DNA from: Lachnospiraceae bacterium | GTDB taxonomy: Bacteria; Bacillota; Clostridia; Lachnospirales; Lachnospiraceae | Assembly: GCA_021770785.1 (NCBI GenBank) | Contig: JAETQH010000035.1 | Coordinates: 1 to 45,193, forward strand | Direction: 5' to 3' | DNA length: 45,193 nucleotides | In this document: one piece after another, positions 1 through 45,193 of the stretch | Layout of the letters: each line of letters begins with the position of its first letter | Numbering within the stretch: position 1 is the first letter of the stretch | The notes under the pieces: generated by a model | The model's database searches: none | Told to the model about the DNA's origin: nothing | What the model saw: the letters and a program-made list of their open reading frames with translations, nothing else | Position numbers and translations under genes: made by a program

Positions 1-36
1 CCCATTCCAGAATACGAAGAACCAAACGACAACTAA
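1..36 (+). CDS. Possible C-terminal end of an upstream gene
   Basis: The first 36 bases are open in frame 1 and end in TAA, giving an acidic tail PIPEYEEPNDN. This could be the end of a gene that starts outside the window. The composition looks coding, but eleven residues prove nothing. A short GACCC/GGGTC inverted repeat follows at about 63 to 82. Confidence 0.2.
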   Translation, partial: PIPEYEEPNDN

Positions 37-116
37 ATACCACACTTATGGACAGGGAATATGACCCTATACCCATGGGGTCAAAAAATTTGTCCTTGAC
101 AAAGGGTACAGTTTAA

Positions 117-697
117 CCGGTAAGGTTCATTAACGGTCAAAATGGTGATTATGATGAGATTTTATTAGAGATAAATAAACCATTGATGTTAATCGGGTTA
201 CAGATGACAAATGAGGGAAAGCTGTTAAAGCTAGAGGCAGCAACCACAATATCGGAGGTCGAAAGACGGACAAGAGATTTGGTAAGCGAGCTGCAAAAGA
301 GGCATATTCATCAGGATGTAATAAAGTGCTGTAAAGAAGAATACTTACAGGAGAACTATTTTCATGCAATCTTTGAAGCTGCAAAGAGTTTGTCAGAGAA
401 AGTAAGAGAAAAGACAGGGATGCAGGATACGGTTCCAACTTATTTAATAACGCTTTTGCAGTTAATAATCCCAGACTGGCAATAAATTCGTTGCAGACAC
501 CTTCGGAAAGAAATGCACAAAATGGGTTAAAAGAGATGTTAAACGGAGTTACACATATGGTTAGAAATGTAACGGCGCATGAACTGAAGATAAAGTGGAT
601 TGTAAATGAGCAGGACGCAATTGATATTTTGACAACAATTTCTTTTTTACATAAACAGTTGGATGAGTGTTTTGTTGTTCCGCAGCATATAATATAG
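117..697 (+). pseudogene. TIGR02391-family protein, frameshifted and N-terminally truncated
   Basis: Two adjacent reading frames together make the C-terminal part of a TIGR02391 (CHP02391) family protein, a function-unknown family often found in accessory DNA. Frame 3 carries the segment with ENYFHAIFEAAKSLSEK up to about base 430. The family then continues in frame 2 as GSNLFNNAFAVNNPRLAIN, followed by the RNVTAHELKIKW motif and the C-terminus at 697. The shift lies near GATACGG (about 424 to 432); one missing base explains it. Upstream the frame is open only to a TAA at 114, while full-length relatives as I recall them are longer, so the N-terminus is missing too. An ATG at 186 could serve as start of the first piece, but no good ribosome site precedes it. 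A sequencing error could mimic the frameshift. Confidence 0.7.
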
Positions 698-710
698 CAA
701 GAAAAAACAA

Positions 711-739
711 TTGTTGTGAGCATTAGGATATGCTATACT
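711..739 (+). promoter_or_regulatory. Promoter of the toxin-antitoxin pair
   Basis: TTGTTG at 711-716, a 17-base spacer and TATACT at 734-739, with a TG two bases before the -10 (extended -10). It lies 28 bases upstream of the antitoxin start. An ACAATTGT palindrome at 707-714 overlaps the -35 and would suit autoregulation by the antitoxin complex, which is inferred. Confidence 0.5.
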
Positions 740-766
740 AGATGTGAGAAGAAGGGGTGTGATTGT

Positions 767-928
767 ATGTTGGCAACGAAACCGCAGGTAGTGGAAACAT
801 TAGATACTGCAAAATTGGAATTATATAGATTAATTGGTGAAGGCTATAAAGCAATGCAGGAAGGCAGAACCAGTACGATTGATGAAGTGAGAGAAAAACT
901 GAAGAAGAGGAGAGAGGAGCGTGGCTAA
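767..928 (+). CDS. RelB-like type II antitoxin, small
   Basis: A 53-residue protein directly upstream of a RelE/ParE-type toxin gene, with an 8-base overlap at 921-928. The ATG at 767 is chosen because GAAGGGG lies just upstream; a longer open frame from 716 has no such site and an unlikely Cys-rich N-terminus. The protein is a helix-forming, charged peptide: a central ETLDTAKLELYRLIGEGYKA segment and a basic C-terminus (EKLKKRREERG), as in antitoxins that wrap around a RelE-fold toxin. It would neutralise the toxin and probably repress its own promoter together with it. The DNA-binding fold cannot be told from so short a sequence. The assignment depends mainly on context. Confidence 0.6.
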   Translation: MLATKPQVVETLDTAKLELYRLIGEGYKAMQEGRTSTIDEVREKLKKRREERG

Positions 929-1235
929 TGTAGTATTTACCGAACCAGCAGAATATGATTTGCTGGATATCGAGTACTATATTTTTGTTGATCTTTGCAA
1001 TCCTCAAGCATCGGAGAGAATGACAGAAGGTATTCTCGATGCCGCTGAAAGGCTGGGAGAATATCCGACAGGGCATTCCTTAGTTGACGATGAACTTTTG
1101 AGAAGAGTGGGGTTACGGATGACACGCTTTGATAACTACAACATCTTTTACCACTATGACAGGGAAGATGATGTAGTGTACATAATCAGAATTTTATATA
1201 ACAAGGCTGATTGGCAAAAAATATTGAAAAAGTAA
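921..1235 (+). CDS. ParE/RelE-family toxin
   Basis: A 104-residue RelE/ParE-fold protein. It starts at GTG 921, inside the antitoxin gene, with GAGAGGAG just upstream. Family traits are the N-terminal VVFTEPAEYDLLDIEYYI strand-helix, the central RMTRFDNYNIFYHYDREDDV segment (the usual R-x-x-x...Y-x-I-x-Y region) and the closing VYIIRILYNKADW strand. ParE members poison gyrase and RelE members cleave mRNA on the ribosome. The sequence looks nearer to ParE, but that cannot be settled by eye. The gene is intact and is followed by a strong terminator at 1257. The pair is a free-standing addiction module in DNA where neighbouring genes are decayed. Confidence 0.8.
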   Translation: MANVVFTEPAEYDLLDIEYYIFVDLCNPQASERMTEGILDAAERLGEYPTGHSLVDDELLRRVGLRMTRFDNYNIFYHYDREDDVVYIIRILYNKADWQKILKK

Positions 1236-1256
1236 ACATAAATGGTTAGAAATAAA

Positions 1257-1289
1257 CCTCTAAGTCTTTAAAGACTTGGAGGTTTTTTC
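1257..1289 (+). terminator. Rho-independent terminator after the toxin gene
   Basis: CCTCTAAGTCTTT pairs with AAAGACTTGGAGG (one T-G wobble), followed by TTTTTTCTT. The stem is almost perfectly palindromic, so on the other strand it lacks only a long T-tract. Confidence 0.85.
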
Positions 1290-1332
1290 TTCCTGCTTTT
1301 GATGGGAAATAATATTCGAAACAAACAACTTA

Positions 1333-1341
1333 TGGTACAAT
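1333..1341 (+). promoter_or_regulatory. Extended -10 promoter element
   Basis: TGGTACAAT at 1333-1341 is a TGn-extended -10 placed 31 bases upstream of the next start codon. The -35 region (about 1313-1318) is poor. Confidence 0.35.
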
Positions 1342-1372
1342 TATTGTGAAGAACAACAGAGAAGGTGCCAAT

Positions 1373-1969
1373 ATGGGATACGATGCATATGTGCATATAA
1401 AAAAGAAATACACTAAGTTAGCAGTTGAAAAACTATTGATACTGATGGATTATGAAAAAAGAGGAAATTCCTTTTATTGTGGTAATGATGATGAATACAA
1501 GTTTTTTGCTGGTGTTCATGTTTGGTTGTGTGATGAAAAAGAGGAAGAATGGATATACAGAGTTAGAAGTCAGAGCTTTGCCGTAGGATATGATTTGCAA
1601 AAGATGAACGAAACGATTAGGTGTCTAAAACAATATTGCGATGCCTCGTTTGAAAGTGATTATGGGAAAAATAGATATTTCCCAGAGGATACTCTTATCA
1701 AAGGTGCAGAAAGTGGATGTTATTTTCCAGTGGAGAGGTTATTTAATAATTTCAGCAGTTTAAAGCATACTTTGAGTAAGTATCCTAGAGATATAGAAGC
1801 AGAGAAATCCATGTATGAAATAAGTGGGATCCCTACTCCAAGCATGTTTAATGCAAATGTATATTCGACTTATTTATGTTCTTTAATTGAAGAATATTTC
1901 AGAACAACATACATTGCATATCTAAGTAGTATCTGCCGTGTTGATAAAATGTGGGCAACAGGTTTTTAG
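1373..1969 (+). CDS. Unrecognised 198-residue protein
   Basis: I do not recognise this protein. The start is set at ATG 1373 because AGAGAAGG lies seven bases upstream; an in-frame GTG at 1346 has no ribosome site. The product is soluble-looking, with no signal peptide or membrane segment, and rich in Tyr, Lys and Glu. It begins MGYDAYVHIKKKY, an opening like that of several phage- or accessory-island proteins that start MGYD. Aromatic-rich blocks occur near residues 35 to 60 (YCGNDDEYKFFAGVHVW). It stands alone between a terminator and a weak hairpin at 1987, and its A+T-rich codons match the surrounding accessory DNA. No function is proposed. Confidence 0.6.
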   Translation: MGYDAYVHIKKKYTKLAVEKLLILMDYEKRGNSFYCGNDDEYKFFAGVHVWLCDEKEEEWIYRVRSQSFAVGYDLQKMNETIRCLKQYCDASFESDYGKNRYFPEDTLIKGAESGCYFPVERLFNNFSSLKHTLSKYPRDIEAEKSMYEISGIPTPSMFNANVYSTYLCSLIEEYFRTTYIAYLSSICRVDKMWATGF

Positions 1970-1986
1970 AAATAGAATAAGATAGG

Positions 1987-2014
1987 CGTATCATTAGTGA
2001 TAGTGATACGTTTA
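1987..2014 (+). terminator. Weak terminator-like hairpin
   Basis: CGTATCA at 1987-1993 pairs with TGATACG at 2004-2010, followed by TTTATTTGT. The 7-bp stem and ten-base loop make this a moderate terminator at best. Confidence 0.4.
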
Positions 2015-2119
2015 TTTGTCTTAAACATTCGTTGTGATTAGAAAAATGTTATGGATAAGAAATAAGTCTGTTGAAAATCGTTTGAAAAATAATGACAGCA
2101 GGGAAAGGAAGATAAAGAA

Positions 2120-2440
2120 ATGAGCAATTTAGAGAAAACTCAAAAAGGAATGAAGGTATTTCAGATACTATCCAAAATCATGTTGGTATTTGCCTGTGTA
2201 GGCGTGGCTTTAGTGTCAATCGGGGCAGTTCTTGTAGCGGCAGATGTGTTAAATATGAAAAACCAGTTTCTCCATTTTCTGTCGGTCACGGTTGAAATGA
2301 GCAAGGAGCAGATTATAGGAATTTTGACCGCTGCTGCGGTTTCGCTATTGTTTGGTGGTATCCTTACCGCATTTGCCTATCGCTATTTGTGGGGGAGCTG
2401 CAGAGAGCGAAAAATCGAAGCTTGTCAGAGAGTTGGATAA
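2120..2440 (+). CDS. Two-helix membrane protein, possibly a truncated DUF2975 relative
   Basis: A 106-residue protein with a good ribosome site (GGAAAGGAAG). It has two clear membrane segments, about residues 14 to 42 (ILSKIMLVFACVGVALVSIG) and 64 to 90 (IIGILTAAAVSLLFGGILTAF). The helix-loop-helix pattern resembles the first half of DUF2975-type four-helix proteins, so it may be cut short. The C-terminus after YRYLWG is Arg- and Cys-rich and unlike the rest. Removing one G from the G5 run at 2391-2395 instead gives a charged helical tail ending in TGA at 2457-2459, which overlaps an ATG of the next gene. A frameshift is therefore possible but unproved. Confidence 0.5.
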   Translation: MSNLEKTQKGMKVFQILSKIMLVFACVGVALVSIGAVLVAADVLNMKNQFLHFLSVTVEMSKEQIIGILTAAAVSLLFGGILTAFAYRYLWGSCRERKIEACQRVG

Positions 2441-2473
2441 AGCAGAAAATAAGATTTGATGGAGAAAAGACAT

Positions 2474-2839
2474 ATGGAATTGATTATGCAACCCACTTTT
2501 TCAACGTGTGGACAGGCGTGTATTGCTATGATTACAGGAAAAAGCGTTGAAGAAGTAATTAAAGATATGAAGACAGATGGACCTACGAGTATTGGTCAAC
2601 TGATAGAGATACTTGACTTTTATGGTATCAGACACGCAGAAAAGAACAAACGAATTTCTAAGAAAAATCCTTTTCCTTATGAGTATTCTATTTTAACAGT
2701 CCATACAAATGCGGGTTATACGCATTGGGCGGTATTATGTGATAATCGATATTTTGACCCAGAATTTGGCTTGATTGAGGGAGAATATATACACGGCAAA
2801 ATCACATCATTTTTGGAGATATACGTTGATCGAACATGA
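2474..2839 (+). CDS. C39-like (papain-fold) cysteine peptidase domain protein
   Basis: A 121-residue stand-alone domain of the peptidase C39-like type. The candidate catalytic Cys is in TFSTCGQACIAMITG near the N-terminus. The His is in THWAVL, and an Asp follows in YFDPEFG, the usual order for C39 domains. There is no signal peptide and no transporter fusion, so it is not a complete bacteriocin exporter. GGAGAAAAG upstream favours ATG 2474; ATG 2459 would add five residues. It lies 15 bases upstream of a flavin-oxidase-fold gene and may share its transcript. The substrate is unknown; small free C39-like proteins can be immunity, processing or pseudo-enzyme proteins. Confidence 0.65.
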   Translation: MELIMQPTFSTCGQACIAMITGKSVEEVIKDMKTDGPTSIGQLIEILDFYGIRHAEKNKRISKKNPFPYEYSILTVHTNAGYTHWAVLCDNRYFDPEFGLIEGEYIHGKITSFLEIYVDRT

Positions 2840-2854
2840 AAGGAACAAATAGAT

Positions 2855-3283
2855 ATGGAAAAATTAAAGGAAAATGTAGAGAAAGTTATAATGGAACGCT
2901 TTGGAACAGACAGTTTAATTGCATTGGCAACTGTCGAAGAAGGTATACCGCACGTGCGTACTGTTGACGGATATTATGATAATGGTGCATTTTATGTACT
3001 TACCTATGCACTTTCTAACAAGATGAAACAGATTGCTAAAAATCCTATTGTTGCAATATCCGGCGAATGGTTTACGGCACATGGCACAGGAAGTAATTTG
3101 GGATGGTTTTGCAAGAAAGAAAATGAGCAGATTGCAAATAAGATGAAAATCCTATTTGCAGAGTGGATAGATAATGGTCATAATGATTTTGCAGATGAAA
3201 ATACTTGCATTTTACGCATAGAACTAACGGACTGCGTATTGTTTTCTGATGGAATAAGATATGATATTGATTTTACAAAATAA
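2855..3283 (+). CDS. Pyridoxamine 5'-phosphate oxidase-family (FMN-binding split barrel) protein
   Basis: A 142-residue protein of the PNPOx-like flavin-binding split-barrel superfamily. It opens with a helix, then the typical strands LIALATVEEGIPHVRTV and GAFYVLTYALSNKMKQIAKNP, followed by VAISGEWFTAHGTGS. Small members of this superfamily bind FMN, F420 or haem and are rarely true PNP oxidases; the reaction cannot be named. AAAGGAAC precedes the ATG. The gene is intact and ends 71 bases before the group II intron, so the intron did not interrupt it. Confidence 0.75.
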   Translation: MEKLKENVEKVIMERFGTDSLIALATVEEGIPHVRTVDGYYDNGAFYVLTYALSNKMKQIAKNPIVAISGEWFTAHGTGSNLGWFCKKENEQIANKMKILFAEWIDNGHNDFADENTCILRIELTDCVLFSDGIRYDIDFTK

Positions 3284-3836
3284 AGATATTTATTTCAAGT
3301 TCATTATGAAATTAAGTGTATGAAAGAATTTATTTAGAGTGAAAAATCGGAATTGTGCGCCCAGACGAAGGGCGAATAGTCTAACAGGTGGAAAGCCTGT
3401 CTGGTAAGGTCTAACCAACCACCAGTAGCGAGTCTTGGGTGGCTGTCAGCAATGGCAGCTGCTAAGCGTAGACAGCGAGGAAATAGAGAGTGTGATTGAG
3501 CCTCGAAATTTTGACATTTAGAAGGCTGACGCTTTAATTCCAGCGGAAAGCAACATAAACCAAGTCGCAATGGTAAGAAGTGGTTTACTTCTGCGGGGTC
3601 AAAGAGCACTTTATGTTTCACATAGTGACTATTCAGTCAACTGGGGAGAGCCTGTGGTTTCCTGCTTGGGCAAGTATGACAAACAACTGCAAAACAGAAG
3701 AATGTCAAATGAACTATAGGCAGTCGGATAGCTTCATAGTACCGAGGAAGTTGGGTAATGCCAATGGAGGAAAGGAAGCTACATAATAATGGTCTTTCTG
3801 AGGACACATCAACCGTACTCAGGGACGGAGGTAGTG

Positions 3837-5135
3837 ATGGAAACAAAATTAGAAAGAATAGCAGAAATATCGGCAAGTATGCCGAGACCAGAGTTCACAT
3901 CGTTGTATCATTTAATCAACAAAGACATGCTTTTGCAATGTCATAAAGAATTAGACGGCAGCAAAGCAGTCGGTATTGATGAGATTACTAAGAAAGAGTA
4001 CGAGAGAAATCTGGAGCAAAACATAGATGGCCTGGTGGAAAGATTGAAAAGAAAGTCGTATAAGCCACAGCCATCAATTAGGGTTTATATACCTAAAAGC
4101 AATGGAAAACTTCGACCATTAGGAATTGCGTGCTATGAGGATAAAATAGTCCAGTTAGCATTAAAGAAGATATTGGAAGCCATTTATGAACCAAGATTTC
4201 TGAATTGTATGTATGGATTCAGACCTAATCGAGGATGTCATGACGCAATAAAAGAACTATACAAGAGACTAAACAACACAAAAATCTGCTATATAGTGGA
4301 CGCTGATATAAAAGGTTTCTTTGACCATATGAAGCATGAATGGATTATCAGATTTCTCAAACTCTATATCAAAGACCCTAACATTATAGGTCTCGTAAAG
4401 AAATACCTCAAGGTAGGAGTGATGGAAGGAGAAGAGCTGAAAGTAAATGAAGAAGGCTCGGCACAGGGAAATATCATAAGTCCAGTCCTTGCAAATATAT
4501 ACATGCATAATGTATTGACACTGTGGTACAAGTTTATCATTACCAAAGAATGCAAAGGAGACAACTTTCTAATTGTTTATGCAGATGATTTTGTTGCAGG
4601 ATTCCAATATAAGTGGGAGGCGGAAAACTATTATAAGCTTCTAAAAGAACGAATGGAAAAGTTCGGTTTGCAGTTAGAAGAAAGCAAAAGCCGTTTATTG
4701 CAAAGCGGTGCCTACATTGCAAGGGCGAGGCAAAAGCGCGGTGAGTCTACCAGATTAGAGACATTTGACTTCCTGGGATTCACATTCTATTGCGGACGCT
4801 CACGCAAAGGCATGCCGTACATAATGCCAAAGACAAGTTCTAAGAAATTCAGACAGAAAATCCGAGACATTAAGGTATGGTTATATGCGAATAGAGACCA
4901 ATCGTTGAAGAAACTAATGGGAATGCTTAATGTGAAACTAGTCGGTCACTATAGGTACTATGGCATCAGCTTTAATGGAAGAATGATTTCAAACTACAAA
5001 CAGCAAGTCAGAGAGCTTCTGTTTAAGGTACTGAACAGACGAAGTGACAGAAAGAGTTACACAAGAGAAGGATTCATTGAAATGCTGAAATATTATCCAT
5101 TGGCAATGCCAAAGATTTATGTCAGCTTGTTTTGA
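3837..5135 (+). CDS. ltrA: Group II intron reverse transcriptase/maturase
   Basis: A 432-residue intron-encoded protein. It helps its intron fold and splice, and copies it into DNA at new sites. The RT domain fills most of the protein: IPKSNGKLRPLGI (RT2), the first catalytic Asp in VDADIKGFF, GSAQGNIISPVLANIY (RT4) and the catalytic YADD in FLIVYADDFV. The maturase X domain follows (LMGMLNVKLVGHYRYYGI). No C-terminal HNH endonuclease with Cys pairs is visible, so it would need to enter DNA without second-strand cleavage, as endonuclease-less introns do. GGAGG ends five bases before ATG 3837; the frame is open further upstream, but that belongs to the ribozyme. It ends 21 bases before domain V, as usual. 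Confidence 0.92.
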   Translation: METKLERIAEISASMPRPEFTSLYHLINKDMLLQCHKELDGSKAVGIDEITKKEYERNLEQNIDGLVERLKRKSYKPQPSIRVYIPKSNGKLRPLGIACYEDKIVQLALKKILEAIYEPRFLNCMYGFRPNRGCHDAIKELYKRLNNTKICYIVDADIKGFFDHMKHEWIIRFLKLYIKDPNIIGLVKKYLKVGVMEGEELKVNEEGSAQGNIISPVLANIYMHNVLTLWYKFIITKECKGDNFLIVYADDFVAGFQYKWEAENYYKLLKERMEKFGLQLEESKSRLLQSGAYIARARQKRGESTRLETFDFLGFTFYCGRSRKGMPYIMPKTSSKKFRQKIRDIKVWLYANRDQSLKKLMGMLNVKLVGHYRYYGISFNGRMISNYKQQVRELLFKVLNRRSDRKSYTREGFIEMLKYYPLAMPKIYVSLF

Positions 5136-5156
5136 TACTGCGAATATTATTATGAA

Positions 5157-5228
5157 GAGCCGTATGCGGGAAAGCCGCACGTACGGTTCTGTGAGGGGCT
5201 TACATCGTGAGGTGTAAGTCTACTCGAC
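5157..5228 (+). ncRNA. Domains V and VI of the group II intron
   Basis: Domain V is the 33-base hairpin from GAGCCGTATGCGG to CACGTACGGTTC with the catalytic AGC at 5158-5160 and a two-base bulge. It is one base shorter than the 34-base form I know best: the U before the GAAA loop is absent, giving a five-base GAAAG loop. Domain VI pairs CTTACA with TGTAAG and leaves A5222 as the branch point. Confidence 0.85.
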
Positions 5229-5435
5229 TGTGGAGGTATCTATGAAAAGATTGGACGAATATTTGATACTACGAAATTCTCTGACGAGTACTGCAAGTAT
5301 GGAGAATTTACAGGAACCATGGTTGGAATGACCTGTGCAGATAGGGTAAAGCATCAGCATTATGCAGATTTTGATTTTTTTGAGTACATTTCAGATGAAA
5401 CTTTGCCTGGAAAGCTAAAGGGGGAAAATGAATAA
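5229..5435 (+). pseudogene. C-terminal remnant of a GH43 beta-xylosidase-type glycosidase
   Basis: Directly behind the intron a frame without a start codon reads GGIYEKIGRIFDTTKFSDEY, then FTGTMVGMTCADRV and HYADFDFFEYISDE, ending in TAA at 5435. FTG-x-x-VGM...ADFDFFEY is the hallmark of the C-terminal beta-sandwich of GH43 xylosidases/arabinofuranosidases. Only about 68 residues remain. Joining the exons across the intron puts a TGA five codons upstream in the same frame, so splicing would not restore a gene. The remainder must have been lost by deletion or recombination. Its presence shows that this locus once carried hemicellulose degradation. Confidence 0.75.
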
Positions 5436-5518
5436 ATTTTGCGCCTATACTTTTTTGAATAAGTCGGATACAATAGAAACAAATTATTATAACAAATAAG
5501 CAGGGGGGTGGAAATGGG

Positions 5519-6478
5519 ATGAAATGTATATTGATGAATAAAAATATGCCTGTAGTAGAGTTGGAATTGGATGAAGATACTGCGACAATATTAAAAGTAG
5601 GGAAGACTTACGAATTGGATTTTCTGCCGGTTGGAATAGATGCAAAAACTGGTATTCCCAATAAAAAGGAATTAAATGAATGGTGGTTTGGAAGAAGTAT
5701 TCCCGTAAGTAGATCGGGAATCAGAGCCGCATTGGAGCGGATGGGTGTCTGGCATTCAGAGCAGTTATTACTTAGATGTTATGGGCTGAGTATGTCCGAT
5801 CAGTATTGGATGAAGCCTGTGGATAGTGAGTTGGAATGGAAAAACATCAATTTTTTTGAAAACGAATTTTCGGATGATGTAGGTAATATTCTGTTCGGTC
5901 AGCCTGCAGGACAGGATATTGATTTGATGTCTCCATGTAACACCTCAGACGGCTGGCTGAAAAAAATGGAAAATTATTTTTCTTCTTATGAGCATTTTAT
6001 GAATGCCTGCGGCAGACTTGGCATTCCGGGAATAAAAGAATTTATGGATTACATGCTGGTGTTTGATTATTTGATGGCAAATACGGATCGGCACTTTGGG
6101 AATTTTGGAGCAATCCGGGATGTAGAATCTTTGGAATGGATAGGTCCGGCACCGGTATTTGACAGCGGAACGAGCCTCTGGCATGATAAACTCACAAGGG
6201 CAATTAATCCGTCAGGTGAGGTTGAAACAAAGCCGTCCTATTCTAATGATTCAAGACAGATGGAATTGGTTTCGGATTTTAGCTGGCTTCCGTTTGAAGA
6301 GCTAAGATATTTAAAGGATGATATAAGGGAAATTTTTGTGCCAACAGAATTTATAGACGAGGAACGTATAGAGGTTTTGTCGAATGCTGTCATTAGCAGA
6401 GTAGGGGAATTGCAGGGCATGGAGATGGAACAGAAAAAGCAATATACGTTAGGAAGCATTGACCACAGCAAGAAATAA
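5519..6478 (+). CDS. HipA-like kinase-fold protein with internal deletion, probably inactive
   Basis: A 319-residue protein of the Firmicute HipA-like family. The N-terminal part (to about residue 140) has the family's SRSGIRAALERMGV and LSMSDQYWMKPVDS segments. The C-terminal part has the kinase catalytic loop ANTDRHFGNFGAIRD and the metal-binding PVFDSGTSLWHD. Relatives carry about 70 to 80 residues between the TSDGWLKK motif and the helix before the catalytic loop, with a strand like RYLIKGG that holds the ATP-binding lysine. Here GWLKK runs straight into MENYFSSYEHF, without loss of frame. The ATP-binding lobe is thus missing and kinase activity is unlikely. GGGGGGTGG lies eight bases before ATG 5519. 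No HipB-like partner is adjacent. Confidence 0.7.
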   Translation: MKCILMNKNMPVVELELDEDTATILKVGKTYELDFLPVGIDAKTGIPNKKELNEWWFGRSIPVSRSGIRAALERMGVWHSEQLLLRCYGLSMSDQYWMKPVDSELEWKNINFFENEFSDDVGNILFGQPAGQDIDLMSPCNTSDGWLKKMENYFSSYEHFMNACGRLGIPGIKEFMDYMLVFDYLMANTDRHFGNFGAIRDVESLEWIGPAPVFDSGTSLWHDKLTRAINPSGEVETKPSYSNDSRQMELVSDFSWLPFEELRYLKDDIREIFVPTEFIDEERIEVLSNAVISRVGELQGMEMEQKKQYTLGSIDHSKK

Positions 6479-6564
6479 GCTTTATCAAACCGCCAATTTT
6501 ACAGAGGAAAAAGGCAGAAGTACAACCTGCCCCGATATTTCTAACAGGAAGGAGTCCCCTCATC

Positions 6565-6999
6565 ATGATTCGAGAAATCACCCCCTCAGACTTACAAGGT
6601 CTGCTGCAGCTATACACACAGCTCCACGACAACCCCATACCGGAGGACACCGAAGAGCTACAAACTCTGTGGCAGACCATTTTGCAGGACAAAAACCACC
6701 ACATCATCGTGGCAGAGGAAGACGGAAAAATTGCAGCCTCCTGCGTCTGCGTCATCATTCCCAACCTCACAAGAAACCAACGCCCCTACGCCTTTGTGGA
6801 AAATGTCATCACCGACGAAGCCTACAGGAAACGGGGACTTGCCACCGCCTGTTTAAACTTCGCTAAAGAGCTGGCGGAAGCAGAAAACTGTTATAAAATG
6901 ATGCTTCTGACAGGCTCGAAAAAGGAGAGCACCTTACATTTTTACGAACAGGCAGGCTACAACAGAAACGATAAGACAGCCTTCATTCAATGGCTGTAA
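6565..6999 (+). CDS. GNAT-family N-acetyltransferase
   Basis: A 144-residue single-domain GNAT enzyme that would transfer an acetyl group from acetyl-CoA to an amine. The acetyl-CoA loop is seen in VITDEAYRKRGLATACLNFA (Q/R-x-x-G-x-G/A type, here RKRGLA), followed by MLLTGSKKESTLHFYEQAGY, the classic motif B that ends in FYE-x-x-GY. The substrate is unknown. AAGGAG stands about ten bases before ATG 6565. Codons favour C at the third position much more than either neighbour, which hints at a separate origin. It marks the point where the AT-rich accessory region gives way to richer DNA. It may be co-transcribed with the next gene 24 bases on. Confidence 0.85.
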   Translation: MIREITPSDLQGLLQLYTQLHDNPIPEDTEELQTLWQTILQDKNHHIIVAEEDGKIAASCVCVIIPNLTRNQRPYAFVENVITDEAYRKRGLATACLNFAKELAEAENCYKMMLLTGSKKESTLHFYEQAGYNRNDKTAFIQWL

Positions 7000-7023
7000 A
7001 AGGTATGCCGGAAAGGACATTAC

Positions 7024-7650
7024 ATGAAGTTACTATACGCAACAGGAAATCCCGCAAAATTATCTGCCATGCAGAATCATTTAAAAGGCTTGGGAATAGA
7101 ACTTACCGGATTAAAGGATATAAAAATACAAATTCCGGAAATTAAAGAAGACGGGAAAACCCCCGTAGAAAATGCCAGAAAGAAAGCCTTAGGCTATTAT
7201 GAAGCCTTTCACGTGCCGCTATTCTCCTGTGATTCCGGACTTTACATAGACGAATTGCCGGAGGAATTACAGCCGGGTGTCCATGTGAGAAACGTAGGGG
7301 GAAAATGTTTATCGGACGAGGAGATGCTTACCTATTACGCAGGGCTTGCGGAACAATACGGTGATTTAACCGCCCGATACCGCAATGCCATTTGCCTGGT
7401 GTCAGATGAAAACCACATTTACGCAGCCATGGAAGAAAATATGGCAAGCGAACCCTTTCTCATCACCTCCCAACCCCACAAAGACGGTATCAAAAAGAAA
7501 GGCTTCCCCCTAGACTGCCTTTCCTTGGACAGAAAAACCGGGATGTATTACTATGACAGACCACAGGAGGAATTAGAGCAGATTGCAGTGGAGGGCGGCT
7601 TCCTGGAATTTTTTAAGAAATATCTTTCTGAGATGAAGGAGAAAACATGA
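7024..7650 (+). CDS. RdgB/HAM1-family non-canonical purine NTP pyrophosphatase
   Basis: A 208-residue member of the Ham1/RdgB family, which hydrolyses dITP, ITP and XTP to monophosphates and so keeps deaminated purines out of DNA and RNA. The N-terminal substrate motif ATGNPAKLSAM matches the family's T/S-x-N-x-x-K signature, and FSCDSGLYIDEL holds the catalytic Asp. PVENARKKALGYYE and a C-terminal GFPLD correspond to other conserved segments. It diverges from housekeeping RdgB (no FGYDP-like block), so it may be a specialised paralog. The gene overlaps the next one by four bases (ATGA), which suggests translational coupling to the DUF1848 protein. Confidence 0.75.
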   Translation: MKLLYATGNPAKLSAMQNHLKGLGIELTGLKDIKIQIPEIKEDGKTPVENARKKALGYYEAFHVPLFSCDSGLYIDELPEELQPGVHVRNVGGKCLSDEEMLTYYAGLAEQYGDLTARYRNAICLVSDENHIYAAMEENMASEPFLITSQPHKDGIKKKGFPLDCLSLDRKTGMYYYDRPQEELEQIAVEGGFLEFFKKYLSEMKEKT

Positions 7651-8585
7651 TACTAAGTGCCAGCAGGCGTACCGATATTCCGAATTATTATTCCGACTGG
7701 TTTTATCAGCGTATCAAAGAGGGATATTGCTATGTCAGAAATCCTATGAATGCTCATCAGATTAGCAAAATCAGCCTGTCGCCGGAGGTGGTGGACTGCA
7801 TTGTTTTCTGGACGAAGAACCCGGCGCCTATGATGGCACGCCTGCCGGAATTAAAGGATTACCGGTATTATTTTCAGTTTACCTTAACGGGTTACGGCAG
7901 GGATATTGAGCCGAATGTGCCCCGCAAAAAGGAGAGCGCCATTCCCACATTTCAAAGCCTGTCTAGAGAGATTGGAAAAGAAAAGGTTATCTGGCGTTAT
8001 GACCCCATCCTGTTTACGGAAAAATATACCATGGAATATCATTTATCCGCTTTTTCACAGATTGCGGAGGCGCTGTGTGGATACACGGATAAATGCGTCA
8101 TCAGCTTTGTGGATATCTATGCCAAAAACAGAAAAACCATGGAAAGGCTCTGGTTACAGGTGTTCCCGGAGGAAAAATTAAAAGAATTTGCAGGAAAATT
8201 AAGCCGGATTGCCAGGGGACATTCGATGGAGATTGCCGCCTGTGCAGAAGCCATGGATTTGTCGGATTGTGGAATTTCCCCTAACAGTTGTATTGATAAG
8301 GGGCAGATAGAAAAAATCATTGGCTGTAAGCTAAGGGGGGCGAAGGATAAAAACCAGAGAGGTGAATGCGGCTGTATGGAGAGCGTGGAAATTGGCGCTT
8401 ACGATACCTGCAAAAACGGCTGTCTGTATTGTTACGCCAATCAGAGCGATGTGCAGGTGCGCAGCAAGGCAGAACTTTATGATGTAAATTCACCGCTGCT
8501 GTGCGGAACAGTAACGGAACAGGACAAAATCACAGAGCGGAAAAGGAAGTCCTTAAGAGAAGAGCAGTTAAGCTTTTTTGAGTGA
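7647..8585 (+). CDS. DUF1848 family protein with C-terminal cysteine cluster
   Basis: A 312-residue DUF1848 protein; function unknown. The opening MILSASRRTDIPNYYSDWF and the FWTKNPAPM motif are typical. The middle contains a WRYDPILFTEKY strand as in TIM-barrel enzymes. Near the C-terminus is a cysteine cluster, ECGCMESVEIGAYDTC followed by CLYCYANQ, which looks like a metal or Fe-S site of a radical-SAM-related protein, although the order differs from a standard CxxxCxxC. This reading is inference. It is translationally coupled to the RdgB-like gene upstream, so a nucleotide-repair or modification role is possible. It ends just before the promoter of the GH13 gene. Confidence 0.8.
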   Translation: MILSASRRTDIPNYYSDWFYQRIKEGYCYVRNPMNAHQISKISLSPEVVDCIVFWTKNPAPMMARLPELKDYRYYFQFTLTGYGRDIEPNVPRKKESAIPTFQSLSREIGKEKVIWRYDPILFTEKYTMEYHLSAFSQIAEALCGYTDKCVISFVDIYAKNRKTMERLWLQVFPEEKLKEFAGKLSRIARGHSMEIAACAEAMDLSDCGISPNSCIDKGQIEKIIGCKLRGAKDKNQRGECGCMESVEIGAYDTCKNGCLYCYANQSDVQVRSKAELYDVNSPLLCGTVTEQDKITERKRKSLREEQLSFFE

Positions 8586-8593
8586 TAAACCGG

Positions 8594-8623
8594 TTGACAC
8601 CGCTCCCCTCTTTCCTGCATAAT
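8594..8623 (+). promoter_or_regulatory. Promoter of the GH13 gene
   Basis: Perfect -35 TTGACA at 8594-8599, an 18-base spacer and CATAAT at 8618-8623. It lies about 75 bases upstream of the glycosidase start, just behind the DUF1848 stop codon. Confidence 0.65.
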
Positions 8624-8634
8624 AAAATTAAGGC

Positions 8635-8668
8635 TGAAAACGTTACCGGGAAGGAAAAACGTTGTTTC
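8635..8668 (+). promoter_or_regulatory. Two LacI/CcpA-like palindromes downstream of the promoter
   Basis: TGAAAACGTTACCG at 8635-8648 matches 12 of 14 positions of the catabolite-responsive element consensus. GAAAAACGTTGTTTC at 8654-8668 is a near-perfect palindrome around ACGT. Both share the AACGTT core bound by LacI-family proteins and sit between promoter and start codon, a position for repression. Control by CcpA or a MalR-type regulator is inferred. Confidence 0.4.
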
Positions 8669-8698
8669 ACCGGAAAAAGAGAAGCAGGAGGAAAAATC

Positions 8699-10450
8699 AT
8701 GGAATACGCAGCAATTTATCATGATATGGACAAGCGGTACTGTTATGCCGTGGATAAAAATAAATTTATTATTCGTATCACCACCAAAAAAGGCGATATG
8801 GAAAAGGTGACGCTTCACACACAGGACAAATACATTCCGCTGGTAAAAAAGGACACCAGGGCGGAATACCCCATGGAGAAAGCCGCAAGCGATGAATACC
8901 ACGATTACTATGAGACGGAGCTTACCTTTTCCGTTATCTGCCTGCGCTATTTTTTTGAACTGACAGACAAAGCGGGGGTGACGGCTTATTACGGCAATTA
9001 CGAATTTAGCGGAAGTGTCATAGAGAGCATAGATAAAATGTTTGACTGTCCCCAGAATCTCAGGGAAGAGGAGAGGTTTGTGACGCCGGAATGGGCGAAA
9101 AATGCCGTGGTATATCAGATATTTCCTGCCCGCTTTGCCAGCAGCGAAAACCAGAAGGATTCCCACTGGTACAAAGCCCCCATCGGACATCGGGATAATC
9201 TCCACGGGGATTTGCGGGGAATGATTTCCCATTTGCCTCATATGAAAGAACTGGGGGTGGACGTGCTGTATCTGACGCCGATTTTCCAGTCGGGATCCAG
9301 CCATAAATACGACACCATTGATTACAAAAAAATAGACCCGTCCTTCGGCACGGAGGAGGATTTAAAAGAACTGGCAGAGAAAGCCCATGAACTTGGAATG
9401 CGCATAATTTTAGACGGCGTATTCAACCACACTTCTCCGAAATTTTTTGCCTTTGCCGATATTGAGAAAAACAAAGAAAATTCCAGCTATTTAGACTGGT
9501 ATTTTATTGAGAAATTTCCGCTGTTTGAGCAGGACTGGAAACAGATAAATTTCAAAACCTTTGGTTACTACGGGGGGATGCCGAAATTAAATCTGCGCAA
9601 TCCCGAAGTGGAGCAGTATGTGTTTGACGTGGCGGAATACTGGATAAAAAGGTGCGGTATCGACGGCTGGCGGTTAGACGTGGGGGACGAAATCGGACAT
9701 CGCTTCTGGAAGCGTTTTCGGGAAAAGGTGAAATCTGTCAATCCGGAAGCCCTTATTATCGGCGAAGTCTGGCATCCTGCCAATGACTATCTGGAGGGGG
9801 ACGAGTGGGATACCATGATGAATTACCACTTTTTCCTGACGGTGAAGGATTTTGTGGCGGACGGCAGCATTACAGCCACAGAATTTGCGGAGCGGATGGA
9901 TTTTATGCGGGGCACGGTGCACAGCGCCGTGTATCCGCTGCTGTGGAATCTGATAGACAGCCATGATACCGCCCGTTTTATGTACCTTTGCGGCGAACAG
10001 AAAGAGAAATTTAAGCTGGCGGCGGCAATCCAGCTGCTGTCGCCGGGAATGCCTATGATTTTTTACGGAGACGAGTATGGAATGAAAGGCGGCGGCGACC
10101 CGGACTGCAGGCGGGGAATGCTGTGGAAAGAGGAATATCAGGATTTGGAAATCTATTCGTGGTACAGGAAACTCATTGCCCTGCGGAAGAAATTTCCGGC
10201 GCTCACCAGTGGGAAGCTTACTGCGTTAAAAACAGAGGATAGGCAGGGGATTGTCCAGTATGAGAAAACGGCGGAGAACGGGGAAAGAATAACACTGATG
10301 TTCCATAACAGCCCAGGCGAGCTGGAACTGCCGGAAAAACGGGGGCAGATAGAGGAAATAAGCGGACAGGTCTTTGACGGTGTGGTAAAACCTTATCAGA
10401 CATTGGTATTTTCGGAAAAAGGACAGGTCTCCGGTGAAAGTTATCAATAA
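8699..10450 (+). CDS. GH13 alpha-glycosidase (neopullulanase/maltogenic amylase type)
   Basis: A 583-residue GH13 enzyme acting on alpha-glucans such as maltodextrins, probably in the cytoplasm since no signal peptide is seen. The first 115 or so residues form an N-terminal sandwich domain like CBM34. The barrel follows with ILDGVFNHT (region I), the nucleophile Asp327 in GWRLDVGDE, the acid Glu356 in IIGEVWH and Asp423 in DSHDTAR, so all catalytic residues are present. AGGAGG lies six bases before ATG 8699; the frame extends upstream through the promoter, which decides the start. With the GH31 enzyme (29612) and the glycogen genes glgC/glgD it points to an alpha-glucan economy. Neopullulanase, cyclomaltodextrinase and alpha-glucosidase cannot be separated by eye. 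Confidence 0.88.
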   Translation: MEYAAIYHDMDKRYCYAVDKNKFIIRITTKKGDMEKVTLHTQDKYIPLVKKDTRAEYPMEKAASDEYHDYYETELTFSVICLRYFFELTDKAGVTAYYGNYEFSGSVIESIDKMFDCPQNLREEERFVTPEWAKNAVVYQIFPARFASSENQKDSHWYKAPIGHRDNLHGDLRGMISHLPHMKELGVDVLYLTPIFQSGSSHKYDTIDYKKIDPSFGTEEDLKELAEKAHELGMRIILDGVFNHTSPKFFAFADIEKNKENSSYLDWYFIEKFPLFEQDWKQINFKTFGYYGGMPKLNLRNPEVEQYVFDVAEYWIKRCGIDGWRLDVGDEIGHRFWKRFREKVKSVNPEALIIGEVWHPANDYLEGDEWDTMMNYHFFLTVKDFVADGSITATEFAERMDFMRGTVHSAVYPLLWNLIDSHDTARFMYLCGEQKEKFKLAAAIQLLSPGMPMIFYGDEYGMKGGGDPDCRRGMLWKEEYQDLEIYSWYRKLIALRKKFPALTSGKLTALKTEDRQGIVQYEKTAENGERITLMFHNSPGELELPEKRGQIEEISGQVFDGVVKPYQTLVFSEKGQVSGESYQ

Positions 10451-10461
10451 ACATTTTTGCC

Positions 10462-10490
10462 TTGCAAGTATCCCGTAAAACAGATACAAT
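10462..10490 (+). promoter_or_regulatory. Promoter of the ABC uptake operon
   Basis: TTGCAA at 10462-10467, spacer of 17, TACAAT at 10485-10490, about 70 bases upstream of the lipoprotein start. The 7-bp palindrome at 10515-10534 in the leader is a candidate operator. No riboswitch consensus such as a THI box is visible. Confidence 0.6.
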
Positions 10491-10534
10491 AATACCGGCT
10501 TGCGTTGCAAGTGTCCTGCAAAACAGATTGCAGG
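10462..10534 (+). repeat. Tandem imperfect copies of a promoter segment
   Basis: The 24-base block TTGCAAGTrTCCyGyAAAACAGAT occurs at 10462-10485 and again at 10505-10528, a period of 43. In copy 1 it forms a promoter: TTGCAA, 17 bases, TACAAT (10485-10490). In copy 2 the -10 has changed to TTGCAG, and the same bases complete a perfect inverted repeat, CCTGCAA (10515-10521) and TTGCAGG (10528-10534), six bases apart. Confidence 0.7.
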
Positions 10535-10561
10535 CAAAAATGAAAGGAAGTAATAAGAACG

Positions 10562-11683
10562 ATGAAAAGAACAAAATTAACAGCCATACTTTTATCGGCA
10601 GTCCTCGGCGTCGCCATGCTAGCCGGCTGCGGAAATGCCGATGCAGATATGTCGGCAGACAACCAGCAGTTTATCATGGAAAATCCTGCGGGAGAGGCAG
10701 AGGAACGGGAAGAAAACAAACAGGCAGGCGGGGAAGATACCGAAGCGTTATTGCCGGAAGAAACACAGGATACACAGTCGGAGGATACGGAGCAGGCACA
10801 AACCTCTGACGGGAACACGATAAATATCGGCGCCTTAAAGGGCCCCACCGCCATGGGAATGGCGCAGCTTTTAGATGACGAAGCCTATGACGTCAGCATT
10901 GTGGCATCCCCGGATGAAATGGTTCCCATGATTGTGCAGGGACAGGTGGATATTGCAGCAATTCCGGCGAATCTTTCCTCCGTATTATACCAGAAAACAG
11001 AGAAACAGATAAAGGTTCTGGCGGCAAATACCTTAGGTGTTTTATATCTGGTGGAAAACGGTGAGACGATTCAGTCCATAGAGGATGTAAAAGGAAAAAC
11101 CATTTACGCCAGCGGAAAAGGGGCAACGCCGGAATATGCCCTGGAATCTGTGCTGACCGCTCATGGTATTGAGCCGGGGGTGGATGTCACCGTTGAATTT
11201 AAGTCGGAACATGCAGAGGTGGTGGCTGCGCTGGCGGCGGACCAGACGGCGGTGGGACTTCTTCCCCAGCCCTTTGTTACCACTGCATTGATGAAAAATG
11301 AGAATTTAAGAGTGGTGCTGGATTTAAACGAACTCTGGGAGAGCGGAATGACTGACGGCAGCAGGCTGGTAACCGGAGTTGTGGTAGTCAGGAATGAATT
11401 TTTAGAGAACCATCCCGAGGAAGTGGAGGCATTTATGGCAGCCTATGAGCAGTCTGTGGCATTTGTCAATTCGGATGTAGAAGCGGCAGCGGAAATCATA
11501 GGGGCACACGATATTGTAACGGCAGAGGTGGCGAAACAGGCGATACCGGAGTGCAGTATTGTATTCATTACGGGGGAGGAACTAGGAACCATGCTTTCCG
11601 GGTATCTGAATATTTTGTTTGAGCAGAACCCGCAGACGGTTGGAGGTGCTGTACCGGATGACGGATTCTACTATGAGGGTTAA
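10562..11683 (+). CDS. Substrate-binding lipoprotein of an NMT1/SsuA-type ABC transporter
   Basis: A 373-residue extracytoplasmic binding protein. The signal peptide ends in the lipobox LAGC with Cys23 as lipid anchor. An acidic, Glu/Gln-rich linker follows (about residues 30 to 85). The binding domain begins at INIGALKGPTAMGMAQLL and has the two-lobed pattern of NMT1/SsuA/ThiY proteins, including VDIAAIPANLSS and DVKGKTIYASGKGATPEY. The family imports sulfonates, nitrate, riboflavin or thiamine precursors and other small compounds; the ligand cannot be read. It is the first gene of a three-gene operon with permease and ATPase, and its 3' end overlaps the permease start. Confidence 0.85.
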   Translation: MKRTKLTAILLSAVLGVAMLAGCGNADADMSADNQQFIMENPAGEAEEREENKQAGGEDTEALLPEETQDTQSEDTEQAQTSDGNTINIGALKGPTAMGMAQLLDDEAYDVSIVASPDEMVPMIVQGQVDIAAIPANLSSVLYQKTEKQIKVLAANTLGVLYLVENGETIQSIEDVKGKTIYASGKGATPEYALESVLTAHGIEPGVDVTVEFKSEHAEVVAALAADQTAVGLLPQPFVTTALMKNENLRVVLDLNELWESGMTDGSRLVTGVVVVRNEFLENHPEEVEAFMAAYEQSVAFVNSDVEAAAEIIGAHDIVTAEVAKQAIPECSIVFITGEELGTMLSGYLNILFEQNPQTVGGAVPDDGFYYEG

Positions 11684-12428
11684 AACATTATATCTAGGCA
11701 GAATTGCTGCTGCAGTCTTTTGGATAGGGCTGTGGCAGCTTGCTGCCGTGTGGTTGGGACAGGAGATACTTTTGGCATCTCCTGTTTCTGTTATCGGGAA
11801 ATTAATGGAATTAGTGCAGACGGCAGAATTTTGGAGGTCCATCTGGTTTAGCTTTGGCAGGATTGCGGCGGGCTTCGGGCTGGCGCTGATTTTCGGAATT
11901 TTGCTGGCGGCGGCTTCCTATGCCTGTCCCCTGGTGGAAATTCTGCTAAAGCCGCTGACCTCGGTGATGAAAGCAACCCCGGTGGCATCTATTATTATTC
12001 TATGCTTAATATGGATTCCGTCGAGAAATCTTTCCGTATTCATTTCTTTTCTGATGGTTTTTCCGGTGGTTTATGCCAATGTGTCAGAGGGGCTGCGGCA
12101 GACCGATTGGAAGCTGCTGGAGATGGCGGAGGTTTTTGGCGTGGGACTTCGGAAGAAAATCTGCTATATTTATCTCTCGGAAGTACTGCCCTATCTTCTG
12201 ACCGCCTGCTCTTTGGGGCTTGGCATGTGCTGGAAAGCAGGGGTAGCAGCAGAGGTTATCGGTGTGCCGGACGGCTCTATCGGGGAGAAGCTGTATCATG
12301 CCAAGATTTATCTCAATACGCCGGATTTATTTGCCTGGACCATTGTGATTATTCTTATCAGTGTTCTGCTGGAAAAATGTGTCCTGGGGCTGTTGCGGTA
12401 TCTGGTTCATTGGGTAGAGAAGAGCTGA
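11658..12428 (+). CDS. ABC transporter permease, SsuC/TauC type
   Basis: A 256-residue inner-membrane permease of the BPD_transp_1 family. Six hydrophobic stretches are visible, beginning with IAAAVFWIGLWQLAAVWLG. The cytoplasmic EAA loop that docks the ATPase is recognisable as EMAEVFGVGLRKKICYIYL with a following LP. ATG 11658 is chosen because GGAGG lies eleven bases upstream; ATG 11673 is an alternative. Either way it overlaps the end of the binding-protein gene, so the two are coupled. With only one permease gene a homodimer is expected. Confidence 0.85.
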   Translation: MTDSTMRVKTLYLGRIAAAVFWIGLWQLAAVWLGQEILLASPVSVIGKLMELVQTAEFWRSIWFSFGRIAAGFGLALIFGILLAAASYACPLVEILLKPLTSVMKATPVASIIILCLIWIPSRNLSVFISFLMVFPVVYANVSEGLRQTDWKLLEMAEVFGVGLRKKICYIYLSEVLPYLLTACSLGLGMCWKAGVAAEVIGVPDGSIGEKLYHAKIYLNTPDLFAWTIVIILISVLLEKCVLGLLRYLVHWVEKS

Positions 12429-12523
12429 GAAAAGACGGCTGTCTGTGTCGGAGGAAAGAGTTTTATGAGATATGGAAACAGCGTAGATGTGAATTAAAAT
12501 ATGGAAAACGGCAGGAATGAGTT

Positions 12524-13102
12524 ATGGATATTATAGTGAAAGATATAGATAAATCCTATGGAGAACAAAAAGTATTCGAGAATTTTTCCTATACATTCCG
12601 GGAGGGAAAAACGACCTGTATCATGGGAAAATCCGGTTGTGGAAAAACCACTCTGTTTCGGCTGCTTCTGGGACTGGAAGAACCGGAGGCGGGACAGATT
12701 ACGGGAGTGCCCCACGGGAAACTGGCGGCAGTGTTCCAGGAGAACAGGCTCTGTGAAAATTTAAGCGCAGTCTCAAATCTGAGACTGGTCTGCAAAAGAA
12801 AGCTGACGGAGGAAGAACTGCGGCAGGCATTTGCGCAGGTGGGGTTAGAGGAAGTCTGGCAGAAGCCTGTCCGTAATTTAAGCGGAGGCATGAAGCGCAG
12901 AGTGGCGATTCTTAGGGCATTGTTTGCGGAGACGGAGTGCATTTTGATGGACGAGCCGTTAAAAGGCTTGGATACGGAGACAAAGGAAAAAACAGCAGAG
13001 TATATCAGGGCGCAGACAAAGGGAAAAACGTTGCTGGTGATTACCCATGAAGAGGCAGAAATCGCTTTGTTGGGGGCAAAAGAGGTACTGCGCCTGCCGT
13101 AG
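12524..13102 (+). CDS. ABC transporter ATP-binding protein, short
   Basis: A 192-residue ATPase for the upstream lipoprotein and permease. Walker A is GKSGCGKTT, the Q-loop is in AAVFQENRL, the signature is LSGGMKRR, Walker B is CILMDEP and the switch His is in VITHEE. At 192 residues it is shorter than the usual 240 to 260 of SsuB/TauB proteins: after the switch region only about 17 residues remain, and the segment between Walker A and the Q-loop is compact. A complete nucleotide-binding site is still present. A 95-base gap separates it from the permease. A weak AAGTG/CACTT hairpin followed by ATTTTT (13128-13146) may end the transcript. Confidence 0.85.
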   Translation: MDIIVKDIDKSYGEQKVFENFSYTFREGKTTCIMGKSGCGKTTLFRLLLGLEEPEAGQITGVPHGKLAAVFQENRLCENLSAVSNLRLVCKRKLTEEELRQAFAQVGLEEVWQKPVRNLSGGMKRRVAILRALFAETECILMDEPLKGLDTETKEKTAEYIRAQTKGKTLLVITHEEAEIALLGAKEVLRLP

Positions 13103-13149
13103 AGGCAGACGCAGACAAGACGGACGAAAGTGAAACACTTATTTTTAAA

Positions 13150-15087
13150 TCAAATAGCATTCGCTGTATCATAAGCGCTCTTCACGGCATGTTCGATATT
13201 ACTCGGACGTTCGCCTCCACAATCTCCCACATAATGAACCGGAACCTTGCAGTCCTCAAGGGTAAGCGCCTGTTTTTTTGCTCCCACAGCCATCACAACA
13301 AAATCAGAGGGAATGATAAAGGTCTTAGATTCTGTCTCCGGTGCTGCCGTAGTGACTGTCACGGAATCTGCATGGATTTCCTCTAACTTCGTATTGGTAT
13401 AGCGGCTCACGCCGTAGGCATCCAATTCTTTTGTAAGGGTAGGAAGAATCGTTGTGCTCTCTTCTTTAGCAATCGTATCAAGCATTTCCACTACAGTAAC
13501 TTTGCAGCCCAGGTGTGCTAAATATTCCGCAGTCTCCACGCCCACAAGGCCTCCGCCGATAACCGTGACATTTCCAAAAACAATGGATTTCTTTGCCAAA
13601 ACATCCCATGCGCTCACTACCAGAGGAAGGTCATGCCCTTTGATGGGAGGAATGTTGTTGACGGCACCCGTGGCGATGATGATATCGTCATAATTATCAT
13701 ATTCTTCCGGAAGTAAAGTAGTACCGAAACGGAAGGAAACAGGCAGCGTGGCAAGGACTGCCTCGTAATAATTTAAAATACGCATCATTTCTTCCTTACG
13801 GGGAGGGACGCTGGCGATTAAAATCTGCCCTCCGGCCTTCAGGGCTTTTTCATAGACGGTAACGGTATGGCCTTTTAAGGCGGCAACCCTTGCCGATTCA
13901 AGCCCTGCAATGCCGGCGCCGATGACGGCAATATTCTTTTTCTTTTCCGCAGGTGTAATGACCCGTTTTCCCTCATAACCGTTCTCCGCGTTTAAGACGC
14001 AGCTTAAGAATGCGCGGTTCTGAATATTGTCGGTGCAGCCTTTGTTGCACATAATGCAGGTGCGCACGCAGCCGCAGTTTCCTTCTTCGCACTTTTTAAC
14101 GAAATCCGGGTCTGTCAAAAGAGAGCGCCCCAATGCGATAATGTCCGCTTTCCCGGAGGATATGACGGCTTCGGCGGCAGCAGGGGTAACAATTCTTCCA
14201 ACGCAGGAAACCGGAAGAGAAACTAACTGCTTGATTTCATCGGCACAGTAGACGGTAAAGCCGTAGGGCTGGGTTCCCATAGGAGGGATGGTGTCTGCCA
14301 TATTTCCGGTGTGGTTTGCCTGCGCCACATGGAGGGTGTCCACTCCGGCTTTTTCTAAAAGAACAGCAAAGGCCTTGGCTTCTTCAAGCTCTAAACCGCC
14401 TTTTCCCCGAAGCCCGCCCTCTTTTAAAGGGGTGATGACGGGGAGCTTATAATCAATCACCATATCCGGAACAGCCTCTTTTAAGCGGGAAACTAAGGAT
14501 AACGCAAAGCGGGTGCGGTTTTCAAAGCTTCCGCCGTAGGCATCGGTACGATGATTTAAGATTTTAGAACAGAGGGAGCCTGTCAGGCGGTCTCCGTGGA
14601 TTTCGATACAGTCCACTCCGGCAGACTGGGCTAATTTTGCACAGTTTACCATGCGTTCGAGAATAGTGTTTAAGTCCTCCTCCGTGATTTCATTGATGAA
14701 ATACTGCATATCGTGATGAAGCTGTGCTCTTGCCTCCTGCATTTTTCCCTGGGCGAAAAGCATATTCAAGGCGTCTACGTTGTATTCCGGGTAGAAAAGC
14801 TGAATGCCCAGTTTACATCCATGGATATGGCAGGCGTCAGCAAGGCGCTTGAAAGGAGCAATCTGATCTTCCTTGTAAAGCTTTGGCGTGGGGCTGAAGG
14901 TAGCGGCAGGAGCCACATCCCCGATGACGATATACCCCACTCCGCCCTCTGCCAGACGGTTGTAAAAAGCAAAGCTCTGCTCCCCGATGGAGCCGTCCCG
15001 CTCTTCGTAGCCAGTAGTGAGAGGCGGGAACATGATGCGGTTTTTGAAGGTGGTTTTTCCAACCTGAATGGGTTCTAAAATTTTCAT
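13150..15087 (-). CDS. Old Yellow Enzyme-type Fe-S flavoenzyme (2-enoate/2,4-dienoyl-CoA reductase family)
   Basis: A 645-residue NAD(P)H-dependent flavoenzyme of the 2-enoate reductase family, which reduces C=C bonds next to a carboxyl or carbonyl group. The N-terminal FMN barrel (about 1 to 350) starts MKILEPIQVGKTTFKNRIMF. The 4Fe-4S ligands follow as Cys344, 347, 351 and 363 in CIMCNKGC...LSC. Then come the FAD motif IAVIGAGIAGLESA and the NAD motif VTVIGGGLVGVETA. Unusually, the segment that reads HGAHGYL in dienoyl-CoA reductases is HGDRLTG here, and the usual QLWHAGR is replaced by QLFYPEYN with an insertion, so the substrate should differ. AAGGAATC precedes ATG (complement of 15087). 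It is last in the transporter-esterase-reductase operon. Steroid or bile-acid reductases are relatives and remain alternatives. Confidence 0.85.
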   Translation of the reverse strand: MKILEPIQVGKTTFKNRIMFPPLTTGYEERDGSIGEQSFAFYNRLAEGGVGYIVIGDVAPAATFSPTPKLYKEDQIAPFKRLADACHIHGCKLGIQLFYPEYNVDALNMLFAQGKMQEARAQLHHDMQYFINEITEEDLNTILERMVNCAKLAQSAGVDCIEIHGDRLTGSLCSKILNHRTDAYGGSFENRTRFALSLVSRLKEAVPDMVIDYKLPVITPLKEGGLRGKGGLELEEAKAFAVLLEKAGVDTLHVAQANHTGNMADTIPPMGTQPYGFTVYCADEIKQLVSLPVSCVGRIVTPAAAEAVISSGKADIIALGRSLLTDPDFVKKCEEGNCGCVRTCIMCNKGCTDNIQNRAFLSCVLNAENGYEGKRVITPAEKKKNIAVIGAGIAGLESARVAALKGHTVTVYEKALKAGGQILIASVPPRKEEMMRILNYYEAVLATLPVSFRFGTTLLPEEYDNYDDIIIATGAVNNIPPIKGHDLPLVVSAWDVLAKKSIVFGNVTVIGGGLVGVETAEYLAHLGCKVTVVEMLDTIAKEESTTILPTLTKELDAYGVSRYTNTKLEEIHADSVTVTTAAPETESKTFIIPSDFVVMAVGAKKQALTLEDCKVPVHYVGDCGGERPSNIEHAVKSAYDTANAI

Positions 15088-15154
15088 AATGATTCCTTCT
15101 TTCTTAATATAAAATGTCTGAGACACCTTGTTTAACGATAAACAGATACAATAC

Positions 15155-15913
15155 TTATGGCAATAATTTCTCCAAAAAAGAAAGAATGCCGTTGTTGCAG
15201 GCTTCCCTTGCCGGGAGAGAGGAAAAATTGTGGTTTCCCCCCTCAATGGAAAGGTAGGTGCAGGCTTCTCCATAAAGGCTGCGGTACTTTTCGCAGATAC
15301 TTTCGTCTACCAATTCATCCATGGTTCCGCGGATAAGGAGCGTAGGGCCATGGTAGCCTGCTGCTGTAGAAAATGGTTCGTACTGGTGCAAATCCTTATT
15401 AAAGTCGGTGGAAAACCGTAAGCCCTCCACATCTGCAAAGAAAATCCCCTGTTGTTCCATGGAGAGGGAACGCTCTAAGGCGCCGTACCACATAGCGCCG
15501 CCGGGGCACATTAAAATCAGGGCAAAGGGATTTAAACGGGGCGCTGCACAGGAAACCACATACCCCCCCATGCTCTGGCCGGAAAGAATGAGATGTTCGT
15601 GATCCGCCCAAGGCTGTGCGGCTACCCAGTGAAAAATATCCTCCGTATCTTCCAACAGGGAAGTGAAGGTCATATCAGAAAATTCCCCGTCACTTTCTCC
15701 GTTTCCATACATATCAAAACGTACGCAGGCGATTCCTGCACGGCTTAATTCTCTTGCCATCCGGGTGTGAAGCCCTTTATAGCCCCCCAGGGTTCCTCCG
15801 AAGCCGTGGACATTGATGACTACGGGGACTTTTTCAGGGGCATTCTCCGGGGAATTTAACATTCCCCGGAGGGTATAGCCGGAACGGTTTACAATTGAAA
15901 TTTGTGTTATCAT
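15155..15913 (-). CDS. Alpha/beta hydrolase, cinnamoyl/feruloyl esterase-like
   Basis: A 252-residue serine hydrolase of the alpha/beta fold. The nucleophile is Ser114 in GQSMGG, the acid is probably Asp199 in GTMDELV and the base His228 in GGNHNF. The oxyanion HGFGG (36-40) is in place. The block ACVRFDMYGNGESDGEFSDMT closely resembles lactobacillal cinnamoyl esterases, which release ferulic, caffeic or coumaric acid from plant esters. No signal peptide, so it acts inside the cell after uptake. Its ATG (15911-15913) overlaps the stop of the upstream transporter gene by four bases, and AAAGGAG precedes it. The reductase gene follows after 67 bases. The ester specificity is inferred from similarity and context. 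Confidence 0.75.
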   Translation of the reverse strand: MITQISIVNRSGYTLRGMLNSPENAPEKVPVVINVHGFGGTLGGYKGLHTRMARELSRAGIACVRFDMYGNGESDGEFSDMTFTSLLEDTEDIFHWVAAQPWADHEHLILSGQSMGGYVVSCAAPRLNPFALILMCPGGAMWYGALERSLSMEQQGIFFADVEGLRFSTDFNKDLHQYEPFSTAAGYHGPTLLIRGTMDELVDESICEKYRSLYGEACTYLSIEGGNHNFSSLPAREACNNGILSFLEKLLP

Positions 15914-17289
15914 CTGGAAACTCCTTTGTGTTTTGCTGCCAGCTCGGCTAACATTTCTTCGGTTTTTGCTTTTGTCAGCGGATAGACAAAGCGCAGGACA
16001 AGAACGGCTAAGAGGTAACATACGACATAAATTCCGGTGTAGGTTTTCCAGAGGTTTCCAGCAAATGCGGCACTTTGTTCTGTCGCCGTTACTTCAAATC
16101 CCGCGATGGCAAGGGCGAAGCTTCCCATACTTCCTGAGACAGCGTTTGCCAGTTTGCGGAAAAAGGTGTAGGAAGAATAGACGATGCCCTCGTTTCTCTG
16201 TCCGGTGCGCAGTTCCTGATAGTCGATAGCGTCATTGACCAGAGCCCAGACTAATACCTGGAAACCGCTGACACCTAAGTAGCAGATACCGTTGATGACG
16301 ATAAATACCATCGGATTTTTCAGCGGGAAAAGGAACAGGACGGCAAATACCAGAATGGAGAAGCTCGCACTGTACATAATCCATTCTTTCTTTCCGAACT
16401 TTTTTGCCACAAATTTTGTCCCGATGAAAGCAATGAGGGACCAGAGCACGCTTAACATGCCGGAAACTGCCATCACCTTTACATTGCCGAAATAATCTTT
16501 GAAAAGATAAGTGTTTAAGGCATTTACCATGCCGGCGCCCACAATACCAATGAAGCTTGAGAGCATAACGCCTAAAAGGGCGCGGTTTTTAGCGATTTCT
16601 TTGATAATCTGTAAATAGCTTAATTTCTCTGGCTCAGTTTTCTGTACTGGGGCTAAGGTTACCCGTTCTTTACACCAGCTGCTGGTAATCATCAGGCAGA
16701 TAAAACCGATGATGGCGCAGATGGCAGCCATGATTAAGAAATTCTGGGGAACAGGCTGGTTGTCCTTGTAGAGAAACAGCGGTCCGGCAATGACGATGAC
16801 GGTCATAAAAATGGTTCCGCCGAGACTGCGGTAACGGGAGAGGTCTGTCCTCTGGTTTACATCGTCCGTCATGACGCTGGACAGGCTGCCGAAAGGCACG
16901 TTGACGCAGGTGTACATGATTTCATAGGCGACATAGGAGATAAACATGTAGGCAAGTCTTGCGCCGTAGGCGAAGTTCCCTACATTGACAAAGCCGAGAA
17001 TGCACAGGACGGCGGTGGGGAAAGCAAAGAGGCGGATCCAGGGAAGAAATTTGCCCTTTCCTTTATCCTCATGTCTGTCCACTAAAGCACCGATAATCGG
17101 GTCGTTGATGGCGTCCCAGAATTTGGTGATGAGCATCAGGATGCCTACATGCACCGGGTCTACCTTCAGCACCAGCGTGTAGAAGATGGCTAGATACATG
17201 GAACGGAACTGTTCCGTGCAACAGCAGCCTAGATCCCCCAGTGTGTAACCGATTTTGTCCTTCATGGAAAATGGTCGTGTGTTGTTCAT
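15910..17289 (-). CDS. GPH-family (MelB-like) cation symporter
   Basis: A 459-residue, 12-helix transporter of the glycoside-pentoside-hexuronide:cation symporter family within the MFS. The diagnostic N-terminal segments are present: SMKDKIGYTLGDLGCC, KFWDAINDPIIGALVDR and KGKFLPWIRLFAFP. It would import a glycoside or similar compound with Na+ or H+. It is the first gene of a leftward operon, followed with a 4-base overlap by the esterase, so its cargo is likely the esterase substrate, for example a sugar- or quinate-linked phenolic ester. That cargo is inferred; related symporters also carry glucuronides and oligosaccharides. A good AGGGGG-type ribosome site precedes the start. Confidence 0.88.
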   Translation of the reverse strand: MNNTRPFSMKDKIGYTLGDLGCCCTEQFRSMYLAIFYTLVLKVDPVHVGILMLITKFWDAINDPIIGALVDRHEDKGKGKFLPWIRLFAFPTAVLCILGFVNVGNFAYGARLAYMFISYVAYEIMYTCVNVPFGSLSSVMTDDVNQRTDLSRYRSLGGTIFMTVIVIAGPLFLYKDNQPVPQNFLIMAAICAIIGFICLMITSSWCKERVTLAPVQKTEPEKLSYLQIIKEIAKNRALLGVMLSSFIGIVGAGMVNALNTYLFKDYFGNVKVMAVSGMLSVLWSLIAFIGTKFVAKKFGKKEWIMYSASFSILVFAVLFLFPLKNPMVFIVINGICYLGVSGFQVLVWALVNDAIDYQELRTGQRNEGIVYSSYTFFRKLANAVSGSMGSFALAIAGFEVTATEQSAAFAGNLWKTYTGIYVVCYLLAVLVLRFVYPLTKAKTEEMLAELAAKHKGVSR

Positions 17290-17328
17290 AAAAAACCCCC
17301 TTTTTCAGATAGTTCATTAGTTAAATCT

Positions 17329-17376
17329 ATTATAGAATGGAGAAATTATAAAATATACTTATTTCTTGCACAAGAA
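17329..17376 (-). promoter_or_regulatory. Promoter of the symporter operon with upstream palindrome
   Basis: On the minus strand TATAAT (complement of 17329-17334) is a perfect -10, 40 bases upstream of the symporter start; the -35 (about 17352-17357) is poor. Directly upstream, TTCTTG and CAAGAA (17363-17368 and 17371-17376) form a 6-bp palindrome two bases apart. A weak -35 with a palindrome next to it is the layout of an activator-dependent promoter, fitting the divergent AraC regulator. Confidence 0.5.
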
Positions 17377-17394
17377 CTAGCATAAATTGATATA

Positions 17395-17423
17395 TTGTAA
17401 TAAATGTGCATACATGGTATGCT
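17395..17423 (+). promoter_or_regulatory. Promoter of the araC-type gene with overlapping palindrome
   Basis: TTGTAA at 17395-17400, 17 bases, TATGCT at 17418-17423, with a TG before the -10. The perfect inverted repeat GCATAC-ATG-GTATGC at 17408-17422 covers spacer and -10, so a bound protein would block this promoter. Autoregulation is inferred. Confidence 0.5.
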
Positions 17424-17468
17424 AAATCTGTAAATCATTGTTAGATTGACGGTGGTAAAGGGAGGATT

Positions 17469-18308
17469 ATGGAGAGAAAATCCTATATAGCATGGAAATA
17501 TATATTTGAAAAGGAAGAAAGACGTCAATTTGCCGCCGGAAACTATTATGTGATATTATATATTTCCAGAGGCACATGCTATTTTGATGTGGAGGGGGAA
17601 AATAAATTCTGTGGTACGGAGGACGTACTTTTGATTAAGCCGGGAGAAAAGACGGAGATGAATTTCAGAGGCGGCAGATATCGGCTGGAGATTTTAGAAA
17701 TGCGGGTGCTGCCGGAATATCTGAGGGAGCTTTCGGACGAGGAAACGGATTTAGAACAGGGGTTTCTGTTCGTCCCCTATAAGGTGACGGTGGTACACGC
17801 CGACAGCGAGACTTCCATGCTGGTTAAAAATATTGCGCTCAAGCTCAGTGATATGAAAAATGAGAGTGAGCGCTACGGTCAGAAGCTCTATGAGAAGAAT
17901 CTGGTATCCATGCTTTTGGTTTTGTCTTTGCGGGTCTGCATTAGGGCAGATAAAGTGCGGCGGGAAAAGAATCGCAGGCATGTGATGATGGATGATATTT
18001 TTCTCTATATTGGGGAACATTTAACAGAAGATTTAACCTTAGAGCGATTAGAAAAAGAGTTTTTTGTGAGCCGTTATCATATTTGTAGGGAATTCAAACG
18101 GCAGACGGGTCAGACGCCCCATGCGTATATCGTGAAGGCAAGGCTGGATTTGTGTCGGAAATATATTGAACAGGGGAAAACGGTCCATGAGGTTTACCAG
18201 TTGGGGGGATTTGGAGGATACAATCATTTCTTCCGGGCGTTTAAAAAAGAATATGGGGTGACACCCATGGAATACTATAAAAATTTGCAGATAGGAGAAA
18301 AACAGTAA
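17469..18308 (+). CDS. AraC-family transcriptional regulator
   Basis: A 279-residue regulator. The N-terminal half is a cupin-like sensor (YYVILYISRGTCYFDVEGEN, then LLIKPGEKTEMNF). The C-terminal 100 residues are a double helix-turn-helix: LTLERLEKEFFVSRYHICREF and VHEVYQLGGFGGYNHFFRAF, ending in the AraC signature FKKEYGVTPMEYYK. It lies divergently from the symporter-esterase-reductase operon with 179 bases between, so it most likely activates that operon on sensing its substrate. AGGGAGG lies just before ATG 17469. The next gene starts one base before its end (ATGA-type contact at 18308), so the HAD phosphatase is co-expressed. Confidence 0.88.
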   Translation: MERKSYIAWKYIFEKEERRQFAAGNYYVILYISRGTCYFDVEGENKFCGTEDVLLIKPGEKTEMNFRGGRYRLEILEMRVLPEYLRELSDEETDLEQGFLFVPYKVTVVHADSETSMLVKNIALKLSDMKNESERYGQKLYEKNLVSMLLVLSLRVCIRADKVRREKNRRHVMMDDIFLYIGEHLTEDLTLERLEKEFFVSRYHICREFKRQTGQTPHAYIVKARLDLCRKYIEQGKTVHEVYQLGGFGGYNHFFRAFKKEYGVTPMEYYKNLQIGEKQ

Positions 18309-19108
18309 TGAATAAGAGAAAAATCGCATTTTTTGACATTGACGGGACACTGACTTCCGAGAGGGACGGTTCGATTCCAGACAGTGCTGTCTTAGCTATA
18401 AGGGAGGCACGTGCCAACGGAAATTTAATGTTTATCAATACGGGAAGATGCTACCAGAATTTAGAAGAGCGGTTCCGTGCCATCGGCTTTGACGGCTATG
18501 TCTGCGGCTGTGGCACAAATATTTACTATGATAATAAGGAACTGCTCTATGTGCATCAGAGCCATGAGACGGTGATGGAGATTTTAGGGCAGGCGAGAAA
18601 GACGGATATAGATATTCTGTTTGAGTCGAGGCAGGAGGTGGTTTTTGATCTGGCAAGACCACTGCGCCATCCGGATGCAAAGCGCCAGTATTATGCGTTC
18701 CGGGAGCGGCACTACGATATGTCCCATGCCTTAGAGGCGGAAGATTATATCTGTGACAAATTCGTCATCTGGTATGAAAAGGAGGAACAGTTAGCAGAGT
18801 TTCGAAAGGTCAGCGATAGTTATTTTGACTGCATTGACCGGGGAGGAACTTTCCGGGAGTTTGTGCCTTATCATTATTCAAAAGCCACCGGGATTCAGTT
18901 CCTGCTGGATTATTTTAAACTCCCTGCAGAGAATACCTATGGATTTGGGGACAGCAACAATGACCTGCCGATGCTCGATTATGTGGCAAACAGCGTAGTA
19001 ATGGGAAATGCGGAAAAGAAGGAGTTGTTTGAAAGGGCTTCCTATGTGACAGGCAAGGCAAGTGAGGGCGGAATCCGGCAGGCGTTAGAGTATTATCATT
19101 TCATATAA
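18308..19108 (+). CDS. HAD-superfamily Cof-type phosphatase
   Basis: A 266-residue HAD hydrolase of the Cof subfamily (type IIB cap). Motif I is FFDIDGTLT with the nucleophilic Asp, motif II is FINTGR, and the last motif is GFGDSNNDLPML with the metal-binding Asps. The large cap between about residues 85 and 190 contains YICDKFVIWYEKEEQ. Such enzymes dephosphorylate sugar phosphates, phosphonucleotides or flavin precursors; the substrate cannot be read. It shares the transcript of the AraC regulator and ends in a terminator. Confidence 0.85.
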   Translation: MNKRKIAFFDIDGTLTSERDGSIPDSAVLAIREARANGNLMFINTGRCYQNLEERFRAIGFDGYVCGCGTNIYYDNKELLYVHQSHETVMEILGQARKTDIDILFESRQEVVFDLARPLRHPDAKRQYYAFRERHYDMSHALEAEDYICDKFVIWYEKEEQLAEFRKVSDSYFDCIDRGGTFREFVPYHYSKATGIQFLLDYFKLPAENTYGFGDSNNDLPMLDYVANSVVMGNAEKKELFERASYVTGKASEGGIRQALEYYHFI

Positions 19109-19131
19109 GGCAGCCTTAGGGCTGTCTTTTA
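19108..19131 (+). terminator. Rho-independent terminator after the HAD gene
   Basis: AGGCAGCC and GGCTGTCT form an 8-bp stem (one G-T wobble) with a TTAG loop, followed by TTTT. The stem begins at the stop codon. Confidence 0.75.
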
Positions 19132-19134
19132 TGA

Positions 19135-19217
19135 TGCACAGCCCCATGCAGAGGAAGTATGCCGCTGAAGCGGCGCATGGGGCGCGCGGCGAGTAGAAAA
19201 AAATTTTTCCCTACTCG
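19135..19217 (+). repeat. Structured interspersed repeat, copy 1
   Basis: An 83-base element starting TGCACAGCCCCATGCAGAGG, which recurs at 44523-44612. It folds into an outer stem GCCCCATGC/GCATGGGGC holding an inner hairpin GCCGCT-GA-AGCGGC, then a GCGCGCGG spacer, then a second hairpin GAGTAG...CTACTC around an A7T5 core. Both copies begin two to four bases after the T-tract of a terminator. It has no plausible coding frame. After it, 19218-19278 shows nothing recognisable. Confidence 0.8.
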
Positions 19218-19278
19218 ATTAGGGGAGGGGAACCGAAGGGGCTTGCCCATTTTGTTTCCTGATGTAAGGGAAAACCAT

Positions 19279-19325
19279 CTGGTATGACCAGTTTTTTTGA
19301 CAAACTATTAGCGAGATGATAAAAT
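19279..19325 (+). promoter_or_regulatory. hypB promoter with upstream palindrome
   Basis: TTGACA at 19297-19302, spacer of 17, TAAAAT at 19320-19325. The inverted repeat CTGGT-ATG-ACCAG (19279-19291) followed by seven Ts lies against the -35; it could be an operator or a small terminator for upstream transcription. Confidence 0.65.
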
Positions 19326-19359
19326 ATATTAGTAAACATATATTGAGGGAGGATAACTA

Positions 19360-20028
19360 ATGAGTAAGGTGCGAATCCTTGAGGTAAAACAGAGTGTTTT
19401 CGCCAATAATGACGCACAGGCGGAGGCACTTCGGGCAGACCTGAAGGAAAAGGGAGTATTTCTTTTGAATCTCATGTCGTCCCCCGGCGCTGGTAAAACC
19501 ACGACTCTGGCGAGGACGATTGAGGCGCTGCAGGATGAGATGAAAATCGGTGTGATGGAGGCGGATATCGATTCCGATGTGGACGCAGAAACCATTGCAA
19601 AGACAGGAGCGAAAACCATACAGCTTCACACCGGAGGCATGTGTCACTTAGACGCAGAAATGACGAAACAGGGACTTGAGGGGTTAGGCTCTGATGACGT
19701 GGAACTTGCAGTCTTAGAGAACGTGGGAAATCTGGTTTGTCCGGCGGAATTTGACACCGGGGCGGTGAAAAACGCCATGATTTTATCGGTGCCGGAGGGA
19801 CATGACAAGCCGCTAAAATATCCGCTGATGTTCTCTATCTGCGATGTGGTGCTCATCAACAAAACGGATGTGCTGCCCTATTTTGATTTTGATATGGAGC
19901 AGTGCAGAAGGAACATTGCCCTGCGCAATCCGGACGCTCTGGTAATACCAATCTGTGCAAAAACGGGAGAGGGCATAGAAGAGTGGACGGACTACCTGCG
20001 GAGGGAAGTTGCAAGCTGGAGAGCATGA
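19360..20028 (+). CDS. hypB: Hydrogenase/nickel maturation GTPase HypB
   Basis: A 222-residue SIMIBI-class GTPase that helps insert nickel into metalloenzymes together with HypA. The P-loop is SSPGAGKTT (about 41-49). The metal site at the dimer face has the Cys95-His96 pair in GGMCHLD and Cys127 in LVCPAEFD, and the guanine-specifying motif is INKTD. The N-terminus lacks the His-rich nickel store and the CxxCGC motif of some homologs, so only the G-domain metal site remains. GAGGGAGGAT precedes ATG 19360. It opens a cluster with a large oxidoreductase and hypA. No hypCDEF or hydrogenase gene is in the window, so the client enzyme is unknown. Confidence 0.92.
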   Translation: MSKVRILEVKQSVFANNDAQAEALRADLKEKGVFLLNLMSSPGAGKTTTLARTIEALQDEMKIGVMEADIDSDVDAETIAKTGAKTIQLHTGGMCHLDAEMTKQGLEGLGSDDVELAVLENVGNLVCPAEFDTGAVKNAMILSVPEGHDKPLKYPLMFSICDVVLINKTDVLPYFDFDMEQCRRNIALRNPDALVIPICAKTGEGIEEWTDYLRREVASWRA

Positions 20029-20179
20029 GAAGAAGTTCTAAATCGACGCTGCCCAGAGGGGGCACCGCCGAAGAACTTCTAAATCTCATGCCGAAGAATG
20101 CAGCACGAAGAGAACTACTAAGGCGCTGCCCAGGGGGCACTGCCTAAGAAATTCTGGCTTCGTGCAGGCGGCATTCTTC
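20023..20179 (+). repeat. Pair of long nested hairpins between hypB and the oxidoreductase gene
   Basis: Element A (20023-20091) is bounded by GCATGAGA and TCTCATGC, with an inner arm GAAGTTCT against AGAACTTC. Element B (20093-20179) is bounded by GAAGAATGC and GCATTCTTC, with an inner arm GCACGAAG against CTTCGTGC. Each encloses a similar core with CGCTGCCCAG and GGGGGCAC, pairing TGCCC with GGGCA. The two units look like diverged tandem copies. Element A begins inside the hypB stop codon. This is RNA-like structure or a REP-type repeat; no gene fits. Confidence 0.7.
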
Positions 20180-20213
20180 TTAAGCAAATGAAGATTTTAT
20201 AAGGAGTATGAAA

Positions 20214-22943
20214 ATGGAAAAATTTGTTTACACGCCGCCGGAGCAGCCGAGGGAGCTGATTTTAAAACTGGGGCAGAAGATTACGGACCGTATTGGACAC
20301 ACTGTTACCGCAGAGGACCCGGAGTATTATGGGCTGGCTGCGCTGGTGACAGACGAAATGGCGGAGGTTGCGCTGAAAATGAAGGCGCGCAAACCCATGA
20401 CGCTGCAGCAGATGGTGAAAGCCACTGGAAAAGAAGAAAAGTACCTGGAAGATTTATTGCAGGAAATGAGCAGCATCGGACTGCTGGAATACAACTGGGA
20501 GAATCCGAAGCATGAGAAGCAGTATGTGCTGCCGATGTTTGTGCCGGGGAGCGCGGAGTTCTTTAACATGAAGCTAGACCAGATTAAGGAACATCCGGAA
20601 GTGGCATCTTTTTTTGAACGTATGACATTTTTACCTTTGGAAAAAGTAACTGCCATGGTGCCGCCGGGAGGCTCCGGCATCGGTATGCACGTCATTCCGG
20701 TGGAGAAAGCAATCGAGACGGAGAATCAGTCTGTTCCCATCGAGCACATTTCCCACTGGTTAGACAAATATGACGGAAAATATGCAGCAAGCCCCTGCTC
20801 CTGCCGCTATTCCCGGGGGGTTTTAGGGGAAGGCTGTGCCGATGATCCGGAGGACTGGTGTATCGGTGTGGGCGACATGGCAGATTATCTGGTGGAAACA
20901 AACAAGGGACATTATGTGACCAGAGAAAAGGTGCTGGAAATTTTACAGCGTGCCGAGGACAACGGTTTTGTGCATCAGATTACCAATATTGACGGCGAAA
21001 ATAAGATTTTTGCAATCTGTAACTGTAACGTGAATATCTGCAATGCGCTGCGTACCTCCCAACTTTTCAATACGCCGAATATGTCCCGCTCCGCTTATGT
21101 GGCGAAGGTGGAGACAGAAAACTGCGTGGCATGCGGCAGATGTGTGGAGTACTGCCCGGCAGGAGCCGTGAAATTAGGTCAGAAGCTCTGCACCAACGAG
21201 GGAATGATTCAGTATCCGCATCAGGAGCTTCCGGACAATACCAAGTGGGGACCGGAAAAATGGGATGTGGATTACCGTGATAATAACCGTATTAACTGCT
21301 ATGATACCGGAACAGCCCCCTGTAAGACGGCCTGTCCGGCACATATCGCCGTACAGGGTTACTTAAAGATGGCAGCGCAGGGACGATATACCGATGCGCT
21401 GGCGCTGATTAAGAAGGAAAATCCTTTCCCGGCAGTCTGTGGACGTGTCTGCAACCGCCGCTGTGAGAGCGCATGTACCCGTGGAACCATTGATGAGGCG
21501 GTGGCAATCGATGATGTAAAGAAATTCATTGCCCAGAAGGATTTAGATGCGGAAACACGTTATATTCCGCCTGTCATTCAGCCTTCCAACAGAGGCGCCT
21601 TCCCGCAGAAAATTGCCATTATCGGAGGCGGCCCGGCAGGACTTAGCTGTGGGTTCTATTTAGCGGCCAGAGGTTACAAACCGGTGGTATTTGAGAAAAA
21701 CGAGCGTCCCGGCGGTATGTTAGTTTATGGTATCCCTTCCTTTAAGTTAGAGAAAGACGTGGTGGAAGCAGAGATTGATGTGATTCGTGCCTTAGGTGTG
21801 GAAATCAAATGCGGCATCGAGGTGGGAAAAGACATTACCTTAGACGAACTCCGCAGCCAGGGCTATCAGGCATTTTATGTGGCAATCGGCTGTCAGGGAA
21901 GCCGCAAGGCGGGCATTCCGGGAGAGAACGCCGAGGGTGTTATGAGTGCGGTGGATTTCTTACATACGGTTTCCGGCGGAAATGAAGATTATAAGGTAAA
22001 CGGCAGAACCGTGGTAATCGGCGGAGGTAACGTAGCAATCGACGTAGCACGTACTAGCAGCCGCTGTGGCTCTGGGGAAGTTTCCATGTTCTGTTTAGAG
22101 GACAGGGATCATATGCCTGCTTCGGAGGATGAGGTGCTTGAGGCAGAGGAAGAGGGCATTCAGGTAAATTGCGGCTGGGGTCCTAAGGAGATTTTGGTTG
22201 CAGACGGAAAGGTAAGAGGTATTGTCTTAAAGAAATGTCTTTCTGTCAAAGACGATACCGGACGTTTCAATCCGCAGTATGATGAAAACGAAACCATGAC
22301 CGTGGAATGTGAAAATGTAATGTTAAGTATCGGACAGAGCATTGTATGGGGCGATTTGCTTTTAGGCTCTAAGGTGGAACTTGGCAGAGGAAACGGAGCT
22401 GTTGCGGACTCCCTGACTTACCAGACCGCAGAGCCGGATATTTTTGTAGGCGGTGATGTCTATACCGGACCTGGCTTTGCCATCAATGCCATTGCGGCCG
22501 GAAAAGAGGGGGCAGAGTCCATTCACCGTTTTGTCCATGAAAATGCCAGCATGACCATCGGAAGAAACCGCCGCCAGTTTATTGAGTTAGATAAGAATAA
22601 TTTAGCTCCTTTAAGCTACGACAATTCTTCCAGACAGAAACCGGAAACGGATAAAAATATCAATGCCCACAAATCCTTCCGTGACGCCCACAAGACCCTG
22701 ACGGAGGAACAGGTAAAAACCGAGACGGCAAGATGCCTTTCCTGCGGGGCTTCTGTGGTTGACCCGAACAAATGTATCGGCTGCGGCGTCTGCACTACAA
22801 AATGTGAATTTGACGCCATTCATCTTCACAGGGATTTGCCGGAGTGCAGCACCATGAGAAAAGCGGAGGATAAGATGAAGGGCATCCTTCCTTACGCATT
22901 GAAACGTGAAGTTAAAATCCGTTTCGGGAAAAAGGACAAATAA
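20214..22943 (+). CDS. Large Fe-S/FAD NAD(P)H oxidoreductase with GltD-like core
   Basis: A 909-residue multidomain electron-transfer protein. Residues 1 to about 150 look like a winged-helix module (KPMTLQQMVKATGKEEKYLE). Next comes a Cys-rich segment, CSCRY near 195-198 and CNCNVNIC near 269-276, then one ferredoxin motif CVACGRCVEYCP (about 304). The GltD-like adaptor starts at CKTACPAHIAVQGYL and VCGRVCNRRCESAC. Then come the FAD site IAIIGGGPAGLSCG (about 467), the NAD(P) site VVIGGGNVAIDVAR, and a C-terminal CLSCG...CIGCGVCTTKC cluster. AAGGAG spaced seven bases from ATG 20214 decides the start; ATG 20208 is too close. It lies between hypB and hypA, so a link to a nickel enzyme is likely but unproved. 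Not an ordinary glutamate synthase, since no large subunit is nearby. Confidence 0.82.
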   Translation: MEKFVYTPPEQPRELILKLGQKITDRIGHTVTAEDPEYYGLAALVTDEMAEVALKMKARKPMTLQQMVKATGKEEKYLEDLLQEMSSIGLLEYNWENPKHEKQYVLPMFVPGSAEFFNMKLDQIKEHPEVASFFERMTFLPLEKVTAMVPPGGSGIGMHVIPVEKAIETENQSVPIEHISHWLDKYDGKYAASPCSCRYSRGVLGEGCADDPEDWCIGVGDMADYLVETNKGHYVTREKVLEILQRAEDNGFVHQITNIDGENKIFAICNCNVNICNALRTSQLFNTPNMSRSAYVAKVETENCVACGRCVEYCPAGAVKLGQKLCTNEGMIQYPHQELPDNTKWGPEKWDVDYRDNNRINCYDTGTAPCKTACPAHIAVQGYLKMAAQGRYTDALALIKKENPFPAVCGRVCNRRCESACTRGTIDEAVAIDDVKKFIAQKDLDAETRYIPPVIQPSNRGAFPQKIAIIGGGPAGLSCGFYLAARGYKPVVFEKNERPGGMLVYGIPSFKLEKDVVEAEIDVIRALGVEIKCGIEVGKDITLDELRSQGYQAFYVAIGCQGSRKAGIPGENAEGVMSAVDFLHTVSGGNEDYKVNGRTVVIGGGNVAIDVARTSSRCGSGEVSMFCLEDRDHMPASEDEVLEAEEEGIQVNCGWGPKEILVADGKVRGIVLKKCLSVKDDTGRFNPQYDENETMTVECENVMLSIGQSIVWGDLLLGSKVELGRGNGAVADSLTYQTAEPDIFVGGDVYTGPGFAINAIAAGKEGAESIHRFVHENASMTIGRNRRQFIELDKNNLAPLSYDNSSRQKPETDKNINAHKSFRDAHKTLTEEQVKTETARCLSCGASVVDPNKCIGCGVCTTKCEFDAIHLHRDLPECSTMRKAEDKMKGILPYALKREVKIRFGKKDK

Positions 22944-22974
22944 AAAGCTGGGTAGCAGCGAATGGAGAAGAAAC

Positions 22975-23328
22975 ATGCACGAGCTTGGAATAGTATTTCA
23001 CGTGATTAAAAGTGTGGAGCAGATTGCCGCAGAAAATCAGGTGGATGTGGTGTCGGCAGTGACTCTGCAAATCGGCGAGGTATCGGGAATTGTGCATTCC
23101 TATATCTTAGACTGCTGGCGTTTTGCGGCGGACCGTTCCGAAGTGATGAAGGGTTCGGAACTGAAAATAGAAGAGATTCATGCCGTAACCCACTGCGAAG
23201 CCTGCAAAAGGGACTACGACACAGTGGCGCACGGGCGGCTCTGCCCCCATTGCGGCAGTGAAAACACCTATTTGCTGGTGGGCAATGAGATTAATATTAA
23301 GGAAATTGAAGTGCCGGAACCGGCGTAG
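22975..23328 (+). CDS. hypA: Nickel metallochaperone HypA
   Basis: A 117-residue HypA/HybF protein that hands nickel to its client enzyme with HypB. The N-terminal nickel site is MHELG (Met1, His2, Glu3). The structural zinc is held by two CxxC pairs, CEAC and CPHC. ATG 22975 follows ATGGAGAAG; an in-frame upstream extension overlaps the oxidoreductase gene and would hide the essential N-terminal Met-His, so it is rejected. It is the last gene of the hypB-oxidoreductase-hypA cluster and ends in a strong terminator. Confidence 0.92.
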   Translation: MHELGIVFHVIKSVEQIAAENQVDVVSAVTLQIGEVSGIVHSYILDCWRFAADRSEVMKGSELKIEEIHAVTHCEACKRDYDTVAHGRLCPHCGSENTYLLVGNEINIKEIEVPEPA

Positions 23329-23338
23329 AAGTCAGGAG

Positions 23339-23378
23339 ACAGATAAAGCGATAAGTGCTTTATCTGTTTCTTTTTTTG
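23339..23378 (+). terminator. Rho-independent terminator after hypA
   Basis: ACAGATAAAGC and GCTTTATCTGT form a perfect 11-bp stem with a seven-base loop, followed by TTCTTTTTTT. Confidence 0.92.
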
Positions 23379-23484
23379 GTGCGCCGTGTGGCGCATGTTT
23401 TCAGGAGCTTGATTTACCAGCCTGTTTTGTTTGACGGAAATGCTGATTTATAAAAATTTAATAGGGCACCCCGGGGAAAGAACC

Positions 23485-23530
23485 TTGATTTTGACAGAGG
23501 GCGCGTCATATAATTGTCTATATCAGACAA
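23485..23530 (+). promoter_or_regulatory. Promoter and palindromic operator of the ABC exporter
   Basis: TTGATT at 23485-23490, 18 bases, perfect TATAAT at 23509-23514. A TTGACA at 23491 is only 12 bases from the -10. Overlapping the end of the -10 is the perfect palindrome TTGTCT-ATATC-AGACAA (23514-23530), at the expected start site, a typical repressor position. No regulator gene is adjacent. Confidence 0.6.
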
Positions 23531-23547
23531 AGACAAAGGAAAAACAT

Positions 23548-24252
23548 ATGAAATCATTTGTATCATTTGAACATGTTGGAAAAGTGTATAAAACCGGAGA
23601 ACTGGAAATTCCCGCCTTGAAGGACGTCAATTTTGAAATTGAGCAGGGAGAGTTCTGCGTGATTGTGGGGGCTTCCGGTGCAGGAAAAACCACTATTTTA
23701 AATATCCTGGGAGGGATGGACAGCCTCACCTCAGGAAAAGTGTATTTAGACGGGCAGGAGATATCCTCCTACGATAAAAAGCAGCTTACTTCCTATCGCC
23801 GTTACGATATCGGATTTGTATTCCAGTTTTACAATCTGGTGCAGAACCTGACGGCGGTGGAAAATGTAGAGCTGGCGGCGCAGATATGTAAAGACCCCTT
23901 AGATGCGGTGACGGTATTAGAGGAAGTGGGTTTAAAGGAGCGTCTTGCCAATTTCCCGGCGCAGCTCTCCGGCGGCGAGCAGCAGAGGGTGGCAATCGCG
24001 AGGGCGTTGGCGAAAAATCCTAAATTGCTCCTGTGTGACGAACCTACGGGAGCCTTAGATTACAATACGGGAAAAGCGGTGTTAAAGCTGTTGCAGGACA
24101 CCTGCCGGGAAAGGGGAAAGACTGTGGTGGTAATTACCCATAACCAGGCGATTACCGCCATGGCAGACCGGATTATCACGGTGAAAAACGGTACGGTGGT
24201 AAAAATGGAGAGGAATGCGCACATTGTAGACATTGCGGACATTGAGTGGTAG
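23548..24252 (+). CDS. MacB/LolD-type ABC exporter ATPase
   Basis: A 234-residue ATPase of the MacB/LolD/SalX type that drives FtsX-like membrane proteins. Walker A is GASGAGKTT, the Q-loop FVFQFYNLV, the signature LSGGEQQR, Walker [13 protein letters not shown] and the switch His in VITHNQ. The TGALD after Walker B is typical of this subfamily. AAAGGA precedes ATG 23548 by seven bases; the upstream open frame runs through the promoter and is not used. The partner membrane protein starts 16 bases downstream. Such pairs export peptides or lipids, or resist cell-envelope antibiotics. Confidence 0.92.
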
Positions 24253-24268
24253 GCAAAAGAGGAACAGT

Positions 24269-27200
24269 ATGAAATCAACCATATGGAAATCGACATTTCG
24301 GGAAATAAAACAGAGCTTTGGGCGTTTTGCGGCGATTCTTGCCATTGTTGCATTGGGGGTAGGTCTTTTTGCGGGACTGAAAATTTCCCAGACAGCTATG
24401 ATAAAAACGGTGACGGAGTATTTTAAGGAGACGGACTTTTATGACTACCGCCTGATGTCCACCGTGGGATTTTCTAAGGAGGATGTGGAGGTTTTCAGAC
24501 AGCAGGAGGATGTGAAAGCGGCAGAGGGCTCCGTTTCTTTTGACATTTTATGCAGTGAAAGCAGAGGAAATGAAAAGGTTTTGAAAGCCTACAGCCTGCC
24601 GGAGGAGGTAAACCGCATTACAGTGGTGGAGGGACGCCTGCCGGAAGCGGAAAACGAGTGCGTGGTGGATGCGAACCTGTACGGAAACTCCATGATAGGC
24701 AAAAAAATAAAACTGTCGGAACAGAATGACGAGGGGGATTTAGAACATTTTACCTACCGGGAATATGAGGTGACAGGATTGGTAAAGTCGCCTCTGTACA
24801 TACAGTTTGAGCGTGGAACCACATCCCTTGGCAGTGGAAAGGTGGCCGGATTTATGTACCTTATGCCGGGAGGTTTTGAGACGGATGATTATACGGAAAT
24901 CTATGTAAAGTTTGCCGATGAATTTCCCTTGTACAGTGAGGAATATGAGGACTATTTGGATGAAAAAAACGCTACATGGGAAAGTCTGACCCAGGAGGTC
25001 ACGGAGGCACGCTATAAGACGGTGGTGGGAGACGCTAAGAAAGAACTAGAGGACGGCAAGACAGAGCTGGCGGAGAAAAAAGCGGACGCCCAAAAGGAGT
25101 TAGCGGAGGCGAAGGAGAAGTTAGACGAGGCGGCGGCAGAGATAGCCGACGGTGAGAAACAGCTGAAGGAGGCAAGGGAAAAACTAGAAAGTGCTCCGGC
25201 GGAAATCGAGGGAAAAGAAAAGGAACTGGCGGAGGCGGAAGCCCTGCTGACAGAAAAAGAAGCGCAGTTAGACCAAGGGGAGATTGCCCTTGGAATCGGC
25301 TATTCCATGGGAATGGGGCAGCTGTCCGAGGCGTTGAATAGTATGGGGAATATTTTTGGCGGCAGCTCAGACGGTGAAAATACCGGCAGCAGCGCAGGAA
25401 ATTCTGGGACAGACAGCGATATTCTGGGAAACCTTGGAGCAGACAGCAGTATGTTCGGGGATTTGGTAAGCGGGGATTTCAGTATGGAAGAGGCTCTCGC
25501 ACAGATTTCCTCATTAAAACAGCAGATTGCAGACGGACGGGTGCAGATTGCGGAGGCAAAACAGCAGCTTAAGGCGGGAAAGCGCGCCATTGCCGCAGCA
25601 AAACAGCAGTTAGCGGATGGGGAAAAGGAGCTAAAGGAAAAAGAAAAGGAATTTGAAGAGGGAAAGGCAGAATACGAAAAAGGTCGGGAAGAATACAACG
25701 AAGCCAAAGAAACTTTTGATCAAGAGGTGGCGGAGGCGGAAGAAAAAATTGCGGACGGGGAAAAGATGCTGGCGGAGTTAGAAGAGCCGGACAGCTATGT
25801 GCTGGGAAGGAACACCAATGTGGGCTACGTGTGTTTTGAGAGTGACTCCGGAATCGTGGACGGCATTGCCAATGTTTTTCCTGTATTTTTCTTTCTGGTG
25901 GCTGCCCTTGTGTGCATGACTACCATGAACCGCATGGTGGAAGAACAGCGGACGCAGATTGGTGTCTTAAAAGCGCTAGGCTACAGCCAGTGGAGCATTA
26001 TGGCAAAATACATTTTCTATTCCGGTTCCGGGGCGTTGTCAGGCTGCCTCATAGGATTTTTTGGAGGCATTGTTGTTTTTCCGGAGGTTATCTGGTATGC
26101 GTACCAGATGATGTACCGGGTGGACAGTCTGACCCTTGTGTTTGAATGGAAACTGGCGTTGATTTCCTTAGCGGGGGCAATGCTCTGCTCGGTGGGGGTT
26201 ACTTATATTTCCTGCCGTTATGAACTGTCCGAGGCGGCGGCAGAGCTGATGCGTCCGAAGGCGCCGAAGGTGGGAAAACGGGTATTCTTAGAATATCTTC
26301 CCTTTTTGTGGAAACGCCTGAAATTTTTGCAGAAGGTTTCCCTGCGGAATATTTTCCGTTATAAGAAGAGGTTTTTCATGATGCTCCTTGGGATCAGCGG
26401 CTGTACCGCCCTATTAGTGACGGGCTTTGGGGTGCGGGATTCTGTCACGAATGTGGCAAACCAGCAGTATACGGAGATACAGATTTTTGATGTCAGCGTC
26501 ACCTGCCAGAAGCCTGTGGATGCAGCTATGGTGCAGGAACTTAAGGCTATGATGCCGGAGAAAATTTCAGCCTATGGCTTTGCCATGGAAAAGACGGTGG
26601 ATTTAGAGGTGGATGGAGAGAGAAAAGCGATTTCCCTGGTGGCGGCGGAGGATGCAAAGACTATGGAGCCGTTTTTGAATCTGCATACGCAAAAAGATGA
26701 GCCTCTTTCCTACCCCGGGAAAGGGGAAGCGGTAATTTCCCATAAAATCGCAAAAACCTACGGCGTGAAGGTGGGGGATGAGATTTTACTGCAGGACGGG
26801 GACAGAAAAGAACTTCGGGTAACGGTGTCGGGAATTTTTGAAAATTTTGTCTATGATTATGTTTACGTGGCGGTGGAAACCTATGAAGAGCAGATGGGAG
26901 AGGCACCGGAGTACAAGACGGTCTACATCAATGCGGCGGAGGGACAGGACGCCCATCTTCTGGGAACCTCCCTGATGAACATGAAAAACGCAGTTACCGT
27001 CAATGTCAGCCAGGATTTCTTAGAGCGGTTTTCTAGCATGATGCAGAGCATGAACCTGATTGTGTTTGTGATTATCCTCTGCGCCGCCGGGCTGGCGTTT
27101 ATCGTACTTTATAATCTGACCAATATTAATATCACGGAGCGTATGCGGGAGATTGCCACCATCAAGGTGCTGGGATTTTACGAAAAGGAGACTTCTTCCT

Positions 27201-27451
27201 ATGTGTTCCGGGAAAACCTGATGCTGACCTTTTTTGGGGCGCTGTTAGGCCTGGTGCTGGGAAAACTGCTGCATACCTTTGTCATGGGGCAGATTAAGAT
27301 AGATGCAGTGACCTTTGACGTGCAGGTGCTTCCGGTAAGCTACCTGTACAGCGTGGTTTTGACGCTGGTGTTTGCGCTGTTTGTCAACCAGATGATGAAG
27401 AAAAAAATTGACGGTATCAGCATGACGGAATCCCTTAAGAGTGTGGACTGA
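24269..27451 (+). CDS. FtsX-like ABC exporter permease with long coiled-coil domain
   Basis: A 1060-residue membrane protein of the FtsX/MacB family, partner of the ATPase upstream. One membrane helix lies near residue 20 (FAAILAIVALGVGLFAGL). A MacB-like periplasm-side domain follows, then from about 250 to 510 a Lys/Glu/Ala-rich heptad coiled coil (AEAKEKLDEAAAEIADGEKQ). The coiled coil is broken in the middle by a Gly/Ser/Asp-rich stretch of about 60 residues. The two FtsX cores are FPVFFFLVAALVCMTTMNRM and the C-terminal MNLIVFVIILCAAGLAFIVL, each with more helices. AGAGGAAC precedes ATG 24269. The coiled-coil insert is common in Gram-positive members and may reach through the wall. Substrate unknown. 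Confidence 0.88.
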   Translation: MKSTIWKSTFREIKQSFGRFAAILAIVALGVGLFAGLKISQTAMIKTVTEYFKETDFYDYRLMSTVGFSKEDVEVFRQQEDVKAAEGSVSFDILCSESRGNEKVLKAYSLPEEVNRITVVEGRLPEAENECVVDANLYGNSMIGKKIKLSEQNDEGDLEHFTYREYEVTGLVKSPLYIQFERGTTSLGSGKVAGFMYLMPGGFETDDYTEIYVKFADEFPLYSEEYEDYLDEKNATWESLTQEVTEARYKTVVGDAKKELEDGKTELAEKKADAQKELAEAKEKLDEAAAEIADGEKQLKEAREKLESAPAEIEGKEKELAEAEALLTEKEAQLDQGEIALGIGYSMGMGQLSEALNSMGNIFGGSSDGENTGSSAGNSGTDSDILGNLGADSSMFGDLVSGDFSMEEALAQISSLKQQIADGRVQIAEAKQQLKAGKRAIAAAKQQLADGEKELKEKEKEFEEGKAEYEKGREEYNEAKETFDQEVAEAEEKIADGEKMLAELEEPDSYVLGRNTNVGYVCFESDSGIVDGIANVFPVFFFLVAALVCMTTMNRMVEEQRTQIGVLKALGYSQWSIMAKYIFYSGSGALSGCLIGFFGGIVVFPEVIWYAYQMMYRVDSLTLVFEWKLALISLAGAMLCSVGVTYISCRYELSEAAAELMRPKAPKVGKRVFLEYLPFLWKRLKFLQKVSLRNIFRYKKRFFMMLLGISGCTALLVTGFGVRDSVTNVANQQYTEIQIFDVSVTCQKPVDAAMVQELKAMMPEKISAYGFAMEKTVDLEVDGERKAISLVAAEDAKTMEPFLNLHTQKDEPLSYPGKGEAVISHKIAKTYGVKVGDEILLQDGDRKELRVTVSGIFENFVYDYVYVAVETYEEQMGEAPEYKTVYINAAEGQDAHLLGTSLMNMKNAVTVNVSQDFLERFSSMMQSMNLIVFVIILCAAGLAFIVLYNLTNINITERMREIATIKVLGFYEKETSSYVFRENLMLTFFGALLGLVLGKLLHTFVMGQIKIDAVTFDVQVLPVSYLYSVVLTLVFALFVNQMMKKKIDGISMTESLKSVD

Positions 27452-27460
27452 AAAATAAAA

Positions 27461-27489
27461 TTGCACCCCCTGTCTAAGAGTGTTATAAT
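27461..27489 (+). promoter_or_regulatory. Promoter of the cytidylate-kinase-like gene
   Basis: TTGCAC at 27461-27466, spacer of 17, perfect TATAAT at 27484-27489, 31 bases before the start codon and only ten bases after the exporter stop. Confidence 0.75.
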
Positions 27490-27520
27490 AGCGGAAAGAA
27501 AGCTACGGGAGGTAGGGCAC

Positions 27521-28123
27521 ATGAGAAGGATTATAACCATCGGCAGGGAGTTTGGCAGCGGCGGACGTGAAGTGGGAAAACGTCTGTCAGACAAGCTTGG
27601 TATTGCTTACTATGATAGTGAAATTATTACAGAGATTGCGAACAGAACGGAATTGGCGGAGGGGTATGTGCAGCATGTCATGGAAAACAGTCCTTCTAAC
27701 CTGATACCGATTACCATTGGCAGGACTTTTTATATGGGAGCGGATCCGGTGATGGAGATGAACAACAATATTTACCGGGAGCAGAGCCTGCTGATACAGG
27801 AGCTGGCGGAGAAATCCGATTGTGTCATCGTAGGGCGCAGCGCAGATTACATACTGCGGGATAAGAATCCGCTTCGCGTTTTTGTTTATGCGGGGCTTGA
27901 GAGCCGCATGGAGCGCTGCAGAAAACGGGCGCCGGAGCAGGAGCATCTTTCTGAGAAGGAACTGCGCCGCCAGATTTTAGACGTAGACCGGAGAAGGGGG
28001 AAATACTACCAGTTCTTTACCGGACAGACCTGGAGCGAGCCGATTAATTATGATGTGTGCTTTAATACTTCTAAGGGCAATATTAAAGAAGTGGTGGAGG
28101 CCATTGTAAAATTGGTGAAATAG
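27521..28123 (+). CDS. Cytidylate kinase-like protein
   Basis: A 200-residue P-loop protein of the cytidylate kinase-like family (PF13189 type). It opens with RRIITIGREFGSGGREVGKRL, where the nucleotide loop reads REFGSGGREVG in place of a classical GxxGxGKS/T, as is usual for this family. The segment SDCVIVGRSADYILRD and the Arg-rich lid RRQILDVDRRRGKYYQFFTG also fit. Its physiological substrate is not established; true CMP kinases are separate. GGGAGG stands before ATG 27521; an earlier in-frame start at 27461 lies in the promoter. The gene has its own promoter and terminator, so it is monocistronic. Confidence 0.82.
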   Translation: MRRIITIGREFGSGGREVGKRLSDKLGIAYYDSEIITEIANRTELAEGYVQHVMENSPSNLIPITIGRTFYMGADPVMEMNNNIYREQSLLIQELAEKSDCVIVGRSADYILRDKNPLRVFVYAGLESRMERCRKRAPEQEHLSEKELRRQILDVDRRRGKYYQFFTGQTWSEPINYDVCFNTSKGNIKEVVEAIVKLVK

Positions 28124-28158
28124 AAAGATAGGAAAGTGGAATACTGATAAAAGAGCGG

Positions 28159-28197
28159 AACACCGGTATGGAATGTCATAGCCGGTGTTTTGATTTT
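28159..28197 (+). terminator. Rho-independent terminator
   Basis: AACACCGG-TATG pairs with CATA-g-CCGGTGTT, followed by TTTGATTTTT. It lies between the kinase-like gene and the CorA gene. Confidence 0.8.
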
Positions 28198-28213
28198 TGG
28201 GAAAGGAAAGCAA

Positions 28214-29092
28214 ATGCAGAGATTTGATTTTGCGGGAAAAGAAGGCAGAGTGAAGCTTCTGTCCGTGGCGGAATTAAAGGAGCTGTCCGGGGAATATCCC
28301 CATAAGCGGGCATTTTATCGTAGTATGAACCCGGTACAGTATTGTAAGGCGGAAACTTATGGGGAATGCCTGTTTGGGACCATGCGGCTGCCGGGTTTTG
28401 GCAGGGAGAAAAGCGTCTGCGAAAACTTTGGATTTTATCTGAAAGACGGGGAGCTGCTTTTTGTGGAGGACGGAAAGCTTTTAAAAAAGATACTGGGAAA
28501 AATGGAAACAGACCCTCCGGGGAAGTGCAGTTTAAATCAGCTTTTGCTGCTGGTGTTTGAAGCTCTGCTAGAGGATGATGTAATCTATTTGCAGCAGCAG
28601 GAAGAGAAGCTGTCGGATATGGAGGAAAAGCTGCTAAAGCGGATACCGGAGCATTTTTACGAAACGATGATTCAGTACCGGAAACGGCTTTCAAAGTATC
28701 ATTCTTATTATGAGCAGCTGATTAATATGGGATATTTTGTCCAGAGCAGTTACGGGCAAAGGTTAGCACCGGAGGAAAAGAACTTGTGGCAGCTTTACGT
28801 AAAGCATGTGGAACGGCTCCATGACCATGTGGAAATGCTGCGGGAATACCTGATTCAGATACGGGAGCTGTACCAGTCGCTGATTGCAGTGCAGCAGAAT
28901 AAGGTGATGAGTTTTCTCACCATTGTTACCACTATTTTTCTGCCCCTGACGCTGATTGCCGGATGGTATGGAATGAACTTTCCAAATATGCCGGAGTTTC
29001 GATGGAAATATTCTTATCTGGCAGTAATTATCATCAGCCTTATGGTGATTGCCTTGGAATTTCTCTATTTCAAAAAGAAAAAAATGCTGTGA
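28214..29092 (+). CDS. CorA-family divalent metal transporter
   Basis: A 292-residue CorA-type channel for Mg2+ or related ions. The long cytoplasmic funnel contains the helical region LLEDDVIYLQQQEEKLSDME. The two C-terminal membrane helices are near 237-260 (TIVTTIFLPLTLIAGWYGM) and 270-288 (LAVIIISLMVIALEFLYF), joined by the signature GMN in WYGMNFPNMPE. The charged end FKKKKML is normal. The start is ATG 28214 with GAAAGGAAAG; an upstream start at 28190 lies in the terminator region. The N-terminal domain is short compared with the 316-residue CorA standard, so it belongs to a divergent subgroup and the ion is not certain. Confidence 0.88.
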   Translation: MQRFDFAGKEGRVKLLSVAELKELSGEYPHKRAFYRSMNPVQYCKAETYGECLFGTMRLPGFGREKSVCENFGFYLKDGELLFVEDGKLLKKILGKMETDPPGKCSLNQLLLLVFEALLEDDVIYLQQQEEKLSDMEEKLLKRIPEHFYETMIQYRKRLSKYHSYYEQLINMGYFVQSSYGQRLAPEEKNLWQLYVKHVERLHDHVEMLREYLIQIRELYQSLIAVQQNKVMSFLTIVTTIFLPLTLIAGWYGMNFPNMPEFRWKYSYLAVIIISLMVIALEFLYFKKKKML

Positions 29093-29138
29093 GAGGCAGA
29101 AGCTTCGGAAGAAAATGTTTCTTAAATTTCGTATATTT

Positions 29139-29169
29139 TTGAGACAACCATTTACTTCTGTTATATAAT
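29139..29169 (+). promoter_or_regulatory. Possible promoter of the 76-residue protein gene
   Basis: TTGAGA at 29139-29144 and TATAAT at 29164-29169; the 19-base spacer is long, but an overlapping TATATA gives 17. The leader of about 85 bases holds an AAAAC/GTTTT repeat only. Confidence 0.4.
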
Positions 29170-29255
29170 AAAAACCATAGAAAACAGACAGTTTTCCCCG
29201 TCGGATAATTGTGCGGGAAACTGCGGATAACAACAGAAAAAGGAGAGAGCATTTT

Positions 29256-29486
29256 ATGATGAATCCCAATTCCATTATGAAAATAATGAATGCAAAAAAT
29301 AAATTTACCCAGAATCATCCGAAATTTTCGGCGTTTTTAGGGGCGGCGTTTTCCGGCGGCATTCCGGCGGGGACGATTGTGGAGATAACCGTGACAAAGC
29401 CGGGGGAAGAGCCTATTACCACCAATATGCGGGTGCAGCAGTCCGATTTGGATTTGATGCGGGAGCTGCAGGAGCTTGCCAGATAA
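29256..29486 (+). CDS. Small conserved-looking protein of unknown function
   Basis: A 76-residue protein that I do not recognise beyond its clade-specific look. AAAAGGAGAG precedes tandem ATGs at 29256 and 29259. The sequence has a helical start (IMKIMNAKNKFTQNHPKF), a small Gly/Ala-rich turn (FLGAAFSGGIPAGTIVEITV), and an acidic helical end (SDLDLMRELQELAR). There is no membrane helix of normal length. The middle reads like a short beta-strand pair, the end like a coiled-coil or partner-binding helix. It is monocistronic, with its own candidate promoter. Confidence 0.65.
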   Translation: MMNPNSIMKIMNAKNKFTQNHPKFSAFLGAAFSGGIPAGTIVEITVTKPGEEPITTNMRVQQSDLDLMRELQELAR

Positions 29487-29542
29487 AAATTCTGGCGGTA
29501 TAAAAGGGAATTTGTAAAACAGTACAATGTGCACAAACCGCT

Positions 29543-29564
29543 TGCCGCAGCCCAATTTGCGGCA
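29543..29564 (+). repeat. Inverted repeat upstream of the GH31 gene
   Basis: TGCCGCA and TGCGGCA, 7 bp each with an eight-base loop. No T-tract follows, so it is more likely an operator or leader hairpin than a terminator. A nearby direct repeat GCrGTATAAAAG occurs before and inside it. Confidence 0.45.
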
Positions 29565-29611
29565 GTATAAAAGCGGACATGAAATATGATTTCAGAAAAG
29601 GGAGAAACAGT

Positions 29612-31864
29612 ATGCTTGGAAAATTAATTTCACACAAGACAGAGGGGAATGAAGTAAAACTCACATTTGAAAAGGGCGAAGCGGCGCTCCGTGTCCTGAC
29701 GCCGGAAATCATCAATGTATTTTTGCCCCGGGAGACGAAAGACCACCGCTCGAAAGCCATCGAGGGAGAGAAAGCACAGAAAGTAACTTTTACGGTAAAG
29801 CAGGAGGGAGAGGTCCTGGTGGTTGCTACGGAAAAGTTAGCGGCAAAGGTCTGTGATGACTTTTATGTGGATTTTTACAAGGCGGACGGCACACTGCTCT
29901 GTGAGGATGACAGGCAGGGACGCATCTTTACCAGACAAATCAGTGAGCACTTTATTGAAGTTTTAAAGGCAGAGGGACATGAGGTACCGGAGGCCAGCGA
30001 CTTCCATTATCCGGTGGAAGTGGTGAAAAAAATGCAGGGGGATGAGAAATTTTACGGACTCGGGGATAAGACCGGATTTTTAAACAAGCGGGATTACGAA
30101 TATGAAAACTGGAATTCCGATATCCCCCAGGCACATACGGAGGACTACCGGGCACTGTATAAGTCTATTCCGTTTCTGATTACCTTAAGCGGCAACGGAG
30201 TGTACGGACTGTTTTTTGATAACACCTATAAATCTTACCTTAACCTCGGAAAAGAAAATGAAGGCTACTTCTATTACGGCGCAGAGGCGGGAAATTTAGA
30301 TTACTACATGATTGCCGGGGAAAAAATGACGGACGTTGTTTCCGGGTACACCTATCTGACCGGGCGGACACCGCTGCCGCAGCTTTGGACGCTGGGGTAT
30401 CACCAGTCCCGCTGGGGCTACGAATCGGCGGAGGATATCCGGGAGGTTGCGGAGAAATACAGGGAGCTTAAGATACCCTGCGACACCATTCATTTTGACA
30501 TTGACTATATGGACGGATACCGGGTATTTACCTGGAATAACAAGGAATTTGGGGAGCCGGGAGCTATCATTGCTGAGATTGCAGAAAAGGGCTTTAAAAC
30601 TGTCTGTATCATCGACCCGGGCGTGAAGTTAGACGAGGGCTATGAGAAATATGATGAGGGCATTGCAGGAGATTATTTTGCAAAGACGCCGGAGGGTGAG
30701 ATTTATGTCAATGCCGTCTGGCCCGGAGACGCCGTTTATCCTGATTTTGGAAAACAGGAGGTAAGGGACTGGTGGGGCGGCAGCCAGAAATTTCTGACAG
30801 ATCTTGGGGTGCGGGGCACATGGAACGATATGAATGAGCCTGCAAGCTTCCGGGGGGAGCTGCCAAAGGATGTGATGTTTACCGATGAGGACATGCCGCT
30901 GCCCCATGCGGCAATGCATAATATTTACGGTCATTTGATGTCGAAAGCCACCTACGGGGGATTGAAAAAGGCGGACGGAAAACGTCCCTTCGTCATTACC
31001 AGGGCATGTTATGCGGGAACCCAGAAATACTCCACCGTATGGACGGGGGACAACCAGAGCCTTTGGGCGCATCTGCAGATGGCAGTGCCTCAGCTGTGCA
31101 ATCTGGGAATGAGCGGATTTGCCTTTGCGGGAACGGACGTAGGAGGCTTTGGGGCGGACTGTACGCCGGAGCTTTTATGCCGCTGGGTACAGGTAGGAGC
31201 TTTTTCCCCGCTGTTTCGGAACCATTCCTCTAAAGGCAGCACCTATCAGGAGCCGTGGCAGTTTGATGAAAAGACCATTGCCATCAACCGGAAGTTTATT
31301 GAACTGAGATACCGCCTGCTGCCCTATTTCTACGATTTGTTCCATGTCTGTGAGGAGACGGGGCTGCCCGTCATAAGGCCGCTGGTGCTTCATTATGAAG
31401 ATGATTCGGAAACCTGGAATTTGAACGGAGAATTTCTGGTGGGAGAAAATCTGCTGGTAGCTCCGGTGTTAGAGCAGGGAATGACAAAGAAACTGGTTTA
31501 TTTGCCGGAGGGGATCTGGTATGATTTTGAGACGAAAAAGCCTTATGAAGGCAAACGGTATTACATGGTGGATGCGCCTTTGGATACCTGCCCGATGTTT
31601 GTGAAGGAGGGTACTATCCTCCCCACCTTTGAGCCCATGCAGTATGTGGGAGAAAAGCCTTTGGACGTATTAAGGCTTATGGTATTTCCGGGAGAGGGGC
31701 GCTATGTGCATTACCAGGACAACGGAGAGGATTTTGCCTACCGGAATGGGGAATATAATTTATATGAATTTACCCACCGGGAAGAGGACGGTGCAGAGGA
31801 AGTGGAGATAACGATGCTTCATGAAGGGTATAGATGCTATCGGAAAATTGAGGTGCTGTCTTAA
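29612..31864 (+). CDS. GH31 alpha-glucosidase
   Basis: A 750-residue GH31 glycosidase, most likely releasing glucose from alpha-glucosides in the cytoplasm (no signal peptide). The catalytic nucleophile is Asp406 in WNDMNEPASF. The acid/base is Asp516 in GGFGADCTPELLCRW, and RNHSSKGSTYQEPW follows as in the family. The N-terminal beta-sandwich (DKTGFLNKRDYEYENWN) and the barrel start (PLPQLWTLGYHQSRWGYES) are in place. GGGAGAAAC before ATG 29612 decides the start. It complements the GH13 enzyme at 8699. Specificity for maltose, isomaltose or other linkages cannot be told. A good SD sequence (AAAGGAGG) follows its stop without an adjacent start codon. Confidence 0.92.
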   Translation: MLGKLISHKTEGNEVKLTFEKGEAALRVLTPEIINVFLPRETKDHRSKAIEGEKAQKVTFTVKQEGEVLVVATEKLAAKVCDDFYVDFYKADGTLLCEDDRQGRIFTRQISEHFIEVLKAEGHEVPEASDFHYPVEVVKKMQGDEKFYGLGDKTGFLNKRDYEYENWNSDIPQAHTEDYRALYKSIPFLITLSGNGVYGLFFDNTYKSYLNLGKENEGYFYYGAEAGNLDYYMIAGEKMTDVVSGYTYLTGRTPLPQLWTLGYHQSRWGYESAEDIREVAEKYRELKIPCDTIHFDIDYMDGYRVFTWNNKEFGEPGAIIAEIAEKGFKTVCIIDPGVKLDEGYEKYDEGIAGDYFAKTPEGEIYVNAVWPGDAVYPDFGKQEVRDWWGGSQKFLTDLGVRGTWNDMNEPASFRGELPKDVMFTDEDMPLPHAAMHNIYGHLMSKATYGGLKKADGKRPFVITRACYAGTQKYSTVWTGDNQSLWAHLQMAVPQLCNLGMSGFAFAGTDVGGFGADCTPELLCRWVQVGAFSPLFRNHSSKGSTYQEPWQFDEKTIAINRKFIELRYRLLPYFYDLFHVCEETGLPVIRPLVLHYEDDSETWNLNGEFLVGENLLVAPVLEQGMTKKLVYLPEGIWYDFETKKPYEGKRYYMVDAPLDTCPMFVKEGTILPTFEPMQYVGEKPLDVLRLMVFPGEGRYVHYQDNGEDFAYRNGEYNLYEFTHREEDGAEEVEITMLHEGYRCYRKIEVLS

Positions 31865-31958
31865 AAAGGAGGCACGGGAAAAACATTTTTTCATAAGATA
31901 TAGTGATGTTATCTATAGGGAGTATAGAGTGGACTATAATCAGGAACAATTTTTCAGG

Positions 31959-32420
31959 ATGCAGTTAGAAGCTCCGAAAATGCCTTTTTATATGACCTAT
32001 CCCATGCAGAATTTATATCTGACGGAGATGGAATATGAGAAGGATATGGACCGTATGAAAGAATTGTATCCGCGGGAAGTGAAACGGATACTGGAAATCG
32101 TAGAGGACGAATGCGATAAAATGGAGTACGAGGGCAGCCTCATGTTTGACGAATATCCTGACCGTCTGATGTTAGAGCAGGTGGTTGACCGGATTTACGG
32201 ACAGCTAGAGCAGCAGGAGCCGGATATGGAGGCGGAGCAGTACTGGGGAGGAATGATGCCGCCCCCGCCGCCGGGGAGACCGGGGACACCGCCGCCGGGA
32301 AGACAGGGAACGCCTCCGCCCCGGCAGGGTCATGGAATGCGTTCTCTCATCGGAGTTCTTTTGAACAATGAAATGTACCGCAGAAGATGCCGGCACAGAA
32401 GATGCCGCCGCTGGTGGTAG
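31959..32420 (+). CDS. Conserved small protein with Pro-rich linker and Arg/His-rich tail
   Basis: A 153-residue protein, not assigned to a named family. The first 90 residues form a charged helical domain: EMEYEKDMDRMKELYPREVKRI, then VEDECDKMEYEGSLMFDEYPD. I recall similar domains in uncharacterised Clostridia proteins, sometimes near sporulation genes. A Pro/Gly-rich linker (MMPPPPPGRPGTPPPGRQG) follows, and the end is strongly basic (YRRRCRHRRCRRWW), fit to bind nucleic acid or an acidic surface. ATG 31959 is chosen because the domain starts there and a TATAAT lies 20 bases upstream; the ribosome site is weak. The true start could be upstream. It ends before a terminator at 32514. Confidence 0.6.
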   Translation: MQLEAPKMPFYMTYPMQNLYLTEMEYEKDMDRMKELYPREVKRILEIVEDECDKMEYEGSLMFDEYPDRLMLEQVVDRIYGQLEQQEPDMEAEQYWGGMMPPPPPGRPGTPPPGRQGTPPPRQGHGMRSLIGVLLNNEMYRRRCRHRRCRRWW

Positions 32421-32484
32421 GCTTTTGCTGCCGGAGGGAGGGGACTGCATTTATTAAGAAAAAAGAAAGATTGCTATTTAATTA

Positions 32485-32551
32485 TTGCGGATTTACAGAA
32501 AAATGAATACAATATAGCTATCGCAAAAAATTGCGGTAGCTATTTTATTTT
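32485..32551 (+). terminator. Terminator hairpin directly behind a promoter-like sequence
   Basis: The hairpin ATAGCTATCGCAA/TTGCGGTAGCTAT (32514-32543, one T-G pair) is followed by TTTTATTTT. Immediately before it lie TTGCGG (32485-32490), 17 bases and TACAAT (32508-32513). The hairpin most simply ends the upstream gene; if the promoter is used, its transcript would begin inside the hairpin. Confidence 0.75.
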
Positions 32552-32665
32552 ATAAGAAAGACCTTGTTGCATTTATGTATGGTGGGTTTGCCTGCTTTGC
32601 TTGTGCAAAAGAAATTGGTTGATGACAGAGATTGTAGATTTCAGATAGATTTAGGAGGGGCAGCC

Positions 32666-35185
32666 GTGCAGAAAGGTGCAGTGAAAGCAGCCGTTTTAGT
32701 TGTTATATTTATTGTGTCAGTGATGATTTTTGAGATGCTGACAAACCATGTAAACGAAGATTTGACTACAGAAATGCCGGAAGCGACTTTGCCGGTTATT
32801 TCTTTGTTTGCCGGAGAGACGGAAATCAATGAGCTATACGGCTATCAGGCCCAGATGAATGCGGCGTATATGAGAGATACCATTACCCCGGTGGACGAGA
32901 GCCGCAGGCTGTCTGTGCAGATAAAAACCTATCAGACGGCAGTGGACGGCATTTCCTATGAAATCCGCAGCCTTGACGGCAAGCGGCTGATTGCCAATGC
33001 GGAGGTGACGGAATACAGGGAGGATAAGGGCAGGATAAATGTGGAACTTGGGATACAAAACCTGTTGCAGAAGGGAGAAGAATATCTGCTGCTGATTAAA
33101 TTAAACAGCGGGGATAAAAGTATTTCCTACTATACCAGAATTATGGAGCCGGAGGATAACCACATTGCGGAATGCCTGGAATTTGTGCAGGAGGTCAATG
33201 AAAAGACCTTTAATGATGAGACTTCCGGTACCTTATCCACCTACATGGAAAAGACGACGGGGGACAACACCACCCTGCACTTCGTATCGCTGAATTCTTC
33301 CTTAAAGCAGATGGCATGGGCGAATTTTGAGGGTGAGCCTTTTACGGTTCCTGTGCCTTCCATCAAGGAGATGACCGATACCTACAATGTGATTGTGTTG
33401 GAATATGTGGTGGCAGGCATTGGGGAAAACGGTGAGAGCGAATATTTTAATGTGGAGGAATATTACCGTGTGCGCTACACCTCAAACCGGATGTATCTGC
33501 TGAATTTTGAGCGTACCGTCAATGAGATTTTCCGGGGGGAGACAGCCGAGATGTATGAAAATTATATCCAGCTTGGAATCCGTTCGGAGGATGTGGAGTT
33601 TGCGGCAAATGAGGCGGGAACCATCGTGGCGTTTGTACAGGAGGGAGAGCTGTGGTGCTATAACGAGACGGAGAACAATCTGGCAAAGGTATTCAGCTTC
33701 CGCGGGTACGAGGGAATTGACAGCAGGGAAAATAACGGAAATCATGATATTAAGGTAGTCAGCATCGACGAGGCGGGAAGCGTGGATTATATCGTATATG
33801 GCTACATGAACCGGGGAACTCATGAGGGTGAGGTGGGACTTTCCGTTTATCACTATGACGGACTTTCTAATACCAATGAGGAACTGGTATTCCTTCCCTC
33901 AGACAAATCCTTTGAGGTGATGAAATCGGAATTAGGCCAGCTGATGTTCGTCAATGAGGGAGGTGCCCTTTACCTGATGATGGCGGGAAGCGTTTATGAG
34001 ATTGATTTGAACACCTTGCAGGTAAAGGAATTAATGAAAGACCTGCAGGACGGCAATTATGCCATGTCAGATTCTAAGGGGTTGTTTGCATGGACGGAGG
34101 AAGAAAAAAGCAGTACCATACATGTGATGAATTTTGCCACCGGAAAGAGCATGGATATTGCTGAGGGCGGAAACCAGTATGTGAAGCCTCTGGGGTTTAT
34201 GCAGGAGGATTTCGTCTACGGCATTGCAGACCAGGCAGATATTTTTGAGGATGCAGCGGGCAATGTGACAGTTCCCATGTACCAGATTAAGATTGCGGAT
34301 GTTTCGGGAAAAGAGCAGGAAGTATTAAAGACTTACGAAAAGAACGGTTATTTTGTTTCTGGAATTGAAATTGAGGATTATACCATGTACTTAAACCGGA
34401 TTCGGTACAACGGCACCGCCTATGTGGAAACGGAGCGGGATATGATTATGAACCGGGAGGGAGACAGCCTGAGGGTGGTGGACATCCACACCAGCATGTC
34501 AGAGACGAAGCAGAGGCAGGTACAGCTGACTTTGGCAAATCCTGTCAGTGAAAAGCAGCCGAGGCTTTTAACGCCCAAGGAGACTATCTTAGAAGAGGAA
34601 AGAATCATAGCCCTGAATAATCAAAGCGATACGGAACAGTATTATGTTTATGTGAAGGGGGATGTCATTGCCTCCACTGAGTCGGTGACAGAGGCGATAA
34701 AGGCGGCAAATGAGAGCATGGGTGTAGTAATCAGCAGTTCCCAGCAATACATCTGGAAACGTTCCAGAAAAGCAGTACAGGGAGCATTGCCGGACATCGT
34801 GGTGGGCATGGAGGATGCCAATGCAGGCAGTATCGCCCAGTGTATCAATGCCATGCTGGAAAAAGAGGGAATTAACATCGGCGTCAGCGCATTAATCGCA
34901 GGTGGTGAGACACCGAAAAACATCTTAAAAAATACCATGAAGGATGCGGTAATTTTAGACCTTACAGGGTGCAGCATTGAGGAAGTACTTTACTATGTCA
35001 GCTGCGGAAGTCCGGTTTTTGCCATGGCGGGCAGCAGCGACGCAGTGCTGTTGGTGGGGTATGATGCAAACAGCGTTATCATCTTTGATTCGGTGCAGGG
35101 CAGCAATTACAGAAAGAGCCTGACGGAGGCCGAAGAGATGTTTGCGGGAGCGGGGAATGTGTTTTTCACATACCTGAATAAGTAA
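32666..35185 (+). CDS. Large membrane-anchored extracellular protein with degenerate C39-like C-terminal domain
   Basis: An 839-residue protein. The start is GTG 32666, five bases behind AGGAGGGG; the longer frame to 32564 overlaps the terminator region. A single membrane helix (AAVLVVIFIVSVMIFEML) anchors it, with the rest outside. Residues 60 to 650 contain repeated beta-rich segments (WCYNETENNLAKVFSFRGY, AGSVDYIVYGYMNRGTHEG) that suggest a propeller- or sandwich-like sensor region. The last 150 residues follow the C39-like peptidase pattern: AQCINAMLEKEGI, then DLTGCSIEEVLYYVSCGSPV, then SSDAVLLVGYDA and IIFDSVQGS. The catalytic His normally found before VVIVGYD is replaced by Asp, and the Cys lacks the usual CGP context. 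It is therefore probably a binding domain, not a protease. Function unknown. Confidence 0.75.
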   Translation: MQKGAVKAAVLVVIFIVSVMIFEMLTNHVNEDLTTEMPEATLPVISLFAGETEINELYGYQAQMNAAYMRDTITPVDESRRLSVQIKTYQTAVDGISYEIRSLDGKRLIANAEVTEYREDKGRINVELGIQNLLQKGEEYLLLIKLNSGDKSISYYTRIMEPEDNHIAECLEFVQEVNEKTFNDETSGTLSTYMEKTTGDNTTLHFVSLNSSLKQMAWANFEGEPFTVPVPSIKEMTDTYNVIVLEYVVAGIGENGESEYFNVEEYYRVRYTSNRMYLLNFERTVNEIFRGETAEMYENYIQLGIRSEDVEFAANEAGTIVAFVQEGELWCYNETENNLAKVFSFRGYEGIDSRENNGNHDIKVVSIDEAGSVDYIVYGYMNRGTHEGEVGLSVYHYDGLSNTNEELVFLPSDKSFEVMKSELGQLMFVNEGGALYLMMAGSVYEIDLNTLQVKELMKDLQDGNYAMSDSKGLFAWTEEEKSSTIHVMNFATGKSMDIAEGGNQYVKPLGFMQEDFVYGIADQADIFEDAAGNVTVPMYQIKIADVSGKEQEVLKTYEKNGYFVSGIEIEDYTMYLNRIRYNGTAYVETERDMIMNREGDSLRVVDIHTSMSETKQRQVQLTLANPVSEKQPRLLTPKETILEEERIIALNNQSDTEQYYVYVKGDVIASTESVTEAIKAANESMGVVISSSQQYIWKRSRKAVQGALPDIVVGMEDANAGSIAQCINAMLEKEGINIGVSALIAGGETPKNILKNTMKDAVILDLTGCSIEEVLYYVSCGSPVFAMAGSSDAVLLVGYDANSVIIFDSVQGSNYRKSLTEAEEMFAGAGNVFFTYLNK

Positions 35186-35274
35186 AATTTCCCAAAAATC
35201 AATGGAAAATCGCATAAAAAAGAAACATTGTTTTAAAATTCTTCGGTGAACTTTAACAATTTTTTTCAAGTGTA

Positions 35275-35303
35275 TTGCAAATTATGTTTTTATGGGGTAT
35301 ATT
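35275..35303 (+). promoter_or_regulatory. Promoter of the HPr-like / DUF6465 operon
   Basis: TTGCAA at 35275-35280, spacer of 17, TATATT at 35298-35303, 35 bases upstream of the HPr-like start. Confidence 0.65.
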
Positions 35304-35337
35304 TTGATGAGTAGTTAAAAAAATGAGGATGGATAAT

Positions 35338-35592
35338 ATGAGCAGAAAAGAAATAACTATCTCAAATGTTTCTGAAGAACATAATAATCCAATAGCTGAA
35401 TTAGTTCAGGTGGCATGCCGTTTTGATAGTGAAATTATACTTGAGAGTGAGAACCGCCGGATTAATGCAAAAAGTATCATGGGGATTATGGCATTTAACC
35501 CTTCCAAAGGAATGACAGTCAATATCGTGGCAGAGGGGAACGATGAAGAAGAAGCATTAAATGCAATGGAAAAGTTTTTAGTGTGTGAGTAA
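35338..35592 (+). CDS. HPr-family protein with atypical active site
   Basis: An 84-residue HPr-fold protein. HPr carries phosphate from Enzyme I to sugar EIIA proteins through a His in the motif GLHARPAA. Here the segment reads EEHNNPIAELVQVACRF: the His is kept but the Arg that stabilises the phosphate is Asn. The regulatory Ser site is intact in NAKSIMGIMAF, and the C-terminal helix EEEALNAMEKFL fits. This resembles Crh-type paralogs only in being atypical; Crh loses the His and keeps the Arg. A role as a Ser-phosphorylated regulator is possible. The third ATG, 35338, aligns best with HPr and follows GAGGA. It shares a transcript with the DUF6465-type gene. Confidence 0.8.
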   Translation: MSRKEITISNVSEEHNNPIAELVQVACRFDSEIILESENRRINAKSIMGIMAFNPSKGMTVNIVAEGNDEEEALNAMEKFLVCE

Positions 35593-35620
35593 ACCATTTG
35601 ATTCGAGGAGGAAAAGGATT

Positions 35621-36127
35621 ATGGCAAACAACAAAATGACAGCAAAAACAGCCGCAGCAAAAGCGGAAGAGGTTAAGGCAGCAGTAAAAGAGACAGCAGC
35701 CGCAGCAAAAGTGGAAGAGGTTAAGACAGTGGTAAAAGAGACGGCAGCCGCAGCAAAAGAAGCTACCGCAAATGCAACAGCAGCAGTGGATGCGAAAGTA
35801 GAAGAAGCAAAGGCAGCAGTTGCAAAAGAAGAGACAAAAGAAGCAGTAAAAGAGACAGCAAAACCTGTAAAAGAGAAGAAACCGAGCAGAGCAGCAAAGA
35901 AAGCGGCAGCAAAAGAAAAAGAAGAATTAAAACCGGAAGTATTTGTACAGTATCAGGGAAAAGAAGCTATCATTGCAGATGTTGTTGAGAAGGCAAAGGG
36001 AGAGTTCGTGGCAACAGGTCACAGAGTTTCTTCTATCAAATCTCTTCAGGTATATTTAAAACCGGAAGAATTTGCGGCATATTATGTGATTAACCAGAAG
36101 TTTGCCGGAAGAGTAGATTTATTCTAG
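35621..36127 (+). CDS. Ala/Lys-rich repeat protein with C-terminal DUF6465-type domain
   Basis: A 168-residue protein of two parts. The first 105 residues are low-complexity Ala/Lys/Glu with repeats of AAAK-x-EEVK-x-x-VKETAA (two near-identical units, then shorter ones), like histone H1 or nucleoid-protein tails. The last 65 residues form a compact domain: PEVFVQYQGKEAIIADVVEKA and SSIKSLQVYLKPEEFAAYYVI, which I assign to DUF6465. The domain is typical of Lachnospiraceae and of unknown function. GAGGAGGAAAAGG precedes ATG 35621. It lies behind the HPr-like gene and ends in a terminator, so it is the last gene of that operon. DNA or RNA binding by the tail is inferred. Confidence 0.8.
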   Translation: MANNKMTAKTAAAKAEEVKAAVKETAAAAKVEEVKTVVKETAAAAKEATANATAAVDAKVEEAKAAVAKEETKEAVKETAKPVKEKKPSRAAKKAAAKEKEELKPEVFVQYQGKEAIIADVVEKAKGEFVATGHRVSSIKSLQVYLKPEEFAAYYVINQKFAGRVDLF

Positions 36128-36146
36128 GATAGTTATTTTACATAAA

Positions 36147-36174
36147 AAAGAGTGGTTTGTGCCGCTCTTTTTTT
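36147..36174 (+). terminator. Rho-independent terminator, rightward
   Basis: AAAGAGTGG and CCGCTCTTT form a 9-bp stem with one T-G pair, followed by seven Ts. Confidence 0.85.
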
Positions 36175-36223
36175 GTGTGAAAAGAATGGGAGCAGCGATT
36201 TGTTTGTGCTCCCAGGCTATGAA

Positions 36224-36249
36224 AAAGGGGCTGCCGTGCAGCCCCTTTG
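36224..36249 (-). terminator. Rho-independent terminator of the prs operon
   Basis: On the minus strand GGGGCTGC, a three-base loop and GCAGCCCC, flanked by AAA and TTTTT. It ends the leftward murC-dnaD-dnaI-prs series. A second repeat GGGAGCA/TGCTCCC lies between the two convergent terminators. Confidence 0.9.
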
Positions 36250-36261
36250 GTTGGAAATTAA

Positions 36262-37443
36262 TTATTTGTTCTGTTTTGCCTTGTATTTTGATACCAGACG
36301 CTCGATTCTGTCGTAAGGATTTAACAAATCACTGATAGAACTGTCGTGGTTTAAGGTATCAATGATGTAAGCGATATATTTGCTCATGTCACAGTTGATG
36401 TAGTATGGCTTGGATAAAAGCTCCGGTGTCTGGTAGGTGAGGTTTGTGGTGACTACTTTATAAATCGTACCGTCAGCAACTGCCTCATCAAACTTATCTA
36501 AGCCATTGGTAAATAAACCAAAGGTTGCCACCACGAAGATACGGTTTGCTTTCCGTTTCTTTAACTCTGTGGCAACGTCAATCATGCTTTCACCGGAAGA
36601 AATCATATCGTCAATGATGATAACGTCCTTGCCTTCTACAGAAGAGCCTAAGAACTCATGGGCAACAATGGGGTTGCGTCCGTCTACGATTCTGCTGAAA
36701 TCACGTCTCTTATAGAACATACCCATATCCAGCCCCAAAACATTTGCCAGGTAAATGGCACGGTTCGTACCGCCTTCATCCGGGCTGATAATCATCATGT
36801 GTTCAGAGTCAATCTGCAAATCAGGAACATTTTTTAAGATGCCCTTGATGAACTGGTAAGCAGGCTGCACTGTCTCAAAGCCCTTTAAAGGAATGGCGTT
36901 CTGTACACGGGGATCGTGGGCATCAAAGGTGATGATATTGTCAACGCCCATAGTGGTAAGCTCCTGTAATGCCAGTGCACAGTCCAAAGACTCACGGGTG
37001 GTACGTTTGTGCTGACGGCTTTCATATAAGAAAGGAATGATGACCGTGATACGTCTCGCCTTACCGCCTACGGCAGCAATAATACGTTTTAAATCCGCAT
37101 AGTGGTCATCCGGGGACATATGGTTTTCGTGACCGCAAACGGTGTAAGTGAGGCTGTAATTTGTGACATCTACTAAAAGATAGAGGTCATATCCGCGGAC
37201 AGATTCCTTAATTACAGCTTTTGCTTCCCCGGTTCCGAAACGGGGAACAGAGGTGGAGATAATGTAGGAGTCACGGCGGTAGCCTTTGAAGGCAGGGTCA
37301 GCTTCGTGCTGGTGCTGTCTTTTCTCCCGCCAGCCTGCTAAATACCGGTCTACCTTGACGCCTAATTCTTTACAGCTTTCTAGTGGAATAAGTCCGAGGG
37401 CTCCGTCGGGGATGGTTTCTAGGTTTCTTTCATCGTTTGGCAT
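36262..37443 (-). CDS. prs: Ribose-phosphate pyrophosphokinase
   Basis: A 393-residue PRPP synthase making PRPP from ribose 5-phosphate and ATP for nucleotide, His and Trp synthesis. Both halves have the phosphoribosyltransferase fold. The PRPP-binding loop is DVIIIDDMISSGESM, the flexible catalytic loop region MFYKRRDFSRI, and HDPRVQNAIP and SPDEGGTNRA are conserved. It is about 70 residues longer than the usual 315, mainly at the N-terminus (residues 1 to 75, QHQHEADPAF), as in a Clostridia-specific long form. GGAGG precedes the start. It is the last gene behind dnaD and dnaI. Confidence 0.9.
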   Translation of the reverse strand: MPNDERNLETIPDGALGLIPLESCKELGVKVDRYLAGWREKRQHQHEADPAFKGYRRDSYIISTSVPRFGTGEAKAVIKESVRGYDLYLLVDVTNYSLTYTVCGHENHMSPDDHYADLKRIIAAVGGKARRITVIIPFLYESRQHKRTTRESLDCALALQELTTMGVDNIITFDAHDPRVQNAIPLKGFETVQPAYQFIKGILKNVPDLQIDSEHMMIISPDEGGTNRAIYLANVLGLDMGMFYKRRDFSRIVDGRNPIVAHEFLGSSVEGKDVIIIDDMISSGESMIDVATELKKRKANRIFVVATFGLFTNGLDKFDEAVADGTIYKVVTTNLTYQTPELLSKPYYINCDMSKYIAYIIDTLNHDSSISDLLNPYDRIERLVSKYKAKQNK

Positions 37444-37518
37444 TGAATGGTTCCTCCATAAAAAATTGTTAAAGGTGTATTGTTCAATAGATTGCTCTAA
37501 TGAATGCGTAAGTATTTA

Positions 37519-38505
37519 TCAACGGCTGCGTTTAAGCAGGCGGATGTCTCTGCCGAACAGCTTGATGATGGTATAGTTGCTTGAAATCCGGGAGAGGACA
37601 CGCTCCGAATAAATATCCGCCAGCTGCTTCATTTCAAGGTTTGTGGAAATAATCGTGGATTTCTTTCTTAAAATCCGTTCGTTCAGGCATAAAAACAACT
37701 GGGATGTGGTGAAGGAGTTATAAAGTTCTGTCCCTAAATCATCAATAATCAGTAAATCACAGGTGTAAATATTCTGGTGGGTGGCAACGGCGTCCTCGTC
37801 CTTGTCAAACACACCCTTACTTAATATATCAAATAATTGGAAAGCTGTAAAATAAATTACGGAATAACCTGCATCTAACAGCTCCTTGGCAATGCAGTTG
37901 GACAGGAAGGTTTTGCCGATACCCGTATCCCCGTAAAAGTACAGGTTGGAAAAATTTCCCGGTGACTGAAAATTCAGGATAAAATCACGGCATTTTTCCA
38001 CGGCGTCCTTCACCGTGGCGAAGGAGCTTAATCCGGTGGCAGGATTGATGTCTTCATCGGAATAATAATCATAGGAAAAGGTAGAAAAATTTTCCCGGAT
38101 TAAAATATCCTTGAGATTAGACTGGGTATAAACTAAGTCAATGGCTGCCTGCTTAAAACAGTGGCAGCGTTTCCCATTGATAAAACCGGTGTCTTTACAA
38201 TCCTTGCAGGAATAGGCAGGCTCAAAGTAGTCCGCCGGAAATTCATAGCGGACGAGCAAATCCTCCCGTTCCTTCCGGTAGGCGGCTAACTGCTCCTTTA
38301 AGGAGGACAATGCCTTAGTATCGCCGTCTAACATTTTCCTCGCCTGAGAAACGGAAGCAGAGGCAATGGCGTTGTCGATTTCCCTCAGGCGGGGCACCTT
38401 CAAATAAGCGTACCGGACGCGCTGCTCTAAATCATGCTGGTTTTTCAGCTGTTTTGCATCATAGCTGCGGATAAGTTGGTCATATTGCGAATTGTTTAAG
38501 GGCAT
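37519..38505 (-). CDS. dnaI: DnaI/DnaC-type helicase loader ATPase
   Basis: A 328-residue AAA+ helicase loader that places DnaC/DnaB helicase on DNA at initiation and restart. The N-terminal helical domain ends in a zinc site, CKDCKDTGFINGKRCHC (about residues 99-115). Walker A is YGDTGIGKTF, Walker B LLIIDDLGTE, and the sensor region STIISTNLEMKQL and SRISSNYTIIKLFGRD complete the AAA+ core. GGGAGG lies before the start, 14 bases after the dnaD stop, so the two are one transcript. The naming follows Bacillus; in Clostridia it is often called dnaC. Confidence 0.88.
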   Translation of the reverse strand: MPLNNSQYDQLIRSYDAKQLKNQHDLEQRVRYAYLKVPRLREIDNAIASASVSQARKMLDGDTKALSSLKEQLAAYRKEREDLLVRYEFPADYFEPAYSCKDCKDTGFINGKRCHCFKQAAIDLVYTQSNLKDILIRENFSTFSYDYYSDEDINPATGLSSFATVKDAVEKCRDFILNFQSPGNFSNLYFYGDTGIGKTFLSNCIAKELLDAGYSVIYFTAFQLFDILSKGVFDKDEDAVATHQNIYTCDLLIIDDLGTELYNSFTTSQLFLCLNERILRKKSTIISTNLEMKQLADIYSERVLSRISSNYTIIKLFGRDIRLLKRSR

Positions 38506-38519
38506 AAAAACCTCCCAGG

Positions 38520-39689
38520 TTACTGCACATTAGTGGTCAGCAGCATTTTTTCCAACTGTTCATAATCGTAGGAGCGCTGCTTGAAGTTGTTAAACTTATT
38601 TTTAGAGCCTGTTTCCCCAGAGACGGAAGGGTTTTTTGCAGGATGCTTTTCACGGTGCTCTTTTGTTAGTTTTTCCACATCTGCCATGCTATGTACCTGC
38701 AATTTTTTCCAGGTGGATAAGATTGAATCTGTATAGGCAAAGCTCGGCTTCTGGGTGGCCCGAATCGTGTAATCACAGGCGGCAGTGATGATTTCTAAGG
38801 AGAAACCGTAATCCTTCCGCCATTTTTCAATGTAGGCAGTCTCGGAGGAAACGAGATCCCTGCCGGAAATGCCAAAGGCTCTTTTTACGGCAAAATAAGC
38901 CTGTCCATGAAGCTGGGAGATTTGTTTGGCATCCATGACGGAGTGAACGCCGCTTTCCGCCCATTTTAACGCCACAGCTTCTATGTAACGGATAGCCACA
39001 TGCCCGCCGGAAACGCAGTACTCAATCAGATACTCGATTAAGTCCGAAGAGAAGCCGAGCCCGTCGTAAAGATAGAGCAGGGTGTCGGTATCCGTCTGGC
39101 TCAGCGTGCGCCGCAGATAGCGTTCTGCAATAAAAATAAGCTCCTGAATCTGCTCTTTTTCCCGGAATGCTTTGATGTCGTCTGCCGTGTAACACTTCTT
39201 TTTCGGAAGAACGACGGCCGGCTCTGTGAAGCTGTCAGCTTCCGTGAGGGAATCCGCCGTTGCGGCCTCTGGGTGGGAGAAATTCTCTTCTGCCCCGGAA
39301 AGAGGGGGGCTGCCGCCTAGAAGTTCCGGCTGGGAAAGTTCCTCGTTTTTTGCTGTAGAATTGAGCAGATGCACCCCGGTCAGATTCTGCTGGTCGTCAT
39401 ATTCTAAGCGAAGCAGCCGCATCCGCTCCCAGTAACACAGGGCGCGCTTTACGTCTTTTTCGGTATGCTCAAACTTGTCAGCGATGGAGGATAAAGAAAC
39501 CGCGGTATCCGGTGCGTTCATTAAACGCAGCAGATACAGATAGATTTTTACAAATTCCCCATTGGCGTCGGACATATATTCATCTATAAAAATGTTGGAA
39601 ACACTGGTGACAGAAGTGTCGCTGTCATTGTGTATGGTAATCTTTGGCATGGCATATCGACCCACTTTCAACTTAAAGTTCTTATTCAT
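38520..39689 (-). CDS. dnaD: DnaD-domain replication/primosome protein
   Basis: A 389-residue DnaD-like protein that remodels DNA and helps the helicase loader. The N-terminal winged-helix domain reads FIDEYMSDANGEFVKIYLYLL and HTEKDVKRALCYWERM. The C-terminal DnaD/DnaB_2 domain holds YLYDGLGFSSDLIEYLIEYC and the typical YIEKWRKDYGFSLEIITAAC. The low-complexity link between them (about 118-165) is rich in Ser, Glu and Thr. ATG 39689 is used; a GTG just before it and ATG 39650 are alternatives because no clear ribosome site is seen. Its promoter region contains four DnaA boxes. Confidence 0.82.
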   Translation of the reverse strand: MNKNFKLKVGRYAMPKITIHNDSDTSVTSVSNIFIDEYMSDANGEFVKIYLYLLRLMNAPDTAVSLSSIADKFEHTEKDVKRALCYWERMRLLRLEYDDQQNLTGVHLLNSTAKNEELSQPELLGGSPPLSGAEENFSHPEAATADSLTEADSFTEPAVVLPKKKCYTADDIKAFREKEQIQELIFIAERYLRRTLSQTDTDTLLYLYDGLGFSSDLIEYLIEYCVSGGHVAIRYIEAVALKWAESGVHSVMDAKQISQLHGQAYFAVKRAFGISGRDLVSSETAYIEKWRKDYGFSLEIITAACDYTIRATQKPSFAYTDSILSTWKKLQVHSMADVEKLTKEHREKHPAKNPSVSGETGSKNKFNNFKQRSYDYEQLEKMLLTTNVQ

Positions 39690-39736
39690 CACAACAGAAA
39701 GTCCGCAGAGCCTTCCTTCTATTGGATATGTTCCAA

Positions 39737-39742
39737 ATTATA
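39737..39742 (-). promoter_or_regulatory. Extended -10 of the dnaD promoter
   Basis: The minus strand reads TGTGCTATAAT: perfect TATAAT (complement of 39737-39742) with a TGn extension, about 50 bases upstream of dnaD. The -35 is poor, so activation or control by a bound protein is plausible. Confidence 0.5.
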
Positions 39743-39810
39743 GCACAGGAATTTTCAAAAGAGAAGTACATTTTTTGTGCAAACCCAGTAAAATCAAGGG
39801 GTTTGGGAAT

Positions 39811-39993
39811 TGTGGATAATGTGGATAAAAAGTGAATATTTTGTTTCTGTGAGATTATGGAAACTTGGTAAAATGGGGGACAGGTGTGGGGGACGGGCAT
39901 TTTTGTTTTTCGGTGGCAACAGGTTATGTAAACAAAAAAATCCACATTTAAAAGTTGAAGTTTTCCCCAATTAAATGTGGATAATGTGGATAA
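39811..39993 (-). promoter_or_regulatory. Cluster of four perfect DnaA boxes between murC and dnaD
   Basis: TTATCCACA, the consensus DnaA 9-mer, occurs on the minus strand at 39811-39819, 39820-39828, 39976-39984 and 39985-39993. They form two pairs in which the 9-mers abut, all in one orientation. A weaker opposite site AAATCCACA lies at 39948-39956. The gap of 305 bases from dnaD to murC holds nothing else but the dnaD promoter and A/T-rich runs. No dnaA or dnaN is nearby, so this is more likely a DnaA-controlled promoter or titration site than the origin. Confidence 0.8.
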
Positions 39994-39994
39994 C

Positions 39995-41374
39995 TTACTG
40001 CCCCAGGAGATGTTCACCCACGTTTACAATATCTCCGGCACCCATAGTTATCAACAAGTCACCGTTCATACAATTTTTTAATAAAAATTTCTCGATTTCC
40101 TCAAAAGATGGAAAATAGAAACAGTCCGTTCCTTTTTTTGCGAGAACTTCCAACAGGTCTTTGGAGCTGATTCCGTAGGTATTTTTTTCCCGGGCAGCAT
40201 AGATATCGGCGAGAACCACCAGGTCTGCCATGGATAAAACCTCTGCAAAATCATCTAAGAACGCCTTGGTCCTTGAATAGGTGTGGGGCTGGAACACCAG
40301 CACCAGACGCTTATGGGGATAATTTTTGGCAGCAGTTAAGGTGGCACGGATTTCTGTCGGGTGGTGGGCGTAATCGTCAATGACGGTAACGCCGTCCACT
40401 GTGCCCTTGTACTGGAAACGCCGGTTTGCACCGCCAAAAGCGGCAAGTCCGGAAAGAATGGCTTCTTTCGGAAGGTTTAAATCCAGAGAGAGGGCAATGG
40501 CAGCTAAGGCGTTAGAGACATTGTGCATGCCCGGCACATTCAGGGAAACCTGCATCACCGGGGTATCCCGGTACATGGCGGTAAAGCTGGCGCAGGCTTT
40601 CTCGTCAAAGGTGATGTCCGCAGGGTGGTAATCGCAGGTGTCGGTAAGACCAAAGGTGATAACCTTCTGCGTTAAGCCTGCCGTCAGTTCTTCCTGATTT
40701 TCAATTTCTCCGCTGATGAGGATGACGCCGTCTTTTTTTGTGTTTGATAAAAATTGTTGGAATGAATTACGAATATCATGAATATCTTTAAAAAAGTCCA
40801 AGTGTTCCGCTTCCACATTTAGGACAATGCTGTACCTGGGGTAAAAATGAAGGAAGCTGTTGGTGTACTCACAGGCTTCGGAGACAAAGATATTGGATTT
40901 TCCCACTCTTAAGTTGCCGTCTAGAGCTTTCAGGATACCGCCTACCGTGATGGTAGGGTCAGTCTTTGCTTCTAATAGAATCTGGCTAATCATGGAAGTG
41001 GTGGTGGTTTTTCCATGGGTTCCGGCAACGGCGATGGAGTTTTTATAATTGTCCATAATTTGTCCAAGCAGTTCGGCACGGCTCATCATGGGAAACCCTG
41101 CCTCCTTTGCCCGCATAAATTCAGGATTATCCTCCCGGATGGCAGCGGTATATACCACCAGATCGATGCCCTCTGTGATATTTTCGGCGGTCTGTCCGTA
41201 GGAAACGGTGACACCCATATGCTCTAAATGCCTAGTAAGCTCTGACTCCTTTGCATCGGAACCGGAGACGGTAAAATGTTCTTCTAAAAGAATTTCAGCA
41301 AGACCGCTCATGCTGATGCCGCCGATACCTATGAAATGGATATGTATCGGGTTTTCAAAATTAATTTTATACAT
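39995..41374 (-). CDS. murC: UDP-N-acetylmuramate--L-alanine ligase
   Basis: A 459-residue Mur ligase adding L-Ala to UDP-MurNAc in peptidoglycan synthesis. The UDP-binding N-terminus is IHFIGIGGISMSGLAEIL. The ATP loop is VAGTHGKTTTTSM, the central domain has EACEYTNSFLHF and NVEAEHLDFF, and the C-terminal domain has DDYAHHPTEIRATL and FQPHTYSRTKAF. AGGCAGGTAGTG precedes the ATG (complement of 41374); an extension to 41407 is not needed. It has its own promoter (41465-41492) and a hairpin-rich leader. The stop codon lies one base past a DnaA box. Confidence 0.95.
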   Translation of the reverse strand: MYKINFENPIHIHFIGIGGISMSGLAEILLEEHFTVSGSDAKESELTRHLEHMGVTVSYGQTAENITEGIDLVVYTAAIREDNPEFMRAKEAGFPMMSRAELLGQIMDNYKNSIAVAGTHGKTTTTSMISQILLEAKTDPTITVGGILKALDGNLRVGKSNIFVSEACEYTNSFLHFYPRYSIVLNVEAEHLDFFKDIHDIRNSFQQFLSNTKKDGVILISGEIENQEELTAGLTQKVITFGLTDTCDYHPADITFDEKACASFTAMYRDTPVMQVSLNVPGMHNVSNALAAIALSLDLNLPKEAILSGLAAFGGANRRFQYKGTVDGVTVIDDYAHHPTEIRATLTAAKNYPHKRLVLVFQPHTYSRTKAFLDDFAEVLSMADLVVLADIYAAREKNTYGISSKDLLEVLAKKGTDCFYFPSFEEIEKFLLKNCMNGDLLITMGAGDIVNVGEHLLGQ

Positions 41375-41403
41375 AATCACTACCTGCCTGTTAAAATAGT
41401 CTG

Positions 41404-41445
41404 GCAAAGCCCGGTGTATCCGTACACGGTTTGGCTTTGCAAAGC
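41404..41445 (-). promoter_or_regulatory. murC leader with alternative hairpins
   Basis: GCAAAGCC (41404-41411) can pair with GGCTTTGC (41433-41440), closing a helix with an inner GTGTA/TACAC. The same GCTTTGC can instead pair with the adjacent GCAAAGC as the perfect 12-base palindrome GCTTTGCAAAGC (41434-41445). The two folds exclude each other. No T-tract follows toward murC. Confidence 0.45.
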
Positions 41446-41464
41446 AAACACTGCTTCAAAGCTA

Positions 41465-41492
41465 ATTATAACCTTATATTATTAATTTGCAA
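41465..41492 (-). promoter_or_regulatory. murC promoter
   Basis: On the minus strand TTGCAA (complement of 41487-41492), 16 bases, TATAAT (complement of 41465-41470), about 90 bases upstream of the start. Confidence 0.7.
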
Positions 41493-41607
41493 ATTCTTTT
41501 GGGATAAAATTTTTTTGACAGGAAACGACCAAAGGCGAAAAGAAGCGAAAAATATTGTATGATTTAACAAAAAAAGATAAAATTGGAAAAAAAAATTGTG
41601 AAAAATG

Positions 41608-41637
41608 TTGTACATAATGAAGGGAGTGTGATATAAT
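41608..41637 (+). promoter_or_regulatory. glgC promoter
   Basis: TTGTAC at 41608-41613, 18 bases, TATAAT at 41632-41637 preceded by TGTGA (extended -10). It is 60 bases upstream of glgC. The rest of the 320-base murC-glgC gap is A-rich. Confidence 0.7.
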
Positions 41638-41696
41638 TTAAACTACCAAAAGGAATAAATTAACATTGACTAGAAAATGACGAGAGGTGAATTGGC

Positions 41697-42965
41697 GTGA
41701 TCAGAAAAGAAATGATAGCAATGCTATTAGCTGGAGGGCAGGGCAGCCGTTTAGGTGTGCTTACTGCAAAAGTTGCGAAACCGGCAGTTGCTTTTGGAGG
41801 AAAATACCGTATTATCGATTTCCCGTTGAGCAACTGTATTAATTCAGGCATTGATACCGTGGGTGTGTTGACCCAGTATCAGCCGCTGCGTCTGAATACC
41901 CATATTGGAATTGGTATTCCGTGGGATTTGGATAGGAATAACGGAGGCGTTACTGTACTGCCGCCTTATGAGAAGAGCGATAACAGTGAGTGGTACAGTG
42001 GAACCGCAAATGCGATTTTCCAGAACATGAGTTATATGGAAGGCTACAATCCGGAATATGTGCTGATTTTATCAGGAGACCATATTTATAAGATGGATTA
42101 CGAAGTAATGCTTGACTTCCATAAGGAAAATAATGCGGACGTCACCATCGCTACCATGCCGGTACCTATTGAAGAGGCAAGCCGTTTTGGTATCGTGATT
42201 GCAGATGAAAATAAAAAAATTGAGGACTTTGAGGAAAAACCGAAGGAGCCGAGGAGCAACCTTGCTTCTATGGGTATCTATATTTTCAGCTGGAAGGTAT
42301 TAAAAGAGGCTCTCTATGCAATGAAGGACCAGAGCGGATGCGACTTTGGAAAACATATCATTCCATACTGCCATGAAAAAGGCCAGCGCCTTTTTGCATA
42401 TGAATTCAATGGCTACTGGAAAGACGTTGGAACCCTTGGCTCATATTGGGAGGCTAATATGGAGCTGGTAGACTTGATTCCGGAATTCAACCTTTATGAG
42501 GAATACTGGAAGATATATACCAAGAGTGATATTATTGAGCCACAGTATTTGTCCACAGACTCCGTGGTTGAGAAGAGTATTATCGGAGAGGGTTCGGAGA
42601 TATATGGAGAGGTATACAATTCAGTTATCGGTGCCGGTGTTACGATTGGAAAGGGAACGGTAGTAAGAGATTCCATTGTAATGAAAGACACTTGTATCGG
42701 AGAGGGCGTTACCATTAACAAGTCAATCATTGCAGAGAACTGCCAGATTGGCGACCATGTAGTGCTCGGAATTGGAGAAGAAAAACCGAATAAGTTAAAT
42801 GCAAGTATATATTCCTTTGGACTGGTAACAATCGGAGAGAATTCTGTCATCCCGGATAATGTTTCTGTAGGTAAGAATACAGCAATTTCCGGAGCAACAG
42901 TGAAAGCAGATTACCCGGATGGAATTCTGGACAGCGGTGAAGTAATTATTAAGGCAGGTGACTAA
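41697..42965 (+). CDS. glgC: Glucose-1-phosphate adenylyltransferase, catalytic subunit
   Basis: A 422-residue ADP-glucose pyrophosphorylase, the first step of glycogen synthesis from glucose 1-phosphate and ATP. The nucleotide loop is [16 protein letters not shown] followed by [15 protein letters not shown], and [15 protein letters not shown] holds the metal-binding Asp. [20 protein letters not shown] is the sugar-binding segment, and the C-terminal left-handed beta-helix shows the hexapeptide pattern ([21 protein letters not shown]). It starts at GTG 41697 with GAGAGGTG seven bases upstream. glgD follows after two bases. The enzyme is expected as a GlgC-GlgD hetero-oligomer. Confidence 0.96.
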
Positions 42966-42967
42966 TT

Positions 42968-44086
42968 ATGAAGGCAATAGGTATTATTTTAGCTGGCGGT
43001 AATAACAGCCGTATGCAGGAACTATCCAATAAGAGAGCGATTGCGGCAATGCCAATCGGCGGAAGCTACAGAAGCATTGATTTTGCTTTGAGTAATATGA
43101 GCAACTCCCATATACAGACGGTAGCAGTGCTGACACAGTACAGCGCCCGTTCCTTGAATGAGCATTTAAGCTCTTCAAAATGGTGGGATTTCGGAAGAAA
43201 ACAGGGTGGACTTTATGTATTCAATCCTACCGTGACGGTGGATAACAGCTGGTGGTATCGCGGTACGGCGGACGCTATGTACCAGAATATCAGCTTCTTA
43301 AAGAGACGCCATGAGCCATACGTTATTATTACCAGCGGTGACTGTGTGTATAAGATTGATTACAATAAGGTATTAGACAGCCATATCCAGAAGAAAGCGG
43401 ACATTACTGTTGTCTGCAAGGATGTGCCGGCAGGAGAAGATGTCAGCAGATTCGGCGTGGTTCGTATGAATGAGGATTCCAGAATTATCGAGTTTGAGGA
43501 AAAACCGATGGTTTCCCAGTCCAATACCATTTCTACAGGTATCTATATTGTAAGGAGAAGGCAATTAATTGAGATGCTTGAGCGAAGTGCGGAGGAGGGA
43601 CGCTGGGATTTCGTAACAGATATTCTAATCCGTTACAAGAACATGAAACGGATTTACGGCTATAAGATGAAAGAGTACTGGAGCAATATCGCAACGGTTG
43701 AGTCTTATTATCAGACCAATATGGACTTTTTAAAACCGGAAGTGCGGAAATATTTCTTCCGGGATGAGCCGAAGATTTGTTCTAAAGTGGATGACCTTCC
43801 ACCCGCAAAATATAATGCAGGCTCCGATGTGCGCAACAGTTTAATTGCCAGCGGTTGTATTATCAACAGCAAGGTAGAGAATTCAGTTCTCTTTAAGAAG
43901 GTATTTGTAGGTAAAAACTGTGTCATTAAAAATTCTATTATCCTCAATGATGTATATATCGGCGACAACACACATATTGAGAACTGTATTGTGGAGAGTC
44001 GTGATACATTAAAAGCCAACACCTATTATTGCGGAGATAACGGGATCAAGATTGTTTCGGAAAACAATGAGCGTTATGTGATTTAG
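42968..44086 (+). CDS. glgD: GlgD, regulatory subunit of ADP-glucose pyrophosphorylase
   Basis: A 372-residue paralog of GlgC. In Firmicutes it is usually inactive alone and boosts GlgC in the complex. The nucleotide loop is degenerate: ILAGGNNSRMQELSNKRAIAAM instead of GGQGSRL...KPA, so the catalytic Arg and Lys contexts are changed. The Rossmann core (YVIITSGDCVYKIDY) and FEEKPMVSQSNTISTGIYIV are kept. The C-terminal beta-helix is shorter (NSVLFKKVFVGKNCVIKNS). It follows glgC after two bases and spoVG lies 51 bases further. Expression with glgC from the 41608 promoter is expected. Confidence 0.95.
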   Translation: MKAIGIILAGGNNSRMQELSNKRAIAAMPIGGSYRSIDFALSNMSNSHIQTVAVLTQYSARSLNEHLSSSKWWDFGRKQGGLYVFNPTVTVDNSWWYRGTADAMYQNISFLKRRHEPYVIITSGDCVYKIDYNKVLDSHIQKKADITVVCKDVPAGEDVSRFGVVRMNEDSRIIEFEEKPMVSQSNTISTGIYIVRRRQLIEMLERSAEEGRWDFVTDILIRYKNMKRIYGYKMKEYWSNIATVESYYQTNMDFLKPEVRKYFFRDEPKICSKVDDLPPAKYNAGSDVRNSLIASGCIINSKVENSVLFKKVFVGKNCVIKNSIILNDVYIGDNTHIENCIVESRDTLKANTYYCGDNGIKIVSENNERYVI

Positions 44087-44137
44087 CGGGAAGGCAAAAC
44101 GACTAGGAGATACACAACATAAAGGGGGACACAAGAT

Positions 44138-44404
44138 ATGCAGATTACGGATGTTAGGATTAGAAAAGTAGAAAAAGAAGGCAAGATGAAAGCGGTAGTG
44201 TCAATTACCATTGATGAGGAGTTTGTGGTACATGATATCAAAATCATCGAGGGGGAAAAAGGACTATTTATCGCAATGCCCAGCCGCAAGGCTGCAGACG
44301 GAGAATACCGTGATATTGCACATCCGATTAATTCGGATACCAGAGACCGCATTCAGAAGCTTATATTGGATAAATATGAGGAGACGTTGGCGGCAGAAGG
44401 TTAA
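44138..44404 (+). CDS. spoVG: SpoVG regulator
   Basis: An 88-residue SpoVG protein, a small nucleic-acid-binding regulator that affects sporulation, septation and other genes. The sequence [20 protein letters not shown], the [15 protein letters not shown] stretch and the signature [18 protein letters not shown] are typical. AAAGGGGGAC precedes the ATG. It lies behind glgC-glgD and may be in the same transcript, ending in the terminator at 44476. Its C-terminus (YEETLAAEG) is short. Confidence 0.95.
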
Positions 44405-44475
44405 AGGAGTGTCAGGACGGGAAGGTATTTTAATGCTACATAGTTTTGGGATAGCAAATTAAGAGATAATAAGGG

Positions 44476-44520
44476 AAGCGGCTGTATCAGTAAACATTGT
44501 GCTGATACAGCCGCTTTTTT
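44476..44520 (+). terminator. Strong Rho-independent terminator after spoVG
   Basis: AAGCGGCTGTATCAG and CTGATACAGCCGCTT form a perfect 15-bp stem with an 11-base loop, followed by TTTT. Confidence 0.95.
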
Positions 44521-44522
44521 AA

Positions 44523-44612
44523 TGCACAGCCCCAGCCCTATGCAGAGGAAGTGTGCCGCTGAGGCGGCGCATGGGGCGCGCGGCGAGCAGGGAAAAAATT
44601 CTTCCCTGCTCG
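44523..44612 (+). repeat. Structured interspersed repeat, copy 2
   Basis: A 90-base copy of the element at 19135. It has six extra bases (AGCCCT) after GCCCC. The second hairpin is GAGCAGGGAA...TTCCCTGCTC, a 10-bp stem. Where copy 1 has GAGTAG/CTACTC, this one has GAGCAG/CTGCTC: both sides of the pair changed together, which supports a selected helix. It begins right behind the spoVG terminator. Confidence 0.85.
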
Positions 44613-44650
44613 ACTGCTTTGGTTGGACGAACTTCCCGTGGGTAGTGCGC

Positions 44651-45193
44651 TTACGTCCAGTTACTTTCCAGATAATTCTGGATATCATCTGCGGACAGGT
44701 GGTATTTTTCCGCTAATTTTGAAGCGGTATCTTCTGTGGAGGCACCGAACTCCCGGCATGTCTCTATAAAAATTTTGATGTCTTCCTGCCTGGCTTTGGT
44801 GATACCTGTCTGAATACCCTCTGCCTTGGCTTCTTCCCGAATCATCTGTTCCCATTCCCAAGATTTCATATAGCTGATACTGACCTCCTTTTTGTGTTTG
44901 ACTTTATTTACGAGGCTTTCCACGGCAGCAATGTCCTGGTTGGTGACATTTTTTGCTGTGGTTTCTTCTAAGTATTTTAGCATATCGCAAAGCTCCTGCC
45001 TAGGGTTTCCTTCGGTTCCTTTCGTATAGAGAAAAATCTTTTTTGCACCGTCATCATAAGGAAGGGAAGTCTCTTCCAGACATTGATTTTGGATTGTGTA
45101 AACCATACGGTTTTTCCCGAAGGGGTCATAGGGCAGAATAGTGATGATGACAACCTCCGGCAGTGAGAGGTAGGACATATCGGAGGTGAGAAG
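44651..45193 (-). CDS. PD-(D/E)XK nuclease-family transposase (Rpn-like), C-terminal part
   Basis: The 3' part of a gene whose start lies beyond the right edge; the frame is open to the last base. About 180 residues are seen. They match the Rpn/PD-(D/E)XK transposase-like family: LPEVVIITILPYDPFGKNRMVYTI, KKIFLYTKGTEGNPRQEL, then the helical DMLKYLEETTAKNVTNQDI and a coiled tail. The catalytic PD...E-x-K residues lie in the missing N-terminal part. Such proteins stimulate RecA-independent recombination, and many copies exist in Lachnospiraceae. The C-terminus (LAEKYHLSADDIQNYL) resembles a small helical domain. ATG 45178 is only an internal Met. Confidence 0.8.
   Translation of the reverse strand, partial: LLTSDMSYLSLPEVVIITILPYDPFGKNRMVYTIQNQCLEETSLPYDDGAKKIFLYTKGTEGNPRQELCDMLKYLEETTAKNVTNQDIAAVESLVNKVKHKKEVSISYMKSWEWEQMIREEAKAEGIQTGITKARQEDIKIFIETCREFGASTEDTASKLAEKYHLSADDIQNYLESNWT

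Follow-up and report, generated by a model that had tools for sequence, protein, structure and literature searches.

The DnaA regulon and the DnaA-box clusters of Bacillus subtilis were reportedly described by Goranov (2005), Ishikawa (2007) and Okumura (2012). In this organism, DnaA sites occur outside oriC and some of them act on transcription (PMC13220808). In Escherichia coli, tandem near-perfect pairs of TTATCCACA lie before a few genes, replication genes among them, and the mechanism by which DnaA activates transcription is described in the same source as poorly understood (PMC11317965). Two DnaA-box clusters, bridged by DnaA with the intervening DNA looped, are known from B. subtilis and H. 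pylori, whose oriC is bipartite (PMC8235120), and for lac loops in E. coli in vivo 11 bp per turn has been reported (PMC8501960). Here, we describe a locus that has tandem perfect DnaA boxes in two arrays, upstream of dnaD and a helicase-loader gene; our search of the open-access literature found no report of DnaA boxes at dnaD in Lachnospiraceae.

The window, by which we mean the whole stretch of 45,193 nt that was analysed, contains exactly four copies of TTATCCACA by exact-match count, all on the minus strand, which is the coding strand of dnaD (39811–39819, 39820–39828, 39976–39984 and 39985–39993). There is 0 bp between the boxes of each pair, and the pairs are separated by 165 start to start, with a gap of 147. 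The first-pass annotation had described four boxes arranged as two head-to-tail, zero-spaced pairs on one strand, between the murC stop (39995) and dnaD, and the exact positions agree with it on both counts. It had also called their number far above chance, which is borne out by an expectation of 0.54 copies for the window and by the failure of any of 100 dinucleotide shuffles to reach four copies; its figure of one such 9-mer per ~130 kb per strand must, however, be corrected to 262 kb per strand, 131 kb being the value for both strands. The elements of the locus are:

39995–41407, minus strand: murC, the upstream neighbour of dnaD; passes TIGR01082
39976–39993, minus strand: array 1, a zero-spaced pair of perfect DnaA boxes, 1 nt past the murC stop (exact match)
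39940–39982, minus strand: terminator-like hairpin of murC; 5' arm 39982–39971, 3' arm 39951–39940, T-run 39939–39933
39811–39828, minus strand: array 2, a zero-spaced pair of perfect DnaA boxes whose end is 68 nt upstream of the −10 (exact match)
39760–39765, minus strand: predicted −35, TTCTCT, conserved and off consensus (read from the sequence and relatives)
39737–39742, minus strand: predicted dnaD −10, TATAAT, with a TG extension at 39745–39744 (read from the sequence)
38520–39692, minus strand: dnaD, 390 aa from GTG, with a conserved start near ATG 39655/39650; passes TIGR01446
37519–38505, minus strand: gene for a DnaI/DnaC-like helicase-loader ATPase; passes NF005304

The names murC and dnaD stand as given in the first-pass annotation, but dnaI does not: the product matches NF005304 (ATP-binding protein) with 380.5 bits, and scores 61.4 against the cut-off of 228 for the DnaI equivalog, so that DnaI/DnaC-like loader is the safe name. 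Elsewhere in the window, an 873-aa open frame (32564–35185, plus strand) has no Pfam match. Perfect boxes number 116 in the genome as a whole (246 contigs, 5.0 Mb), compared with 26 for the reversed control, and the exact 18-mer pair occurs at just three places, two before dnaD and one in contig C42; the arrays are, therefore, not copies of a scattered repeat. The third pair (L031, 1501–1518) lies between convergent cytidylate-kinase-like and PTA genes, with no adjoining gene start. In a further contig (C128; L034, 1440–1520), TTATTCACATTATCCACA and one more perfect box are found between NlpC/P60-SH3 and WecG/TagA genes. A search of Rfam at gathering scores across 39600–40100 gave no matches, and a known RNA element was rejected on this basis.

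The two arrays are well conserved among relatives, as the comparison proposed with the first-pass annotation has now established. In 99 de-duplicated family loci found by the DnaD protein alone, a perfect box is present in 96, an abutting pair, each box being allowed one mismatch, in 94, an exact pair in 74, and two arrays in 69, the second array being missing, by the criterion used, in 30. Moreover, the strand bias is extreme: 289 perfect boxes at these loci lie on the dnaD strand and 4 on the opposite strand. When one genome per genus was taken (200 in the family, our own included), the exact pair was found, at any place, in 120, and the reversed control in none. Additionally, a genus sample gave 54 pairs in 42 of 60 genomes, of which 48 are upstream of dnaD on its strand (places compared by eye), and among 15 family loci from a search of the class (own genome included) there are 12 with a perfect box and 13 with a pair allowing one mismatch per box. 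The family is Lachnospiraceae by inference, most of the relatives being labelled Lachnospiraceae, or Roseburia and kin, and some bearing no more than the label Eubacterium, Clostridia or bacterium. Loci from the family and genus samples are the best-scoring ones and, therefore, closer relatives are over-represented. Loci found by protein or by model are counted apart, whereas the counts for phasing, register, promoter, murC stop and hairpin use a mixed set of 120 dnaD loci, reduced from 174 by similarity, of which 21 were fetched for having the pair; in one locus set, 25 of 139 were dropped for want of an anchor and three for short flanks. The statistics treat de-duplicated loci as independent, relatedness being removed only in part.

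Beyond the family, no coding-strand box or pair was found within 1150 nt upstream of the protein match at any of 35 dnaD loci (the 15 best non-family matches and 20 chosen across families), a stretch that in many of them includes several hundred coding bases and in three is cut short by the flank (L376, 416 nt; L382, 964 nt; L399, 435 nt); one of the 35 has a box on the opposite strand. Of 391 genomes sampled across the class, 58 contain the pair, six of them from the window's own family, and none of 24 pair loci examined from other families sits at dnaD. The gene order follows the same boundary: murC directly precedes dnaD in all 120 de-duplicated family loci, and no murC match was found in the 35 loci sampled outside, so that, in these samples, gene order and element appear together. 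As to where pairs are found in other families of Clostridia, those of L348–L351 and L333 adjoin a replicative-helicase gene on the opposite strand (DnaB_C in L348, the rest by reading), with an FAD-enzyme-like gene following where the flank is present, and those of L323–L328, from further families, are upstream of an amino-acid-type ABC substrate-binding gene on the same strand (SBP_bac_3 in L323, the rest by reading).

The first-pass annotation credited dnaD with a good extended −10 and a weak −35, and both are not only readable in the sequence but conserved in relatives. The extended −10 is present in 112 of the 120 de-duplicated loci, and the −35 place reads TT[C/T][T/C]C[T/A], the consensus letters being uncommon at the third base (G, 2%) and at the fourth (A, 5%). 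Counts of TATAAT are 61 past array 2 and nine between the arrays, for similar total lengths of sequence; both arrays are, therefore, upstream of the likely promoter. The centre of array 2 lies roughly 90 or 100 nt before the predicted start, from where class-I activators can work. Taken with a −35 that is kept off consensus, this position favours activation.

The arrays also show helical phasing. Within them, the box-to-box register across the 120 loci is 9 bp (0 bp between boxes) in 218 counts, 12 bp (3 bp) in 37 and 11 bp (2 bp) in three. Two arrays are found in 85 of these loci, and the distances between them cluster near 88, 99, 109, 120, 142, 154, 166, 176 and 188, with a few values in between: the best fit is a period of 11.2 bp (R = 0.66, the null reaching at most 0.37; n = 85, p ≤ 0.0002), and the period persists when the distinct distance values alone are used (p ≤ 0.0006), whereas the control distance, from array 2 to the gene start, has no period (p = 0.99). 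Permutation of partners never reached the observed values, either between arrays (0 of 5000; n = 85) or between array 2 or array 1 and the −10 (0 of 5000; n = 80), or with the protein-found loci alone (0 of 2000; n = 69). The pair nearest the −10 lies at about 49, 59, 69, 79, 88 or 101 nt from it, in steps of ~10 bp (R = 0.84; n = 86, a figure that omits 21 loci whose nearest pair is at least 125 nt from the −10), the commonest distances being 69 nt (29 loci) and 79 nt (14 loci), and that of the window 68. When no distance cut is applied, array 2 is phased to the −10 with R = 0.82 in the 80 two-array loci (0 of 5000 permutations). Quantisation by the helical repeat, such as is expected of a DnaA-bridged loop, is thus present at the dnaD arrays.

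Array 1 has a further peculiarity, in that it overlaps the end of the murC unit. In 99 of 115 loci with a pair, it begins 0–1 nt past the murC stop, and a terminator-like hairpin is present in 103 of the 115, in 79 of which the 5' arm is at offset 11, i.e. in the second box of the array. The window conforms to this pattern: the 5' arm (39982–39971) falls in box 2 of array 1, and the hairpin folds with −17.5 kcal/mol (z = −3.7). By reading of the listed hairpins, the letters of the inner stem vary among loci while the pairing is kept. The region of array 1 thus has the stable hairpin, the T-run and the gene-end position of an intrinsic terminator; no such hairpin was found at array 2 (0 of 85) or at the pairs before hpf (0 of 27). 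Array 1 is, consequently, a DnaA-box array and a terminator arm at once, possibly with a roadblock role on top, and, because it forms the terminator arm, its conservation may in part be due to something other than DnaA. This overlap, the helical phasing and the recurrence of pairs at hpf go beyond what the first-pass annotation had noticed.

At least 150 places with a pair were found in the family genomes; among the 150 listed, 64 are at dnaD and 28 upstream of hpf, all of them on the strand of the gene. The 28 hpf pairs are spread over 23 genomes, and three more of the fetched loci are hpf. Among the 150, 58 were unmatched to genes among the matches listed; the 45 loci that cover them comprise, by tblastn, 12 dnaD, one murC end only, three hpf, four dnaA and 25 that are none of these. 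Starting from the family model alone, 26 de-duplicated hpf loci were found, 13 with a perfect box and seven with an exact pair, and their boxes number 29 on the hpf strand versus six opposite. The full hpf set was reduced from 45 to 41 by similarity, and 15 of the 41 were fetched for having the pair. At hpf, the proximal pair is not in phase with the predicted −10 (p = 0.89, n = 20), and the geometry seen at dnaD is, therefore, not valid at every target; phasing between hpf arrays (p = 0.003) is only suggestive, because it rests on 10 loci, falls to p = 0.096 for distinct values and has a control, from array 2 to the gene start, at p = 0.056. In the window's own genome, hpf (contig C19) has no perfect box upstream among the matches listed and was rejected as a DnaA target there. 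The hpf gene concerns ribosome hibernation, and its pairs, on the hpf strand, are often beside secA (L194–L200, L203–L207, L209, L211, L212 and L287; hpf identified by Pfam on L195 and in the others by similarity or reading); where there are two, they are mostly 75, 76, 86 or 97 bp apart, and 114 in L287. Other pairs accompany a small DUF1858 gene (L210, L283, L296, L297, L298, L307, L311, L312, L315 and L316; Pfam on L283), with mecA in eight of these ten loci (Pfam on L297); in the four inspected, the pair precedes the DUF1858 gene and shares its strand. In L294, L314 and L320, pairs are directly upstream, on the same strand, of a methyltransferase gene (PF02390 in L294), which we take to be trmB. 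The hpf, DUF1858/mecA and methyltransferase pairs support the existence of a putative DnaA regulon, but are themselves confined to certain lineages.

Taken together, these results give strong support to control of dnaD and the loader gene by DnaA, as predicted from sequence: the element is conserved in the family and absent from the loci sampled outside it, its boxes lie almost all on one strand, and its arrays are helically phased to the predicted promoter. The first-pass annotation had offered such control or, alternatively, titration of DnaA; the former is supported by these observations, and the latter is not. In the titration reading, the site would draw off DnaA like datA or the B. subtilis clusters, its place before dnaD being incidental. 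Clusters outside oriC do affect initiation in B. subtilis (PMC13220808), and dnaD, which in nine relatives with assemblies of one or two contigs lies some 230–750 kb from dnaA, would be copied early; against this, the arrays account for just four of the genome's 116 perfect boxes, lie on the coding strand with a bias of 289 to 4, and are in phase with the −10, which makes titration improbable. Moreover, datA, DARS and clusters of this kind are characterised by a position and orientation independent of a promoter, and the dnaD arrays are not so placed. That the boxes are part or a remnant of a replication origin is suggested by the clustering of perfect boxes and by the occurrence of abutting pairs beside dnaA too, in four fetched loci (L202, L285, L303 and L313), yet the checks that had been recommended on GC skew and dnaA position exclude an origin here: the skew is positive in 22 of 22 bins of the window, with no switch, and dnaA is, in keeping with the claim that the boxes are far from it, on another contig (C186), where it has boxes of its own on the side facing rpmH (a gene identified by sequence reading). 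The distance of dnaA from dnaD in the nine relatives, in six of which the contig begins at dnaA, tells against it as well, and we regard this explanation as extremely improbable. Around dnaA, at least 20 perfect boxes are found in L218, L285, L303 and L313 and two in L219 and L222 (full flanks); the number of origin boxes thus varies widely among relatives.

Two further explanations accept that DnaA acts at this place. The arrays could serve to repress dnaD and the loader gene, a loop or filament on both of them limiting the promoter as at that of dnaA itself; such repression by DnaA is known for dnaA-dnaN in both model bacteria (PMC13220808), and phased arrays are typical of loops. Repression appears unlikely, however: the predicted promoter is downstream of both arrays, boxes on the coding strand (one mismatch or none) seldom end <47 nt before the −10 (three counts in 112 loci), and the conserved weak −35, together with the phasing to the −10, fits an activator better. 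Alternatively, array 1 could be a DnaA roadblock that aids the murC terminator against read-through into dnaD, with array 2 separate or supporting. The position of array 1 at the murC stop and the shared hairpin arm speak for this, as does the description of E. coli DnaA as a roadblock promoting termination (PMC11317965), but it leaves array 2 with its lack of hairpins, the phasing and the hpf pairs unexplained; a roadblock, which would be compatible with activation, is somewhat unlikely.

Our preferred reading is that of a two-array element upstream of the predicted promoter, at which bound DnaA probably bridges the arrays and activates the loader genes; activation as the sign of the effect is favoured on geometry only. 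DnaA would occupy both arrays cooperatively, the arrays would share one helix face and touch across a loop of 90–190 bp, and array 2 would contact RNA polymerase for class-I-like activation. Synthesis of DnaD driven in this way would close a negative feedback loop, because DnaD of B. subtilis inhibits cooperative DnaA binding (PMC13220808). More tentatively, as a possibility that we would not call probable, DnaA may be a looping activator whose phased arrays fire the loader operon (and, in part of the family, hpf through its pairs) at high DnaA-ATP, the resulting DnaD dissolving the DnaA assembly in a self-limiting circuit in which the distal array doubles as the murC terminator. Several points stand against activation by bridging: only 120 of the 200 genera have the exact pair in their genome, at whatever place; a second array is missing from 30 of the 99 protein-found loci; the phasing to the −10 is not seen at hpf; array 1 doubles as a terminator arm; and DnaA, if it behaves as in E. 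coli, would prefer boxes 2–3 bp apart to abutting ones (PMC11317965).

Bridging and activation would mean a direct link from the initiator to the supply of helicase loader in a main gut bacterial family, and the dnaD promoter would offer a simple system in which to study activation of transcription by DnaA. Helical phasing is a signature that can be tested at the bench with a few insertions, and through the overlap of array 1 with the murC terminator the element is linked to a gene of the cell wall.

The comparison with described systems brings out what is particular to this locus. Double boxes in E. coli are 2–3 bp apart (PMC11317965), a spacing not seen in the window, where it is 0 bp; across the loci, a register of 9 dominates, with a secondary register of 12. 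Neither the helicase-loader operon nor hpf is among the E. coli targets named in the available part of PMC11317965. The clusters of B. subtilis affect the timing of initiation, and a phased two-array promoter geometry is not described in the part of PMC13220808 available. In the bipartite oriC, the loop spans dnaA at the origin (PMC8235120), whereas here it would cover ~90–190 bp before a promoter, at a place with no skew switch. Finally, the arrays share with the lac-type looping regulators a distance preference of ~11 bp per turn (PMC8501960), but differ from them in that the protein is predicted to be DnaA and the promoter has both arrays on its upstream side.
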